Source: Rubripirellula amarantea (GTDB lineage Bacteria; Planctomycetota; Planctomycetia; Pirellulales; Pirellulaceae). From it: a stretch of 64,000 bases of DNA. The stretch spans positions 124,001 to 188,000 of the forward strand of contig NZ_SJPI01000001.1 of assembly GCF_007859865.1 (NCBI RefSeq), in the 5' to 3' direction. The notes under the pieces are model-generated. The model had not been told where the DNA came from. It saw nothing but the letters and a program-made list of their open reading frames with translations, and searched no databases. This document shows, one piece after another, positions 1-64,000 of the stretch (its first letter is position 1; each line of letters begins with the position of its first letter). The position numbers and the translations under genes were made by a program.

Positions 1-255
1 GTCGGCGATTGCCCAGACCCTCTCGACGTGGCCGCTGAACACGAAGACAGTCGTTGGGTTCACGATTCGGTGGACACGCTCGGCGAATCGCTCAAACAAG
101 TCGTTCACTTGGTCTACTACCAGGGAATGAAGTACCGCGAAGCTGCCGAAACGCTGGGGATTCCTGTCGGAACGGTGAAAAGCCGATTGCACGCTGCAGT
201 GGGCCGATTGGGTCTGATGTGGGAAGAATCGCACGATTCGGGCGATTCTCAATAG
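1..255 (+). CDS. ECF RNA polymerase sigma factor, C-terminal part (5' end outside window)
   Basis: The visible 84 residues are open from the first base and end at TAA/TAG-type stop 253-255. They contain a sigma-70 region 4 helix-turn-helix: a stretch with LVYYQGMKYREAAE followed by LGIPVGTVKSRLH, the signature that binds the -35 element. The region 2 core-binding part lies before the window. The short acidic tail after the helix-turn-helix is ordinary for ECF factors. The next gene downstream (504) encodes a membrane protein whose N-terminus resembles an anti-sigma factor, so the pair is probably a sigma/anti-sigma module with signal input from the periplasm. The ECF subgroup cannot be fixed without region 2. 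Confidence 0.88.
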   Translation, partial: VGDCPDPLDVAAEHEDSRWVHDSVDTLGESLKQVVHLVYYQGMKYREAAETLGIPVGTVKSRLHAAVGRLGLMWEESHDSGDSQ

Positions 256-503
256 CCTTCCGCTCGATCGGACCTGCGACTTTTGGCAGCACGGCCATCA
301 GACGCTTTCTGCTCAAAACGATCGTATGCGTAGCTATAGTGAAGATATTCATATTATTCACTGGGGCTCTTTAGATTCGGATCGCCAATTCGAACCGCCC
401 GCAGAGCTCTCGCGTAAGTATTGGTAGTCATCAATTCCTGATGATATCTACGGCGTGAGTTTTCTCGTCCGTCGACCCATGTGCCATTTGACCCTGTCCA
501 GCC

Positions 504-1673
504 ATGCACGAAGATCTTCTCGGATATCTGCTAGGGGCCCTCGAGCCTCATGAGATGGAACGTGTTGAGGCATGGCTGAAGGAGGATGCCGAAGCGAGAC
601 GGCAACTGGTTGAAATCGAGCGGTCGCTGCGTAAGCTTGAAGATCACACCGAGCCTATCGAGCCAGCCCCAAGCGATTTGGTCCAGCGAACGCTTGATGC
701 ATTGCCACCGATGCCAGTGGCTGACGATACCGCCGACGATGAAGTTCATTCGCTCGACGAATTCTGGTTTGATCCCGATCAAGTCAACCAAACCCCTCAG
801 GGCCACGTGACACCCTCGTCGAACTCTGGGAACTGGTCGGGTGCCGGGAACTCACTGGGCTCGGATAATTCATCTGGTGGGAACTACTCGACGTTCCACC
901 CCATGACGCCCGAGCATCGTGTTCCACGCAACCGGTCGATGCACTGGATCGACGTGGCCGCGTTATCGATGGCGGCGGCGGTTCTGCTGGCACTCTTGAT
1001 TCCGGCGATCCTTCAAGATCGCTTCGAAGCTCGTCGGGTCGCATGCCACGAACAACTGCGAAACATCGGCGTGGCCATCACTCAATTTGTCGTTCAAAGT
1101 GAACAGTCACGCTTGCCTGCGGTCGCCGAGAAAGGTCCCGAAGCATTCGCGGGTGTTTACGCAGTCCGACTGGCCGACGCGGGACTGCTGCCTGATCCTG
1201 CGGTCCGATGGTGTCCGTCGCTCGATGCACCTGGAAGTAAGGACTATCGTTTTGCCGAGATCAACGAATTGCCTTCGGTGAATGAACTTCGCGAAGCCCC
1301 CGTCGATCAGTTGCGTATGTTTCAGGAATACGCTGGCGGTCACTATGCTTACACGCTCGGTGTGATCGACAAAGATAAGTTTGCTCCACCACGGTTTGAA
1401 TCTCGCGCCTCGTTCGCGGTCCTTTCGGATGCCCCACTTGCAGGTAACCCAACCGAAGCAAACTTCAGTGAGTCGATTGGACATGGTGGGACAGGAATCA
1501 ACGTGCTTTACGAAGACGGCCGCGTCGATTTTGTATCGCTTGCTTCGCTTCGCTCGATGCCAGATCACCCGCTGTTTAATCACCATGGTGAAGTCGAAGC
1601 CGGTGTCAACGTTGACGACGCCTCGCTCGCCCCAAGTTGGCGTCCTCCGTTTGTCGAAGTTCGCCAGCGATAA
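504..1673 (+). CDS. membrane anti-sigma-like protein with DUF1559/H-X-DG-like periplasmic domain
   Basis: 389 residues. Residues 1-70 (start MHEDLLGYLLGALEPHE, then a helical segment rich in Glu and Arg) resemble the cytoplasmic helical domain of anti-sigma factors, without a visible zinc-binding His-Cys motif. A Ser/Gly/Asn-rich linker follows, then one membrane segment (about 152-172, VAALSMAAAVLLALLIPAIL). The outer part begins ARRVACHEQLRNIGVAI, like the post-helix part of DUF1559 pseudopilin-like proteins, and near its end has HGGTGINVLYEDGRVDF, a variant of their H-X9-DG motif with one extra residue. It follows an ECF sigma gene with a 248-bp gap. I infer a transmembrane regulator of that sigma factor; the DUF1559-like tail as sensor is a guess. 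Confidence 0.7.
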   Translation: MHEDLLGYLLGALEPHEMERVEAWLKEDAEARRQLVEIERSLRKLEDHTEPIEPAPSDLVQRTLDALPPMPVADDTADDEVHSLDEFWFDPDQVNQTPQGHVTPSSNSGNWSGAGNSLGSDNSSGGNYSTFHPMTPEHRVPRNRSMHWIDVAALSMAAAVLLALLIPAILQDRFEARRVACHEQLRNIGVAITQFVVQSEQSRLPAVAEKGPEAFAGVYAVRLADAGLLPDPAVRWCPSLDAPGSKDYRFAEINELPSVNELREAPVDQLRMFQEYAGGHYAYTLGVIDKDKFAPPRFESRASFAVLSDAPLAGNPTEANFSESIGHGGTGINVLYEDGRVDFVSLASLRSMPDHPLFNHHGEVEAGVNVDDASLAPSWRPPFVEVRQR

Positions 1674-1719
1674 CTTGTCTTAGTTATCGGTGCTGTACGA
1701 GCGAAGTGTGGTTACCGAT

Positions 1720-4116
1720 TCAAGCCGCTTTGTTTTCTGGCAAGGCTGACTTCAATACTTGCTCGCTGGCAAGTGTGCAAAGCGCCTTCACGGTCAATTG
1801 CGGATTGATTTCACATCCCTGCGGAAACAACGATGCGTCGGCGATCGTCATGTTCTGAATGGATTCGCCGCAATCCGTTTTCAAGCGGAAGGTCGTCGTG
1901 TCAACGACGTCACCCAGACATGCCCCACCTTGCGGGTGCGTGGTTAGCAAGTTGACGAACGCGGGACCTCGCTTGCGGATTTCGCAAAGTGCCCACTCAA
2001 AATCGTCCATGTTACGAATCCGAGCTGGATTTCCGTTTCGCATCAGTAGTGACTTCGTCGGCAAGTAAAGCGACACACCGTCATCTGGCTTGGCGGCGGC
2101 AAAATAGATCCTCGCCACTCGTCGCATGCCACGCAGCAATAGCTCAAACTCCGCCTGATCAAATTCCAGATGAAAACTGCCGCAGGAATCCACGTAATTG
2201 CTACAGCGAACTTCGGTCGGAATCACAATTCCCGACATGGAAAGGTGATTGAACTTCCGCATCACGCAAGCAAATTCTTGGAACCAACCCGTTAACGCAA
2301 GTGCTACCGTTCCCGGGAAGTGGAACCAGTTTTCTAGCGCCGGTTCCTCGACCATCTTTCCGTCTTCCTCGATGTAGCGACGGTCTACGAGGAAGCACTG
2401 CGTCACGCCTGGCTCGGGCCGCCCGCTGCCGGATGGCCAAATCGGCTTATCATACATCGCATAGAGCGCGGTGCCGATGTTCGCGGTGAGACGTTTGCCA
2501 AGCTCACGATTTCGAAGGCCCGCAGTAGCCAAACTCTGGCTTGCCAATCGAGTTGTCGCACCCACACCGGCGGCCACGACATAATGATTGGCGGTGATGG
2601 TCGCATTGATTCGGCAGCCACCCTCTTCAACTCGAGTAACGTCGACTCCATCCACCTTTAGTTCACCCGATTCGTCGCGTCGGATGCGGAGTTTGTGAGC
2701 GCGAGTTCGATACGAAACATTGGCGGGCGCCGGATTATGCATCGCTTGGGTAAGAAAGCTATTGGCTCCCACAGGAGAATACGGATGAATCCCACCGATG
2801 TGATCACCAAAACTGTCGACCGAGTTGTCGCTACCGCAACCGCGGCACTCTTTACGAATTGCGACGGGAAGCGGCTGGCACTCTTCACCAAGTGCTTCGC
2901 AACCTTCAGCAAACCGTTGGCTACGATCGCTAGTTTGTGTTTCAGTGACTAACGTGTTAACGCCTAGCTCGTTGCAGATAGATCCCATCAGGTTGCTGAA
3001 CTGCTCGTAGGGGGTATTCGCAGGCTGACGCTCACCCCACTTTTGATACGCAGATTCAGGGATGGGCAAATGAATCGCATTGTTCACATAAGGGCCACCA
3101 CCAAACACCTCGGCCTGCGCCACATTGACGGTTTGCTTTGGCGGAATCTTTTTACGTTTGGACGGAATGATCAGTTCTAATTTCGACTTTACATTGCCGA
3201 GGCCTCCGGCGATCTGCCCCGCGGCATCTTTGTAAAGTTTGTAAAGCACTTCATCGCTTCGGGGTGGCGACAAACGAAATGACCCATCGGCTTGTGGCGT
3301 GCGTTGAATCAGTGCATCAGGGCTGACGAAATCACCGACATCAAGGATCAGCACCTGCAACCCACGAGCGGTGAGTCGGTTGGCCACCGTAGCACCACCA
3401 GCACCGCTACCGACGATGACAACGTCATAGTGGGTCGACAAATCAGCCAACGGTGGCGCGGCAACCGTCACTAGATTGTCTGGATTTCCACATTCATCAG
3501 ACCAACCAAGCCCGATCAACTTTCGCGCGGGCTCACGAGAGTGAATGACTAGTCGTCCCAGCATGGCGATGCCGGCCACCGCCGTGTGCAATAAATGGTC
3601 TTCGCACCATTCCATTCGTGGCGGATCACTCTTGCAGCGACGATGTTCACCCTGATTAAGCAGCTTGCGGACGTCGCGACTACAAAGATTGTGCAGCCGA
3701 TGACCGACGTGTTTGACGCTGTAGACGTCGAGCCACAACAACGCCACGGCAATACCATGCTGTAGACGCTTGGGCAAATGGCTTGCGTAGACAAGAATTT
3801 CGCGGGCCACCTCGCAAGCATTGTCGCCCTGGTGGCCGCACCACAGCGTGTCAATTTGAGCTTCAATGATGGCGACGAGCGTCTTGAATCTTTTGTTGTA
3901 GACCGGTTCAAGCGGACAATCCGGAATTTTGCGATCGTTGTTACCTAGCCCAAATGGCAATAGGCCTGCAACTGCGGCGGACCGCAATACATCACGACGG
4001 CTAAAGATCTCGAAAGATGAAAGGTCCAGCATCCTTGCCAGTTCCAGTCCAAGTTGATTTGCATGCAGCGTTTCGGAATCGCGAAACGCAGTCTCCTCAG
4101 GCATCGGCGTTTTCAA
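1720..4116 (-). CDS. GMC-family FAD oxidoreductase
   Basis: 798 residues. A Tat-like motif SRRDVLRSAAVAGLLPFG lies at residues 39-56, preceded by an unusually long N-terminal stretch. Residues about 75-200 form an extra helical domain of the kind that precedes the FAD domain in long-chain alcohol oxidases. The FAD-binding Rossmann motif is VVIVGSGAGGATVANRL near residue 235. The C-terminus has the GMC_oxred_C pattern, with GGACLGD and later IADASLFPQGCEINPQLTVKAL. The family oxidises alcohols or sugars; the substrate cannot be read here. A multiheme cytochrome gene lies 88 bp upstream in the same direction, so electrons may pass to it (inference). Its end faces the end of the anti-sigma-like gene, 46 bp away. 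Confidence 0.85.
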   Translation of the reverse strand: MKTPMPEETAFRDSETLHANQLGLELARMLDLSSFEIFSRRDVLRSAAVAGLLPFGLGNNDRKIPDCPLEPVYNKRFKTLVAIIEAQIDTLWCGHQGDNACEVAREILVYASHLPKRLQHGIAVALLWLDVYSVKHVGHRLHNLCSRDVRKLLNQGEHRRCKSDPPRMEWCEDHLLHTAVAGIAMLGRLVIHSREPARKLIGLGWSDECGNPDNLVTVAAPPLADLSTHYDVVIVGSGAGGATVANRLTARGLQVLILDVGDFVSPDALIQRTPQADGSFRLSPPRSDEVLYKLYKDAAGQIAGGLGNVKSKLELIIPSKRKKIPPKQTVNVAQAEVFGGGPYVNNAIHLPIPESAYQKWGERQPANTPYEQFSNLMGSICNELGVNTLVTETQTSDRSQRFAEGCEALGEECQPLPVAIRKECRGCGSDNSVDSFGDHIGGIHPYSPVGANSFLTQAMHNPAPANVSYRTRAHKLRIRRDESGELKVDGVDVTRVEEGGCRINATITANHYVVAAGVGATTRLASQSLATAGLRNRELGKRLTANIGTALYAMYDKPIWPSGSGRPEPGVTQCFLVDRRYIEEDGKMVEEPALENWFHFPGTVALALTGWFQEFACVMRKFNHLSMSGIVIPTEVRCSNYVDSCGSFHLEFDQAEFELLLRGMRRVARIYFAAAKPDDGVSLYLPTKSLLMRNGNPARIRNMDDFEWALCEIRKRGPAFVNLLTTHPQGGACLGDVVDTTTFRLKTDCGESIQNMTIADASLFPQGCEINPQLTVKALCTLASEQVLKSALPENKAA

Positions 4117-4204
4117 TTCGCCTTTTCATTCCGATTGATCCGACATCGGTACACCATCGCGAACTTGATACCGATGTACCGAAGCTAACGGTTTTGCAGG
4201 CTAG

Positions 4205-6657
4205 CTACTTTTTTCGCAGGCGACGGCCGTAGCGTCCAAACACGCCAATCGTCAACATCCCTAATACAAAGGCACCACCGACTTGCGCCCATGCGCTGCT
4301 AAGCAAGATCTTATTGACCAACGAATCATGTTGACGACTCGTCTTGGGAAGTTGCCCCGTGTATTGCGCAACGTGATGCAGAAAACTGACCGCCAATGAT
4401 TCTTCAGGGATGCTTTGGTGGCAAGCGATGCAGGTGCCTTCACGAGAAATATGTTCGATTTCTTCTTTGTTGAACGATCGCGACAACTTGAAGTGATGTC
4501 CCACGGTAGCGAGTTGATTGCCCTCCTTATCGACAATCTGAGACCAGTCATGGTCCAAATTCTCGATCGCTTCCATTTGAGGTTGAGTTCGCTTTGGCAA
4601 AATTTCGCCGTCGATTGTTTCAAGGTCGACTGTGTGCTGTTCATTCCACGGTCGCGTGGATCCGATGCCAAGACCTAGCGCTTTCGCCGATGCATGACAT
4701 GACTCGCACGTCCTCGCCTCCGTTGTCGTGGTGTGTGGTTGGACGGGACTCATGTCGATTGCCAATTGCCCTTCGTCGCCACCTCCTTCGACGCCCGCTT
4801 CCGTTTTAAAGATATGGTTCAGCAGGATTGGCTTGCCGTCTTGGCCAATGATCGTCACGGAAGGCTGACACCCTGGTGCGAGCGGTGTGACTCGGCCTTC
4901 GCCGTTGACCCCTAGCATCGGTTCTTCCCAACGAAGATACGAACGCTGTTCGCTAATCTTACCCGGAATGATTGTGTCATAGTCGGATTCACCGCGGTCG
5001 GCAGCGTGTTCGGGTTCCATGTGTTTGCGACCGGCTGCGACCCAGTCAAAGTTCTCTTTTGAGTCTTGGCATTCAGGGCACTTGTCTTTCTGCGAATAAT
5101 CAATTTTGACATGGCAGCCATAGCACTGCGGAGTCCAGGATGCATGGCACGTGTAGCACTCCATGCGATCGAGGTGCTTGGTAACTCCTTTCATGGACAC
5201 CACGCCGCGTTGGCTTACTTCGCCCTCTTCGATGAGCGTTTTCAGTGGCTTCATTCGAATGTCTTTGCCAGCGGCGGTGTGAACAATGATTTCATTTCCA
5301 TCGCGAACCACATTTTCGTAGGGATTCCCACGAGCCGTGATAAGAAATCCATCTTTGGGATCGTAAGCCGTGCCTTGGCTAACGTGAGGCAACCCAATTT
5401 TCGTGGTTCCTCGAGGACTTCCTTTGGCGGGCTCCATCTCGAACTCGTCCATGAAACCGAGCGGCAGATCCCAAGGGTAGACATCCGGAGTGCCATGGCA
5501 ATCCGAACACTCAATTGCAACCGCCGCCAAATTGGCGGCAGCTAGAAACCCATCGCCATGAATGCCTGTTGACGTGTGACAATCCTGGCATGTCATCCCA
5601 AGTTGATAGTGAACGTCCTGCTCCATCGCGATGTAGTGCTTGGTATGGAGTGCAGGTTGATTTCCACCATCGGCTGCGAAGGGAGAAACGTAGGGCGATT
5701 CCATTAAGCCTTGAAATGACACACCGATACGTTTACCGCGGTCATGGCACGTTGTACAAGTCTCGACGGGAATGCCCGAATACGTTTTGTCGTGAACGGT
5801 GACTTTGGCTTCGCGGGTACCCTGCAGCGAGTGGACAAGCATGTGTCCAGTTTCATCCTTTGGCACACTTGCATCAGCACCTTCGTAGAAACCCTCATTG
5901 CTATAAGGAGCGTGACACGACGAGCATCCCATACCGCGAAAGTCACCTCGCGCTTGCCTCCCCTTCACAGCATGATGACAGCGTTGACACTCCTGCCGAA
6001 TGTAAGTGAAAGCCGCCTTCGTGGGATCATCATGCAATTGATCCAACTCATCTTTGGTCAATGCGTCGGGCAGGGCTTCGTGCTTAGAAACAAAGACATC
6101 AGGTTCAATTTCAGTAAGCCGTTCCATATAGGCGCGATACTGATCATTCCCTAAACGAGATTTAGGATCACTCGGATTCTCGACCGCGTAGTTGGCCCAC
6201 TTATGGTTGTACCCGGTGAGTGATCCAAACGCCCAACAGACACCTTGAATTTTCCCGGCCTCGGTCATCATCAAACTTTGCCACTGCACGCGTACCTGAT
6301 CTTGGTGGCACTTGCCGCATGTATTTTCGTTGATCCAAGGACTACCAGGATCCGCATAAAAGTTGTCCCCACCATGAGCCTTGTCTTTATCCTCACGCTC
6401 GGTGGGATCGCCGTTATGACAAACAACGCACCCCGCTGGATCACCCATGGTAGGTCCCATCACCATGATCTGCTTCATCATTTCCGAGTCCGCCTCGCGG
6501 ATCAGTTCGATGTCCGCGTGGCAAGCCATGCAACCGCTTTGGCTGCTTCGGGAAAATGATCGACAAGTTTGTCAGCGGCGTTAGAAACAACCGGGCAAAG
6601 CAGACACGCCATTAAGACTAAAGCCTTGGCGAATCGCGAGATGGAAGAGCAGTGCAT
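4205..6657 (-). CDS. multiheme cytochrome c with C-terminal membrane anchor; 5' end frameshifted
   Basis: The main frame (4205-6529) encodes about 774 residues with eleven CxxCH heme sites (CVVCH, CGKCH, CQRCH, CSSCH, CTTCH, CQDCH, CSDCH, CYTCH, CYGCH, CESCH, CIACH). A twelfth, CMACH, straddles the first ATG of this frame, and there is one degenerate site, CPECQ (5066-5080). A hydrophobic segment near the C-terminus, followed by RRLRKK, should anchor it. The signal peptide (start at 6657, ISRFAKALVLMACLL and a cleavage-like SNAA) is encoded in another frame that ends at about 6502. One extra base, or a -1 shift near 6536, would join them as AAKA-GCMACH. Heme attachment needs export, so the join is presumably real or recently lost. 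The family looks like periplasmic redox cytochromes; the substrate is unknown. Confidence 0.82.
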
Positions 6658-6781
6658 GAAAAGGCTAGATGAGCTGGAGGTTCGGCGACCAGAACTCATA
6701 AGCCTAACGCGTTGAGAAGCCTCCCAAAAGGAACAAAACAACGCGACGGGTTTTTACAACACAATCAATTCAAAAACTGAA

Positions 6782-7762
6782 TCAATTAGCGACCGCTGTC
6801 TCAAACTTGCGAACCTTCACGTCGGTGCTGGTTGGGAAATCCTCTGGTGTGTCGGTGAGCGTGACCTTTCCGGTCGCTGCCCACTCGGTGCCACGCACCA
6901 ACGTGGTGATGAATCCAACACACTCCATCGACCCATCATTGTCACCCATAGGAGTATGAAAGATTCGGCCTTGTTTGTAGTCGATCGTCATCAACATGGG
7001 CTCGTGACGGCCCGTTCCCTTCATTTGAGGATCGGCGTAGGCGGTTGCCAAGATCGACATGTTATTGGCTGGTCCGCGAAGCTGCTGATAGAGTTCATCC
7101 TTGGCATGCATCCACGCGCGAGGCAAACCCTTGGTGATCGGGTGGTCCGGATCGCGAATAACAATTTGGTATTCGTGTTGCGGACCGTGCGACCCACCGC
7201 TTCCCGCCGACTCGTCACGGACGATCTTGCCGTCCTCGTCGTAGTAGACATAGGGGCCTGACTTCTCATTGCGTCCATCCCAGCCACCGAGACCGATCAT
7301 CTTATTGAACTCTTCCCATTGGCCAAACGAATTGTCCGCGGCATGAACAATGACCATTCCGCCACCACCGGCAACATACTCTTCCAGCGCGTCCTGAGTT
7401 TCTTGGGGCCACGGAGCTGCTTTCCATCCAAAATTGCTCAGCACGACGTCGTAGTTTGCGAATTCAGGCTTAAAATCAGGATCGGATTTTGGCTCTGGTA
7501 GATCTTGGTATTCCTTGCCGTCTTCCAACGGAAACTCTTTCAATAAATCTCCGCCTTTCCACGTGAATTGAGTTCTCGCAATATCAACGGTAAACCGGCC
7601 ACTGTCTTCAAGAAACGACTTCATCATCATGGTTGTTTTGGGCCAACGCACGTGATTGTTTTGACCGTCAATGATCAGCACCCTCAGCTTGTCTTGCGCG
7701 AACGTTTGCGCTGAAATTGAAAAGGCGGTTACCGCAAACAGAAAACAGGCAAGAAATCGCAT
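6782..7762 (-). CDS. ThuA-domain protein, secreted
   Basis: 326 residues with a clear signal peptide (MRFLACFLFAVTAFSISAQTFA). The mature start KLRVLIIDGQNNHVRW, followed by the segment NYDVVLSNFG and then GGGMVIVHAADNSF, is the class I glutamine-amidotransferase-like fold of ThuA proteins. Near the C-terminus it has KQGRIFHTPMGDND, also typical. ThuA was linked to trehalose use in rhizobia, but planctomycetes carry many paralogues, often next to glycan-degradation genes, and their reaction is not settled. It is upstream of the cytochrome gene in the same direction (about 125 bp to its signal-peptide start) and divergent from the sulfatase at 7962. Confidence 0.88.
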   Translation of the reverse strand: MRFLACFLFAVTAFSISAQTFAQDKLRVLIIDGQNNHVRWPKTTMMMKSFLEDSGRFTVDIARTQFTWKGGDLLKEFPLEDGKEYQDLPEPKSDPDFKPEFANYDVVLSNFGWKAAPWPQETQDALEEYVAGGGGMVIVHAADNSFGQWEEFNKMIGLGGWDGRNEKSGPYVYYDEDGKIVRDESAGSGGSHGPQHEYQIVIRDPDHPITKGLPRAWMHAKDELYQQLRGPANNMSILATAYADPQMKGTGRHEPMLMTIDYKQGRIFHTPMGDNDGSMECVGFITTLVRGTEWAATGKVTLTDTPEDFPTSTDVKVRKFETAVAN

Positions 7763-7961
7763 GGATACGTTTTTACTTTAGAGAATGAGGAAAGAAGCCA
7801 ATCGGAATTGTACCCCACCTCGTTCGCTCATACGAATACCGGGCCGACTCGAACTAGCGAAAATTGGCCAAGCTCGATGACAAAGCTGCACAGCCAATCA
7901 CGGCTGAGTTACGATAGCGGTTTGCTCCCAACCCGATCTGCCGATCCTTCCGAGTCGCTCC

Positions 7962-9500
7962 ATGAAACGCCCGTTCTGGCTTTGCGCTACCCTCCTTGTT
8001 CTGTTCTTTTCCATCGCCGGTGAATTTCATCCACTTTCGGCAGCCGAACGCAATGTGCTTTTTATCATCACGGATGACGAAAGCCCGACACTAGGATGTT
8101 ACGGAGACAAAGCTGCCGTGACGCCGGCGATAGATGCAGTAGCCGCCGATGGATTGATTTTCCGAAACGCCTTTGCCACCACCGCGTCGTGTAGTGCTTC
8201 TCGAAGCGTTGTGATGAGTGGATTGCACAATCACCGAAACGGTCAATTTGGGCACGAACATCACTACCACAAATTTGCATCGTTCCATGATGTTGCAAGA
8301 CTAGCCCTGCCACGAGTGATGGAGCGTGCAGGCTACCGAACGGGCCGAATAGGAAAGTACCACGTCGCTCCGGAATCGGTCTATCACTACGAAACGGTAC
8401 TCAATGCCAATTCAAGAAGCCCGGTAGAAATGGCCGAGACCAGCCGAGCGTTTTTGACTGAAACCGACGACGATCGACCGTTCTTCTTTTACTTTGCCAC
8501 ATCGGATCCCCATCGCGGTGGTGGGATCGACAAGACTTCTAAGTCTGAACTAAAGCCTGATTTGTTTGGTAACAAACCCAACCGCAAATCGTACCCCGAG
8601 ATTGAAGAGGTGTTCTTCAATCCCGAGGACGTGATTGTGCCTGCGTTCTTACCGGACACCCCCGAGACAAGAGAAGAGCTTGCGCAGTACTACCAATCGT
8701 GTGCGCGCGTGGACCAGGGTGTTGCTCGCTTGATCAAGATTCTCAAGGACGCTGAACTTTTTGACAAAACGATGATCGTATTCACCGCTGATCACGGAAT
8801 GGCGTTCGCCGGTGGTAAGACAACGGTTTACGAAGGTGGGCTACGAGTTCCGATGGTGGTTCGGGATCCCTATCAATTCCAACGAGGTGTTGAATCCGAT
8901 GCTTTGATCAGTCACATCGATATCACGCCTACCTTGCTTGATTTCGCAGGTGGCCTAGATACCGAAGCGAACGCCCCTAAGAACCCATTGAACGTCAAGA
9001 AATTCTGGAACGAACGTGACGAGGCCGTTGCCGAAAACCGCAATGGCGGCATGCCGTTTGACCAATACCACGGCAAGTCGTGGATGCACTGCTTGGCAAA
9101 TCCTGATGACGATCATCACGAACAAATTTTCGCGTCTCACACGTTTCACGAGATCCAAATGTACTACCCGATGCGAGTGATTCGGGATGCCAAGTACAAG
9201 TTAATCTGGAACATCGCGCACCCTCTTCCTTACCCGTTTGCTTCGGATCTATGGTCGGCTAGTAGCTGGCAAGCTCAACTCGCCAAGGGTCAGGACGCTC
9301 CTTACGGCAACAAAACCGTCGGCGAATACGTTCACCGACCCGAGTTCGAACTTTTTGACATTGCCCGTGACCCCGATGAGACGACCAATCTTGCGACGAG
9401 CCCCGGGCATCAAGACATTCTGGAGCTCTACCAAGCGAAGCTCAAGAAAATGCAGCAGGACTACGATGATCCGTGGGTGATGAAATGGGACTATGAATAG
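7962..9500 (+). CDS. secreted formylglycine sulfatase, N-sulfoglucosamine sulfohydrolase-like
   Basis: 512 residues. The signal peptide (MKRPFWLCATLLVLFFSIAG) is followed at once by RNVLFIITDDESPTLGCYGD, the metal-binding start of sulfatases. The formylglycine motif is CSASR (in TTASCSASRSVVMSG), with Ala where most family members have Pro, a variant still accepted in the C/S-x-P/A-x-R consensus. Further signatures are GKYHVAPES, FFFYFATSDPH and VFTADHGMAF, with the DH pair as metal ligands. The length and the C-terminal PFELFDIARDP-like segment fit the heparan N-sulfatase-like subgroup. The likely role is desulfation of algal or other sulfated glycans in the periplasm. The formylglycine-generating enzyme is not in the window. 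Confidence 0.9.
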   Translation: MKRPFWLCATLLVLFFSIAGEFHPLSAAERNVLFIITDDESPTLGCYGDKAAVTPAIDAVAADGLIFRNAFATTASCSASRSVVMSGLHNHRNGQFGHEHHYHKFASFHDVARLALPRVMERAGYRTGRIGKYHVAPESVYHYETVLNANSRSPVEMAETSRAFLTETDDDRPFFFYFATSDPHRGGGIDKTSKSELKPDLFGNKPNRKSYPEIEEVFFNPEDVIVPAFLPDTPETREELAQYYQSCARVDQGVARLIKILKDAELFDKTMIVFTADHGMAFAGGKTTVYEGGLRVPMVVRDPYQFQRGVESDALISHIDITPTLLDFAGGLDTEANAPKNPLNVKKFWNERDEAVAENRNGGMPFDQYHGKSWMHCLANPDDDHHEQIFASHTFHEIQMYYPMRVIRDAKYKLIWNIAHPLPYPFASDLWSASSWQAQLAKGQDAPYGNKTVGEYVHRPEFELFDIARDPDETTNLATSPGHQDILELYQAKLKKMQQDYDDPWVMKWDYE

Positions 9501-9523
9501 GCAACGAAGATCGAATGCTTACA

Positions 9524-9559
9524 GCGTGCACATTCCAAGACCTCTGGAATCAAGCACGC
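9524..9559. terminator. imperfect hairpin between convergent genes
   Basis: GCGTGC (9524-9529) pairs with GCACGC (9554-9559) and, inside it, ATTCCA (9532-9537) pairs with TGGAAT (9545-9550) around a 7-base loop. It lies between the stop of the sulfatase gene and the stop of xylB, where a bidirectional terminator is expected. There is no T-run on either side, so termination is only inferred from position and symmetry. Confidence 0.4.
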
Positions 9560-9618
9560 GTTATCTATCGCGGTGCTAGCTAGCCCGACCCTCGCTTGAG
9601 TTAGCGATACCGAACCAG

Positions 9619-9657
9619 CGAGCCTGACCTACCGAGCCTGACCTACCGAGTCTTATC
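9619..9657. repeat. short tandem repeat, 14-15 bp unit
   Basis: The unit CGAGCCTGACCTAC occurs at 9619-9632 and again at 9633-9646 without change. It is followed by a degenerate third copy, CGAGTCTTATCCTAC, from 9647, and a fragment that runs into the xylB stop. This is a local slippage repeat at the 3' end of xylB; no function is evident. Confidence 0.7.
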
Positions 9658-11184
9658 CTACCGACCCTGAATATCAGCGAGCTTGTTCATCGAATCCTTC
9701 AGACTTGCATACAGGTCGCGATAAATGGGGAAAAGCTCGTCATATCGTTTTACTGCCGAACGGTCGGGTTTCGTTTCATCAGCCACTTTGATCGTAGCTT
9801 TGCAGGCTGCCTCGACGTTGCGATAGGCACCATCACCTACGGCCGCAAGCAGAGCCACGCCGAACGCGGGACCTTGCTCGACCTCCAACGTGGTGATTTT
9901 CTTCCCAAATACATCGGCTTGCATTTGTCGCCACATTGGATTCTTGCTTCCGCCACCTGAAGCTCGCACCTGCTTAACCGGCACGTCAAGCGATTCGATG
10001 ATTGCTAAACTGTCCCGAAGCGCGAAAGTGATTCCTTCCATCACACATCGAGTCAGATGCCCGCGAGTATGCGTTGTGTTGAGTCCCACAAAACTACCTC
10101 GTGCGTTCGGGTCAGCGTGCGGTGTACGTTCGCCATTGAGGTATGGCAAGAACAGTAAACCGTTGCTTCCTGCGGCAACCTTTTCGGCTTCCCGAGTCGC
10201 CGCCTCGTAACGAGACTTTTCGGGAATCCCAGCTAGACCTTGAACAACCGAATCAACCCACCATTGCAAGGCACCGCCACTAGTGAGGTTCACACCCATC
10301 ATGTGCCACTTGCCGTTCACTGCATGGCAGAACGTATGAAGCCGACCTGCTGCATCGTATTGAGGCTCGTCGCTGTGAACGAACATGACTCCGCTGGTAC
10401 CGATCGAGGTACTGAGCACGCCGGATTTGACGACGCCATTTCCGACCGCTCCAGCGGCGCAATCGCCGGCACCCCCGACGACCTTGCAATCGGTAGTCAA
10501 TCCAAGCTGTTTCGCAGCTTGGCTAGTGAGCGTGCCGGTGACTTCATCGCTTTCAACCACTCGAGGCAGCAAGGCGGCATCGAGTTCGATTTTGCTGAGC
10601 AGTTTGGTAGACCACTTTCGCTTTACCACATCAAGCAAGAGCGTGCCGCTGGCATCGCTAACTTCGGTAACGTAATCGCCCGTTAGGCGACGCCTGATCT
10701 CGTCCTTGGGAAGCAACACTTTCGCGAGACGATCGAAGTTGCGTTTTTCGTTGTCTCGCAACCAAAGAATCTTGGGAGCTTGAAAGCCCGTCAAGGCTGG
10801 GTTGGCAACCAACTTGATCAACGCGTTCCGACCTCCGGCTTTAGCCGTGATCTCTTCACACTGAGCCGCAGTGCGTTGGTCGTTCCAAAGCAGAGCAGGG
10901 CGGATCACGTTATCGTCCTTGTCCAGGAAAACCGACCCATGCATTTGCCCGCTCAATCCGATCGCTTTGACAGCCTCCGGCTTAACCTTGCTGGCCTTCA
11001 TCACTTCGCGAACCGTCGACACAGTCGCTTTCCACCAGTGTTCCGGATCTTGCTGAGTCCAACCTGGCTTGGGTTGTTCAAGCGGATACTCGGCATTCGC
11101 TTCTGCAATCACCTTGCCGCTAACGTCAATCAAAAGCGTTTTGGTGCCGCTGGTCCCAATGTCGATGCCGAGGTAGTAACTCAT
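9658..11184 (-). CDS. xylB: xylulokinase
   Basis: 508 residues, the usual length. FGGY-kinase features are visible: the N-terminal phosphate loop YYLGIDIGTSGTKTLLIDVSG, the xylulokinase-type GLSGQMHGSVFLD near residue 80, LWNDQRT, and the C-terminal ATP-binding segment VRASGGGSKNPMWRQMQADVFG. It phosphorylates D-xylulose with ATP, feeding pentose into the pentose phosphate pathway. No xylose isomerase or transporter gene is adjacent, so it appears monocistronic here. Other FGGY substrates cannot be fully excluded, but the SGQMHG motif is characteristic of XylB. Confidence 0.92.
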   Translation of the reverse strand: MSYYLGIDIGTSGTKTLLIDVSGKVIAEANAEYPLEQPKPGWTQQDPEHWWKATVSTVREVMKASKVKPEAVKAIGLSGQMHGSVFLDKDDNVIRPALLWNDQRTAAQCEEITAKAGGRNALIKLVANPALTGFQAPKILWLRDNEKRNFDRLAKVLLPKDEIRRRLTGDYVTEVSDASGTLLLDVVKRKWSTKLLSKIELDAALLPRVVESDEVTGTLTSQAAKQLGLTTDCKVVGGAGDCAAGAVGNGVVKSGVLSTSIGTSGVMFVHSDEPQYDAAGRLHTFCHAVNGKWHMMGVNLTSGGALQWWVDSVVQGLAGIPEKSRYEAATREAEKVAAGSNGLLFLPYLNGERTPHADPNARGSFVGLNTTHTRGHLTRCVMEGITFALRDSLAIIESLDVPVKQVRASGGGSKNPMWRQMQADVFGKKITTLEVEQGPAFGVALLAAVGDGAYRNVEAACKATIKVADETKPDRSAVKRYDELFPIYRDLYASLKDSMNKLADIQGR

Positions 11185-11425
11185 AAGAATAGATTAATCT
11201 TGCGTGGCGATGGGGAAGTAAAACGAAACGTGAAGGCCTAGTTAAGACTCACACTTGAACGACTGATTCTAAGCGATTCAAAACAGCGAATTCGCATCGC
11301 GAGAACTGGCAGACACTATAGTGCGTATTACCGTTGCACTGTAGCGATGAGCACTCAATCTCGTCGCAAAACTTTGCCGTCGCGAATCTACTCGACCTTT
11401 CAATTCGAACCCGCAGTGACTTCCC

Positions 11426-12847
11426 GTGTTATCGAATCTTCACCAGAAGCCCCCTGTTGCGAAAGACAACGACCAAGCCGCGTTCCCGCCAGGAAACATC
11501 CCCAGACTTAATCGCCGAAACTGGCTGACGGTTACCGCAGCAGCTTCCTGCGGGCTGATGGTAGGCTGCCCTCAACCAACCACGCCCGAGCAGTCCGAAA
11601 CTAAAATCCCGCCGACTAGCTCTACGGTGCCGTTACGGATTTTGATGGTGGCAGATGATTCAACCGCCGACGTCATCCGGCGCGGCTGGGCGGCGGTGTC
11701 CGAACAACCCTTGACCATCGAAGTGATGGGAAAGGGCAGTCGGTTAGACTCGTTTGACGTAGACCAGCTACTTGAAGCGGCAAAGAAAAGCGACATCTTG
11801 TGGGTTCCGCATTTCGCCATCCCGGATTTGGTGGCTGCCGGCGGGGTTGATTCATTCAAAGACGATTCCACACTCGATGCAGTCAATGCAATGCTGCCTG
11901 CTATTCGAAATGGCCTCACCCAGTACGCTGGCGAAGTCCATTGCATCCCACTGGGTCCCACCCTTCCGGTTGTGATGTCAGTCGATTCAGTCGCCAGTAT
12001 TCAATCTTGGCAGGGCTACGACAAAGCAGTGACAGAAACCTGGAAGGGTAAAGCTGCCGAGCCTACTTCCGAAGGCTGGGCTGGCATGATGTTCCTATGG
12101 CGTTGTGGAAACATAGTCGATCGTTGGTTGTTCGACCAAAACAACTTCGACCCACTCATCACCGGTGATGACTACGTGGCCGTGCTGGAACAAATGAAAC
12201 AGACCCATGACCGGTACGAAATAAAAGACCTAAGCCCATCCGAAATCACAGCGATGGTTGCTGGTGGTGAACTTCGCGGCGGGATTAGTTATCCGATTGA
12301 CAGTCAGTCGAGTAATTCATCGGCGCTTGACGTAACCGCACTGCCACGGCGCGTGGACGATAAAATTACCGACGATGTAGAGGAAGCGCTAAGAGCGACA
12401 AGTTCAAGCGAGCACTTTAGCGTGCTGTTCGATGCGATGACGCCCGTTTTAGCAATTTCGGCAAGTTGCCGACAAACAGCCTCGTCCAAGACTTTCATTA
12501 GCTGGATCACAGGCGGCGAGAGCAGTGGTAACTCGCGACGTGAGTTGCCCGCCGTGTTCCCTAACACGCCAAGAATCGCCTCGTCGGAATCATCCGATGG
12601 TTTTGAATACGCGGCAACCCGAGATCGGATACTGGCTCAGCCTTTGACGCTGCCAGGACTAACAGTGCTCAACGCACCAAGCTACTACCAAGCGATCGAC
12701 CATGCGGTTCGAGCGTGTTTGTATCAAGACCAACCCGCTAAGAATGCACTCGCCGAAGCCGCTTCGACGTGGTCCAAGCTGACCGATGAAATCGGGATGC
12801 AGCAGCAGCTCAAAGCTTGGCGAAGGTCGCGTGGACTGCGAGCGTAA
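11426..12847 (+). CDS. extracellular solute-binding lipoprotein (ABC-type), orphan
   Basis: 473 residues from a GTG at 11426; the true start is uncertain because the export signal only begins at residue 29. NRRNWLTVTAAASCGLMVGC (29-48) has a twin-arginine-like pair, a hydrophobic stretch and a lipobox ending in Cys. The mature part (VPLRILMVADDSTADVIRRGW, later SEGWAGMMFLWRCG, and an SBP-like helical C-terminus) resembles bacterial extracellular solute-binding family 1. No permease or ATPase gene is nearby, so the transporter partner or even a transport role is unproven. A hairpin terminator follows about 100 bp downstream. Confidence 0.68.
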   Translation: MLSNLHQKPPVAKDNDQAAFPPGNIPRLNRRNWLTVTAAASCGLMVGCPQPTTPEQSETKIPPTSSTVPLRILMVADDSTADVIRRGWAAVSEQPLTIEVMGKGSRLDSFDVDQLLEAAKKSDILWVPHFAIPDLVAAGGVDSFKDDSTLDAVNAMLPAIRNGLTQYAGEVHCIPLGPTLPVVMSVDSVASIQSWQGYDKAVTETWKGKAAEPTSEGWAGMMFLWRCGNIVDRWLFDQNNFDPLITGDDYVAVLEQMKQTHDRYEIKDLSPSEITAMVAGGELRGGISYPIDSQSSNSSALDVTALPRRVDDKITDDVEEALRATSSSEHFSVLFDAMTPVLAISASCRQTASSKTFISWITGGESSGNSRRELPAVFPNTPRIASSESSDGFEYAATRDRILAQPLTLPGLTVLNAPSYYQAIDHAVRACLYQDQPAKNALAEAASTWSKLTDEIGMQQQLKAWRRSRGLRA

Positions 12848-12950
12848 GAGGTAACTTGGCTGGTGAAGCTTAACGGGCACTAAGATCACCTGCCAATTCG
12901 CTGCGTGATGTTCTCATGTGACAGAACCGATGTCGCGACGAAACAAAAAA

Positions 12951-12976
12951 AGCCACCCATCGGACCATGGGTGGCT
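12951..12976 (-). terminator. strong intrinsic terminator after rplQ (bidirectional)
   Basis: AGCCACCCAT (12951-12960) and ATGGGTGGCT (12967-12976) form a perfect 10-bp stem with a 6-base loop. On the minus strand the stem is followed by a long T-run (the A-run 12945-12951 on plus), ideal for ending the rpsM-rpsK-rpoA-rplQ transcript 27 bp past rplQ. On the plus strand five Ts follow, so it may also stop transcription coming from the solute-binding protein gene. Confidence 0.9.
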
Positions 12977-13003
12977 TTTTCAATTGTCTGTAGAAAGCGA
13001 AAC

Positions 13004-13612
13004 CTAGGCTTCTGCTTCAGCCGCAGGCTCTTCGCTCTTTGTGGCTGGGGCGTCATCGAACGATGGCTTTTCGGCCTTGCGCTTCACTCGATCATTCTTA
13101 CCAACCAGTTCAAGGATCGCTCGTGGACCATTGTCACCAAGTCGTGGCATCGCCAACTTCAACACGCGAGTGTATCCGCCTGGTCGATCCGCAAAGCGTT
13201 CAGCGATGGTATCGAAAAGAATCTTGGCTGCTTCCTTGTCACCAATGAGCTGAATGACACGGCGTCGAGCGGCGACGACGGGTGCACGAGCGGCGGACCA
13301 CTTTTGCCAATCATCGCTCTTACGCCACTGCTTGTAAGCATCGCTGCCACGGTCGGCTTTGGTCTCGTACTTGCGAGCCTCTTCCACGTTTGGCAATGTC
13401 TTCTTGGCAATCGTAATGCACTTCTCGACCAAAGGACGGACTTCCTTCGCCTTATGAAGCGTGGTCGTGATTCGACCGGGTGCTTTAGGCGCATTGTCGT
13501 CGTAAGTGGCATCACGCTCGGTCAAAAACAGAGCGCTGGCAAGGTTCTTAAGCATAGCCTTGCGGTGGCTTGGGCTGCGGCCGAGGGTCCGGCCTCGTCG
13601 TCGGTGACGCAT
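13004..13612 (-). CDS. rplQ: 50S ribosomal protein L17 with lineage-specific insertions
   Basis: 202 residues, against about 115-130 in most bacteria. The N-terminus MRHRRRGRTLGRSPSHRKAML and the C-terminal core GGYTRVLKLAMPRLGDNGPRAILELV are unmistakable bL17. The extra length comes from about 12 residues after LFLTERD, about 45 residues rich in Lys, Trp and Ala (roughly residues 72-116) in the middle of the domain, and a charged Glu/Ala-rich tail after residue 175. Last gene of the rpsM-rpsK-rpoA-rplQ unit, ending just before a strong terminator. Insertions of this kind are probably solvent-exposed on the ribosome near the exit tunnel, where L17 sits. Confidence 0.95.
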   Translation of the reverse strand: MRHRRRGRTLGRSPSHRKAMLKNLASALFLTERDATYDDNAPKAPGRITTTLHKAKEVRPLVEKCITIAKKTLPNVEEARKYETKADRGSDAYKQWRKSDDWQKWSAARAPVVAARRRVIQLIGDKEAAKILFDTIAERFADRPGGYTRVLKLAMPRLGDNGPRAILELVGKNDRVKRKAEKPSFDDAPATKSEEPAAEAEA

Positions 13613-13707
13613 GACGTTATCAGGGGGCTATAAAGTTGTTACTGAAAATTCGATCAACAGTCTGATCGAAGTTAAGGAACCGACGTTCAAATACGTCGGT
13701 TGCCAAA

Positions 13708-14703
13708 TTAAAACATTGGCTGGTTAGGAACTCTCATTCCGAGGTGCAAGCCGTACTGGCTAAGCTTTTCCCGGACTTCATTGAGCGTCGTGTCGCCGAA
13801 GTTGCGAACTTCCAAGAGCGAATCTTCGGTGCGTTGCACCAAGTCACGCACAGTTTGAATGTTCTCACTTTCGAGACAGTTATTTGCACGCACCGACAAT
13901 CGCATGTCAGCGAGCGTCATGTTCAACTTCGCCTCAAGCTGTGCCTCAGGCGAACCGGCACCGCCACGTGCGGCCGAGAAAATGCTCGGTCCAAGCTCGC
14001 GGTATTGCACGAAAGGATTGAGGTGCTTGCGAAGGATCTTCGCTGCTTCGACAAGTGAAAGCTCGGGGCTGACGCTACCGTCGGTCCAGATCTCTAAATT
14101 CAATCGGTCGTAGTTCGTCTTCTGACCAACTCGAGTCTCTTCAACTTCGTATCGAACTCGAGTGATAGGACTGAACACGGCGTCGATTGGAATGATTCCG
14201 ATTTCGTGATCAACGGTGCTGTGCTCGGTGCTTGGCACATAACCGCGACCGTTCTCGACGACCATTTCGACCATGAAATCCACATCGGCGGTCAGCGTTG
14301 CAATGACGTGATCTTTGTTGATGACTTCAACATCAGAATCGGTTTGCACGTCGGCTCCGGTGATGACACCGGCCTTGTTGCTTTCGATCGTGATCACGCG
14401 AGTCGCTTCGCTGTGATTGCGCACAACAAGGCTCTTCACGTTCAAAACGATCTGCGTAACGTCTTCTACGACACCCGGGATCGAGGTGAATTCATGCTGA
14501 GCACCGCGAATCTTGATCTGCGTGACGGCACTTCCCATCAGGCTGCTCAAGAGCACGCGACGAAGACTATTACCAACGCTTGCACCAAAGCCGCGCTCGA
14601 AAGGTTCAGCGGTGAACTTACCGTAGCTGGATGTCAGGGTATCACGATCAACTTCCAAATTGCTTGGAAGTTCCATGCCTCGCCAACGAATGTGCATCGT
14701 CAT
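13708..14703 (-). CDS. rpoA: DNA-directed RNA polymerase alpha subunit
   Basis: 331 residues. The N-terminal dimerisation domain includes [25 protein letters not shown], split here over the conserved GxxxGNxLRRxLLS motif, and [14 protein letters not shown]. The C-terminal domain (about 260-331) has [17 protein letters not shown] and [13 protein letters not shown], the helix-hairpin-helix part that contacts UP elements and activators. A second ATG six bases downstream is an equally good start. It lies between rpsK and rplQ; rpsD, which precedes rpoA in many bacteria, is absent from the 169-bp gap upstream. Confidence 0.97.
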
Positions 14704-14872
14704 AAAACCTCAGTTCTGGGAACAGATGTTGTAGGATTATTGGTAGGGGGTGCAAATGAAGCGGGAAGGTCACTTGCGAAAATCGGCAACGTCGGTGCGG
14801 GCCGCAGTTGCCGTTTGAGTTTCATCACTGCCACCCAACGAGAAATCGATGAGTGAGCAAACCATCGGCCGA

Positions 14873-15256
14873 TTAGACGCGACGCTTTTTACGAGGGCGG
14901 CATCCGTTGTGAGGAATCGGGGTTACTTCCTCGATCAACTTCACATTCAAACCAGCGGCCTGCAACGAAGTGATAGCACTCTCGCGGCCCGAACCTGGGC
15001 CCTTAACCTTCACTTCAACATCACGCATGCCGAATTTCTGAGCCTTTTCAGCAGCTTGCTGTGCAGCACACTGACCGGCGAAAGGGGTGCTCTTACGACT
15101 ACCCTTGAACCCGCTCGTTCCAGCACTGGCCCAGCAAAGCGTATCGCCCTTGGGATCAGTGATGGTCACGGTCGTGTTATTGAACGTTGCGTGAATGTGA
15201 GCAACGCCGCTGGAGACGTTGCGACGGACGCGTTTCTTTTTGTTGGTCTTTGCCAC
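14873..15256 (-). CDS. rpsK: 30S ribosomal protein S11
   Basis: 127 residues from a GTG at 15256 that reads [15 protein letters not shown], the usual S11 N-terminus. An upstream in-frame start would add 24 residues unlike any S11. Conserved parts include [18 protein letters not shown] and the C-terminal [10 protein letters not shown]. Residues of the 690 loop-binding tail are intact. It is second in the rpsM-rpsK-rpoA-rplQ unit, 96 bp after rpsM. Confidence 0.96.
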
Positions 15257-15352
15257 GGCAAAGTTCTCTGCAAATTCGTTGGATAGTGATTGTGTGTGAG
15301 GTCCAGAAACTCGCGGTGACGGCACCACGAGTTGCCAATTGAGGTCTTCGAA

Positions 15353-15736
15353 CTAGCGAAGATCCTTCACGCCCTTCTTGCCGGCAACGGTTTTACGCGG
15401 GCCTTTACGGGTACGTGAGTTTGTCTTGGTGCGTTGTCCGCGAACGGGCAAGCCAACACGGTGACGCATTCCACGGTACGACTTGATTTCTCGCAGTCGT
15501 GAAATGTTCTGTGCGACTTGGCGACGCAACGGGCCTTCGACCGTGTAGTCACGCTCGAGCAATGCAGCGATACGACCGAGTTCGTCTTCGTTGACGTCGG
15601 AAGCAGGTCGCTTTGGGTCAATGCCCAACTTCTCACATACTTCACGAGCGGACGGTAGTCCGAGCCCATAAAGATAAGTTAGTGAGTATTGGATCTGTTT
15701 GTCGTTTGGGATATCGACGCCCATCAAACGGGGCAT
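15353..15736 (-). CDS. rpsM: 30S ribosomal protein S13
   Basis: 127 residues beginning MPRLMGVDIPNDKQIQYSLTYLYGLG, with the helix-two-turn-helix region and the basic C-terminal tail HRVGLPVRGQRTKTNSRTRKG that contacts tRNA in the P site. First gene of the operon. rpmJ (L36), which often precedes rpsM, was searched for upstream and not found. Confidence 0.97.
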   Translation of the reverse strand: MPRLMGVDIPNDKQIQYSLTYLYGLGLPSAREVCEKLGIDPKRPASDVNEDELGRIAALLERDYTVEGPLRRQVAQNISRLREIKSYRGMRHRVGLPVRGQRTKTNSRTRKGPRKTVAGKKGVKDLR

Positions 15737-16056
15737 AACCAGACTCCGAGTTCAAACGGTGGAATGAAGTGTGTACAGGTAGACAATCAGTGTCAAAATC
15801 ATTTCGGGAGGGAATCGTCAGAGAGAAAGCACTCGCAAAACCATGTGTTTTTCGAGACTTTACCGACGATCCATTGCCGCAGTTGGATCAGCACCCCGAC
15901 AAAGTGAGGCCTGGTTTTCAACCAAAATCTTGTCCAAACGCTCGCTTCTAGTCACAAAGCTCTGGGCAAGAATCCCGGAATATACCGCTCGGCCCCCTTT
16001 TTGCTCAAGTGGTAACGACCAAGGAATTGGAATGAATTCTCAGAAGAATGTCCCGA
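15737..16056 (-). promoter_or_regulatory. upstream region of the rpsM operon with a candidate -35 element
   Basis: This 320-bp gap between folA and rpsM carries no gene on either strand. On the minus strand a perfect TTGACA (15796-15791) lies about 55 bp before the rpsM start, with a weak -10-like TACACA at a short 15-bp spacing. The assignment as the operon promoter rests on position and the -35 match only. Confidence 0.3.
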
Positions 16057-16593
16057 TCAGTGCCGAACACTCTTTTTTCGTCGAAGTTTCACGAATTCCG
16101 TTGGCACATCGTCTCTGTCCGACGCCGGAATTCGGGTCTGCTCGACGATATCAAAGCCACTGAGGTCAAGATCCAAATGGGTATCGCCCTGCACCTGCGA
16201 AAGCACTCGCGTCAGGAATACCTTTTCACATGAAGGCATCAACTGCCGGTAAATCTCGGCTCCACCCACCACATACGCTCCGTTCTTGGCTGATCCGGCC
16301 AGTTCCGCGGCAACCTCCAGGGCTTCTTCGGGACTTTTAGCACGATGCACCCCGTCAGCGGACCACTCGTCCTGGCGAGTGATGACGACCGTTTGCCGAC
16401 CTGGGAGCGGACGACCAATTGAGTCATACGTTTTCCGCCCCATGATCAAAACGCCACCGAGGGTCAATTTCTTGAATCGCCGCAGATCACTGCTCAAACG
16501 CCACGGCATATCACCGTTTAGCCCGATCACCCCAGCCGGAGTCATGGCCACGATTGCAGTCAAAGCCCCCACTGAAGACACCTTGTCACTCAC
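16057..16593 (-). CDS. folA: dihydrofolate reductase
   Basis: 178 residues from GTG 16593. Typical features: [32 protein letters not shown], with the Trp-Arg-Leu and Asp that bind dihydrofolate, [21 protein letters not shown] for NADPH binding, and [13 protein letters not shown]. It regenerates tetrahydrofolate after thymidylate synthesis. Its GTG overlaps the thyA stop (GTGA), so the two are translationally coupled. The C-terminal Arg/Lys-rich tail RRKKS is short and unremarkable. Confidence 0.95.
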
Positions 16594-17387
16594 ACCGCCA
16601 CCGGAGCTTTAATTGCAGGGTGGGGGTCGTAATCAACCAGCGTAAAATCATCGAACTGAAACTGGTCAATCGACTCGGGTGACGAACGTATCTGGATCTG
16701 AGGCAATGGACGCGGATGACGCGAAAGCTGCTCTTTGGCTTGGTCGAAATGATTGCGGTATAGATGCAGGTCGCCCAAGGTATGAACGAACTCCCCTGGC
16801 TTGAGTCCCGTTACCTTGGCCATCATCATCGTCAGCAACGCGTAGCTGGCGATGTTAAAGGGAACGCCAAGGAACATATCTGCACTGCGTTGATAGAGCT
16901 GACAGGAAAGCCGATCCCCCGCCACGTAAAACTGAAATAGCAGATGGCAAGGTGGCAGCGCCATATCAGGCACATCGGCAACATTCCACGCCGATACGAT
17001 TAACCGGCGCGATTGCGGATTCTTGCGAATTTCGTCCTGCACCCACGCGATCTGGTCAATCGTTTGGCCAGCCTTGTGTGACTGCCAAGATCGCCATTGC
17101 CGGCCATAGACAGGCCCAAGCTCACCATCTTCGTCGGCCCACTCGTCCCAAATCGAAACTCCGTTCTCTTTAAGCCACTTGATGTTGGTGTCTCCTCGAA
17201 GAAACCACAACAACTCGTAAATGATCGACCGAACGTGCAGCTTCTTCGTCGTCAGCAAAGGAAATCCTTCGCTAAGGTCAAACCGCATTTGCCGGCCAAA
17301 CAGACCTCGCGTGCCCACACCAGTGCGGTCGTCGCGATCAAGTCCGTGGTGAAGTACTTCGTCCAATAATTGCAGATAGGTCCGCAT
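16590..17387 (-). CDS. thyA: thymidylate synthase
   Basis: 265 residues, the same length class as E. coli ThyA. Visible motifs: [19 protein letters not shown], the nucleotide-binding segment [21 protein letters not shown], the catalytic cysteine in [13 protein letters not shown], and the C-terminal [16 protein letters not shown] closing the active site. It methylates dUMP using methylenetetrahydrofolate. It is the middle gene of a methyltransferase-thyA-folA operon with 3-bp and minus 4-bp junctions. Confidence 0.97.
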
Positions 17388-17390
17388 TGC

Positions 17391-18086
17391 CTACTCCGGT
17401 CGTTTCCAATCAATCGTCCAATGCCGATCCGACGTCATTTGAACGCAGTGAACCTCCACGCCAAGCCCCCTGATGATTTCCTCGGTTTCTTGAAGCGATA
17501 ACGACGCGAGCAATGATTGACGAAGCAACTGCTGAGCGTATTCGGATTCGCCTTCGCCGTGCAAACCAACCAACCGTTCAATTTCTTCATGCGTTGAAGG
17601 CCGAACCAGATCGCGAATAAACATACGCCCACCCGGAGCGGTAACTCTCACCAGTTCAGCAATTGCCTGGGCTGGTTCGGAACAATGGTGCACGAGCGTG
17701 TTTGAAACGACGGTGTCAGCAAACCCATCGTCATAGATGTCAAAGGCGGTTACGTCCCCGAACTGAAGCGTGATTCGATCGGCCAAACCCGCAATCTCAA
17801 TTTCCATCTTTGCGATTTCGAGCATTTCGACTTCGTTGTCGATCGCCATGATCTGCCAGGGTGCGGCCGCATATCCGTACTCCGATTCGGAAAGACGTTT
17901 GCCAATGCGGATGGGGATGTCAGCCGGACCACATCCAATGTCCATCACCCGTGGTCCAACCTTTCCATTTTTAAACAAGTCGTCCACGAACTGCTGGTTC
18001 ACCAACGAATGGTCCATTTCGTGGTACGCCGCAGCATCAGCACGAGCATCAATGGGTGCGGGCTCTGGAATTCGATGCAGGTTCAC
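17391..18086 (-). CDS. class I SAM-dependent methyltransferase, substrate unknown
   Basis: 231 residues from a GTG at 18086, chosen because GAGGAAA lies at good spacing upstream; the reading frame is open for 17 more residues before it. Motif I is RVMDIGCGPADIPIRIG, motif II AIDNEVEML, and the post-motif region has VSNTLVHHCSEPAQAIAELVRVTAPGG. The start HRIPEPAPIDARADAAAYHEMDH is shared by a family of uncharacterised methyltransferases that I cannot tie to a substrate. The gene is 3 bp before thyA, which suggests co-transcription with folate-dependent nucleotide synthesis. Confidence 0.83.
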   Translation of the reverse strand: MNLHRIPEPAPIDARADAAAYHEMDHSLVNQQFVDDLFKNGKVGPRVMDIGCGPADIPIRIGKRLSESEYGYAAAPWQIMAIDNEVEMLEIAKMEIEIAGLADRITLQFGDVTAFDIYDDGFADTVVSNTLVHHCSEPAQAIAELVRVTAPGGRMFIRDLVRPSTHEEIERLVGLHGEGESEYAQQLLRQSLLASLSLQETEEIIRGLGVEVHCVQMTSDRHWTIDWKRPE

Positions 18087-18565
18087 AAACAATTTCCTCG
18101 ATAGCAGGTCAAAACGAAAGGATGAGCAAGGGCGCAAGATGCAGTAGAACCGGTTGGATTCTGGATGACACCCTACCCCTGCGGCGCCTCGAGAATCAGG
18201 GGTAATCTTACGAACAAACCTTCAGGGTGGCCTCCGATCAAGGTCAGTGGACAGTTAGTGACTGCAGGCTTGCATCGCATCACCGTGATTCCTAATACCG
18301 TCCATTCCCCCGCTAAGACGCCTCTCAGGGCCACCGTAGTGCATAATCAGAAAATTCCTCCTAATCCCACCAATTTGCCGCTCGTCCAGACTACAACTTA
18401 CTGACAAAATGGTCTGCGATTGAGGCGGAGCAATGCGAATTCCTGACACGCTGATTACTTTGGAAGCTCTCCATAGCAATCGGGCGACTAAACGGTTCTT
18501 GCACAGCCTAGGCGGTTTAGGTCGTGCTCCCGTCGCTGAACATTTCATCCAGAACGAGTTAAGTC
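18087..18565. other. divergent intergenic region with an inverted repeat
   Basis: About 480 bp between the methyltransferase operon (minus) and the exopolysaccharide cluster (plus). No convincing gene is seen. An 8-bp inverted repeat, TACCCCTG (18174-18181) and CAGGGGTA (18197-18204) with a 15-base loop, could be an operator or transcript hairpin. A divergent promoter region is expected here. Confidence 0.4.
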
Positions 18566-20320
18566 ATGGATCGCAACGACCAATCTAGCCAACCGCGACC
18601 TTCGCGTGAAAATCGAACGGGAGATTCGAGATCATCTGAATCTTGGGCCACCCTTACCCCGGCCGATCTGATTCGATCAGTATCTCGACGCTTGCCGAGC
18701 GTGCTTGTCACGACGTTATTGGTTGCCATCGCGGTCGCAGCGATCTTAGTTGCTTGGCCCAATCAATATTCCAGCGATGGAATGTTCTACGTTCGCCTTG
18801 GACGGGGTGCCGTTTCGATCGATCCGACGACCGAGCCTACCCGTTCGGTTTCTTTGCAGGAGAGTCGCACGTCGGAAGTGATGTCGATCTCGCAGATGCT
18901 CAACAGCCGCGAGATTGCCGACCGGGTCGTACGTACCGTTGGTGCACGAGCCATCAATCACCCTCGCAATTGGGTCGAACGCCTGACTCGAATCGCAAAC
19001 GAATCGTCGGCCGATGTGGAAGAGAACGACGAACGCATTAAGTACGAACATCAAATTGCTCACGAAGAGGCCGTCAAGAAGGTACTGAAGTCCGTCTCAA
19101 TCAACGTTCCTAAAGACAGCTACACAGTCTCGGTGACGGCAAAGGGCAGCGATCCTCTTTTGGCCCAACAAATCGTTCAAGCGTTCATGGACGAATACGG
19201 CGCCTACCATGTTGAAGCCCACCGTTCCAACGGCTCACTCGATTTCTTCGAAAAGCAAACCAAGGCTAGCCAGAGCGCCGCGTTGAATGCCAGAAAGGCT
19301 CTGCAGGAAGCTCGTGGTCAAATGGGCTGGCTCAGTTCGGAGTCGTCCGAAAAGGCACTCGGCGAACGAATCATCGAATTGGAATTGGCGCTCGACCAAG
19401 CTGAAAGCAGCTACGCCGAGTCGCAAAGCCGCACCGCCGCATTGAAACAACAGCTCGCTCAAGTTCAAGAATGGGTGCCGATGGAAGTTAGCCGTGTTGC
19501 AAACGAGGCTGCGTTTGGAATGCGAACCTATCTGTACGAAGCCCAGATGGAAGATGGCGAAAAGCTGTCCAAGGTAACTTCCAACCACCCTCGCTATAAA
19601 ATTCTGCAACAGAAGATCAACCAAGGAAACCAAATCGTCGACGCCGCTGGCGACGAGCGAGAGCAAACGACCGAAGCACTCAACCCGATTCGAATCAAGC
19701 TTGAATCAGAATTCCAAACCGCGTTCGCCGAAAACGCTGGACTGAAAAGCCGACTGGAATCACTGCAGGCGAGCATGGAACAAGCTAAGGCTGACCTGCG
19801 GCGTCTCAACGAAGATGCCATCAAGTTGGCAGAACTCAGCTGGACGGCCGACATCGCCGAAGAAAACTTCTTAGCTCACGCCAAAAGCTTGGAATCATCT
19901 CGCGTGACCCATGAATTGGACAAGCAAGAGATGTCCGACGTATCGGTGATCCAAAACGCTTCGCTTAACCTCAAGAAGGTTGGACCACCTCGCTTAGCAC
20001 TTGGCGTTGTCGGCATGATGCTTGGGTTCTGCATTGGCGTGCTTCAGGCTCTCATCCGCGACAACCCGATTGCCACCAGAGACGCCCAAGAGGTTTCCAC
20101 CGCACCGGAACAACGAGCTCGTCATTACGGCGAGGACGACAATGACTATTTCGTCACTCCACCTAAGAGAACGAACCGCGATGCACTCACTAGTGCTGAA
20201 CGAGAATTTGCCCAAGCTGATCAAGCGAGGCACGATTTGACCGTGCATTCCTCGAGTAAGCCTGGACCAGTTGTTAAAGGCGAAAAGAAACAAGACGAGT
20301 GGGTGTCTATGCCAAGGTAG
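18566..20320 (+). CDS. Wzz/GumC-type polysaccharide chain-length/export protein
   Basis: 584 residues. Two membrane segments frame a long periplasmic region: about 50-72 (VLVTTLLVAIAVAAILVAWP) and about 473-493 (LALGVVGMMLGFCIGVLQAL). Between them, the N-terminal Wzz domain has SMFYVRLGRG-like strands and NVPKDSYTVSVTAKGSDP, followed by about 200 residues of predicted coiled coil rich in Ala, Gln and Glu. The cytoplasmic C-terminus lacks a Walker-type tyrosine kinase domain and is hydrophilic. Such proteins regulate polymer length and bridge to the outer-membrane exporter. First gene of the exopolysaccharide cluster. Confidence 0.85.
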   Translation: MDRNDQSSQPRPSRENRTGDSRSSESWATLTPADLIRSVSRRLPSVLVTTLLVAIAVAAILVAWPNQYSSDGMFYVRLGRGAVSIDPTTEPTRSVSLQESRTSEVMSISQMLNSREIADRVVRTVGARAINHPRNWVERLTRIANESSADVEENDERIKYEHQIAHEEAVKKVLKSVSINVPKDSYTVSVTAKGSDPLLAQQIVQAFMDEYGAYHVEAHRSNGSLDFFEKQTKASQSAALNARKALQEARGQMGWLSSESSEKALGERIIELELALDQAESSYAESQSRTAALKQQLAQVQEWVPMEVSRVANEAAFGMRTYLYEAQMEDGEKLSKVTSNHPRYKILQQKINQGNQIVDAAGDEREQTTEALNPIRIKLESEFQTAFAENAGLKSRLESLQASMEQAKADLRRLNEDAIKLAELSWTADIAEENFLAHAKSLESSRVTHELDKQEMSDVSVIQNASLNLKKVGPPRLALGVVGMMLGFCIGVLQALIRDNPIATRDAQEVSTAPEQRARHYGEDDNDYFVTPPKRTNRDALTSAEREFAQADQARHDLTVHSSSKPGPVVKGEKKQDEWVSMPR

Positions 20321-20541
20321 AAATCAGTGATTGTTGATGGCCAATGCAAGTTCACCAGGGTGAACACGCTTTGGTCGCAGGAATAATTGATGACTGCCGA
20401 CGCACCCGATAGATGTGTTGACCAATTCATTTGCAGCTTTGTATTACACCATTGACCCTCAAGATGATGGTCCATTCATTACAGTATCCGTTCCGTCGCA
20501 AAGGGTTTTGTGCGGAGAGGGTGAAAAAGGTTTAACGAGAC

Positions 20542-21699
20542 GTGCTAGGAGCATTGATCACCGATTGGGCTGAGCGATTACCTCGGCTCAGCTACCGCGA
20601 CCCGTTGCTGTTAACAGCAACGCAGTTCAATCGCGAAGTCGCAAGAGAGCGAATTCGAGCGACTCGTCGTTCGTTCCCGTTTTGCGTCATCATGTTGGAA
20701 CTTGACGGAACTCAGCACCGTAAACGTCGCAGTCGCATGTTGGTTCGAATGCTGCATCGCAACCTGCGCATGACCGACCAAAAAGGGTTTATCGGCAAGG
20801 ACCGCTATGGAATCCTACTAGTTGATACACCGGAGATGGGTGGACGATCCGTAATGGATCGATTGACCCAGTTGGCTCACAAGCACGGCCTGCAAATCAC
20901 AATGAAGCTTAAGGTCCATGACCCGGATGGCTTCAGTCCTGATGAAGACCAGGACTCGCCTGGCGATGGCATGAGCAGTTTCGACGAAGATCTCGTCGCC
21001 TCGGGACGCCGGCGTGGCGATGACCAAAACTCGCGATGGTTACCCGTTGCGGGTGAAGTGGAAGTTACGACGGAAGATCCGATCGTGGGTCGACCGGCAA
21101 TTCGAATGGCCGCTAAACGGACGCTCGACATTGTCGGCGCCAGTGTCGGCTTGATCCTTACCGGTCCCGTGGTGCTGGCGGCTATGTACGCGATTCGTCG
21201 CCAGGACGGTGGGTCGCCGATATTCACGCAAACCCGAGAAGGACTTCGCGGAAAGCCGTTCACGATCTTCAAGTTGCGCACGATGGTGATCAACGCGGAA
21301 GCCTCACAGGCGGAACTGCGTTCGCAAAGCCACCGTGATGGACCGGCATTCAAGATTTCACACGACCCGCGAGTCACCAAAGTTGGGCAGTTTCTTCGCA
21401 AGACTTGTATCGACGAACTTCCACAGCTTTGGAATGTCTTGATTGGTGATATGTCATTGGTAGGTCCTCGTCCACTTCCGTGGCACGAAAGCCGCGCCTG
21501 CGTGCCATGGCACCGACGCCGGTTAGACGTGCGTCCAGGAATGACTTGCTATTGGCAGGTGGAAAAGGACAAGGTCGAAACGTTCGACGATTGGATGCGA
21601 TTGGACCTGCGTTACCTCGAGCAAGTTAGCATATTGGAAGACTTACGCTTGATTGCCAAGACGGTCGTGGTTCCCATGACCGGTCGCGGGAGCGAGTAA
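20542..21699 (+). CDS. priming sugar transferase with N-terminal degenerate GGDEF-like domain
   Basis: 385 residues from GTG 20542. Residues about 180-385 are a bacterial sugar transferase: KRTLDIVGASVGLILTGPVV (membrane segment), PIFTQTREGLRGKPFTIFKLRTM, CIDELPQLWNVLIGDMSLVGPRP and PGMTCYWQV. It transfers a sugar-phosphate to undecaprenyl phosphate. Residues about 20-130 look like a worn GGDEF fold: RERIRATRRSFPFCVIMLELDG, then a spacer, then IGKDRYGILL where active enzymes have RxGGDEFxxLL. The signature residues are lost, so no cyclase activity is expected; a regulatory role is possible. Starts 221 bp after the Wzz-like gene. Confidence 0.83.
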   Translation: MLGALITDWAERLPRLSYRDPLLLTATQFNREVARERIRATRRSFPFCVIMLELDGTQHRKRRSRMLVRMLHRNLRMTDQKGFIGKDRYGILLVDTPEMGGRSVMDRLTQLAHKHGLQITMKLKVHDPDGFSPDEDQDSPGDGMSSFDEDLVASGRRRGDDQNSRWLPVAGEVEVTTEDPIVGRPAIRMAAKRTLDIVGASVGLILTGPVVLAAMYAIRRQDGGSPIFTQTREGLRGKPFTIFKLRTMVINAEASQAELRSQSHRDGPAFKISHDPRVTKVGQFLRKTCIDELPQLWNVLIGDMSLVGPRPLPWHESRACVPWHRRRLDVRPGMTCYWQVEKDKVETFDDWMRLDLRYLEQVSILEDLRLIAKTVVVPMTGRGSE

Positions 21700-21702
21700 A
21701 AC

Positions 21703-22944
21703 GTGACGTTGACTGAGCAGCAGCACTTGCGATCGACTCAACACGAGTCGCATGCAATCATTGATGCACGCGTTGTCTTTTTGACGCACTACATCCCGCT
21801 GTACCAAGTTCGGGTATTGCAGTCGATTGCTAGGCGTGTGCGTGATTTTCAAATCCTGCTTAGCACCCCCATAGAACCTAACCGTGATTTTCAACCGGAC
21901 TGGTCCGGTCTAAACGTGACGGTTCAAAACTCTTGGACGTTTCGCCGACGATGGCGACATCGGACCGCTGGTTTCGACGATCAGCTCTACGTCCACTTCC
22001 CGTACGACACGATGTCACGCCTACGGGAATTGAAACCAGATGTAGTGATGTCTCTTGAATTAGGTGCCCGATCCGCGGGGGCGGCGATGTATTGCCGCCG
22101 ACACCCCGAATCGAAACTTGTCTTATGCACCTACATGAGCCAACGAACCGAACAGGGACGCGGACTCCTGCGCCGCCAACTTCGCAAACAACTGCTCAAG
22201 TCGGCTGACGCGGTCACGTACAACGGTCCATCGTGCAGGGAATACTTGAGTGAATTCGGTGTTCCAAGCAAGCGCCTCTTTCATCTGCCTTACGCGGCAG
22301 ACGACCGAACAATTTATGACGGACCTGTGGAACGCGACGAAGAAAGCTCTCGCTATCGACTACTCGTCGTCGGCCAACTGAACGAGCGCAAAGGCGTTTG
22401 CCGACTACTAACCCAACTCGAAGATTATTGCCGAAGGCGTTCACACCGACAGATCGAAGTTATTTTCGCGGGTGACGGACCATTAAGAGGCAAGCTTGAA
22501 TCTTTCGCTGCTGGCGATGGTCATGATCTTCCTAACCTCAAGGTCAAAGTACTTGGCAACGTGCCCGCCAACGATCTAGCAGTCTGGATGCTTAGATGTG
22601 GCGCCATGATTGCACCGACGCTTGCTGACGAATGGATGCTAGTTGTCAATGAAGCCCTGCATGCAGGAGTCCCCGTCATTGGCAGTATTCACTCCCAAGC
22701 CGTGACGACGCTGATTCAATCGGGAAAGAACGGCTGGACTTATGATCCGATGCAAGACGGATCACTAGCATTGGCATTGGAGAGTTACTTCAGCGAATCT
22801 GATGACGCGATCGCATGCATGCGATACACGTGTCGCCAATCGGTTGATCAGCGAACACCAGACTGGGCCGCTTCGGGTGGGATCAGGGCGATACAAAGCG
22901 TATTGCATCACCAAAAGTCACCCCAAACCGAGACGCAAGCGTGA
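21703..22944 (+). CDS. glycosyltransferase family 4
   Basis: 413 residues from GTG 21703, 3 bp after the sugar transferase stop. The C-terminal half has the GT4 nucleotide-sugar site: YRLLVVGQLNERKGVCRLL, then VIFAGDGPLRGKLE, and the ending AGVPVIGSIHSQAV in place of the common GxPVIAS. The acidic motif normally written EGFGLVxxEA reads DEWMLVVNEALHAG here. It probably adds a sugar to the lipid-linked intermediate at the inner face of the membrane. Donor and acceptor cannot be deduced. Confidence 0.87.
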   Translation: MTLTEQQHLRSTQHESHAIIDARVVFLTHYIPLYQVRVLQSIARRVRDFQILLSTPIEPNRDFQPDWSGLNVTVQNSWTFRRRWRHRTAGFDDQLYVHFPYDTMSRLRELKPDVVMSLELGARSAGAAMYCRRHPESKLVLCTYMSQRTEQGRGLLRRQLRKQLLKSADAVTYNGPSCREYLSEFGVPSKRLFHLPYAADDRTIYDGPVERDEESSRYRLLVVGQLNERKGVCRLLTQLEDYCRRRSHRQIEVIFAGDGPLRGKLESFAAGDGHDLPNLKVKVLGNVPANDLAVWMLRCGAMIAPTLADEWMLVVNEALHAGVPVIGSIHSQAVTTLIQSGKNGWTYDPMQDGSLALALESYFSESDDAIACMRYTCRQSVDQRTPDWAASGGIRAIQSVLHHQKSPQTETQA

Positions 22945-24002
22945 ACAATGCGTCCCCTACCGCGAAGTCTCAATCTCGATCGGTTGCAAGTCTATCAATG
23001 GACTTGGACAACAAGTGGGCCTACCTGCGAGCCGCGGGAAATCCAGATTGGCAAACACGCCCGGGTTACCTTCCGATCGTCATCGATCGGATTGTTGAGA
23101 TGCTCGGGGAACTCAACTTACCGCTCACCGTGTTCACGGTGGGACGCGACCTAGTAGAAGACGAGGACTGCGTTGCCATCAAATCGTTTGATCGCATGCC
23201 TCGCTGGGAACCAGCCAATCATTCGCTCAATCATTTGCCATGGATGCATACCATGGAATCATCGGAAATCGCTGACGAGATCGAGGTCACCGATGCTCGG
23301 ATTCGTGAAGTCACGGGACGTCGACCGCTTGGGTTTCGCGGTCCAGGCTTTAGTTGCCCGGACGAAGTCTTGAGTGTTCTTTCTCGAAATGATTACGTTT
23401 ACGACGCCTCGATTTTCCCGACCTCGATTGCGCCGATCGCTCGCGCGGTGTTTCTGATGAAAACCGATCTGCAGGGTGCAGAAAAGGAAAGAGCCAAGAA
23501 GCTTTACGGCGGGTTCGATTCACTTCGCCATCCCAACCATCCGTTCGAACGAAACATTGCCGGTCATAGCTTGTGGGAAATGCCGGTAACCGTGATGCCG
23601 TTTACTCGCACTCCAATTCACTTCAGCTACTTTACCTTTTTAGCCAGCTTTTCGACGTTGGCAGCAAAGTCTTATTTTCGCACGGCGCTTTGGCTATGCA
23701 AAGTCACCGGCACGGCACCGTCGCTACTGTTGCATCCTCCCGACTTCATGGGTCGCGAAGACGACAGCGACTTGGCTTACTTCCCTGGCATGAAAATGCA
23801 GCGCCGAGACAAGTTGGCGATTGTTCGTTGGGCACTGGAACTTTATTCAACACAGTTTGATGTCCGTTGCATGATCGATGCGCTACGCACATTTGACCCG
23901 GCGGTTGACCCCGATGCCGCACAACTTGGCCACTCTCGTGCCACCGGAAACAACATCGCAACTTCAACGGGCCAACTCGCCCAGTCACCTTCCTTCCAAT
24001 GA
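22941..24002 (+). CDS. polysaccharide deacetylase (NodB-like)
   Basis: 353 residues from GTG 22941; its GTGA overlaps the stop of the GT4 gene, so the two are coupled. NodB motifs can be followed: motif 1 as LSMDLDNKW (usual TFDD), motif 2 as ANHSLNHLPW with both metal-binding histidines, motif 3 as FRGPGFSCP, and motif 5 as LLLHPPDF with the catalytic histidine. There is no signal peptide, so it should act on cytoplasmic or membrane-bound precursors, like the deacetylases found in exosortase-linked exopolysaccharide loci. The segment between motifs 3 and 5 is long and includes a hydrophobic stretch near residue 240. Confidence 0.84.
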   Translation: MNNASPTAKSQSRSVASLSMDLDNKWAYLRAAGNPDWQTRPGYLPIVIDRIVEMLGELNLPLTVFTVGRDLVEDEDCVAIKSFDRMPRWEPANHSLNHLPWMHTMESSEIADEIEVTDARIREVTGRRPLGFRGPGFSCPDEVLSVLSRNDYVYDASIFPTSIAPIARAVFLMKTDLQGAEKERAKKLYGGFDSLRHPNHPFERNIAGHSLWEMPVTVMPFTRTPIHFSYFTFLASFSTLAAKSYFRTALWLCKVTGTAPSLLLHPPDFMGREDDSDLAYFPGMKMQRRDKLAIVRWALELYSTQFDVRCMIDALRTFDPAVDPDAAQLGHSRATGNNIATSTGQLAQSPSFQ

Positions 24003-24046
24003 AGTACCTGAGCCAGTAATGTCCTGGCCAAATTAAGTGAAATATC

Positions 24047-24856
24047 ATGTTAGATCTTGGCAAACGAAATGTCTTAGGCATCGGCGTCAATGCGATCGAT
24101 TACGAAGCAGCCGTCGCCAAAGTGATCGAAGCAGGCCGCTCGCGATCTCCGATGGCCGTGACCGCGCTCGCCGTTCACGGTGTTATGACTGGCGTTAGTG
24201 ACAAAGCGCATAAGTATCGCCTTAACCAGTTCGACCTTGTTTGCCCTGATGGCCAGCCCGTCCGATGGGCTCTCAACCGATTGCATGGTTGCGATTTGAA
24301 TGATCGAGTTTATGGCCCCGAACTGACGTTGCGGCTGTGTGAAGCGGCCGCCAAAGAGGACGATGTTCCGGTGTATTTATTTGGTGCCACCGAAGAAATG
24401 CTCGACCAGTTTGCTGAACGTCTTTGTGAGAAGTTCCCTGGATTGAAGATAGCGGGTCGCAAGGCGTCGCGGTTCCGCACGCTCAACGAGCAAGAACGCG
24501 ATGAACTGGCTGCCGAGATTAACGCCAGTGGCGCCGGCATGTGTTTCGTTGGACTGGGCTGCCCGCGACAGGAGGTCTTCGCTTATGAGATGCGAGATCG
24601 TGTTCGAATGCCCTTGATTGCCGTCGGTGCCGCATTCGCATTCCATGCTGGCATGCTTGAGCAAGCCCCAGCTTGGATGCAAAGAAACGGCTTGGAATGG
24701 TTCTTTCGGCTCACTCGCGAACCTGGTCGTTTGTGGAAGCGTTACTCGACCACCAACCCTGCCTTTGCGTCCCTCGCAATCTTGCAGAAATTGAAGCTCT
24801 ACGCGGCCCGCACAGATTCTGGCGTGCCACCAACCGAAGAAGTCAGGTTTGGCTAG
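24047..24856 (+). CDS. WecG/TagA/CpsF-family glycosyltransferase
   Basis: 269 residues. Family signatures: NVLGIGVNAIDYEAAV at the N-terminus, FDLVCPDGQPVRWALN (the conserved Asp-Gly pair), YGPELTLRLCEAAA, VYLFGATEEML, and CFVGLGCPRQEVFAYEMR followed by GVGAAFAFHAG-like IAVGAAFAFHAGMLEQAP. The family moves N-acetylmannosamine(uronate) or a related sugar onto a lipid-linked acceptor, usually second in assembly. Last gene of the 18566-24856 cluster, 44 bp after the deacetylase. Confidence 0.92.
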   Translation: MLDLGKRNVLGIGVNAIDYEAAVAKVIEAGRSRSPMAVTALAVHGVMTGVSDKAHKYRLNQFDLVCPDGQPVRWALNRLHGCDLNDRVYGPELTLRLCEAAAKEDDVPVYLFGATEEMLDQFAERLCEKFPGLKIAGRKASRFRTLNEQERDELAAEINASGAGMCFVGLGCPRQEVFAYEMRDRVRMPLIAVGAAFAFHAGMLEQAPAWMQRNGLEWFFRLTREPGRLWKRYSTTNPAFASLAILQKLKLYAARTDSGVPPTEEVRFG

Positions 24857-24938
24857 ACGTTTTTAGGTATGCTGGGATAAGATTTGCGATTCAGGCCTGA
24901 CGCCTGCCCCGCCTATAACCCTTAGCCCACCGACCAAG

Positions 24939-25988
24939 ATGCCTACCTCATTCCGTTATTTGCTGCCCGCTGGATTAGCTCTCGCCTGCCTCGTTGCTGT
25001 TGCCATGAAGGTCAGCGACCCACCGGCGGTGCAAATGCAGACGTTTGCGGAAAACTTCTTAGCTTCGCTAGATGAGACTCAATCCGCCAAAGCGACGATG
25101 CCCTACGATTCACCTAAGCGAGTCGGCTGGCACTTCATCCCGATGAAGGACCGCAAGGGCCTCACCCTTGGCGAGATGGATGATGCTCAACGCACCGCTG
25201 CACTTCGACTCGTTCGAGCCGCACTTAGCGAAGCCGGCTACGACAAAACCAACAAGATCATGACACTCGAGCGCACGCTGCGTATCCTCGAAGGTGAAGG
25301 ACGCACATGGCCACGCGATCACAACCTCTACTATGTCACCGTGTTTGGTACCCCATCAAACCAGGGCGTTTGGGGTCTCAGCTTCGAAGGTCACCACCTT
25401 TCGCTCAACTTCGTATGTCGCGACGGCAATATCGTTGACAGTACACCGCAGTTCTTCGCAACGAATCCTGCGATCATCATGAATGATGTGGTCGCGCCGG
25501 AAGGTGAAACGGTGCTCGGTAAAGGAACACGTGTCTTACGTGACGAAGAAGAGTATGCGTTCAAGATTGTGCAATCGCTGACTGAATCTCAATTGGCAAC
25601 TGCCGTCATCGACGAAACAGCACCTCAAGAGATTCGGTTTGCCGGTGAAGCGCAACCGAGCGTCGGCGATCCAGAAGGCATCCCGTTTGACCAACTCGAT
25701 AAAGACCAGCAGAAAACCTTGAAGGATTTGATCGAAGTCTATGTTGGCGCAGTTGCCGATAGCGCCGCAGATGACCGCCGCAAGATCATCGAAAGCGATG
25801 GTTGGAACAACGTGCATTTCGCATGGGCCGGGGCAAAGAAGCCAGGCATTGGTCACTACTACCGAGTTCGCGGTAAGAGCTTCTTGATTGAGTTCATCAA
25901 CACGCAGCCCGATGCAATGGGTAATCCAGCCAATCACATTCACTGCGTCTATCGTGACCTAACCGGTGACTTCGACTTAGCTCTTTAG
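24939..25988 (+). CDS. DUF3500 family protein
   Basis: 349 residues. An N-terminal hydrophobic segment (PAGLALACLVAVAM) suggests export. The following FLASLDETQSAKATMPYDSPKRVGWHF, LTLGEMDDAQRTAALRLVRAAL and YYVTVFGTP ... WGLSFEGHHLSLNF match the widespread DUF3500 family, for which I know no established function. It follows the WecG-like gene by 82 bp in the same direction and could be the last member of that transcript, but its content gives no link to polysaccharide synthesis. Confidence 0.85.
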   Translation: MPTSFRYLLPAGLALACLVAVAMKVSDPPAVQMQTFAENFLASLDETQSAKATMPYDSPKRVGWHFIPMKDRKGLTLGEMDDAQRTAALRLVRAALSEAGYDKTNKIMTLERTLRILEGEGRTWPRDHNLYYVTVFGTPSNQGVWGLSFEGHHLSLNFVCRDGNIVDSTPQFFATNPAIIMNDVVAPEGETVLGKGTRVLRDEEEYAFKIVQSLTESQLATAVIDETAPQEIRFAGEAQPSVGDPEGIPFDQLDKDQQKTLKDLIEVYVGAVADSAADDRRKIIESDGWNNVHFAWAGAKKPGIGHYYRVRGKSFLIEFINTQPDAMGNPANHIHCVYRDLTGDFDLAL

Positions 25989-26079
25989 GCTTTGAGTGTG
26001 ACAGATCTTAGGGACGCGGTTTGCCTTGGAGCGATAATAAGTCAACGACTGATTGCTTTCCTTCAACCGATGCCGTCCT

Positions 26080-26478
26080 ATGTTGTCTTTTCTAAAGCAC
26101 CTGCAAGAACGCTGGAACGACTGGTGTGGCGATCGAGAAATGGAGATGGCGATCCGTCGCTCACTCAGCGAAAACGGATACTTTGGTCAAACAGCGAAGC
26201 TAAAGAACGTTCGCTGTGTTGCCGTTCAGCGACCCGGCTGGCTTCAAGTATTTCGCTTTGAAGCAACGGCTCGCGTCCGCTTAGAAGTTGATGACGATGC
26301 TCCAGAGCCGGACCCCGTCTATGACGAACTATTTGGACTGGTGCGCGACGACATTCGCCACAACATCAACACCATTCGAGTGTTCAATCAGGAAGCCGAA
26401 CGCAAAGAGCTATTTGCCCGCTGGAGCGAGGGCCTGATTTGCTTACGTGGTGCTCACGGGCTTTCGCCCCCGACCTGA
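26080..26478 (+). CDS. conserved hypothetical protein, about 132 residues
   Basis: Start taken at ATG 26080 (MLSFLKHLQERWNDW); an in-frame start nine codons earlier is possible. The protein is hydrophilic, with no signal peptide, membrane segment or known motif. It has an acidic stretch VDDDAPEPDP in the middle, followed by a helical segment with Asp, Arg and Asn. Codon use resembles the neighbouring genes and the frame is not a shadow of another gene, so I take it as real. I do not recognise a family. Confidence 0.6.
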   Translation: MLSFLKHLQERWNDWCGDREMEMAIRRSLSENGYFGQTAKLKNVRCVAVQRPGWLQVFRFEATARVRLEVDDDAPEPDPVYDELFGLVRDDIRHNINTIRVFNQEAERKELFARWSEGLICLRGAHGLSPPT

Positions 26479-26528
26479 CATCGGAAAAACTTGGCCCATC
26501 CGATAGAATCAATGAGCTACTGTCTCGC

Positions 26529-26564
26529 CCTCCCATTCCGATTCTGCCTCCCATTCCGATTCTG
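26529..26564. repeat. perfect 18-bp tandem duplication upstream of the M28 peptidase gene
   Basis: CCTCCCATTCCGATTCTG stands at 26529-26546 and is repeated exactly at 26547-26564, ending 11 bp before the start codon of the M28 peptidase gene. It may be a recent slippage duplication in the leader, or a paired binding site. Confidence 0.9.
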
Positions 26565-26575
26565 ATGGACCGAAG

Positions 26576-29500
26576 ATGATTATTCGCACTGCTGGACTGA
26601 TCCTGCTTTCAATCGCAAGCATGTCGCTATTGCGAGGCGATAGTCCCGACGTTGCGGCTGAAAAGTCCAAACAAGAAGCCGCTATTCTGGCCCAATCGCA
26701 AGAAAGCGAGCTGATTAGCAAGCGACGGCAAATCACGTTTGAAGGCCGGAGGGCGGGTGAAGGCTATTTCAGTAGCGATGGAAACCGAATGGTGTTCCAA
26801 AGCGAACGCGATGCAGCGAACCCGTTTTATCAGATCTATCTTTCTGACCTGCAAACCGGTGACATCGAACGCGTGTCCACCGGCGACGGCAAAACGACGT
26901 GCGCATGGATCCATCCGTCAGGGGATCGCATTTTGTTCGCCAGCACCCACGAAGACACCGAAGCGATCGCTAAGCAAAACGAAGAAATCGAGCTACGCGA
27001 ATCGGGCAAGCAACGACGATACGCTTGGGACTACGATCCGTCTTTCGAACTCTACGCGAAAGATATGGCCGATGGTTCGCTGACCCGTTTGACCAACGCG
27101 CGAGGCTACGACGCTGAAGCCAGCTACAGTCCTGATGGCAAACAGATCGTGTTCGCATCCAACCGAGAAGCCTATTCACGCGAACTTACTGACCGCGAGA
27201 AGAAACTCTTTGAAGTTGACCCGGCATTCATGATTGATCTCTACATCATGAACGCCGATGGCAGTGACGTTCGACGCTTAACCGATGAACCGGGCTACGA
27301 CGGCGGACCGTTTTTCTCCGCTGATGGATCTCGCATTTGTTGGCGGCGATTTGCTGAAAATGGTGCCACCGCGGAAGTGTATTCGATGAAAACCGATGGC
27401 ACCGATGTGACTCGTCTAACCGACATTGGCGCGATGAGTTGGGCTCCGTACTTTCACCCTAGCGGTGAGTACCTAATCTTTACAACCAACAAACATGGCT
27501 TCGCTAACTTCGAGCTCTATCTTGTCAGGGCTGACGGCCAAGGCGAACCGGTTCGAGTGACCTACACCGACGGCTTTGACGGGCTGCCGGTATTTCTACC
27601 CGATGGCACACACCTGTCATGGACATCGAATCGAAATGAAAAGAAGCAATCGCAAATCTACATGGCAGATTGGAACCATGAAGCGGCTCTAGAAAAGCTC
27701 GGCCTAACCAACAGCGACGATACCCGAACAGAAGATCGCGAAGCGGCAATCGCTTCAGCCCAATCGTCGAAGCCCGAGTTCGCACCCACCGACGTGATGC
27801 GGCACGTTGATTACCTCACCCGTCCTGACCTGGGTGGACGGCTTACCGGAACGCCTGGTGAGAAACGAGCTACTGGATACGTAGCAGCTTACCTAGAGAG
27901 CCTTGGTTTTTTACCTGCAGGTGAAAACGGAACGTACTTTCAAAACTTCGAATTCCCCGCCGGATCGGTGTTGGGAGATTCGAACTCGCTTTCGTTGGGT
28001 GAACAGTCATTAAAGTTGGATCATGATTGGCGTCCTATTGCTTTCTCGGTGGATGGAAAGATTGATCCCACTGGGATTGTGTTCGCTGGCTACGGGATGC
28101 AGGTTCCTGCTAGTGAAGGCGTCGATGAATATGACAGCTACGTGCACCTAAATGTTGCTGAACAATGGGTGTTGGTGTTTCGCGATCTACCTCAAGACAT
28201 CACACCCGAAGTTCGTCAAAAGATGGCACGCTACGGATCACCACGACGAAAGGCTACGATCGCTCGCGACATGGGTGCGAAAGGGATCATCTTCGTTGCC
28301 GGACCTAACAGCAAAGTCAAAGAACAACTGATTCGTTTCGATAAAGGAGCCTCCGATGCCGGAACCAGCCTCGCAGCGATTTCGGTCACCAATGCAATAG
28401 CCGAAAAGATGCTAGAGGGATCGGAACAGACCTTAAAAGACTTGCAAACCAAGCTTGATGATGGTTCGTTGATGATGGGTTTTCCATTAACCGAACTCAA
28501 GCTATCCGGTGAAATTCAGATCAAACGCAATCGTGGCGTGGGACGAAACGTGATTGCTCGTTTGCCCGCCGGAGACGCGCCATCTATCGATAAGCCAGTT
28601 GTGATGCTGGGTGCTCACGTCGACCACTTGGGTCGCGGCGGAAGCAGCAATTCGCTCGCCCGCGAAGACGAACGCGATTCGATTCACATGGGTGCCGATG
28701 ACAATGCATCGGGAGTGGCAGCCATGCTCGAGATCGCTCAATACGTTGCGTCGGAAAAGAACGCCGGGCGGATCAGCGCGGAACGAGACTTGATTGTCGC
28801 AGGTTGGAGCGGCGAGGAACTCGGATTGTTCGGATCGCAAGCCTTCGTAGATCGCTTCTACGAACTCTATCCGAATGCTCCCCAAGCAGAGATCGACGAA
28901 CAAGCAGAAGCGATCGCTGCGGCTCATGGAATGTCCACTGATGCAAAACCACTGACTCCCGCGGTCGCGGTTTACTTGAACCTCGACATGGTAGGAAGAC
29001 TTCGCGAGAAATTGATTGTGCAGGGAATTGGATCGTCACCCGGGTTCGCTGGCGAAGTCAATCGCCGCAATGTTCCAATTGGGTTGGAACTTGAACTCGA
29101 CAAGACGAGCACAAGATTGCCGACTGACGCTTCGGCCTTTGTTAGCCGCGAGGTCCCCATATTGTCGGGATTCACGGGTGCTCACGAAGACTACCACACA
29201 CCTCGTGACACTCCGGACAAACTAAATTACGAAGGCGTGGCCGACATAGCCAAGCTTTTTGGATTACTGACTCGCGGATTCCTCATCGCAAAGGAATCTC
29301 CCGTCTTCAAACTTGAACAGGGTGAAGCCAGTGATGAAAACGTTCCACGCGCTCGCTTAACGGCGTACCTTGGAACGATCCCCGATTATGCGGCGGGCGA
29401 CATCAAGGGGCTAAAACTCAGTGGTGTTGCAGGAGAAGGTCCCGCTGCCAAAGCAGGCATCAAAGGCGGCGACGTCATCATCGAGGTTGCTGGAAAGACG

Positions 29501-29626
29501 ATCGAGGACATCTACGATTACACGTATGCCATTGAAGCCCTGAAGATCGGTGAAGAAGTCACCATCAAGGTACGGCGTGGGGAAGAATCTCTCGAGCTTT
29601 CCATCACGCCTTCATCTCGAGACTAA
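26576..29626 (+). CDS. secreted M28 family peptidase with PD40 beta-propeller and C-terminal PDZ
   Basis: 1016 residues. A short signal (MIIRTAGLILLSIASMSLL) precedes a TolB/PD40-type propeller (about 55-380) with repeated YFSSDGNRMVFQS, SYSPDGKQIVFAS and PFFSADGSRICW motifs. The catalytic M28 part has all five metal ligands: GAHVDHLG, GADDNASGVAA, GWSGEELGLFGSQ, LNLDMVGR and GAHEDYHTPRDTPDKL. A PDZ domain follows (about 925-1010; AAKAGIKGGDVIIEVAGKTIED). It should be a zinc aminopeptidase-like enzyme outside the cytoplasm; the propeller may gate or bind substrates. Its end lies 16 bp from the end of the sulfatase gene on the other strand. Confidence 0.93.
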   Translation: MIIRTAGLILLSIASMSLLRGDSPDVAAEKSKQEAAILAQSQESELISKRRQITFEGRRAGEGYFSSDGNRMVFQSERDAANPFYQIYLSDLQTGDIERVSTGDGKTTCAWIHPSGDRILFASTHEDTEAIAKQNEEIELRESGKQRRYAWDYDPSFELYAKDMADGSLTRLTNARGYDAEASYSPDGKQIVFASNREAYSRELTDREKKLFEVDPAFMIDLYIMNADGSDVRRLTDEPGYDGGPFFSADGSRICWRRFAENGATAEVYSMKTDGTDVTRLTDIGAMSWAPYFHPSGEYLIFTTNKHGFANFELYLVRADGQGEPVRVTYTDGFDGLPVFLPDGTHLSWTSNRNEKKQSQIYMADWNHEAALEKLGLTNSDDTRTEDREAAIASAQSSKPEFAPTDVMRHVDYLTRPDLGGRLTGTPGEKRATGYVAAYLESLGFLPAGENGTYFQNFEFPAGSVLGDSNSLSLGEQSLKLDHDWRPIAFSVDGKIDPTGIVFAGYGMQVPASEGVDEYDSYVHLNVAEQWVLVFRDLPQDITPEVRQKMARYGSPRRKATIARDMGAKGIIFVAGPNSKVKEQLIRFDKGASDAGTSLAAISVTNAIAEKMLEGSEQTLKDLQTKLDDGSLMMGFPLTELKLSGEIQIKRNRGVGRNVIARLPAGDAPSIDKPVVMLGAHVDHLGRGGSSNSLAREDERDSIHMGADDNASGVAAMLEIAQYVASEKNAGRISAERDLIVAGWSGEELGLFGSQAFVDRFYELYPNAPQAEIDEQAEAIAAAHGMSTDAKPLTPAVAVYLNLDMVGRLREKLIVQGIGSSPGFAGEVNRRNVPIGLELELDKTSTRLPTDASAFVSREVPILSGFTGAHEDYHTPRDTPDKLNYEGVADIAKLFGLLTRGFLIAKESPVFKLEQGEASDENVPRARLTAYLGTIPDYAAGDIKGLKLSGVAGEGPAAKAGIKGGDVIIEVAGKTIEDIYDYTYAIEALKIGEEVTIKVRRGEESLELSITPSSRD

Positions 29627-29642
29627 CTGCAATCGCCCTCGA

Positions 29643-31043
29643 TTATTTCATATCGAGAATGCTTTCGGCTGGAACCATCGCAGCCTCATGATCCTGCCGG
29701 ACTTTGCGGATTTGCTCTAGCACAGCCGGTTGGCGTTTCGAAAGATCGTGCTGTTCGCGCAAGTCCGTTGACAAGTCGTACAACAGCGGCGGATCATGGA
29801 AATGAGGTGCACTCGCACCAGGCACATAACTGTCCTGAGTAATGAAGTGCGCTTTGTGGTTCTTGTAGCGAATCGCCATCAATCGGTTGTCGCGATAAAA
29901 GAACATCGAATCGCGAGCCGACTTATCTTCGCCTTTCAACCACGCCGATTGATCGTATCCATCAAGCGACAAATTACCAGGAAGCGTTGCACCGGCCATT
30001 GCCGCAAACGTCGGCAACAGATCCAAAGTACTGGTCACCCCCGAGTCGATCCGATTCGCTGGCACGGTGCCGGGCATCCAAAATATCCCTGGCACTCGCA
30101 TGCCGCCATCGAAAGTCGTTCCCTTGCCGTTTCGCAACGGACCAGCCGACCCACCGTGGTCGGCAAACGTTAGCCAAGGACCATTGTCGCTCGTAAACAC
30201 GACCAATGTATTTTCGGCCAAGTCGCGATCGCGAAGCGTTTGTAGTATTCGCCCAACACCATCGTCGATCTCTTCAATCACATCCCCGTACAATCCCGAT
30301 TGTGAATGCCCGGCAAACTCATCGCTGCGAAACAGGGGCACATGTGGCAACGAGTGAGCGAGATAAAGAAAGAACGGTACTTCGCTATCCATGGAATCGA
30401 TTAGCTCGATGGTCCGCTCGGTGTAGCGACGGGTAATGGTTGATTGGTTGGCAGGCCGCTCGATCTCGCGGCAACCTTCTTTGACCGTTCCTTCCATCAA
30501 GGGAACATGAAAGTCATTCCAATCAGGATCAAGAAAAACTTGGCGCCCCTTTTTCTGGGGGTCAGTCGTCCCAACCCTGTCCATGTCATTGCTATACGGA
30601 ATTCCATAGTAAGAGTCGAACCCGTGGTTTGTCGGCAAGAACTCCTTGCGATGTCCGAGGTGCCATTTGCCCACCATCGCCGTTTTGTATCCTGCCCCCT
30701 GAAGCGTTTCCGCAATGGTGACTTCGTGATCGGGCAGTCCGCCAATCGAGTCGGGAAAGAGAACGCGACGGTTGCCCCACATGCCTGAACGGATCGGATA
30801 GCGACCGGTCAGTAGCCCCGCCCGACTCGGCGTGCAAACACTTGCTGCAACATAGAATTGAGTGGCCCGCATTCCTTCCGTTGCCATGCGATCAAGATGC
30901 GGCGTGCTGATGGTTGGATGTCCATAACAACTTAAGTCACCATAACCTAGATCGTCACAGAAGATAATTATGAAATTGGGACGGGCGGCACTCGCCGAAC
31001 CGGCTATCAACAGAACACCAACAAGCAACAACGAACGAAGCAT
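29643..31043 (-). CDS. secreted arylsulfatase
   Basis: 466 residues when started at ATG 31043, which puts a compact signal peptide (MLRSLLLVGVLLIAGSASA) at the N-terminus; the frame is open 17 codons further upstream to a GTG. RPNFIIIFCDDLGYGDLSCYG is the metal-binding start, CTPSRAGLLTGRYPIRSG carries the formylglycine cysteine in the canonical CxPSR, and GKWHLGH, FLYLAHSLPHVP and VVFTSDNGPW complete the active site. It resembles arylsulfatase A/GalNAc-6-sulfatase types. Together with the sulfatase at 7962 it points to use of sulfated glycans. Confidence 0.93.
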   Translation of the reverse strand: MLRSLLLVGVLLIAGSASAARPNFIIIFCDDLGYGDLSCYGHPTISTPHLDRMATEGMRATQFYVAASVCTPSRAGLLTGRYPIRSGMWGNRRVLFPDSIGGLPDHEVTIAETLQGAGYKTAMVGKWHLGHRKEFLPTNHGFDSYYGIPYSNDMDRVGTTDPQKKGRQVFLDPDWNDFHVPLMEGTVKEGCREIERPANQSTITRRYTERTIELIDSMDSEVPFFLYLAHSLPHVPLFRSDEFAGHSQSGLYGDVIEEIDDGVGRILQTLRDRDLAENTLVVFTSDNGPWLTFADHGGSAGPLRNGKGTTFDGGMRVPGIFWMPGTVPANRIDSGVTSTLDLLPTFAAMAGATLPGNLSLDGYDQSAWLKGEDKSARDSMFFYRDNRLMAIRYKNHKAHFITQDSYVPGASAPHFHDPPLLYDLSTDLREQHDLSKRQPAVLEQIRKVRQDHEAAMVPAESILDMK

Positions 31044-31807
31044 AAGAGTCACAACCATCAAAAAGTGCAAACAAGAAACATACGCACAATACACAAATCC
31101 TTTCGTAAGTATTGCGAATCACCTCAACCGCTAAGCCTCTTCTCGATCACAACCAAACAACAGGTCACACCAGAGCATCTGGGATAGCGACAGCACTTGC
31201 TGGATTGCCACGGGCTCAACAGAGCCCGATTTCACGAGCGAGGGAGAGTTACGATTATGACACAAGAGCCTGAGCGATGGGGAAACTCACTGCTTTCGCA
31301 AGATTTCGGTGAGTGTTGAAGCGGCGATAGCCGATCGGAACGAGAGCCGCTAAGAATGGAAACCTCAAAACAACCGCCTGCTACTCTTGACGGATGAACG
31401 TCCTTTCGAGATGACGACCTCGTGAGACGAATTGCACCACCGCCCGCTGCATAAGGCGTTGCGTGTTGCTTCAATCAATCAACCTCACCCGGCTGGACCG
31501 ACCTGTCGTCCATCAACTTGCAAGCGTATCTCTCGCTAGTGCTTTCGATGGAATCGACTGTTGAACTTGTGGATTGAGAGCACTGTAAACTTGAGCTTGA
31601 CCAAGTCCAATTGGCTCGCGACAAGCCAACTTGATTCCGCGAGTCATGCCTGCGCAGAAATAGAGAGATTAGACAGGCTTTAGGTCGTGCCATGATGAAA
31701 AATTCTTGAAATCGAATTCGGTCAAATGGCCCAGCAGTTGCGTAGACTTAGTTGGATTTGACTCTGTTCTGCCATTTTGGCGTTCAAAATAGTTGCTAGG
31801 AATTGAA
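31044..31807. other. long divergent intergenic region with clustered hairpins
   Basis: About 760 bp between the divergent sulfatase and YugP-like genes, without a convincing gene on either strand. Several inverted repeats are packed into 31211-31422: CGGGCTC/GAGCCCG around AACA (31211-31228), ACTCAC/GTGAGT (31285-31314), GCGGC/GCCGC (31321-31350), GACG/CGTC (31389-31402) and CGAG/CTCG (31407-31422). This could be a structured RNA, a dispersed repeat, or simply regulatory DNA for two divergent genes. Confidence 0.45.
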
Positions 31808-32476
31808 ATGGGTTTGTACTTTTTACTGCTGATTCCTCCCATGTTGCTCGGCTTTTACGCGCAATGGAAGGTGAAATCCGCATTCTCGAAGATGAGCCAA
31901 ATACCGGCCCGAATGTCCGGAGCCCAGGCTGCCCGGCAAATGCTTGATCATGGAGGCCTCAGTTCGGTCGGCATCGAACAGGTTCCTGGTCAACTGAGTG
32001 ACCACTATGACCCGCGTGCAAAAGTGCTGCGTTTAAGTCCAGACGTTTATTCAGGTCGATCCATGGCAGCCTTAGGCGTAGCTTGCCACGAAGCGGGACA
32101 TGCGTTTCAGGACGCCCATAACTACGCGCCGCTAATGATTCGAAACGCTGCAGTTCCAGCCGCTAACTTTGGATCGGGCACAGGCATGATTCTACTGATG
32201 GCCGGATTAGGTTTCGGATTGACGTCCGTCGCTTGGGCCGGAGTCATTTTGTTCGCGGCTGTGGTGTTTTTCCAACTGGTAAATCTTCCTGTTGAGTTCG
32301 ACGCAAGTGCGCGAGCAAAGCGTGAACTCGTGGCCCAAGGAATGATCGCCGGAAACGAAGAGCAATACATCAGTAAAGTCCTCAATGCTGCTGCGTTGAC
32401 CTATGTTGCCGCCACGCTACAAGCGGTACTGACCTTGGTCTACTACGTGATGCTGTTGCTCAACAACCGCCGCTGA
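31808..32476 (+). CDS. YugP-like membrane zinc metallopeptidase
   Basis: 222 residues from ATG 31808. A membrane segment at the N-terminus (GLYFLLLIPPMLLGFYAQW) is followed by the family signature QAARQMLDHGGL and DHYDPRAKVLRLSPDVYSGRS, then the zinc site ACHEAGHAFQDA. Two more membrane segments follow (ILLMAGLGFGLTSVAWAGVILFAAVVFF and LQAVLTLVYYVMLLL), with the conserved LPVEFDASARAK between them. The family belongs to PF04298; physiological substrates are not established. Confidence 0.9.
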   Translation: MGLYFLLLIPPMLLGFYAQWKVKSAFSKMSQIPARMSGAQAARQMLDHGGLSSVGIEQVPGQLSDHYDPRAKVLRLSPDVYSGRSMAALGVACHEAGHAFQDAHNYAPLMIRNAAVPAANFGSGTGMILLMAGLGFGLTSVAWAGVILFAAVVFFQLVNLPVEFDASARAKRELVAQGMIAGNEEQYISKVLNAAALTYVAATLQAVLTLVYYVMLLLNNRR

Positions 32477-32636
32477 TCTAGGCAACCAATCGCGGCCAAG
32501 TTGAAACGCCAATGATTGGTCCTTGGCCACTGGGCATCTATCTGAGGGGGGTGCTGCCGCTTGGGTTACTGCTGGAATCGCCAGCAGTTACAATGGAGAT
32601 GTCAAGAATGAACATCTCTCAACGGAGCATCCATAC

Positions 32637-33410
32637 GTGAAGACCATGATTCTTTGTGGCGGGCAAGGAACGCGGCTTCGTGAAGAGACGGAGTACCGGC
32701 CCAAACCGATGGTTGAAATTGGCGGCCGACCGATTCTGTGGCACATCATGAAGATGTACGCCCGCTTCGAGTTCCATCACTTTGTGCTGTGCCTTGGCTA
32801 CCGCGGTCAAATGATCAAGGACTATTTCCTGAAGTATCAAGCAATGAACAACGACTTTACGTTGTCGCTCGGTCAAGAGCAGGAGATCGAATTTCACGGT
32901 GAGCACAGCGAACAATCGATATCCGTGACTCTGGCTGACACGGGGTTGCCTACGATGACGGGCGGTCGCGTGCTTCGTGCCTCTCGTTATATCGACGAAG
33001 ACACCTTCATGTTGACCTACGGCGACGGTGTTGCGGATATCAACATCGAGAAGCTCGTGGCTTTTCATCGATCGCATGGGAAGTTGGCGACGATCAGTAC
33101 GACACGTCCCATGTCTCGATTCGGTGAACTCGATCTTCGCACCGATGGTATGGTCAATCGGTTTGTCGAAAAACCTCAAAGTGATTCGTGGTCAAGTTGT
33201 GGTTTCTTCGTCCTCGACCGTCGTGTCCTCGACTTGATTGATGGCGACGATTGTATTTTCGAACGCGAACCGCTCGAGCGTTTAGCGAAGGAAAATGAAT
33301 TGGTGGCCTATCGTCATGATGGCTTCTTCTTCGCAATGGATACTTACCGCGAGTACCAACACCTCAACGAACTCTGGTCTTCAGGCGACGCACCATGGAA
33401 AGTTTGGTGA
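32637..33410 (+). CDS. rfbF: glucose-1-phosphate cytidylyltransferase
   Basis: 257 residues from GTG 32637, matching the usual RfbF length; the frame is open further upstream but those residues fit nothing. MILCGGQGTRLREETEYRPKPMV is the nucleotidyl-transferase signature, and GYRGQMIKDYFLKY and TYGDGVADINIEKLVAFH match RfbF closely. It makes CDP-glucose from CTP and glucose-1-phosphate, the first step towards CDP-deoxysugars. The rfbG gene follows after 9 bp. Confidence 0.95.
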   Translation: MKTMILCGGQGTRLREETEYRPKPMVEIGGRPILWHIMKMYARFEFHHFVLCLGYRGQMIKDYFLKYQAMNNDFTLSLGQEQEIEFHGEHSEQSISVTLADTGLPTMTGGRVLRASRYIDEDTFMLTYGDGVADINIEKLVAFHRSHGKLATISTTRPMSRFGELDLRTDGMVNRFVEKPQSDSWSSCGFFVLDRRVLDLIDGDDCIFEREPLERLAKENELVAYRHDGFFFAMDTYREYQHLNELWSSGDAPWKVW

Positions 33411-33419
33411 GACGCTAAC

Positions 33420-34487
33420 ATGATACGACAGACCTACAACGGCAAGCGAGTATTCCTTACGGGGCATACGGGCTTCAAAGGTGCTTGGCTTTCAGCGTGG
33501 CTGAGAGAATGTGGAGCCACGATCAAAGGCTATTCTCTTGATCCCCCATCTCAACCTTCGTTGTATCCTCAACTAGATCTCGATAAGGACATCGAATCTG
33601 TTCGCGGGGATATCCGCGATGCGGACCGCTTGGCTGCTTCTATTCATGACTTTCGCCCTGACTTTGTTTTTCACTTAGCCGCTCAATCACTAGTTCGTCG
33701 TTCTTACGATGAACCCGTTGAGACCTTCAACGTTAATGCGATGGGCACGGTAAATGTGTTGGAGGCTTTGCGTTCGTACGATAGTGCCTGCAGTGCCGTG
33801 ATGGTGACGTCGGATAAGTGCTACCAGAACAAAGAATGGATGTATGGCTACCGCGAAAATGATCCGTTAGGTGGTATCGATCCCTACAGTTGCAGTAAAG
33901 CAATGGCTGAGCTGGCAACGTCATCGTATCAACAGGCTTTTTTTTCCGAGAAACGGATTCGCGTTGCAAGTGGTCGAGCGGGAAACGTCATCGGTGGTGG
34001 AGATTATGCTGTCGACCGGATTGTCCCCGACTGTATCCGCGCAATCACCGCCGATCAGCCGATATCGGTGAGAAACCCGTTGTCACGAAGGCCATGGCAA
34101 CATGTCCTAGAGCCACTGCATGGCTACCTTCGATTGGCCGCGAAGTTAGAATCTTGCGACGCAGGAAACTGTGATGGTTATTGCTCTGGATTTAACTTCG
34201 GCCCTCCTAACGAATCAAACCGAACCGTTGCGGAACTCGCCGATGCGATGACCAACCACTGGAAGGGTAGTTGGAAAGACTGCTCATCCAACAACAATCC
34301 GCATGAGGCTAAGTTGCTTAGTCTTGTAGCTGACAAGGCAAATCACATGCTGGGTTGGAGGAACGTTTGGAACTTTGAAGAAACAATCAAGGAAACATTG
34401 TCATGGTATCGACGAGTCAGTGAGCACGAATCGGCAGCGGCAGTTACCCTTGAACAGATTCATCGCTTTGAAAAACGTATCGACTGA
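33420..34487 (+). CDS. rfbG: CDP-glucose 4,6-dehydratase
   Basis: 355 residues. An extended short-chain dehydrogenase: NAD site RVFLTGHTGFKGAWLSAWL, catalytic SDK region MVTSDKCYQNKEW, and the Tyr-x3-Lys pair in DPYSCSKAMAEL. RAGNVIGGGDYAVDRIVPDC is diagnostic for RfbG. It converts CDP-glucose to CDP-4-keto-6-deoxyglucose. It is 9 bp downstream of rfbF and 36 bp upstream of a predicted sugar C-methyltransferase. Confidence 0.95.
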   Translation: MIRQTYNGKRVFLTGHTGFKGAWLSAWLRECGATIKGYSLDPPSQPSLYPQLDLDKDIESVRGDIRDADRLAASIHDFRPDFVFHLAAQSLVRRSYDEPVETFNVNAMGTVNVLEALRSYDSACSAVMVTSDKCYQNKEWMYGYRENDPLGGIDPYSCSKAMAELATSSYQQAFFSEKRIRVASGRAGNVIGGGDYAVDRIVPDCIRAITADQPISVRNPLSRRPWQHVLEPLHGYLRLAAKLESCDAGNCDGYCSGFNFGPPNESNRTVAELADAMTNHWKGSWKDCSSNNNPHEAKLLSLVADKANHMLGWRNVWNFEETIKETLSWYRRVSEHESAAAVTLEQIHRFEKRID

Positions 34488-34523
34488 CTCATCCATTCAT
34501 CTCTTCTGAAGAACGTTCATTCC

Positions 34524-35789
34524 GTGTCACCATCGCGCCCCAACCATAACTTCGATCCCGGCCCGATCTCTTGTTGTCAAGTTTGCGGGAACGAGAGTTT
34601 AGAGCTAGTACTCGACCTAGGCCACCAACCACTTTGCGACACGCTGCTCTCCGCAGACGATCTCAACGAGCCTGAAACGTTTTATCCATTGCGTCAAGTT
34701 TGGTGCCCCAAGTGCACGCTTTCTCAATTGGACTATGTGGTTCCCGGCAGTGTCGTCTATCACGACGACTACCCGTACCGAACGGGTGTCACGCGAGAGT
34801 TAGCGGCTTATCAACAAGAGATGGCACTGGAGATCGTTAAAGACATCGAGGCCAAAAAGAACAGCCTCTGCGTCGATGTCGGCTGCAACGATGGCACTTT
34901 GCTCTCGTATTTCAAGCAGGCCGGTATGCGAGTCGTTGGCGTGGAACCGACCGGAATCGCCAAGTACGCACGCGAAGCAGGCATTGAAACAATGCAAGCC
35001 TGTTTTGATCCTACCGTTGCCAAGCAAATTGTCGAAGATCACGGTCAAGCTAAAGTCGTGACAGCGACCAATGTCTTCGCTCACATGGCCAGCTTAGGTG
35101 ACGTGCTTCAAGGTTTAGAGATTTTGGTCGCAGACGACGGCTATTTCGTTTTAGAAAATCACTATCTCGTTCCCGTCATGGAACGAATGCAGTTCGATAC
35201 GATTTACCACGAACATCTTCGAACTTATTCATTGCGTTCTCTCGTCACATTGTTTGACTACTACGACTTTACGGTAGTGGATGCGAAAAAAGTGAGCCGG
35301 TATGGCGGAAACATTCGGGTGTATGTCGCTAAAGGACGTGGACATCAACGCAAACCGAGCGTGGATGCGATCTTGGCCGAAGAACAAGCTACCCTGACGG
35401 ACCCTGCTTACTACAAGGCGTTTGAGCAAAAGTCTATTAAGCTCAAAAACGACCTGTTGAAACTGTTCATGGATTGCAACGACAAAGGACATCAGATCAT
35501 CGGCAATTCTTGCCCGGGACGATGCAGCACGTTGCTTAATTTCGCCGGCATAGGTCCTGACTTGATGCCTTACATCGGCGAACAGCCTACTTCGCTGAAG
35601 CTGGGGAAGTTTCTTCCGGGCAAGCATATCCCAATCGTCAATAACCAACGAATCGTTGACGAACAGCCTGAGTACGTTCTTCTGCTAGCTTGGCATTATG
35701 CTCAACCGATTGCCGAACAACTTCGCGAACGGGGTTTGAAATCGAACTTGATCATGCCGATGCCAGAAGTACGAACGCTTGAGATTTAA
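34524..35789 (+). CDS. sugar C-methyltransferase with N-terminal zinc-binding domain
   Basis: 421 residues from GTG 34524. The N-terminal zinc-binding module has CCQVCGN and VWCPKCTLSQLDY (two Cys pairs), with LDLGHQPLCDTLL between them. The SAM domain has SLCVDVGCNDGTLLSYFKQAG, and ENHYLVPVMERMQFDTIYHEH is the hallmark segment of TylC3/NovU-type C-methyltransferases. The C-terminal domain of the same family follows, with GNSCPGRCSTLLNF. These enzymes methylate a carbon of a 4-keto sugar. After rfbF and rfbG, the likely substrate is CDP-4-keto-6-deoxyglucose or a product of it, giving a branched-chain sugar (inference). Confidence 0.9.
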   Translation: MSPSRPNHNFDPGPISCCQVCGNESLELVLDLGHQPLCDTLLSADDLNEPETFYPLRQVWCPKCTLSQLDYVVPGSVVYHDDYPYRTGVTRELAAYQQEMALEIVKDIEAKKNSLCVDVGCNDGTLLSYFKQAGMRVVGVEPTGIAKYAREAGIETMQACFDPTVAKQIVEDHGQAKVVTATNVFAHMASLGDVLQGLEILVADDGYFVLENHYLVPVMERMQFDTIYHEHLRTYSLRSLVTLFDYYDFTVVDAKKVSRYGGNIRVYVAKGRGHQRKPSVDAILAEEQATLTDPAYYKAFEQKSIKLKNDLLKLFMDCNDKGHQIIGNSCPGRCSTLLNFAGIGPDLMPYIGEQPTSLKLGKFLPGKHIPIVNNQRIVDEQPEYVLLLAWHYAQPIAEQLRERGLKSNLIMPMPEVRTLEI

Positions 35790-35790
35790 A

Positions 35791-36939
35791 TTGTCACGGC
35801 CCATCCCACGAACCGTGGCGATCGTCGGTGGCGGTCGCTGGGGTCGACAAATCGTGTCGGTCCTAAAGCCCATCCTTTCCAACGAACAGCGAATTCTTTG
35901 GGTTACAAAGCATGGGAATGACGCTGCACAAAAGTGGTGCGTGAACAACGCCTTGGACTATGTGACATGCGTACCTGACCTAGAGACCATCGTTTGTAAC
36001 ATTGACGCAGCGATTGTCGCCAATGCCCCGACCGAACACTATCCAGCCGTATCCACGCTGCTGGAACACTCAGTCCCGACGTTCTGTGAGAAGCCAGTCA
36101 CGTTGTCGCTTCATCATGCGAATAAGCTTGTCCAACTCGCAGAATTAAAGAACGTAGCCTTCGGAACCAACCTGGTCCTCGATGAAGCTAGTTACCTTAA
36201 GGAATTCACGGATGATTGCGCCGGTCTTTCAATAAGATCAATTGAAATCGTTTGGCACGATCCGTGGTGCGAGGTGCGACACGGACAAACCAAGCACGGT
36301 GACTTCTATACGCCGATGACGCACGACATGTTGCCGCATTGCTGGTCGATCATGCGCCGCATACTTGGCAACGGCTTTTCCCTAGAACTGCTGGGCGTGG
36401 ACTACACTCCGCAATGCACTGTGATCACTTGTCAAACACAAGACATTTCTATCAGTGTTTCGCTTAGTCGTCGAGCAAAACTTCGCATTCGCAAGATCAA
36501 GATTAATGGGAGCGGATCCAACGAAGGCGATTCAGCTTGGTTGGATTTTTCGCAAGAGCCTGGCTTCCAATCGGTTAAAGGTCAAACCAGGACGAATCAG
36601 TGGGGCGACGTTCGACCGCTTGAGGCATCACTCCGTTCGTTCTTTTCCGCGATCGAGTCGGACGACGATCAATGGTCATTATCGACTTCCAATTGCCTTG
36701 AAGCAGTTCAACTTGCTGAATCTGCTTCCCAACTAGTTGAAAAGGATCAGGATCACAGAATCCGAAGACTTGCTTCGAAGCGTCAACTATCCGCTGACAA
36801 CTCGGATCACGTTGCGTTGTTGATCGATCGACTGGCTCCTACTCTTGCTTCTCAAGGCCAACGTGATCCCCTTCTAACAACAGAACAGTGCAAGCGATTC
36901 GCCGATCAATGCATTCCGCTAGTGGCTTCGTTGCTTTAG
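35791..36939 (+). CDS. Gfo/Idh/MocA family oxidoreductase
   Basis: About 382 residues. Start assigned to TTG 35791, directly after the stop of the previous gene; an alternative TTG at 35779 would overlap that stop. The Rossmann motif is TVAIVGGGRWGRQIVSVL, and PTFCEKPVTLSLHHA carries the EKP catalytic motif of the family. HDMLPHCWSIMRRIL contains the downstream conserved Asp and His. The family reduces or oxidises sugars with NAD(P). In this operon it may reduce the 4-keto group of the CDP-sugar (inference). Its 3' end overlaps the opposing GT2 gene by 21 bp. Confidence 0.83.
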   Translation: MSRPIPRTVAIVGGGRWGRQIVSVLKPILSNEQRILWVTKHGNDAAQKWCVNNALDYVTCVPDLETIVCNIDAAIVANAPTEHYPAVSTLLEHSVPTFCEKPVTLSLHHANKLVQLAELKNVAFGTNLVLDEASYLKEFTDDCAGLSIRSIEIVWHDPWCEVRHGQTKHGDFYTPMTHDMLPHCWSIMRRILGNGFSLELLGVDYTPQCTVITCQTQDISISVSLSRRAKLRIRKIKINGSGSNEGDSAWLDFSQEPGFQSVKGQTRTNQWGDVRPLEASLRSFFSAIESDDDQWSLSTSNCLEAVQLAESASQLVEKDQDHRIRRLASKRQLSADNSDHVALLIDRLAPTLASQGQRDPLLTTEQCKRFADQCIPLVASLL

Positions 36940-37965
36940 CCACAAAACAAATCGGAACGGTGCTGAAAGAAGTTTGGGCGCAGATGCGTTTGTCATCGCG
37001 ACGCAAAACGCCTTGAAAAGCAACCACGGGTAGCCACGCATCTGCGATGCAAACAACAACGCTTCTCGCCAACCTCCGGCGGATTCGGGGTCCCATAGCA
37101 GATACCCCAAATCAATACCGCGGTCCGTTAGTTGGTATCGGTAGTACGGATCAAGGGTCTTTGAGGGCACTCCGCTAGCTTCATACATTTTCAGCAATGA
37201 TGTGAAGTGCAATACGCCAGTGACGGCGATGTATTTCGCCCAACTGTATTGCGCACCTTTCAATTCATGAATCATCACGCTGGGCGACGGGATCAACCCA
37301 GCCTCTCTTCCGGGCAGCGTTTTTGCGATGATGTAGGCATGCGGATAGGTCGACTTTACGTCGACGAAGGTGGGTCCTAAGTAAGGTTCCGGAAACTCTT
37401 TGGCCCATAGCGATTGCCTAAGCACTAGCGAGTACATCGCGGTTAAGTCTGCCGAAGGTCCCGTCAGCAAACTCTCAAATTCAATGACTTCACTCGGCCC
37501 CAGTGGTCGCTGACATTTCTCTGGTTCGGCGAGAATCCCACCCCACGCTGCGTCCGCCGACGGACGTAAATCACCGGCACGATACCCGACGTTTAATGCG
37601 ACCAAATCAAGACTTGGGTTCTCCTTTAAAAATAGTAGCACTCGCTTGACGGCCCCGGCAATTAACCCATCGTCGTCTCCTACCATCCAAACGAATTCGC
37701 CGCGAGCCAGCACTGAGGCGACTTTTGTAATATTCCCAATGATGCCAATGTTCGAATCGTTTCGATAAGCTCGCACACACGTAAATTGGCTGGAATATCT
37801 TTCCACCACCGCCGGCGTTTCGTCTGTTGAAGCATTGTCACAAATCACGCATTCGACTTCGTCACCTAGCGGCTCGAGTTGTGGCAAGATCGTTGCCAGA
37901 CAAGTATCCAGCATCTCAGCACGTGAGTACGTCGGAACGCAGATCGAGAGCAGAGGACGGGTCAC
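36919..37965 (-). CDS. glycosyltransferase family 2
   Basis: 348 residues. LLSICVPTYSRAEMLDTCLATIL is the GT2 N-terminus, VICDNASTDETPAVVERY the nucleotide-binding loop, and FVWMVGDDDGLI the DxD metal site. After residue 110 the sequence is less typical, with SLDLVALNVGYRAGD. No membrane segments are evident. Facing the CDP-deoxysugar operon tail to tail, it may transfer that sugar to a polymer. The 21-bp overlap of the 3' ends leaves no space for a separate terminator. Confidence 0.88.
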   Translation of the reverse strand: MTRPLLSICVPTYSRAEMLDTCLATILPQLEPLGDEVECVICDNASTDETPAVVERYSSQFTCVRAYRNDSNIGIIGNITKVASVLARGEFVWMVGDDDGLIAGAVKRVLLFLKENPSLDLVALNVGYRAGDLRPSADAAWGGILAEPEKCQRPLGPSEVIEFESLLTGPSADLTAMYSLVLRQSLWAKEFPEPYLGPTFVDVKSTYPHAYIIAKTLPGREAGLIPSPSVMIHELKGAQYSWAKYIAVTGVLHFTSLLKMYEASGVPSKTLDPYYRYQLTDRGIDLGYLLWDPESAGGWREALLFASQMRGYPWLLFKAFCVAMTNASAPKLLSAPFRFVLWLKQRSH

Positions 37966-37999
37966 GGCGACTCTTCAAAGACTGTGAGAACGAAAATGG

Positions 38000-39088
38000 T
38001 CAGTGAGATGCCTGAGGCGTCTTTGAAGGTTGTAACACCAGCCCAAGCCTAACGAGCCAATCCGAAGGCGTGGGAAGAGGTGAAGAGAGACTCGGTCGCA
38101 GCGGTAACGTTACGGTTCCGTCACCTCGAATAACCGCATCGGAAAAGTGCAACCCAGCGGTCGAGGATGGCAAGTAGATCCCTGCGAAACCCACCCCTAG
38201 GTCTTGACCTCCTAATTGAATGTCGGAACAACCGGAATCATCACTTGGCGATCCAATCCGGACGGTAACTTCGTTGGGCACGTTTTGATCCGCCACTGCA
38301 ACACAAACCGTCCGATTGGTATTCCAGCCATGAACACAGGCAAGGGTAGCAACTGGATTCATCGACAATAGCACCGCGCGCTGCGATCGATCCTGGGTCA
38401 CTTGATTGAGCTTCAAGACTACGTCCACCAACATTTCGATGCTAGGCAAAGCTTCGTCATTATTGAAAGCATCTGGGCCGACTACAAACGCAATGTACTT
38501 AGCGGATTTAATTTGGGTACTTAACGACGCGACCGAGTCATCCTTGGAATCTTGACCATGGATCAAACAAGACGCGAGTTCGGCAATGTAACCGGCGTTG
38601 GGATCACGAAGCGAAACGACGTTTACGTCCTCATTTGATCGCTCGATCTTTTCGCGAAATCTTGGCATTGTCACGTCGGGTTGTCCCAGCATGACGATCA
38701 GGTCCGCGTGCAGTCGAACATCGGCTAGAGTAGCTGAAATCACGCCTGTTCGACGAACAACATTCTGATAGGCGAGCGACGTGGGCGATCCGTCCACGTA
38801 GGTGGTCGCCTTGATGGCAAGTCGAGAAAGGGTTTTCGACAACTGTAGCGTCGCGGATCGAACCGTGACTGACACACCATCTTGGGATTCTAGTAGGTTC
38901 AATGCGGCCTGTTCCGCTTGCCCTATTGCAACAGAATCGTTGTCAATACGCGCCACAACTTCGTCGCTTACCGCTGCAGCAAACTCCTTACTCAGCTTAG
39001 AGCAGCGCGAATCGAGCAATTGCCCATCAGCGATTCCAACATCATCGCAGTTCAGCGGACAAAACGGACATACGATTCGAAGCGCCAT
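38000..39088 (-). CDS. fhcB: FhcB/FwdB-like subunit of the C1-transfer formyltransferase/hydrolase complex
   Basis: 362 residues. MALRIVCPFCPLNCDDV resembles the N-terminal Fe-S motif of formylmethanofuran dehydrogenase subunit B, and RCSKLSKEFAAAV follows as in that family. Later parts (SPTSLAYQNVVRRTG, VMLGQPDVTMPRFREKIE) fit the molybdopterin-fold region, but the protein is shorter than archaeal FwdB. Planctomycetes are known to carry tetrahydromethanopterin-linked C1 genes, and FhcB there lacks redox cofactors. Its ATG shares one base with the TAA stop of the HemD-HemE gene (TAATG), so the two are translationally coupled. FhcA, C and D are not in the window. Confidence 0.8.
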   Translation of the reverse strand: MALRIVCPFCPLNCDDVGIADGQLLDSRCSKLSKEFAAAVSDEVVARIDNDSVAIGQAEQAALNLLESQDGVSVTVRSATLQLSKTLSRLAIKATTYVDGSPTSLAYQNVVRRTGVISATLADVRLHADLIVMLGQPDVTMPRFREKIERSNEDVNVVSLRDPNAGYIAELASCLIHGQDSKDDSVASLSTQIKSAKYIAFVVGPDAFNNDEALPSIEMLVDVVLKLNQVTQDRSQRAVLLSMNPVATLACVHGWNTNRTVCVAVADQNVPNEVTVRIGSPSDDSGCSDIQLGGQDLGVGFAGIYLPSSTAGLHFSDAVIRGDGTVTLPLRPSLSSPLPTPSDWLVRLGLVLQPSKTPQASH

Positions 39089-41085
39089 TATGAGTCCTGC
39101 GTTCCACGCTGAGAAAGTTCCTTTACTGCTTCGACCAACGCGATCACATGTTCAACCGGTGTTTCTTTTAACACGCCATGCCCTAGGTTGAAAATGTGTC
39201 CTGGTCGGTCTTCCGCTTGACCGAGCAGATCCGCAACAGCTTCACGAATTGAATCGGGCGACCCCAACAACACTGAAGGATCTAAGTTCCCTTGGACACT
39301 GCAGTCGTGCCCAATTCGGTTCCAGGCTTGGTCGAGTGATATTCGCCAGTCCACGCCCACGACGGTCCGGCGATCTCCGCGAAGCAGCGGAAGCAATTCA
39401 GGATTCCCCGTTGCAAAATTAATCACCGGTATGCCCGGCGTGATACCAGCGATAATCTGCTTCATCCATGGCAACACAAATTTGATGTAGTCGCTCGGCG
39501 ACAAGCAGCCTGCCCAACTATCGAACAACTGGACGCACTGAGCGCCGGCGTCAATCTGATGATTCAGATAAATCGTGATCGCGGAGGAAAGCTTTTCCAT
39601 CAATGCATCCCAGGCACCACGATCCGTGTGCATGAGCTTCTTCGTGTTCGTGTATTGTCGACTACCACCTCCTTCAATCGCGTAGCTTGCCAGAGTGAAT
39701 GGCGAGCCTGCGAAACCGATCAGTGGGATACCCTCGGGTAAGTCCTTCCGAGTTTGTCGAACTGTTTCGTAGACAAAGTCGAGCTCTTCGGGATGATCAA
39801 GATCCTTGACTCGAGCCAAATCACCGCCCTCACGAATGGGGTTGTGAATGACTGGCCCATCACCCGCCACGAATTCCAAATCAAAGCCAAGTGGCACAAG
39901 GATTGGAAGCAAGTCCGAGAAAATGATCGCTGCATCGACTCCCAAACGGTCGACCGCCGTGCACATAATTTCGCTGCAAAGCATCGGATTGGCACACAAT
40001 TCCAAAAAGGATTGCTTTGCACGAACCTCGCGATACTCGGCCATGTAGCGTCCGGCTTGTCGCATCAACCACACCGGTGTGCGATCGGTAGCTTCGCCAC
40101 GACAAGCCTTCATGAACAAACTCTGATCGGAAGGATGCGTGTGTGAATTCATGTTCTTGGCTGATGAAGGAATAGCGGGAGAAGCTTCAGTGATACGCTT
40201 TTTGGTCTTGATGATCGGTACGCCACGCGCGGCGGACTCGGTGACCAAGTGCCCCATTTTCGGATGACTGGGCTCTAGATCGACGTGGATGTCACATTCT
40301 TCGAGCATCTGCGAAGTCGTCGGTCCGATGGAAGCAATCACAGTACGGTGTAAACCATCACGAAGTTGATCGGTCATTCCCAACTGCTCAGCCATGCGAA
40401 GCATGTTGACAATTTGGTGAGCGCTGGTCAGCAATAGCATGTCACGTTCGCCGTTGGCGATGGCGCGAACATTCTGCTCAAGCGGGCCGACGTCTTCGGG
40501 AAATTCCCAGCCGTAGACGCGAACTGGTTCAACGATAGCTCCTCGAGCTTCCAAACCAGCGATCAAGGATGCGTTAGTGACCCCGTACTCTTGCAGCCCT
40601 ACGGTTTGGTTGGCAACGGAAAAGTTTCCGTCGATCGTTTGCAGCAGCTCTCGCCACGTATTGGGCTCGGGAACTCGGTAGGTTGGCGTGATTCCGACCT
40701 CTTTCATCGCCGCTGCCGGCTTAGGACCTCGGCAAACCGTCGTAATATCAGAAAGCGAGTCCAGGAACCTCTGCTGATCAACGTGACGCTCAATCGCTTT
40801 TAGCAGGTAGCGAAAGCCGACTCCGGTCATCAGAATCACGACGCCAATTTGGCCTGTGATCAGGCGATTGGCAAAATCGATGGCTTCGCGATTTGGCTCG
40901 ATCGGGACCTCGCGCATCGACGGACTGACATGAGCTTGACCACCAAAACGCTCGATCAGACGCTGCATATCGTCGGCTCGCCGGCTTTCGAGGGATGCGA
41001 TCGAGAAACCTTCAAAATCGGCTTCGGACTTGGTCATACAGATAAAGAGTAAATGGAGATGCGGAGAGGACAGGACATGGCTCAT
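39088..41085 (-). CDS. hemD-hemE: fused uroporphyrinogen-III synthase and uroporphyrinogen decarboxylase
   Basis: 665 residues without an internal stop. Residues about 17-305 are HemD-like: VVILMTGVGFRYLLKA, then VCRGPKPAAAMKEVG and SIGPTTSQMLEECD. Residues 312-660 are HemE: TPVWLMRQAGRYMAEYREVR with the active-site Arg, AAIIFSDLLPILVPLG with the catalytic Asp, FAGSPFTLASYAIEGGGSR, and FNLGHGVLKETPVE at the end. Consecutive steps of heme synthesis are joined. A Met at residue 312 could start HemE alone, but no ribosome-binding site precedes it. The true start may be the ATG at 41037 (residue 17). Divergent from trmB. Confidence 0.93.
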   Translation of the reverse strand: MSHVLSSPHLHLLFICMTKSEADFEGFSIASLESRRADDMQRLIERFGGQAHVSPSMREVPIEPNREAIDFANRLITGQIGVVILMTGVGFRYLLKAIERHVDQQRFLDSLSDITTVCRGPKPAAAMKEVGITPTYRVPEPNTWRELLQTIDGNFSVANQTVGLQEYGVTNASLIAGLEARGAIVEPVRVYGWEFPEDVGPLEQNVRAIANGERDMLLLTSAHQIVNMLRMAEQLGMTDQLRDGLHRTVIASIGPTTSQMLEECDIHVDLEPSHPKMGHLVTESAARGVPIIKTKKRITEASPAIPSSAKNMNSHTHPSDQSLFMKACRGEATDRTPVWLMRQAGRYMAEYREVRAKQSFLELCANPMLCSEIMCTAVDRLGVDAAIIFSDLLPILVPLGFDLEFVAGDGPVIHNPIREGGDLARVKDLDHPEELDFVYETVRQTRKDLPEGIPLIGFAGSPFTLASYAIEGGGSRQYTNTKKLMHTDRGAWDALMEKLSSAITIYLNHQIDAGAQCVQLFDSWAGCLSPSDYIKFVLPWMKQIIAGITPGIPVINFATGNPELLPLLRGDRRTVVGVDWRISLDQAWNRIGHDCSVQGNLDPSVLLGSPDSIREAVADLLGQAEDRPGHIFNLGHGVLKETPVEHVIALVEAVKELSQRGTQDS

Positions 41086-41156
41086 ATTGTAGAGAAATCA
41101 GCGCCAGTTACGATGACGGCTCTCCAGCCCATTTTGTTGCCAATTTCGAACTTCCT

Positions 41157-41813
41157 ATGCCACGACACACGATCCGTGTTCCCAAACCTGAATTTGACCT
41201 TAGCGGGATACTTTACGAGGTCGAGCAACTTCCGGCCCAATTGTCGAGCGAGTCTCTCTTCGAGAACGACAAGCCGCTCGAAATCGAGATTGGATCTGGG
41301 AAGGGGCTTTTCCTGGCAACGGAATCGGTTGCCAATCCCGCTCACAATTACCTCGGGATCGAAATCATTGGTAAATACGCCACTCACTCCGCGGCCCGAT
41401 TCGTTCGTGCGGGCGCTCGCGAGATTGGCAACGCTAAGATGGTATCGGGCAACGCTGAGCCCCTTTTTGAACATCGAATTGCACCGGGAAGCTTAGAAGC
41501 CGTGCATGTTTACTTCCCCGACCCGTGGTGGAAAAAGAAACATCGCAAGCGTCGTGTCGTCAACGAGAAAAGTATTCGAAACTATTCCAATGCCATTCGC
41601 GTCGGCGGAAGGCTCCACTTTTGGACCGATGTGCTCGACTACTTCGAAGACACCGTAGAAATGATTGCCGACTTGGCTCCCAACCTTGGCGTTCCCATTC
41701 CCGAAGAGGAAATGGAAGCAGAACACGATCTGGATTACCGGACACACTTCGAACGACGAAGTCGCAAGTACAGCATTCCGGTTTACCGAGTGTGCTACCA
41801 GAAACGTTCTTAG
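41157..41813 (+). CDS. trmB: tRNA (guanine-N7-)-methyltransferase
   Basis: 218 residues, within the usual range. LEIEIGSGKGLFLATES is the SAM motif I, YLGIEIIGKYATHSAAR motif II, and VHVYFPDPWWKKKHRKRRVV the family signature with the catalytic Asp. GGRLHFWTDVLDYFEDTVE and the C-terminal THFERRSRKYSIPVYRV are also typical. It makes m7G46 in tRNA. Divergent from the HemD-HemE gene with a 71-bp gap; its end faces the TolC-like gene. Confidence 0.96.
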   Translation: MPRHTIRVPKPEFDLSGILYEVEQLPAQLSSESLFENDKPLEIEIGSGKGLFLATESVANPAHNYLGIEIIGKYATHSAARFVRAGAREIGNAKMVSGNAEPLFEHRIAPGSLEAVHVYFPDPWWKKKHRKRRVVNEKSIRNYSNAIRVGGRLHFWTDVLDYFEDTVEMIADLAPNLGVPIPEEEMEAEHDLDYRTHFERRSRKYSIPVYRVCYQKRS

Positions 41814-41851
41814 TCCGAACAACGGGTTTCCGGTCGAGAGTGTAGGATCTT

Positions 41852-44047
41852 CTAGCGCTTCCAGTTTCGAGGATTGAGGAATCGTGCAAGGTCGTCGCCA
41901 TCTTCGCTCTCTAGATCGTCTTTCAAATCTTTGACAGCGTCAGAGTCTTCGTTGTCTGAGTCGACCTCACCATTTTCGTTGGCCGGTTGAACCGCCGGGT
42001 TTGGCGTGACTTGAGTATCTAACATGCCAGTGTCAATCGCACTCGCTTGTTCGATGTAGCCAGTCGACTGAGGAGCAGATGGATCAAACGGTCCAGAGGT
42101 CAACGGTCGAGGAACATCGACGGCCGACGGATTCAATCGTGGTTCTAAGTACCGCCCCTGTTGATAGGCATCGGCGGTTGCTCCCGCTTCCCATGGCCCC
42201 TCTGCCATTTGCACCTGGTTGTAGGCTAACAATGAGCCCTTCTCTCTGTGCAGATCGCGTATTGCCAAATTGTAGTCGAACAGCGATTGGTAAAAAGCGG
42301 TTTCGCTGGTGACCACTTGTCGTTGAGCTTGCAAAAGGAAGTTGATGTTATCGTTCCCGTCTCGATAGCGGCGACGCAACACTTCGACTTGATGTAGGTC
42401 AGCTTGGTAACGATCGAAATTTGTTTCCACCAACTTGTACGTCAAAGCCACCTGACGAGCGGCGGACGACAAGTCATGACTGATTCGCAGTTCCGTTTCG
42501 GACAGCAAAGCACGCTCTCGTTTGACGTTCAACTTCGCTTCGGCAATGGCAATGCCGGCCAAACGAAAGCCAACGGGGAAACTCATCTCGATACCGGCCT
42601 GACCCTCTTGATAGTCACCGCCGGTGATCGACCCGTAAAGGTTGTTCAACGGTGGGTTGTTGTCGTTGCCAATCAAATGGTCACCCAAACCTCGCCAACG
42701 ATACAAGGCTAGGAAGTCCAATCGCGGACGATAGTTCAGCTTCGCTGCGACAAGTTCAAGCTCACGTCGTTCGACGTTGTAACGCTGGCGACGCACTTCG
42801 ACCCGTCGCTGAATGGCTTGCGACAGGGCACTTTCCCAATCGTAGACAACACGCGCATCGGTTGGTGGCGTGACCGGACGGATTAAGCGTCCATCGTTAG
42901 CAGGAAGTCCAATCAGGTAACGTAGTGTTTGCTCGGAAGCGTACAGTCCAGTCGGTCCGCCAAGAGCGGATTCGACTTGTGCTTGAAATTGATAGTACTG
43001 CGATCGAGCTTGTGCTTCTTCATCGCTTCGTCCCGCCCCCACTTCCAATCTCACTTCTTGAAACTGGAATGTTTGTTGGGCCGCTTCACGTCCTTTTACA
43101 GTCGCGTCGAGCACGCGATAGGATTGAGCCAAGGTCCAGTATGCCTGTTCGACATCCGAGACAAGTGAGATCACGCCGTTTTCAAAGTCGGCCAGGGCAA
43201 CATCTTCGTTGATACGAGCGATTAGCACACCGCTGTATTGCCCGGGAGTGCGATATCCAGAAGTCGGCACAGGCCCTGCGATGCGATTATACAGGACGCC
43301 ACTTCCTTGCATCAAAGGTTGACGCCATTCCGCTTCCACCCAACCAACGAAGTCGCTCGTGAACTGACGTCCGGGACGGTTCGTGTTGACGTAGTTGACC
43401 ACGTGTCGCAAAGAGAACCTAGCACCGGTTGCCGTTTGCTTGGACAACTCGCCGCTAAACGTCGCATTGTTTCCTGCCGTTGCATCGGGAGTAAACTGTT
43501 CGAAAATACCAGCGGCGCGGTTGTTAGGTTGATCGGTGCTACTCCAGAATAATTCCTGTGTGTAGTCTGCGTCGAAGGCAGCCAGAGCTGCCTCGGTACC
43601 TTGACTGGCGCTATTGGCAATCAACGCAGGGCTGTAAACCGTTTGAGTGCTTGAGGGAGACGATACGATTGTCCCTCCGATGTTCCGCAGAACCGGACTC
43701 TGCTGGACCGCTAAGCTAATCGCTTCTTCCAACGTCATTTCGAGTGCTGGCATCTGCGAAGGATCCTCAAGCGACATCGGCTCGATCGATTGTTCGGCAG
43801 ACAAACTGGCCGCCGTCGCACACTCTTGAACTTGCGGATACTCAATCCGCAATCCGTAGTTGTCGTGATACGATGCCTTCGTGTCGTGAGGCCCCGGCGA
43901 TACTTTGTCAAGCATCCCGCAACCCGTCGTATTGGCGATCAACAACCCTGCCAGAGCGACTCTTGCCGTGTGACGAAAACGCTGGCGTAGCGACGGATGG
44001 TCCGAATGGTCAGACGATGGGCGGGTTTTCGCTTGGATAACATTCAT
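41852..44047 (-). CDS. TolC-family outer membrane efflux lipoprotein
   Basis: 731 residues. The N-terminal signal has a lipobox (ALAGLLIANTTGC, Cys near residue 43), so it should be a lipoprotein. The central part has the outer-membrane efflux repeats: LEEAISLAVQQSPVLRN, LVSDVEQAYWTLAQSYRVLDATV and, in the second half, RRVEVRRQRYNVERRELELVAAKLNYRPRLDF and YNLAIRDLHREKGSLL. The C-terminal 110 residues are a Pro/Asn/Asp-rich acidic tail without known fold, an addition to the usual about 450-500-residue family. It would form the outer-membrane channel of an export system whose other parts are not adjacent. Confidence 0.88.
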   Translation of the reverse strand: MNVIQAKTRPSSDHSDHPSLRQRFRHTARVALAGLLIANTTGCGMLDKVSPGPHDTKASYHDNYGLRIEYPQVQECATAASLSAEQSIEPMSLEDPSQMPALEMTLEEAISLAVQQSPVLRNIGGTIVSSPSSTQTVYSPALIANSASQGTEAALAAFDADYTQELFWSSTDQPNNRAAGIFEQFTPDATAGNNATFSGELSKQTATGARFSLRHVVNYVNTNRPGRQFTSDFVGWVEAEWRQPLMQGSGVLYNRIAGPVPTSGYRTPGQYSGVLIARINEDVALADFENGVISLVSDVEQAYWTLAQSYRVLDATVKGREAAQQTFQFQEVRLEVGAGRSDEEAQARSQYYQFQAQVESALGGPTGLYASEQTLRYLIGLPANDGRLIRPVTPPTDARVVYDWESALSQAIQRRVEVRRQRYNVERRELELVAAKLNYRPRLDFLALYRWRGLGDHLIGNDNNPPLNNLYGSITGGDYQEGQAGIEMSFPVGFRLAGIAIAEAKLNVKRERALLSETELRISHDLSSAARQVALTYKLVETNFDRYQADLHQVEVLRRRYRDGNDNINFLLQAQRQVVTSETAFYQSLFDYNLAIRDLHREKGSLLAYNQVQMAEGPWEAGATADAYQQGRYLEPRLNPSAVDVPRPLTSGPFDPSAPQSTGYIEQASAIDTGMLDTQVTPNPAVQPANENGEVDSDNEDSDAVKDLKDDLESEDGDDLARFLNPRNWKR

Positions 44048-44355
44048 AAAACGGTCACGTGGGCTAGATGATTCGAGGTGGTTGGATCGCTCGACGTGCG
44101 ATCACCGTCTTGATCTTCGCTAGAAACCCGATCAACGGATTGCTGCGAAGAAGCCTCTCAACCCCTATCGACGGATCGGCCCGCACGGCTGGAACAACCC
44201 GACCTAGAAATCACTCGTCATCTTCGGAGCAAGCCGCACAGGCCGAAAAGTCGCGTTAAACTTTGCCGGTTATCAGGATTGTCGCGACACGAAGGTTCGG
44301 GCTTTCCGCAAGCGAGGTACAGCGTTACCCTTGGCGTGCTTACCGCGAGCGACCG
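44048..44355. other. divergent intergenic region with a palindrome
   Basis: About 308 bp between the divergent TolC-like and prepilin-peptidase genes. A 6-bp inverted repeat, GATCGC (44085-44090) and GCGATC (44098-44103) around a 7-base spacer, lies 38 bp upstream of the TolC-like start and could be an operator. No gene is seen. Confidence 0.3.
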
Positions 44356-45729
44356 ATGAAACGCTTCGTGCTGTGCACAAATCCACTTATTGAACTTTGG
44401 CCCGTACAGTTTGGAACTGCTGTGATCGCTACCTGGATGGCCATGCCGTTAGAACTGCGAATGTCGCTGCTTGTGGTGATCGGCTTGTTGCTTGGTGCCT
44501 TGGCCAATCACATTATCTATCGCTACGCGTACTTCGTCGCTCGTCCAATCACGCCTTGGGCATCAAAGGCGTTTCTGTCTCGATTCCAAGACCCGAAAGT
44601 TTCGCCGAGATCCTGGCTGGACCGGATTCCGCTGTTGGGTTGGTTGCGACTGCGCCGAGAATCGCACATCCATGGCAATGGTTTTTGGATCCGACCTCTG
44701 CTGATTGAGCTGTCGATGGCAATCGTATTGCCGTTGCTGTACCAGTTCGAAGCACTCGATGGAGGATTGCTTCCCACGTCAGCGCGCTTCGCACGTTTTC
44801 TTGTTTTGTTTGAAACAAGGGGGACGATCATCTTCTTTGCTCATGCGATTCTCTTGGCATTGATGGTACCGGCGACGTTCATCGACTTTGACGAGAAGAC
44901 AATTCCCGACATCATCACCATTCCGGGCACCATCCTTGGATTGATCATCGGAACAGTAAGTCTCAATGTATTCATGCCCACGGCGTTGCCGGTTGGTGGG
45001 AACGCGGTAAGCGTTTTCCCCACACTCTTCGATTCACCTTGGTTCCCAGCCCCCAACAATCACTTGACGGCGAAGTATTGGTGGATCGCGATGGCAATAT
45101 GGACCACTTGGTGCTTTGCCTTGGCAGATCGTCGGTGGAGTTGGGCTGTTGCCCGGCGTCGTGGATTTGGCAGGGCAGTGAAGCACCTTGTCGACGGAAT
45201 CTTTCACTATGGTTTTTGGAAATGGCTCGCTGCCATTTGGTTGATTGGCTTTATCGGCATCACGGCCATCTATCGCTCTGGTGGCACCGATGCTTGGTAC
45301 GGTCTGTTTTCGTCGCTTGTTGGTTTGGCAGTCGGCGGCGGTATTGTTTGGACCATCCGCATCATTGCGTCCTGGGCGATGAACATGGAAGCGATGGGCT
45401 TTGGTGATGTCACGCTTATGGCGATGATTGGAGCCTTCATTGGTTGGCAAGCTTCTTTATCGGCCTTCTTCCTTGCCCCGTTCGCTGCCATCGTAATTGT
45501 CCTGGTTCAGTTTGTGATCACGCGAGACCCTCACGTGCCCTTTGGTCCTTATTTGTGTGCCGGCACACTACTGACAATTGTGTTTTGGGACAAAGTCTAT
45601 AACGGATGGTTTGCGTTCAACCTGCTTACGATTGGGCCCATCCTGCTTTGGATCTGCATCGCCATGTTGGGATTGATGGGAGTGATGCTGTTTGTGTGGC
45701 GACTGATCAAAATGCGTTTATTTGGCTAA
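44356..45729 (+). CDS. prepilin peptidase (A24) with long insertion and no cysteine pairs
   Basis: 457 residues from ATG 44356 (an in-frame TTG lies 31 codons earlier). The N-terminal part has GALANHIIYRY and WLDRIPLLGWLRLRRESHIHGNG ... PLLIELSMAI, the prepilin-peptidase N-domain, but without the usual CxxC zinc pairs. The two catalytic aspartates are visible, in FIDFDEKTIPD (about residue 177-179) and in MGFGDVTLM (Asp 351). They stand about 172 residues apart, against 64 in TcpJ of Vibrio cholerae, because an about 110-residue segment with extra membrane helices is inserted. It should cleave and N-methylate pilin-like precursors, such as the DUF1559 proteins abundant in planctomycetes (inference). 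Confidence 0.82.
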   Translation: MKRFVLCTNPLIELWPVQFGTAVIATWMAMPLELRMSLLVVIGLLLGALANHIIYRYAYFVARPITPWASKAFLSRFQDPKVSPRSWLDRIPLLGWLRLRRESHIHGNGFWIRPLLIELSMAIVLPLLYQFEALDGGLLPTSARFARFLVLFETRGTIIFFAHAILLALMVPATFIDFDEKTIPDIITIPGTILGLIIGTVSLNVFMPTALPVGGNAVSVFPTLFDSPWFPAPNNHLTAKYWWIAMAIWTTWCFALADRRWSWAVARRRGFGRAVKHLVDGIFHYGFWKWLAAIWLIGFIGITAIYRSGGTDAWYGLFSSLVGLAVGGGIVWTIRIIASWAMNMEAMGFGDVTLMAMIGAFIGWQASLSAFFLAPFAAIVIVLVQFVITRDPHVPFGPYLCAGTLLTIVFWDKVYNGWFAFNLLTIGPILLWICIAMLGLMGVMLFVWRLIKMRLFG

Positions 45730-45934
45730 CGAGGCGGAACGCCGACGAGTCATGACGAGACGCCGCCGCCAACGCACATCAGCCGGAACGTTTGGGAAAG
45801 GTTGCGTGATTTGGCCATCAAAATGAGGAAGCCACGAAGACATCGGCTCTATCGGTGAGCTTTTTTCATGGATGGTGCGTACTGTACACTTCAAGCTCCT
45901 CTTCCTGTGATTGACCGCCGATTTCGACTTCGCC

Positions 45935-47323
45935 ATGACAGATCTACCCTCGGAACGTCGATCTTGGCCGCGTCGTTTATTGAACCGCATGGAGGTTGAT
46001 CGGGCGGTTTTTTATGCGATCGCGTCTCGAGGCTGGCAGTTCCTTGCGGGCCCCATCACGATCTTGATGATCGCCTCCTACTTTACCAAAGAGGTTCAGG
46101 GCTACTTTTACACGTTTGGCGGCGTGGTAGCACTGCAGATGTTCTTTGAACTGGGGTTCCCTCAGGTCATCATCAATTTCGCAAGTCACGAGTGGGGAAA
46201 ACTCGCTCTCGCGGACGACGGATCTATCGAAGGTGATGCGGATGCGCTATCACGGTTGTCCAGTTTGTTCCGTGCTTCAATGATTTGTTTTGCGGCCGTC
46301 ACGGTTGTCCTAGCTTTGACAATCCTGGTCGTTGGTTGGATCATGTTTTCCCGAGACGAGCACAGCGACGCTGTGAATTGGAAAGCACCATGGATCGCAT
46401 TGTCTATTTTGTCAGCGATTGGATTTTCGCTATCGCCAACACTGATCGTGCTGGAAGGTTGCGATCAAGTTCGTAACGTTTACAAGATGCAGTTCGTTCG
46501 CGCGGTGCTGGGAAATCTGGCTGTCTGGGTAGCGATACCTCTAGGTGCTGCCCTTTGGACTCCTGTCATCGCAACCGTGGTCAGGTTGGTATGTGAGTGT
46601 TACTTCATTTTCGTTCCCTACCGAAAGTTCTTTCGCGCCGTTTCGAGCAGACCGACGGGGCCCGTGTTGAATTGGCGTCGTGACATTTGGCCCTTTCAAT
46701 GGCGAATCGGTTTTCGAGGTCTGTTCTCGTATTTTTCTGCATCGCTGATGAGCCCCATCGTCTTTGTGTACCAAGATGCGGTTGCTGCGGGGCAATTCGG
46801 TCTTGTTTGGCAGGTGCTCAATGCGATCTATGGAGCCTGCGGTGCATGGGTGCGAACCCGAATGTCCAAGATGGGAACATTGGTCGCCAAACGCGAGTTC
46901 CAGGAGCTTGATCGCATGTTCTATCGCGTCAGCACCATTGGTTTGTCGGTGATGGTGGCCACCTGCATCACGTTCGTCGTTTTCGATTGGGCACTGTACT
47001 ATTTCAACTCACCGTATGCCACACGCATGCTCACACCGCTTCCGACCATCTGCTTGGCATTTGGCATGACAGCCGCAATGGCGATGGAATACCAAGGTCT
47101 GTACATGCATGCCCACCAACGTTCTCCCTTTCTTGTGACAGGCATCGCTTGCGCTACCGCTAGCGGACTGCTGATTTGGTGGTGGGGAGCTTGGTTTGGT
47201 GTGCTGGGCGTGGCAGTTGCATTCTTCACGATGAACATGCTAATCAACCTGCCACTTTGGACTTACCTATGGCATCGCTTTCGAAGGGAGTACTACCACC
47301 AACTTGGATCCAGCGAAATTTAG
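45935..47323 (+). CDS. polysaccharide flippase-like membrane protein
   Basis: 462 residues from ATG 45935. About twelve hydrophobic segments run through it (for example FLAGPITILMIASYF, VTVVLALTILVVGWIMF, LLIWWWGAWFGVLGVAVAFF). The first cytoplasmic region FTKEVQGYFYTFGGVVALQMFFELG is the typical start of Wzx/oligosaccharide flippase and related MATE-like exporters, in which the helix after it binds the lipid-linked sugar. It is single in this neighbourhood, with other polysaccharide genes 14-25 kb away. Which polymer it exports cannot be read. Confidence 0.84.
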   Translation: MTDLPSERRSWPRRLLNRMEVDRAVFYAIASRGWQFLAGPITILMIASYFTKEVQGYFYTFGGVVALQMFFELGFPQVIINFASHEWGKLALADDGSIEGDADALSRLSSLFRASMICFAAVTVVLALTILVVGWIMFSRDEHSDAVNWKAPWIALSILSAIGFSLSPTLIVLEGCDQVRNVYKMQFVRAVLGNLAVWVAIPLGAALWTPVIATVVRLVCECYFIFVPYRKFFRAVSSRPTGPVLNWRRDIWPFQWRIGFRGLFSYFSASLMSPIVFVYQDAVAAGQFGLVWQVLNAIYGACGAWVRTRMSKMGTLVAKREFQELDRMFYRVSTIGLSVMVATCITFVVFDWALYYFNSPYATRMLTPLPTICLAFGMTAAMAMEYQGLYMHAHQRSPFLVTGIACATASGLLIWWWGAWFGVLGVAVAFFTMNMLINLPLWTYLWHRFRREYYHQLGSSEI

Positions 47324-47400
47324 CCAGCGTGAAGCCAGAACCTGCAGCCGTGCAAAGTCGTTGATCGACAAACGGATACGTACGCAGACCATGACAAAAA

Positions 47401-47432
47401 AATGCTCAGGCGTTTTCACACACCTGAGCATT
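47401..47432 (-). terminator. intrinsic terminator of the YTV protein gene
   Basis: AATGCTCAGG (47401-47410) pairs with CCTGAGCATT (47423-47432), a perfect 10-bp stem with a 12-base loop. On the minus strand the stem runs into seven Ts (A-run 47396-47402 on plus), as expected for termination 43 bp after the YTV gene stop. Confidence 0.88.
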
Positions 47433-47475
47433 CGTAAGAAAGATATCGACACGAAGTCGGCCAGATTCCAATCGC

Positions 47476-49155
47476 TTAAACTTCGCGGGCGAAGCGTGGC
47501 ATCCAACGAATTTTCCAACCGGCTTCGGTGGCCTTGGTACCCGCATCATCAAGCGAATCAGCTTCAGGGCTGTTGAGTTCTGGTTGAGGCAGTTCGAAGA
47601 AATCGCTCTCGTCTTCGTCGGAAGAACTATCGAGCGTATCTTGCGATGAAACCGGTGGATCAATCTCAATCTTTTGCATCCGCGTGCTTGGCACATCGCC
47701 AAGTGTACGAGGGCTTTGCAGGACGGATTCGCCCATGGAATCAATCGGCTGGCTCACTTCGGGTGCCGAGTAGGATTCAACAACCGGAGTCGACGACATT
47801 GGCACCATGCTGGACGAGTAGGGTGCGGAGTTAGCAAACGACGAATAGCCGCTTACGATTGCTGGACTGAAGGGGTCGTAGTAAGACAACGGAACCTTCT
47901 GCGTCACTTGCTGAGGAACCATGATGGTTTCGGTGTAAGGCACATAGACCTGACGAGTAACCGGTTTGCGAACGGTTTGAACGATCGCTTCTTGCTCGTA
48001 ATACGATACCTGGACCGGTTCTTTGCGAGTTTGATAGGTCACTCGCGTGGATTGAACAGGCACTTTGCGTACTTTTTCTTCGGTGACCCAGCGCTGCTGT
48101 TGCACGGGAACCTTACGGGTCAGTGTTTTGGTCACGGGCTTGGTCACGACATAAGGAACCTTGCGAACTTCGGTCGTGGGAATCATGCGAGTGGTTTGCA
48201 CAGGGACATTCTGCGTGACCATCTCGGTCTGCATCCGCTGAACTGAAACTGGCACGCGCTGAGTCACCACTTCGGTTTGCATGCGAGTGGTTTGCACGGG
48301 CACTTGAACCTGCTGAGTTTGCGGAACGTAGGTGGTGCTGGCAACTTGCTGGGTGATGTAGTTGGGCCGGTACGCGTACTGCGTTTGAACCGTAGGTGGA
48401 GTGACCTGAGGTGTGACGGCATAGGCACCACGGACGCGAGCAAACAATCCAAGTGGTCCTGGTGTTGCGTACGCACCGGGAACGTACTGCAGGCCGTATT
48501 GAACTTGCCCCGGAACCACGGTCTGTTGAGCGACATAGCCTCCCGCGTCATAGACTTGGTTTTGCATGGTTGTGACGGGACGCATCGCCGTGTACTGCTG
48601 AGTTTGCAGTTGAGTTTCAACGACAGGTCGCTGGACCGCATAGCGCTGTTCATACATCTGTGTTTCCGTCACAGGTCTCTGTACAGCGTACTGTTGTTGG
48701 TAGTACTGCGTCTCAACGACAGGCTTGTAGGTTGTGTATTGCTCTTCGCGTTCGGCAGTTTCCGTAACGTAACTGGTTTGCTCAACCGTTTCGTCACGAT
48801 AAGAAGTCTCAACGACTGGCTTCCAAACGGTGAAGCGTTCTTCTCGGTAAGACGTCTCGGTAACGGGAACAGCTACCTGGTACTCACGTTCTTCAGTGCG
48901 AGTTTTCAAGACAGGGCGGTAGCTAGTAACTTGCTCGTCAACGTATTCGGTCTGTAAAGACAAACGCATACGCTGGACGGTTTGTGGTTGCATTACCGTT
49001 TCGCACTGCAAGCGATACGTCGGTTCAAAACAACACGCATCTTGGCCGAGCGCGGTAGGGCTCAACGAAACTGGTCCGATCGCGCAATTCATCGCCGCCG
49101 ACATTCCCACAGCGCAAAGGGTTGGCAACAGTTTGGACTTAGTGAAACGAATCAT
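47476..49155 (-). CDS. YTV-type cell-wall repeat protein
   Basis: 559 residues from ATG 49155, which gives a signal peptide (KLLPTLCAVGMSAAMNC); an upstream start would add 47 residues without one. The body is extremely rich in Tyr, Thr, Val, Gln and Arg, and shows two blocks of 16-residue repeats: PVxETxxxxxxYxxxR (81-192) and VPVQxxRMxTExVxxx (285-364). Between them lies a Gly/Pro/Tyr-rich stretch and after them an acidic Ser/Asp/Glu-rich C-terminus. This composition and repeat style is that of the YTV proteins described as cell-wall components of Rhodopirellula baltica. It should be exported and act structurally. Confidence 0.86.
   Translation of the reverse strand: MIRFTKSKLLPTLCAVGMSAAMNCAIGPVSLSPTALGQDACCFEPTYRLQCETVMQPQTVQRMRLSLQTEYVDEQVTSYRPVLKTRTEEREYQVAVPVTETSYREERFTVWKPVVETSYRDETVEQTSYVTETAEREEQYTTYKPVVETQYYQQQYAVQRPVTETQMYEQRYAVQRPVVETQLQTQQYTAMRPVTTMQNQVYDAGGYVAQQTVVPGQVQYGLQYVPGAYATPGPLGLFARVRGAYAVTPQVTPPTVQTQYAYRPNYITQQVASTTYVPQTQQVQVPVQTTRMQTEVVTQRVPVSVQRMQTEMVTQNVPVQTTRMIPTTEVRKVPYVVTKPVTKTLTRKVPVQQQRWVTEEKVRKVPVQSTRVTYQTRKEPVQVSYYEQEAIVQTVRKPVTRQVYVPYTETIMVPQQVTQKVPLSYYDPFSPAIVSGYSSFANSAPYSSSMVPMSSTPVVESYSAPEVSQPIDSMGESVLQSPRTLGDVPSTRMQKIEIDPPVSSQDTLDSSSDEDESDFFELPQPELNSPEADSLDDAGTKATEAGWKIRWMPRFAREV
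48064..48303 (-). repeat. YTV protein repeat block 2: five 48-bp units
   Basis: Encodes five consecutive 16-residue units beginning VP (VPVQTTRMQTEVVTQR, then VPVSVQRMQTEMVTQN, then three diverged ones), residues 285-364, with a 14-residue sixth copy after it. DNA identity is moderate and the period exact. Confidence 0.85.
48580..48915 (-). repeat. YTV protein repeat block 1: seven 48-bp units
   Basis: Encodes seven consecutive 16-residue units (for example PVVETQYYQQQYAVQR and PVTETQMYEQRYAVQR), residues 81-192, starting a partial eighth at residue 193. Pro-Val at the start of a unit and a basic residue at its end recur, without insertions. Confidence 0.85.
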
Positions 49156-49353
49156 TTTGCAAATACACCTTGAATGGCTCGACAGTCGCTCGATGGGGGC
49201 GTCCAAGTATCCGTGAATCTTGAACATCGAGCAACAAATAGGGGCGCGCAGATCCTGCCAAAGCAGACAGCTAGCGCCACAATCAAGAGTACGCAAGAGT
49301 TAAGCCGAATGTGAAGAAAAGCCCGCAAAAAGTCACAATTTGAGGCTCAGGTA

Positions 49354-49381
49354 GCCGGGAAAATTCACCATCTTTCCCGGC
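49354..49381. other. 9-bp perfect inverted repeat in a 430-bp gap
   Basis: GCCGGGAAA (49354-49362) and TTTCCCGGC (49373-49381) with a 10-base loop lie between the YTV gene start and the 3' end of the next minus-strand gene (gap 49156-49585). CTGTTTATTTG follows on plus. It could end transcription from upstream on the minus strand or serve as an operator of the YTV gene. The rest of the gap holds no gene that I can see. Confidence 0.45.
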
Positions 49382-49585
49382 CTGTTTATTTGACGCTGCG
49401 AGCGTTGCATTTTTGCCACGTCGGACACTTTGCCCAACTGTCAAAGGTGCCATCGTTACAAGCGTCACAAGTGGTACATCCGTTGCAATCGCTATTGGAA
49501 GCCAACGCTACGCTAGCTTCCCATCAACTAAAGTTTTCCTCATTCGTCCGCGACCGAGAACTCTCGCGAATACACGATTAGCCTG

Positions 49586-50482
49586 CTAAAGCAACAGGAA
49601 TGAAAACCCGCTGATCACAGCCAATTCGGCAAGCGTCGCACATCCGTCGAATTCACCATCGCAGAAATGGTGGATTCCCCGGTCATGCGGATAGGATTCG
49701 CCACATCGACAATCACCCAACGAGGACACTTCGCATTGAGGCCGTTGACGAACCATTTGGTAAGGCAGCAATAACGCATCTCCAAGAAAGCGAACTGCAG
49801 AGACTGGATTTTGCAAACAGCCCCATCCCTTGCCGCAACGTTCGAGGTTCGGATCCTCGAAGTACAAGGGTCGATGACAAAAACGAATGGTTTGGCGAGA
49901 GTAAATAGGGAACGTCGATCCCGTCGACATCACCCATTCGGGTTCGCTGTGATTCATCAATGACGCCGCGACGCTAGCGGGTGTATCGACCGAAGAAGTG
50001 GAGTTGGAACCAAACTTTCGTTTGCCATCCGTTTCAGCATCCAGCGTTGTCGTGACAGCAATCTCGTGAAGTGGACGCTGCAACCGCCGAAGGGCGTCGA
50101 CAGACCCCGTGTGTCGATTTGGCTTATCCAAAGAGCGAGAGTCGCGCTGATTGTCTTCATCAATGTCTGATAACGAGGCTGATACTTCATCCTCTTCATC
50201 ATCTACGGATTCTAAAGCTCGATCACGATTGTTACGTCGCTTTGGCTCCGGCCGCTGTGGATCGTCTGCATTCGCTTCGGCCTCGAACTCATCTAGCATC
50301 AAATCACGAAGGGTCATGTCGTCCTCGACTAACTCCCCTAAGGTTGGTTGGTCGTCACGGGATGATTGAGAATCCTGACCATGGCTGGGTGCTGCTAATG
50401 CAAAAATGTTCGCTGCAATGATTGTCACCAAAACGACGTGGCGAACGACTGCCGAACAGGGGTAGCGACGGGTTAATGACAT
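49586..50482 (-). CDS. secreted protein of unknown function, acidic with Cys-rich C-terminal domain
   Basis: 298 residues from ATG 50482, which gives a signal peptide (VVLVTIIAANIFALAAPSHG); the frame is open 61 codons further without one. Residues 35-150 are highly charged (Asp, Glu, Arg) and probably disordered. The C-terminal 120 residues are compact: RFCHRPLYFEDPNLERCG, PVSAVRFLGDALLLPYQM and a run of cysteines in CEVSSLGDCRCGE. I do not recognise the family. It is divergent from the giant LEPR gene and downstream it faces the YTV gene, so a cell-wall role is possible. Confidence 0.72.
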   Translation of the reverse strand: MSLTRRYPCSAVVRHVVLVTIIAANIFALAAPSHGQDSQSSRDDQPTLGELVEDDMTLRDLMLDEFEAEANADDPQRPEPKRRNNRDRALESVDDEEDEVSASLSDIDEDNQRDSRSLDKPNRHTGSVDALRRLQRPLHEIAVTTTLDAETDGKRKFGSNSTSSVDTPASVAASLMNHSEPEWVMSTGSTFPIYSRQTIRFCHRPLYFEDPNLERCGKGWGCLQNPVSAVRFLGDALLLPYQMVRQRPQCEVSSLGDCRCGESYPHDRGIHHFCDGEFDGCATLAELAVISGFSFLLL

Positions 50483-50762
50483 AGCAGCACTGCGAGTGGA
50501 TCGTAGGGTCGTTTGCAAACGGTTGTTCGCTAGCGAGGGCCTGAGGTACAGACAGAGACCTGAAAAATGAGCGAAGGCCCGAGAAGCAGATCGCAATTCG
50601 GGCATAAAATTGCCGCGGCATAACCGCTTCAATCGGAATGATCGACCTGCAGGGCTGTCGGACAACAGAAAAACCGGTGGGACAAAGGTCCCTGGAATCG
50701 GTGCAGCTTTTCTGAACCGCGTAATCGGAAAACCCTCACACTTGGACTAAGATGACTATCAG

Positions 50763-53700
50763 GTGTCACCTGTGCACCTCCGACACCTTTTCCACCGAGT
50801 TTTGCTCGCATTCATGCCGAATTCCTCTCCCAAACCGTTGCTCCTTCGCGGGTCGCGTTATCGTGCCGGACAGAATCGTCTGAAGGAACTCATTACTGGC
50901 ACAAAGGCCATGTTTTGGCGACGCCATCGAGAACCTCGTCGAGTCCCGCCAAACGTGAAGTCGACTTGGGTCCCCATGGTGCGGGTGCTCGAACCACGCC
51001 TGGTGCTAAACGCGTCAGCGGAACTTAACCCTTTGGGGCAACTGCTGATCTCGGGAACCAATTCAGCAGACTTCGTTCAACTAGCCATCAACGTCAACGA
51101 CGAGCTAATTCTTCGTGACCAAGGTGGCGATCCCATCCCTATTGCAAACCATCCGGACGGAAGTGGATTTGAAACTAATCCGCTGGACCTAGACGACATC
51201 ACTAGCAAACTAATTTCGATTGACCTTGGCGATGGTGACGATGACGTTGTGATGCGTGTCGTGCCTGGGATTAACGTTCAAGTGGCGGAATCTGGCGGAA
51301 CCGACACGACCACTCTCCAGTCGATCCGTTCTCTATCGCCGGACGCTGGTCGACTTCGCGTTGATACTGAAAACATCGAACTGTCGGCTCCCGCATCGAC
51401 GTTCCGCTTCGGTAACACGGACACTCGTTTAACGGGCAACGTCTCGATCTCAGATCCCGCTACAACGTACGTCGTACAAGCGGATGCTCCGTTGGCTATC
51501 GAAGGAACCTTAACTCTAGACAACGATCTAACCATTCGCGGGAACGGCTCGCTCAACCTTTCAACGGCAACACTTTCGGCTTCTCAGTCCTCGATTGATT
51601 TTCAAATCACACTTCCGCAAGGTGAAGTTCGGTTGGGTGAAGTGAATGAGACAGCAGGAAGCACCATCGAAAATCTTACGATTGAATCTGCGTCAGCGGT
51701 GCGATTGCTAGGGAATGAAGTAATCGTCAACAACGAGTTCATTGTTCGCGACGTAGAGTCTTTGCTTCGGACCGAATCGTCGATCGATGCCGAGTTTGTT
51801 TCCCTCACATCAAATCAACAAATCACGCTACTTGGTGACATCGATTCGGCACTGTCGACAAGTCTGAAGTCTGAAGTTGTGATCGTTGGCGCGGACATCG
51901 CATCGACTGACGGCGATATCACAATTCACAGCGGCCAGCGTTTTGAACTCATTCGTTCAGCAACTCTTTCGACGGCCGATGCTGGATTGATTCGAATCGA
52001 TGGTGGCGGTGGGACGATTAGCACAATCGACGGTCACCTTGTCGATACTGGCACCGACAAGTCGTTTGTCTTAACCAATGCGTCTGAAGTATCGCTCGGT
52101 TCGCTTTCCGCATCTGACGGGACATTGAAACTCGGTGCACTGACAAGCCCTGTCGGAACAGTCGATCAGGCTGCTGGATCGCCGATCACGGTTAGCAGCA
52201 TCGAGGGTGTCATCAGCCAAGACTTGAACCTAAGAAACACCAATAATCAAATTGGTTCGATTCGTCAGTTATCCGTCGCTGGCAACGTCAATTTGAACGA
52301 CGCTATAGGAGATTTGTTCATTGATTCGTTGGTAGTTGGTGGCACCGAAGTTGAAATCGTAGCGGCGGGGGTGATTTCGCTTGGCCGAGTGGATGCACGT
52401 CAAGCGACTGTGCGTTTCCAGTCCGACAGGCTCATCGACGCAGCGACAGATCAAGCCACGGATATCTTCGCAACACGTCTGGACATTGATACCCAAACAG
52501 GCATGAACCGGTCTCTAGGAATTGAACTGGAAGGCGTTTCCGAACTTGCGATGCGGGTTGCTCAAGGCAATGTGTTCATTGAGTCGCTGGGTGACCAATT
52601 GCTCGATCTCACCAACGTCGCGCTTCAGAACGGTTCCTTTGAACTAATCGCAGAGGGCAACGTTGATGTATCACAGGTCGACCTTGTATCCGGAGACGCC
52701 AACATTCGCGCGACAGGAGAGTTGAGTATCAGTCGCCTTAACGCAAGTGCCGGTGAAGTCTGGCTAGACGGGCTAACGATTAACGATGCAGAGAGCGACG
52801 AGTTAACGGATATAACCGCGACAAGAATTACACTGGCTGCAATCAATGGGATCGGAGACCAACGAATTGTTGAGATTGATCAAGCGACCGAGCTAATTTC
52901 TGCGACGGACAATGGGGACATTCGTGTCGATTCGCTGACCCCTTCGTTGCTCGATGTGACTCAGACAAACGCGGGATCTGGTTTGATTCAAATTAACGCA
53001 GCCGGCGATCTGTTTGCTCGACAAATTGATTCTGCCGCCGGTAGGGTGACGCTCAAATCACTGGGTTCTCTTTCCATCGGTACTATCGAAGCGACCGACG
53101 GCTTGGTGAACCTTTGCGGCAACACGATTGATGATGCGGCGACCGATGACATCGCTGACGTGGTGGCGGGACAAATTGAGTTCGATGCTTCCGAAGGTAT
53201 TGGGAGCGTTCGATCCATAGAAATCGAACAAGCAAGTTCGCTTTCTGCAGTTACGGCGACCGGAAACATCGACCTGATTTCGTTGGGTACGAATCCCCTT
53301 GTGGTCACCAACGGAAAGTCCGGTGATGGCTCGATACGGCTACAAATTGCTGGCGACGTTCGCACGGACCATTTAGCTGCGACCAACGGAGACGTTTCCC
53401 TGGTTTCAGACGGCTCTGCCGGCGTCGGTTCGATCGAAGCTCTGGCGGGAACCATCGAAGTTACCAGCCTTTCAATCAACGATGCGCAGAACGACACTGA
53501 CGCGGACTTAACCGCGGCCAATGTCGTCCTGAATTCTGAAGAAGGTATCGGAAATCAACAGGCGATCGAGATTGACGACGCAAGCATTTTGGTTGCAAGT
53601 ACGGTGACTGGGAATGTGGCGATCAATTCACTAGGATTTGGTCCAATCGATGTGACTCTATCCAACGCGAGTGACGGCACCGTCGAGATCACTGCCATTG

Positions 53701-56700
53701 GCGACGTGTACGCACGCGATATTCAATCAGCGGGGGGCGAAGTCTCGCTCACCGCACTTGGTGGTATCTCGATCGAAGAAATTCAATCGCTTGATGGTGA
53801 GATCATCTTAGATGGGCTAGCAGTGAATGATGCAATGGACGACGAAATTGCGGATTTGGTTGCCCAGCGAATCACCATCAATGCTGTGCAAGGCATCGGA
53901 AATGATCAAACCATCGAAGTCGATCAAGCGAAATCCCTCACCACGACTACGCAAGAGGGAAACATTCAATTGCAATCCCTTGGTGTCGACGGCCTCGTTC
54001 TTGAGAAGGGAACGACTGGCGACGGTTCAGTGTCGCTTTTGACACGTAGCGATCTTCGCGTCGATGAACTGACCGCGAATAACGGCGATGTGCGATTGAC
54101 TGCCGGCGGATTGATTACTGTCGGCTCGATCGAAGCGTCTTCGGGAACCATTGAACTTACGGCGACATCCATCAACGATGCGCAAGCCGACCTTGATGCT
54201 GACTTGACCGCGACAAATATAATCTTGACTGCTGATCAGGGAATTGGCGAACAACGTGCGATTGAGATTGATGGCGCCAGCGTCCTCACGGCAACCACGA
54301 CAAGTGGTGAAATTGAGATCAATTCGTTGGGTTCTTCGTTACTAGATGTAACTCAGACCATCGCAAACGAAGGACCAATTCGGATCGTTGCTGTTGGTGA
54401 TGTTCGAGCCTCTCAAGTTTCATCGACCTTGGGAAACATTTCGATTCAATCGCAAGAGAACATATTCGTCGGTTCGATTGATAGCCAAGAAGGAATCGTT
54501 CGCTTAGATGGAAAAAGCATCGATGATGCAACCAATGACCAGGTCGCTGATATCTTCGCTAGCCGAGTTGATTTGACGGCTGAGGAAGGCATCGGTAGCG
54601 AACAAACGATCGAGATCGACCAAGTTCGTTTTCTAACCGCAGCGACGCTTTCCGGAAACATCCAGCTCGTATCTTTAGGCAGCGATAGTCTCGTGATCGA
54701 GGACGCGATATCGGGCAATGGTTCGGTCGAGATCGTGGCCAGCAGCGACGTTCGCATTGATCAAATCATTGCACGCGGCGGCGATGTTAGCTTGACCACG
54801 ACCGGAACCGTTGACATTGGATCAATCGAAGCTTCCACCGGGACCATCGAGCTATTGGGTGCGTCGATCAATGATAACTTCGACGATTTGGAAGCAGATC
54901 TTGTTGCCGTCAATGTAGTGTTGACTGCCGGCACGGGCATCGGCAACGTGAGAGCTGTGGAACTAGATCAGGTCAGCTTCCTGACTGCGAAAAACACATC
55001 AGGCGACGTGAATCTTCGCTCGCTAGGCCAAGGCATTCTGACTATGGAAGAAGTCAGCACATCGATTGGCTCAATTGATATCGTTGCGACAGGCACGGTG
55101 GTAGCTGAGATCGTCAGGTTGGGAAGCCCCGACGCTACCGGTATGAACACGAACAATCCGTGTTCCATTTCGACTACCGATGTCGATGAAAACGAAATTC
55201 AGATCACGTTGACCGGATTGAACAGTGACTTGCTTGTCGGCAACATTTCCGCGTTTGGTGAAGCCGATGTAACTTTGACAGTGGGTGATGACATCCGTCA
55301 CATAGACGCGGCCAGCGTGGATCAGCGAGTGATTGCGGATGACCTAAAACTGCTATCTTTCAATCGTAGCGATGACACCGATTCTGGGATTGAATTGCGA
55401 ACCACCGTCAATCAATTGGTCGCATCGATCTCAGGGGCGAACCCCGGTGATCTAACCATTGTGGAATCAGACTCGATTTGCTTGGCAAGTTCTGATGAAC
55501 ACCTAGATTCCATTGTTGAAACCGGCAATGGTTTGATCAGTGTTACCGCAGCCAATGCCATTCGTGTCATTGACCATGCCAATACGGATCAAGACTCGAA
55601 CTTGAAGGGTGACCCCGAATTGGTCGCCAATGGAGCAGCGAACGGTTCCGTATTCCTAATCGCTCCATCTGTCATCCTCGACGACAACGTGCAGATCCAT
55701 GGATTCAAGGATGTCATGTCGCTAACGTCCGCAATGACGCGCAACTCTTTAGATGAACCTACCCTTGATTCGACTGAGCGAGCAATTTCGATCCGAACGA
55801 ATGAACTCACCGTCGGCGACAACGTAGAACTATACACAGGCGAACAACAGGGTACGGCTCGCCAGTTCACCCAGCGTCCTATCGATGCCAGTGCTGCTTC
55901 ATTCGCATTCTTCGATCCTAATTCGGTCAAAGTCAATGTGCTGACCCAGGCTTTGCAGAACGACGCGACGGGAGTTCTTACGTTCGACATTGGGACTCAG
56001 GGCGAACGGGGAATAACGGTCGTTGTGGATTGGGGCGATTCCAACCCACGACGCTTCCAACAAATCGACGGTTTGTCCGCTGACACCGGGTACTTCGTTG
56101 ACATTGCTAAGAATGCTTCGGGCACTCCACTGGATCCGGTTGTCACCTCGGCCAACGCCAACCAACTCCAATTGACCCATTTGTACTTGCAGCAAGATGT
56201 CCTTAATAGCCAAGAGAATGGACGCAATGCAGCGACAAGCCCTTTCAATGTGCGTTTTGCCGTACGGTATCACGAGTCCATTATGGTTCAGAGTTTGGCT
56301 GAGGGTGAGGCGGCAACGGTCAACCAGAACGGTGTCAACAACACAGCCGTTGGCGGTGTGCTTTCGAGCACTGACAATCCCCTTACTCAACTGCAACTTA
56401 GCATCGGTACAAGTCCAGCACTTGAATCGGGAACCGCGTCCTTCATCATCCCCGCCCTGACGATTCCTTTGGCATTCGTTCCCGTGCGCGATGTGATCCC
56501 TGAACTTGAGACGACTGAGGTCGTGATTGTGGCCGAGACTTCCGTCGAGGTAACGTCTTCTAGCGTTGAGACTGTGGAAAGCCCTACCGCAAGCACGGTC
56601 ACTCCGGAAGAGTTCCTTCAGTTGCGAGTGCTGTCGCCAGATCCCGATGGCGAAGATCTTGCTCGCCCCCAGAAACTCCCAAAAGACATTCTTGATGGCG

Positions 56701-57068
56701 ACAAACTAACTGATTTGTTCTCGCGGTTGCCCGACGGTGCCTACGAAATCGAGTACGTCATTAGCGAAGGTGACGAGCGTTCGATCTTGCGCGTTAATGT
56801 TCGTGATGGCGAGGCAACCATCCCGGACAGCGAACTCGACGAAGGGTTATTGAGACTTCGCGAATTGAAGGACGACGATCGTCAGGAAGACCAATCTAGC
56901 GAGGATAACACAACCGACCAGACGAAGTCAGCAGTATCGGAAGACAGTCAGCCGATCAACGTTTCGGTCGAATTTGGTGCAATAGAAATGAACCAGAGCA
57001 CGTCCAACAGCGTGTCGTCTTCACGATTGACCGCGGCCAGTCGATTTGCGAGGCGCCAATATGCCTAA
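50763..57068 (+). CDS. giant LEPR-type surface protein with 116-residue repeats
   Basis: 2101 residues from GTG 50763; ATG 50814 would remove 17. It opens with a basic region and then VRVLEPRLVLNASAEL (LEPR at about 76), the N-terminal motif of large exported planctomycete proteins. From about residue 580 to 1507 eight units of exactly 116 residues follow, each with a GIGxxRxIEID-like anchor, a later SLG, and VGSIxAxxGxI-like strands, a beta-helix type composition like filamentous haemagglutinin. The later part has a PKD-like VVDWGDSN segment, and the C-terminus is acidic. Its stop overlaps the start of a kinase gene by 8 bp. Secreted or surface-bound location is inferred. Confidence 0.82.
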   Translation: MSPVHLRHLFHRVLLAFMPNSSPKPLLLRGSRYRAGQNRLKELITGTKAMFWRRHREPRRVPPNVKSTWVPMVRVLEPRLVLNASAELNPLGQLLISGTNSADFVQLAINVNDELILRDQGGDPIPIANHPDGSGFETNPLDLDDITSKLISIDLGDGDDDVVMRVVPGINVQVAESGGTDTTTLQSIRSLSPDAGRLRVDTENIELSAPASTFRFGNTDTRLTGNVSISDPATTYVVQADAPLAIEGTLTLDNDLTIRGNGSLNLSTATLSASQSSIDFQITLPQGEVRLGEVNETAGSTIENLTIESASAVRLLGNEVIVNNEFIVRDVESLLRTESSIDAEFVSLTSNQQITLLGDIDSALSTSLKSEVVIVGADIASTDGDITIHSGQRFELIRSATLSTADAGLIRIDGGGGTISTIDGHLVDTGTDKSFVLTNASEVSLGSLSASDGTLKLGALTSPVGTVDQAAGSPITVSSIEGVISQDLNLRNTNNQIGSIRQLSVAGNVNLNDAIGDLFIDSLVVGGTEVEIVAAGVISLGRVDARQATVRFQSDRLIDAATDQATDIFATRLDIDTQTGMNRSLGIELEGVSELAMRVAQGNVFIESLGDQLLDLTNVALQNGSFELIAEGNVDVSQVDLVSGDANIRATGELSISRLNASAGEVWLDGLTINDAESDELTDITATRITLAAINGIGDQRIVEIDQATELISATDNGDIRVDSLTPSLLDVTQTNAGSGLIQINAAGDLFARQIDSAAGRVTLKSLGSLSIGTIEATDGLVNLCGNTIDDAATDDIADVVAGQIEFDASEGIGSVRSIEIEQASSLSAVTATGNIDLISLGTNPLVVTNGKSGDGSIRLQIAGDVRTDHLAATNGDVSLVSDGSAGVGSIEALAGTIEVTSLSINDAQNDTDADLTAANVVLNSEEGIGNQQAIEIDDASILVASTVTGNVAINSLGFGPIDVTLSNASDGTVEITAIGDVYARDIQSAGGEVSLTALGGISIEEIQSLDGEIILDGLAVNDAMDDEIADLVAQRITINAVQGIGNDQTIEVDQAKSLTTTTQEGNIQLQSLGVDGLVLEKGTTGDGSVSLLTRSDLRVDELTANNGDVRLTAGGLITVGSIEASSGTIELTATSINDAQADLDADLTATNIILTADQGIGEQRAIEIDGASVLTATTTSGEIEINSLGSSLLDVTQTIANEGPIRIVAVGDVRASQVSSTLGNISIQSQENIFVGSIDSQEGIVRLDGKSIDDATNDQVADIFASRVDLTAEEGIGSEQTIEIDQVRFLTAATLSGNIQLVSLGSDSLVIEDAISGNGSVEIVASSDVRIDQIIARGGDVSLTTTGTVDIGSIEASTGTIELLGASINDNFDDLEADLVAVNVVLTAGTGIGNVRAVELDQVSFLTAKNTSGDVNLRSLGQGILTMEEVSTSIGSIDIVATGTVVAEIVRLGSPDATGMNTNNPCSISTTDVDENEIQITLTGLNSDLLVGNISAFGEADVTLTVGDDIRHIDAASVDQRVIADDLKLLSFNRSDDTDSGIELRTTVNQLVASISGANPGDLTIVESDSICLASSDEHLDSIVETGNGLISVTAANAIRVIDHANTDQDSNLKGDPELVANGAANGSVFLIAPSVILDDNVQIHGFKDVMSLTSAMTRNSLDEPTLDSTERAISIRTNELTVGDNVELYTGEQQGTARQFTQRPIDASAASFAFFDPNSVKVNVLTQALQNDATGVLTFDIGTQGERGITVVVDWGDSNPRRFQQIDGLSADTGYFVDIAKNASGTPLDPVVTSANANQLQLTHLYLQQDVLNSQENGRNAATSPFNVRFAVRYHESIMVQSLAEGEAATVNQNGVNNTAVGGVLSSTDNPLTQLQLSIGTSPALESGTASFIIPALTIPLAFVPVRDVIPELETTEVVIVAETSVEVTSSSVETVESPTASTVTPEEFLQLRVLSPDPDGEDLARPQKLPKDILDGDKLTDLFSRLPDGAYEIEYVISEGDERSILRVNVRDGEATIPDSELDEGLLRLRELKDDDRQEDQSSEDNTTDQTKSAVSEDSQPINVSVEFGAIEMNQSTSNSVSSSRLTAASRFARRQYA
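52500..55283 (+). repeat. eight protein-coding repeats of exactly 348 bp
   Basis: The codon for the first Gly of the GIG anchor occurs at 52500 (as GMN), 52848, 53196, 53544, 53892, 54240, 54588 and 54936, spaced by exactly 348 bp each time. The sequences between copies differ at many positions, so the spacing is preserved by selection on the protein rather than by recent duplication. A last, degraded copy appears to end near 55283. Confidence 0.92.
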
Positions 57069-60000
57069 TAACAATGGCGATGATATGCCAAACGACGGCG
57101 AAGACGTCAACGATGGCGACGACTTGGACAAGACGCTGCCAGCGATCGAGAAAACTACCCCGGACATCGGGAATTCCAAAACCGGTGAACTGGACGCTAC
57201 CGTCGTGTTCCCAATGCCGCCGAATTCGGAATTGGATCAAACCGTAGACGTTCCACCGTCGATCCTAACGAGCGAGAACATTGGTGCAACGATCAACCCT
57301 CGTGAACTGGGCCCCAGCGAAGCGAAAGCTTGGCAATCGATTGTGGGATCATCAGAGCCGAGTACGACTGCAACAACGCAACTGACGTTCAGTGAAAATC
57401 GTGAGGACATCAATAAAACGAAGATCTCCGAGACGCGAGTTGTACGTGGTAAAGGTCTCGCATCGAGCAAACCCGATGACCCGCCAACCTCAGGAATGGA
57501 AACGGCGGACATCGGTGACATGTCGCGGGGATCGGACAGCGGCATGCACATCGCGCAAACGAGCCAAGCTTTCGATTCGAGCTTGATGAAACAAACACCG
57601 GCGATTGAACGCACCGTTTCGGACAAGGCGTTTGGTCGGCTTCGCACCTGTGATGTCGTCGATTCCCGCACAAGCCCGCAGGTCAATTGCGATTACCAAC
57701 TGGTCAAGAAGCTAGGCCAAGGCGGAATGGGTGACGTTTACGTTGCTCGTCAAAAGTCTTTGGATCGCTTACTCGCGCTAAAGCTCATCAAGCCGATTGT
57801 TGGCGACCGTAAGAAACGACTTGAACAAACGGGGCGATTAGAAGAAGTCGAATCGGAACGGCGACAGCAGTTTTTGTCCGAAGCCGAAGTGACCGGTGAC
57901 CTTGATCACCCTAACATCGTCCCCATTCATGATATTGCGGTGACGACTAACGGTGAGCTCTTCTATTCGATGAAGAAGGTCGACGGGATCCCCTGGTCCG
58001 AGAAGATCCAGTCCTTCGACCTCGCCCACAACATCGAAGTGCTGCTAAAGGTTTGTGATGCGATCGCGCTTGCTCACCATCGAGGCGTTGTGCATCGCGA
58101 TATCAAGCCAGAGAACATCATGCTGGGCGACTACGGCGTTGTCATGGTCATGGACTGGGGACTCGCGCTTCCAACGTCGTCCTACCCTAAAGAACGCCAA
58201 GAATCCATTTTGGCAACTTCCGGTCTTGGTGGCACGCCTGCCTTCATGGCGCCGGAAATGGCCATTGGACCGCTCACGAAAATCGGTCCCGCTGCAGACA
58301 TATATCTGCTCGGAGCGACCTTGTTCATGGTCATCACAGGAAAACCGCCTCACCACGCAGCCAACGTAACAGAGTGCCTGCATGCGGTTCGATCCAATGC
58401 GATACGTGAAGTAGCACCGGACAAGCGCGGGGAGCTATTGGATATTGCGTTGAAGGCAATGGCGACTGATCCATCGGATCGGTACGCCGGCGTGCTTGAA
58501 TTCCAACAAGCCATACGCGACTATCTCGAGCACGCTGACAGTATCCGACGAAGTCGCGAAGCACGGCTTCTGCTTCTCGCTGCGAGCGAAAATGGCTCCT
58601 ACGAAACGTTCTCGCGTGCAACGTTCAAATTTCAAGAAGCCATCGAATCTTGGCCGGGCAATCAGGATGCGATTGAGGGTCTAGCAGACGCCAAATTGAT
58701 GCACGCCGAGGCGGCACATTCGAAGGGCGACTTCGATCTCGGATTCTCACTGGTCGATGCCGAGAATGAAAGTCATGGCCCGATCATCAAGAAGCTTCAA
58801 GAAGGTGTTTGGCAACGTGAGTCTCGCGTAACAAGACTGAAGTTAATGCGACGCGTGGCGGCTGCGATGTTAATTTTCATATTGGTCGGCGGCACGTTTT
58901 CGTGGTTAAAGATTCGATCCGAAAAACAAAACGCAATCGCCGCCCGCGATCAAGAGAAGGTAGCCAAAGACGCTGCATTGGAAGCTCGAGATCGTGAGGA
59001 AAGTGCGAAACGTGACGCAATCAAAGCTCGAGATCGCGAAGTGGAAGCGACGAAGGAAGCGGTGCTTGCGAAACAAAATGCCGAGCAGGCCGAACAATCT
59101 GCCAGGATGTCAGCCGAACAAGAAAGATTGGCCAAGGAAGATGCCGTGGCTCAAAAACGGCGGGCTGAGATTTTGGCCGAAAGTGAGAAAGAAGCACGTC
59201 GAACTGCGGATGAAGAAAAGCAACGGGCAATCGCAGCCAAAGCACTCGCGGAAAAATCCGAACAGCGTGCTAGTTACGAAGAATACATATCTAAGATTGC
59301 CTTGGCCAAAGCCAGCTTGGAACGAAACGACACCGCCAACGCGAGAAAGATCCTCGACAGCCTAAGGGATTCGCAACACGCGAACGGTTGGGAATGGCGT
59401 TGGCTTTGGAAACAAACGAGCGGGGCAGAGTCCGAGTTTGACACGCATTCGGGTGTCAAGAAGTCCTCGATCTCGAAGGATGGCCGCGCGGTCGCGATCC
59501 TTGATGACAATGGACGAGTGTTTGTCATTGAACCTTCGAAGTCGATCGATGGTCAACAGCGCAAGCGTTTCATTCCTATTCCCGCTGACTTAATTGGCAA
59601 AGCGACTTGTGTTGCGATCGCTAAGCGTTCGAATATGGTTGCCGTTGGCTTTGATGACGGAACTGTGCTTATTAGCGACGGCCAAGAGCAGCAAACATTT
59701 TCGTCGCATTCGGATCGAGTGAACGATCTGCAATGGCTTGGAAACGATGTGCTTGTCAGTAGTTCATCAGACCGCACCGTACGGATCTTCGACAATCGTC
59801 GTGGGATCGAATTAACAGAGGAGAAGGCTCTTTGGCATCTCTCGTCAGTTGACTCACTGGCGGTCACTGGCGACTCGGAACAAGCGATGATTGCAGCGGT
59901 CATGTCGTCTGAATCTGCGGGGCGAGTAGCCGTCTGGCAGGTCACTCTTACAACGCCGCTAAAGTTTGAACAACAAGGCGTGTTTGCCGGACATGACCAT

Positions 60001-62625
60001 CCAATCGCCGCCATCACAATCCGTGATGATGGCACCCTGGCTGCGTCGGGTGATATCGATGGAGAACTTCTTCTCTGGGACCCTCGAAAACTCACTAACA
60101 CCAAGTACGAAGACGCAGTTCAGCGAGCTGTCTCGGCCATGACCGATGAAAAGCCCCGAGCGAAGCAGCGCCGAACCGAGAGCGAACGAGGAACGCGACT
60201 ATCGGACCCTCAAATCGAGAGAAGCAGCTCTTTTGTTTCGACAATCGCTCCCTCGGCAGCCGACCCATCCGATTCAAAACTCGCTCACCGCGACACGATT
60301 CAAACGTTGGACTTTGATGACTCTGGTACGAAACTGCTTTCGGGATCGGATGACTTCACGATGAAAAGCTGGGACGTCGCTGCTGGGAAACTTCTCACCA
60401 AGTATCGAGGTCACGGCGGTTGGGTCATGAGCGCGGCATTCCGAGAAGATGATCCCGAACGGATCATGTCGGTGTCAGCGGATGGCAACGTCTTGGACTG
60501 GAACGCGAAAACCTACGTCAGCGATTCAGTAGCTCAAACGTTGGTGCAAGAAACGGATGGCGACGCGGCCGATCAATCTCGAACGAAGCCTGCCCATGCG
60601 TTTCCTATTTCGTCCGCATCTTTTTCGCCCGATGGTCGCCGAATCGTCACTGCTAGTGTCGACCATTCCGCGAAGATACTGTCGATCGATCCAACAACAT
60701 TGGCATTCTTCGACGAAATCGAATTGAAAGACCAAACGTTGAGTGAAGGAACTTCGTTCGTTGCGATGTCAATGCAAACCAACCGTGCCGCCAGTGCCTT
60801 GTTCATCGGCAGCGCCGACGCAACCGTGCGCATCTGGGACGTGGCCAAAGGTGTCCAGAAGTCAGAGATTCGTGGAACGGGACTCAATGGAACCATTGCG
60901 GTCTCGCGATCGGGAAATCTGCTACTGACGGGATCGAGTTCGCCAGACTTCAAAACGATTCTTTGGCAAGTGGACCCGACCGGGGCGGTTAAACCGAGAC
61001 GCCTCGCTCGAATGGTCGGACATGATCAAGCCGTCACCGCGATGGACATATCGCCCGATGAGTCAAGATTGTTCACCATCGACTCCATCGGCTTCGGAAT
61101 TTTGTGGGACGCAAGAACGGGGAAAGCGATCGGCAAACCCTACGAAAACATTCGTGGCTTCCGAGCTTCGACGGCAACGTTTTCACCTTCTGGGAAGCAG
61201 ATTTGGATCGGCGGCGATGATGGCCAGCTTACTGAAATCGACTTGCAAACCAAACAAACCCTTCGGCGACTGGATCACGACGGAGGATTGCGTGATGTTC
61301 ACTTTGACGCCGAGCATTCTTACGCCGTCACCGTCAGTGAACTTTCTACGCTTACCGCCCGGACGTCCGTTGCAACGCTTTGGAATCTTCGCACAGGCAA
61401 TTCAGTGGAGCTAGATCGGGCTGTGGACGCGATCGAAGGTGATCAGGGCCAATCGAAGCGTATCATGGCCGCTCGTATGGCTCCGGATGCCAGCACAGTT
61501 GTTGTGTCTCGACGTGAAACGTCCGGGCAATCGTCTTTGAGCGTCTGGCAAGACATTGCATCGATCACGTCGACAACCAGGCCTCAGCGTGTTCTTGGAC
61601 TACCGAAACAACTCCAAACGACTCAGGCTATGGTTTTGCCAAATCAAGGTCAGTGCATCACGATGAACAAATCGGGTGCGTTTCGCTGGGAACTAGACAC
61701 TGGCAAACTTGTTCGCAGCTATCGAGAGCACGCTGCTTTGACACACGCTTGTTTTTCGCCCGACGGAAAGTACGTGGCGACCGGCAGTCGTTCGGTCAAG
61801 ATTTGGGATGCTACCAACGGGAAAGCAGTTGCCAAAATCGAGAGTCCTCACTTGGGTCCCGTTCGAACGCTTTCGTTTCTGGCACAACCCACGCGTGAGA
61901 ACACGATTGCTTACGACCTAGTGACCGGTGGCGACGATGGAGTGGCACGGCAGTGGAAAGTGACTCCGACGATGGGCACCACACAACCTGTTCGTCAGTG
62001 GTTGGCAAACAATAACGGAGCCGTGCGAGCCGTAGCTACATCCCCGTCGGGGCAACGGTTACTCATCGCTGGCGACAACGGGCTGGCTCAAGTCATCGAC
62101 ACTGACGACTCGAGTATTCAATGGCGCATTGATCTGAATCAAACTGACGGGACCGAAGAGAGTCCTGCCGACTTCATGTGTGGCGCGTTTAGCGATGACG
62201 AGCAATTTGTCGTGCTAGGCGGCTCCGACAATCTCGTTCGCATGTATGCCATCAATGATCACAACCAGAACGGTGACGATTCACTCCGACAACTCACTTC
62301 CGTCCCCATTGAGTTTTCTGGCCATGCAGGCAACATCGATGATGTAAAAATTTTGGGAACCATTGATTCCGGCTTGCGAGTTTTCAGCGCATCGAGTGAC
62401 GATTCTGCAAGAATCTGGGATTCGATGATCCGATTGGTCAACGGTAAGGCGGAAGTCACATCGAACGAAGGTAGGGAAGTCCTTTCACTCCAAAAGCACC
62501 GTGGCGACGTGACCGCGATTGATGTCACCGACGACGGCAGGCTCATGATGACGGCAGGCCGCGATGGGCAAGTGATCCTATGGCCGGCGACGGCCCCCGA
62601 GAACTTGTTTGAAGCAGTTCCCTAA
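57061..62625 (+). CDS. transmembrane Ser/Thr protein kinase with WD40 C-terminal region
   Basis: 1854 residues from ATG 57061, overlapping the stop of the LEPR gene by 8 bp. Residues 1-210 are acidic, Thr/Ser-rich and probably disordered. The kinase domain (about 212-490) has LGQGGMGDVYVA, LALKLIKP with the ATP-binding Lys, VVHRDIKPENIML, DWG in place of DFG, and FMAPEMA. A membrane segment follows at about 600-619, then a coiled coil rich in Ala, Glu and Lys (about 620-750), then from about 790 to the end WD40 blades (SFSPDGRRIVTAS, VRIWDVA, CFSPDGKYVATGS). The WD40 part should lie outside the cytoplasm, opposite to the kinase. Ends overlap the next gene, on the other strand, by 4 bp. Confidence 0.92.
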   Translation: MPNNNGDDMPNDGEDVNDGDDLDKTLPAIEKTTPDIGNSKTGELDATVVFPMPPNSELDQTVDVPPSILTSENIGATINPRELGPSEAKAWQSIVGSSEPSTTATTQLTFSENREDINKTKISETRVVRGKGLASSKPDDPPTSGMETADIGDMSRGSDSGMHIAQTSQAFDSSLMKQTPAIERTVSDKAFGRLRTCDVVDSRTSPQVNCDYQLVKKLGQGGMGDVYVARQKSLDRLLALKLIKPIVGDRKKRLEQTGRLEEVESERRQQFLSEAEVTGDLDHPNIVPIHDIAVTTNGELFYSMKKVDGIPWSEKIQSFDLAHNIEVLLKVCDAIALAHHRGVVHRDIKPENIMLGDYGVVMVMDWGLALPTSSYPKERQESILATSGLGGTPAFMAPEMAIGPLTKIGPAADIYLLGATLFMVITGKPPHHAANVTECLHAVRSNAIREVAPDKRGELLDIALKAMATDPSDRYAGVLEFQQAIRDYLEHADSIRRSREARLLLLAASENGSYETFSRATFKFQEAIESWPGNQDAIEGLADAKLMHAEAAHSKGDFDLGFSLVDAENESHGPIIKKLQEGVWQRESRVTRLKLMRRVAAAMLIFILVGGTFSWLKIRSEKQNAIAARDQEKVAKDAALEARDREESAKRDAIKARDREVEATKEAVLAKQNAEQAEQSARMSAEQERLAKEDAVAQKRRAEILAESEKEARRTADEEKQRAIAAKALAEKSEQRASYEEYISKIALAKASLERNDTANARKILDSLRDSQHANGWEWRWLWKQTSGAESEFDTHSGVKKSSISKDGRAVAILDDNGRVFVIEPSKSIDGQQRKRFIPIPADLIGKATCVAIAKRSNMVAVGFDDGTVLISDGQEQQTFSSHSDRVNDLQWLGNDVLVSSSSDRTVRIFDNRRGIELTEEKALWHLSSVDSLAVTGDSEQAMIAAVMSSESAGRVAVWQVTLTTPLKFEQQGVFAGHDHPIAAITIRDDGTLAASGDIDGELLLWDPRKLTNTKYEDAVQRAVSAMTDEKPRAKQRRTESERGTRLSDPQIERSSSFVSTIAPSAADPSDSKLAHRDTIQTLDFDDSGTKLLSGSDDFTMKSWDVAAGKLLTKYRGHGGWVMSAAFREDDPERIMSVSADGNVLDWNAKTYVSDSVAQTLVQETDGDAADQSRTKPAHAFPISSASFSPDGRRIVTASVDHSAKILSIDPTTLAFFDEIELKDQTLSEGTSFVAMSMQTNRAASALFIGSADATVRIWDVAKGVQKSEIRGTGLNGTIAVSRSGNLLLTGSSSPDFKTILWQVDPTGAVKPRRLARMVGHDQAVTAMDISPDESRLFTIDSIGFGILWDARTGKAIGKPYENIRGFRASTATFSPSGKQIWIGGDDGQLTEIDLQTKQTLRRLDHDGGLRDVHFDAEHSYAVTVSELSTLTARTSVATLWNLRTGNSVELDRAVDAIEGDQGQSKRIMAARMAPDASTVVVSRRETSGQSSLSVWQDIASITSTTRPQRVLGLPKQLQTTQAMVLPNQGQCITMNKSGAFRWELDTGKLVRSYREHAALTHACFSPDGKYVATGSRSVKIWDATNGKAVAKIESPHLGPVRTLSFLAQPTRENTIAYDLVTGGDDGVARQWKVTPTMGTTQPVRQWLANNNGAVRAVATSPSGQRLLIAGDNGLAQVIDTDDSSIQWRIDLNQTDGTEESPADFMCGAFSDDEQFVVLGGSDNLVRMYAINDHNQNGDDSLRQLTSVPIEFSGHAGNIDDVKILGTIDSGLRVFSASSDDSARIWDSMIRLVNGKAEVTSNEGREVLSLQKHRGDVTAIDVTDDGRLMMTAGRDGQVILWPATAPENLFEAVP

Positions 62626-64000
62626 CGTCCGCCGAAGGACTCGCGAAGGGCTGCTTTCATCCGATCCCAAACGGATGCACGGTCCACCTCGATTGCTACC
62701 TTGGACTTACGATGCACCGGAAGAACTCTATCTCCGTTTGCAATGCGGATCCTCACGCGATATTGCGGGTCTAATGTCAGTCCATTCGAATGACGCTCTA
62801 CCGGCGATGGGCTAATGGCGACGACAATTCCAGTCACTGCTCGCTTGCCATGATCTTTCAGTATCAATGAAGCTGCTTGTCCGTCACGCAGCAAGGCAAC
62901 TTGGCTTTGATCAACCAGTGCAACCGCTTCTCGAGCGTGCGCGTGCCCAACGGATCCCAACACCGTTCCGACCGGAAGCCACATTCCCGATTTGAACGAC
63001 TTCTTCATTTGAACCTTTGTCGAATCCGAGGAATACGAGACAGTTGAAATGGATGGTGACGGACTAGGTGGTGGGTAAAACACACCCGTCACCGGCGACC
63101 GCACGTCAAGCGATGACGCCTGACGCGTCAACAAATCAACACGGTCGGTACTGCTGCGAAGCGACTCTGCGATAGCGGGAATCTGTTCGCTCCATTGCGA
63201 ATTCACATGCCGTGTTTGCTGGAAGACTCGCAATCGAGTTTGCCAGACAGACTGCTGAGAAACCGCTTCCGCATGTTTGCGTTGAGTCTCGCCATTATAG
63301 AGTTGGACAAGCGATTGCCCATCAGCGACGGTCGCACCGTGGCGTAGATCTTCAGTCAAGTAACCTGCTGTCGAAACGAACACGTCCTGTGATCCCGCTG
63401 CAACAATGTCAGCTGGCGCGACTACGAAGCGGGGTAGCGGTATTAGACAACCGGCAACAATGCATGCAGCACCCAGCAACCAGGAAATCCGAGCCAAACC
63501 CGAGGGACTCGCGACACTATTTCGCGATCTGTTCTGCCTTAGGAGCCTGACCAACTTGGACGCCAGCCCCAAAGCGATTGCTCCCACCACGGCAGCGCCG
63601 AGTCCAATCGAGTTCGCAGCCGAATAGAGCAATCCCACAATCACCGCGAGGATAACGACTCGGTACGCCATGCTAAGTGCAGCGTAGATTGACATTAGTA
63701 TTGCCCTCCCCATTGCCACACCTGCCACACCCTCGCCTCCCCAATGATTTCGACGATCGAACCAACCACGAAGGATACGACGAGACTCGCTGGCAAGATT
63801 GGGCGTGCCGGTAGCGTCGGAAAGCAGGTAGTACCCGTCATAACGCAGCAAAGGATTACCGTTGATTAACAGCGTCGAAACCGAGCAAACCAGCATCAAT
63901 ACGATGCTGACGTGATGGATCACTCCGCTATCAGTTGCCAACCAGAAGAATGTGGCAAGTGTTGCGATCCAGCATTCCGCCAGGATCCCAGCCGCTGAGA
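62622..64000 (-). CDS. M50-like membrane protease/HlyD-type adaptor protein (5' end outside window)
   Basis: 458 residues visible, open to the window edge, so the true start lies beyond 64000. The first part has SAAGILAECWIATLATFFW and VSTLLINGNPLLRYDGYYLLSD, the second half of an S2P/M50 metalloprotease fold with its conserved Asn-Pro and Asp. Membrane segments follow. From about residue 180 it continues with AGSQDVFVSTAGYLTEDLRHGATVADGQSLVQLYN, a biotinyl-lipoyl/HlyD-like periplasmic adaptor with a coiled coil, and SLILKDHGKRAVTGIVVAISP near the end. The HExxH zinc site would lie outside the window. Similar fusions in planctomycetes sit in efflux or secretion loci. Confidence 0.8.
   Translation of the reverse strand, partial: SAAGILAECWIATLATFFWLATDSGVIHHVSIVLMLVCSVSTLLINGNPLLRYDGYYLLSDATGTPNLASESRRILRGWFDRRNHWGGEGVAGVAMGRAILMSIYAALSMAYRVVILAVIVGLLYSAANSIGLGAAVVGAIALGLASKLVRLLRQNRSRNSVASPSGLARISWLLGAACIVAGCLIPLPRFVVAPADIVAAGSQDVFVSTAGYLTEDLRHGATVADGQSLVQLYNGETQRKHAEAVSQQSVWQTRLRVFQQTRHVNSQWSEQIPAIAESLRSSTDRVDLLTRQASSLDVRSPVTGVFYPPPSPSPSISTVSYSSDSTKVQMKKSFKSGMWLPVGTVLGSVGHAHAREAVALVDQSQVALLRDGQAASLILKDHGKRAVTGIVVAISPSPVERHSNGLTLDPQYRVRIRIANGDRVLPVHRKSKVAIEVDRASVWDRMKAALRESFGGR

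What the first reader, a model, noticed from the sequence alone, without database searches (positions are those of the whole stretch)
50763..62625. Possible surface-sensing module: LEPR repeat protein overlapping a membrane kinase-WD40 gene
The LEPR gene stop and the kinase start overlap by 8 bp (ATGCCTAATAA), so the two are probably co-translated. The kinase has a cytoplasmic kinase domain, one membrane span, a coiled coil and a very long WD40 region on the other side. WD40 blades could bind the repeat protein and report its state or attachment to the kinase. I know of no described system of this composition.
Basis: inference. Interest (0 to 1): 0.65.

Follow-up and report, generated by a model that had tools for sequence, protein, structure and literature searches.

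The report
Giant surface protein plus receptor kinase
A very long repetitive protein that these bacteria probably export to their surface is encoded together with a membrane kinase whose large outer part should face it; the two genes stay neighbours across much of a bacterial class and often lie near a poorly understood export machine, so the kinase may watch over that protein or its export.

Summary
A 2101-aa protein with 116-aa repeats and an N-terminal LEPR motif (50763-57068) overlaps by 8 bp a kinase/TM/coiled-coil/WD40 gene (57061-62625). The pair is no accident: searching by kinase, the gene directly upstream is a long, often giant ORF in 19 of 20 loci from relatives and 16 of 16 further loci of the class; searching by the giant's C-terminal domain, 43 of 46 decidable genes are followed by the kinase. 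The membrane span is more positive on the kinase side in 63 of 65, so WD40 should be periplasmic. The LEPR motif resembles a published planctomycete export signal. A copy lies within 20 kb of the pair in 11 of 31 loci on long contigs; in this genome 5 of the 6 other copies have a LEPR giant beside them or within about 8 kb. Best reading: the LEPR protein is cargo of such a module and the kinase a dedicated receptor for the cargo or its export; attachment sensing is one untested version. Each part is of a known kind; the combination was not found in print.

The parts
49586..50482 (-). divergent upstream gene of unknown function ('upPrior'); signal-peptide-like start at about 50482 (by eye; ORF runs to 50665); conserved C-terminal part
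   Evidence: homologue divergent at -2/-3 in 14 of 40 loci, own included; also L188, L189, L192, L199, L096, L208-L210 and L212-L215; no Pfam hit
50763..57068 (+). giant LEPR repeat protein (P0001), probable exported cargo
   Evidence: sequence matches in 21 of 99 genomes, own included; positional equivalents beyond that
50988..51026 (+). LEPRLVLNASAEL motif, like the planctomycete N-terminal export signal, after a basic stretch
   Evidence: LE.R.[VLIM][LFM] in 25 of 27 complete partner N-termini; consensus RRLxxExLExRxLLA in PMC8567305
52428..55211 (+). about eight 116-aa repeats (limits approximate, partly by eye)
   Evidence: autocorrelation peaks at lags 232, 116, 348
56604..56831 (+). conserved C-terminal LPDGxYxIxY domain (about 75 aa)
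   Evidence: profile A2, E 6e-28
57015..57065 (+). basic C-terminal tail SSSRLTAASRFARRQYA
   Evidence: charge of last 30 residues +3 or more in 49 of 57 partners
57061..57068 (+). 8-bp overlap of LEPR stop and kinase start
   Evidence: over 57 loci the gap to the longest kinase ORF has median 45 bp, 35 at most 60 bp, 9 overlapping, 5 over 200 bp
57061..62625 (+). membrane Ser/Thr kinase with WD40 ectodomain (P0002)
57127..57618 (+). acidic N-terminal stretch with four [DE]xT[VILM] motifs
57694..58485 (+). protein kinase domain with HRDIKPEN and DWG
   Evidence: Pfam PF00069 E 1.3e-31; alignment
58858..58914 (+). membrane span AAAMLIFILVGGTFSWLKI
58933..59325 (+). charged alanine-rich coiled-coil-like linker (limits approximate)
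   Evidence: alignment A1
59386..62622 (+). WD40 region, several beta-propellers
62622..63998 (-). 3' part of an M50 peptidase-HlyD fusion gene (whole gene L207:6623-8710), first of a convergent cluster that goes on outside the window with HlyD, a HlyD protein of the GAF-HlyD group and a TolC-like protein

Best explanation
The pair is the cargo-plus-receptor half of a multi-gene export locus. The LEPR protein is a giant repeat protein sent out of the cell by its basic N-terminus and LEPR signal, most likely through the ABC-less TolC / HlyD / GAF-HlyD / M50-HlyD module encoded next to it here (with a secondary SecA as motor where one exists). The co-expressed kinase sits in the inner membrane with its propellers in the periplasm, where they meet the giant protein, perhaps at its conserved C-terminal LPDG domain, during or after export. 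Occupancy changes the activity of the cytoplasmic kinase, which phosphorylates its own threonine-rich N-tail and other proteins and so tunes export or the response to a blocked, finished or attached surface protein. Shown here: conserved pair, motif, topology by rule, catalytic motifs, recurring export cluster, threonine motifs. Inferred: cargo relation, propeller-cargo contact, direction of signalling, role of the threonine motifs.
For: Long ORF at -1 in 19 of 20 kinase-selected loci and 16 of 16 further loci of the class; kinase after the giant in 19 of 19 LEPR-selected loci whose contig goes on and after 43 of 46 decidable C-domain genes (the profile was built from paired giants and leans to them). 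Motif in 25 of 27 complete partner N-termini. Positive side on the kinase side in 63 of 65. M50-HlyD within 20 kb in 11 of 31 loci on contigs of 30 kb or more (and fetch tables; binomial 1.9e-10 at 2.6% background estimated from copy number). Order TolC | GAF-HlyD, HlyD, M50-HlyD | upPrior | LEPR giant in L208, L209, L213, L214, nearly so in L210 and L211. In this genome the pair's cluster and 3 of 6 other M50-HlyD clusters have a LEPR-motif giant beside them, 2 more one within about 4 and 8 kb. SecA_DEAD beside upPrior in L034/L230, L037/L231, L189.
Against: No binding, export or phosphorylation data. No M50-HlyD seen within 20 kb in 20 of 31 loci (listing was cut, so an upper bound). No SecA beside the own locus. 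One own-genome M50-HlyD cluster has only a motif-less giant near it (L203/L228). Own protein lacks the hydrophobic stretch that 37 of 57 partners have near the C-terminus. WD40 kinases without a giant at -1 exist: L058 (alkaline phosphatase at -1), L076, L085, L087. In G037 giant and kinase are on different contigs. 'Paired' is not one clade on the kinase tree (8 label changes, shuffled mean 16.5). The threonine motifs are absent in 13 of 66 paired kinases and present in unpaired L076 and L087, so they do not mark the pair.
Confidence: 0.5

Rival explanations
1. Inside-out control: the kinase regulates making or export of the giant protein by phosphorylating cytoplasmic targets (export parts, or the basic Ser-bearing tail of the cargo before export); the WD40 part is a scaffold that holds cargo or export complex and does not sense.
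For: Basic C-terminal tails with Ser beside Arg/Lys in many partners; export genes nearby in several loci; N-tail threonine motifs 268 observed against 54 expected in 78 longer kinases (paired, unpaired and deep together), 3 against 2.0 in 7 short kinases.
Against: Does not explain why an ectodomain of about 1,000 residues is kept; no phosphosite data.
Confidence: 0.25
2. Surface sensing: the giant protein binds a surface and passes its attachment through the propellers to the kinase.
For: Same anatomy as the best explanation; proteins with this signal are likely surface exposed according to PMC8567305 (passages).
Against: Nothing here singles out attachment; the part of the giant that matches best across relatives is the C-terminal region, while the middle varies.
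Confidence: 0.15
3. Shared transcription only: the kinase senses something else and the gene order reflects co-regulation of envelope genes.
For: No physical evidence of contact; some WD40 kinases have no giant partner.
Against: Adjacency is kept over families and orders while length and repeats of the giant change; two-way association.
Confidence: 0.1

Closest known systems
Secondary SecA_DEAD / HlyD / M50 / GAF-HlyD module (Kamneva, Poudel and Ward 2015, PMC4452313; abstract and sections 16 and 17 read)
   Same: M50-HlyD fusion, HlyD adaptor, GAF-HlyD group protein and a TolC/OEP protein in one cluster, without ABC transporter in it; SecA_DEAD in two other clusters of the same genome
   Different: No SecA beside the own locus; a LEPR giant and a kinase-WD40 gene are linked. 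The paper's text holds no LEPR, kinase, WD40 or giant and calls the role completely unknown
Planctomycete N-terminal export signal RRLxxExLExRxLLA (PF07595; as told in PMC8567305, passages) and NCBIfam NF012209 LEPR-XLL
   Same: LExRx(V/L)L core near the N-terminus of very long proteins, mostly without a hydrophobic signal stretch
   Different: Own protein misses the NF012209 cut-off (6.8 against 17 bits) and has no PF07595 hit
Planctomycetota Ser/Thr kinases with one TM and C-terminal WD40 or TPR arrays (PMC11032199, passages)
   Same: Kinase inside, TM, WD40 outside
   Different: A subset tied to a giant partner gene; 'giant', 'operon', 'adhesi' and 'surface' do not occur in that text
PknD-type kinase with an extracytoplasmic beta-propeller, Mycobacterium (recalled, no call)
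   Same: Kinase, one TM, propeller outside
   Different: One NHL propeller against several WD40 propellers; no giant cargo gene

Membership tests
SecA/M50-HlyD type-I-like export module (PMC4452313) | M50-HlyD, HlyD and GAF-HlyD proteins in one cluster | tested here: met
   own cluster: HlyD_3 in all three, Peptidase_M50 at 26.1 bits (just under its cut-off 27.2); GAF is found by Pfam in the L208 homologue but not in the own protein. HETAH and NPLLRYDG stand in the M50 part (sequence)
SecA/M50-HlyD type-I-like export module (PMC4452313) | secondary SecA_DEAD in the locus | tested here: not met
   none among the ORFs of the own cluster; present beside L034, L037, L189 and in two other own-genome clusters. 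The own locus is therefore filed as a SecA-less variant, not a full member; the paper itself notes that the parts may be encoded apart
SecA/M50-HlyD type-I-like export module (PMC4452313) | transport activity and cargo | not testable with these tools
   needs genetics
Classical type I secretion | ABC transporter with HlyD and TolC in the locus | tested here: not met
   no ABC gene between or next to the cluster genes; an ABC ATPase at L031 14606-16180 lies about 7.7 kb beyond TolC among other genes
LEPR-XLL / PF07595 export-signal proteins | curated family score | tested here: not met
   NF012209 6.8 bits, cut-off 17; no PF07595 hit
LEPR-XLL / PF07595 export-signal proteins | LExRx(L/V)L core near the N-terminus of a long protein | tested here: met
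   own LEPRLVLNA; 25 of 27 partner giants with complete N-terminus
Planctomycetota kinase-TM-WD40 proteins | kinase domain, one TM, WD40 array on the other side | tested here: met
   Sidedness rests on the charge rule. The 19-residue scan gives one peak in 50 of 67, two or more in 16 (own among them), none in 1
Planctomycetota kinase-TM-WD40 proteins | catalytic motifs intact | tested here: met
   own HRDIKPEN and DWG; HRDxKPEN in 64 of 67, D[WF]G in 67 of 67

The most novel reading that the evidence does not exclude
A widespread bacterial system in which an ABC-less export machine, its giant surface cargo and a cargo-specific receptor Ser/Thr kinase belong together: the kinase reads the cargo (export progress, completion or mechanical state) in the periplasm through multi-propeller WD40 modules and answers by phosphorylation from the inside. 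This would give the orphan SecA/M50-HlyD module a cargo class and the phylum's receptor kinases a first natural ligand.
Probability: 0.35. Interest if true: 0.8.

Novelty: new variant of a known kind. Interest (0 to 1): 0.63.

Why it matters
Three things described apart meet in one locus: the planctomycete LExRxLL export signal (no exporter named in what I read), the M50-HlyD/GAF-HlyD module (role stated as completely unknown in PMC4452313), and kinase-WD40 receptors (no ligand named in what I read). If right, each explains the other, and all three become testable with deletions in one cultivable planctomycete.

Tried and rejected
Chance adjacency: rejected by two-way conservation. A property of all kinases: rejected; the seven short kinases L080, L086, L088-L092 have no LEPR giant upstream (the offsets printed there are not turned for - strand genes, I read them by strand); the long upstream genes of L088 and L089 are UvrA. 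L077, first set down as unpaired, has a 1250-aa SdrD_B/PKD protein with LESRSLL at -1 and counts as paired; L058, first set down as paired, has an alkaline phosphatase at -1. The tree was made with both old labels. Sec-type signal peptide on the giant: no strongly hydrophobic stretch up to the motif in 23 of 25 (15-residue mean under 1.3; L194 1.89 and L199 1.67 are higher). C-terminal membrane anchor as a rule: dropped, 20 of 57 partners, own included, lack a clear hydrophobic stretch. Structure of the LEPR C-terminus: unusable, pLDDT 32.6 from three sequences, not searched. Solved relatives: none for P0001, only weak ones for the C-domain (best 7bpp, E 0.016). PqqD-like N-terminus of the M50-HlyD protein: seen by eye; Pfam only E 0.074 in L208, below cut-off, so not claimed. 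The search for related loci gave two loci that I used, K23_9 (L096) and a Schlesneria MAG (L097); the other 78, mostly at 28-38% identity over the kinase domain, were not examined. Four deep-phylum kinases (L195-L198) show no WD40 match and are left out of the counts: long -1 genes without the motif in L195 and L196, LEER-motif proteins at -2 in L198 and at +1 opposite in L197.

A first hand count of export clusters near the pair (11 of 30) was replaced by a stated rule (contig 30 kb or more), which adds G028, G013 and G030 and drops the two G029 loci: 11 of 31. G029:C765, on a 29.8-kb contig, does have a copy.

Full report
What is there. On the + strand lie a 2101-aa ORF (50763-57068) and a kinase gene that starts at ATG 57061 and ends at 62625, an overlap of 8 bp. 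The first protein has a basic N-terminus, the motif LEPRLVLNASAEL, about eight repeats of 116 aa, a C-terminal domain of about 75 aa with the core LPDGxYxIxY, an acidic stretch and a basic tail. It has no Pfam match and no relative of solved structure by sequence. The second has an acidic N-tail, a kinase domain with intact motifs, a membrane span, a charged alanine-rich linker and a WD40 region that models as propellers.

Conservation, from the LEPR side. P0001 matches in 21 of 99 genomes, own included. I fetched the loci of the other 20. The next gene is the kinase-WD40 orthologue in all 19 whose contig goes on; the contig of L015 ends.

Conservation, from the kinase side. P0002 matches at E<=1e-80 in 51 of 99 genomes, own included. 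I fetched 20 kinase loci from 19 genomes without a P0001 match. The gene directly 5' on the same strand is a long ORF in 19 of 20: 788 to 3370 aa, many cut by the end of the stretch; in L058 it is an alkaline phosphatase. The kinase profile A1 matches 40 of 244 genomes of the phylum at E<=1e-120, own included. I fetched one locus from each of 20 of these: 16 of the same class (three of them of the same family) all have a -1 ORF of 1090 to 3582 aa; four deeper ones are told apart below. The named loci L096 (K23_9) and L097 (Schlesneria MAG) have the long ORF too, cut in L097.

The reverse test. A profile of the C-terminal domain, built from partner giants, gives 49 matches in 40 of 99 genomes, that is 48 genes. 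Forty-three are followed by the kinase; three are not (G037:C214, G045:C261, G030:C166); two lie at contig ends (G020:C187, G090:C111). In G037 the pair is thus split. The profile leans to paired giants by its making.

Control. Twenty more kinases were fetched: 16 that are not the best of their genome and 4 that are (L092-L095). Seven short ones (L080, L086, L088-L092) have no LEPR giant upstream; two of them follow UvrA. Of the WD40-bearing ones, L077, L079, L081, L082, L083, L093, L094 and L095 have a long or cut upstream partner; L076, L085 and L087 do not; L084 ends at its contig; L078 has the C-domain upstream at its contig end. On a tree of 84 kinase domains 'paired' needs 8 label changes against 16.5 in shuffles and is not one clade (bootstrap not settled; two labels, L058 and L077, were wrong at that time).

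Junction. Measured from the longest kinase ORF in 57 loci, the gap has a median of 45 bp; 35 are at most 60 bp, 9 overlap, 5 exceed 200 bp. One transcript is likely; co-translation is likely here and less clear where gaps are long.

Signal and ends of the giant. Of 58 -1 genes of the class, L058 among them, 27 have a complete N-terminus and 25 of these have LE.R.[VLIM][LFM] within the first 150 aa; L062 is a split ORF and L182 has masked bases. PMC8567305 (passages) gives RRLxxExLExRxLLA as a thought export signal and says that 8 of the 10 longest T. immobilis proteins bear it. The own protein fails the curated scores, so it is a divergent form. Near the C-terminus 37 of 57 partners have a hydrophobic stretch (17-residue mean 1.0 or more in the last 75 aa) and 49 of 57 a tail of charge +3 or more; own has the tail, not the stretch.

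Topology. Of 67 longer kinases taken as paired (L058 among them), 65 have their most hydrophobic stretch 50-350 aa after the kinase domain; the kinase-side flank is the more positive in 63 (means +3.9 and 0.0). PMC11032199 (passages) predicts the same sidedness for such kinases.

The N-tail. [DE]xT[VILM] occurs 268 times in the N-tails of 78 longer kinases (paired, unpaired and deep together) against 54 expected from shuffles, and 3 times against 2.0 in seven short ones. Own has 4. Thirteen of 66 paired kinases have none, and unpaired L076 and L087 have 4 each, so the motif does not mark the pair. Reading it as phosphorylation or docking sites is inference.

The export cluster. Convergent to the kinase lie M50-HlyD, HlyD and a HlyD protein of the GAF-HlyD group, then a TolC-like gene. 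The same set stands beside the pair in L033, L036 and L040 and, without TolC in the stretch, in L186; L188 shows M50-HlyD and HlyD. It stands on the other side, with upPrior between, in L208, L209, L213 and L214, nearly so in L210 (TolC turned) and L211 (upPrior not matched); L212 and L192 show the M50-HlyD gene. M50-HlyD matches occur in 96 of 99 genomes, 0-8 each. For paired kinases that I fetched in these 99 genomes on contigs of 30 kb or more, a copy lies within 20 kb in 11 of 31: yes G000, G003, G021, G028, G032, G039, G057, G072, G073, G078, G088; no G001, G012, G013, G027, G030, G031, G034, G038, G040, G041, G044, G046, G047, G058, G065, G066, G074, G075, G079, G091 (and the fetch tables; counted by hand). 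With 4.2 copies per genome the background is about 2.6%, binomial 1.9e-10. The listing was cut, so 'no' is an upper bound. In the own genome there are 7 M50-HlyD genes. Beside the own pair, and beside the clusters of L204/L232 (3840 aa; with SecA_DEAD), L205 and L206 (with SecA_DEAD), stands a LEPR-motif giant; L202/L227 and L200/L201 have one about 4 and 8 kb away; L203/L228 has a 2450-aa gene without the motif.

What is known. PMC4452313 (abstract, sections 16 and 17) describes the M50-HlyD, HlyD and GAF-HlyD cluster with a secondary SecA_DEAD, proposes SecA as the motor in place of an ABC transporter and calls the role completely unknown. Its text has no LEPR, kinase, WD40 or giant. My ten answered paper searches listed no paper on the pair or on a link between the LEPR signal and this module; most listed papers I saw only as listings, and subscription papers and preprints are not held.

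How it probably works. The reading that uses most of the evidence is that the LEPR giant is cargo of such a module and the kinase its dedicated receptor or export monitor. Shown: conserved pair, motif, cluster, topology by rule, catalytic motifs. Inferred: cargo, contact, signal, output. Attachment sensing remains possible but nothing here singles it out.

Verdict. Observation confirmed; interpretation partly supported; each part is of a known kind, the combination is a new variant, and it joins three orphan observations into one testable system.

Noticed in passing
window 47476-49296 (-): A YTV-domain protein (PF07639) lies beyond the divergent gene; related genes stand at -3, opposite, in L033 and L036 (cluster 11). 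Cysteine-rich YTV proteins scored highest in a cell-wall preparation of T. immobilis (PMC8567305, passage).
   Followed up: partly
L034/L230, L037/L231, L189: A SecA_DEAD-like gene follows the divergent gene next to the LEPR-kinase pair.
   Followed up: partly
L221 (G037:C214) and L058 (G037:C256): Split pair: a LEER giant with the C-domain and the WD40 kinase lie on different contigs, neither beside the other.
   Followed up: partly
L195-L198: Deep-phylum kinases of about 1000 aa without WD40 match stand near long genes or LEER-motif proteins, so the association may be older than the WD40 part.
   Followed up: no
L081, L082, L083: A second kinase-giant pair in genomes that also have the first; a protein that looks FHA-like by eye lies convergent to the kinase.
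   Followed up: no
L035, L043, L046: A gene that looks like an ABC ATPase and one that looks like its permease (by eye) lie convergent downstream of the kinase.
   Followed up: no
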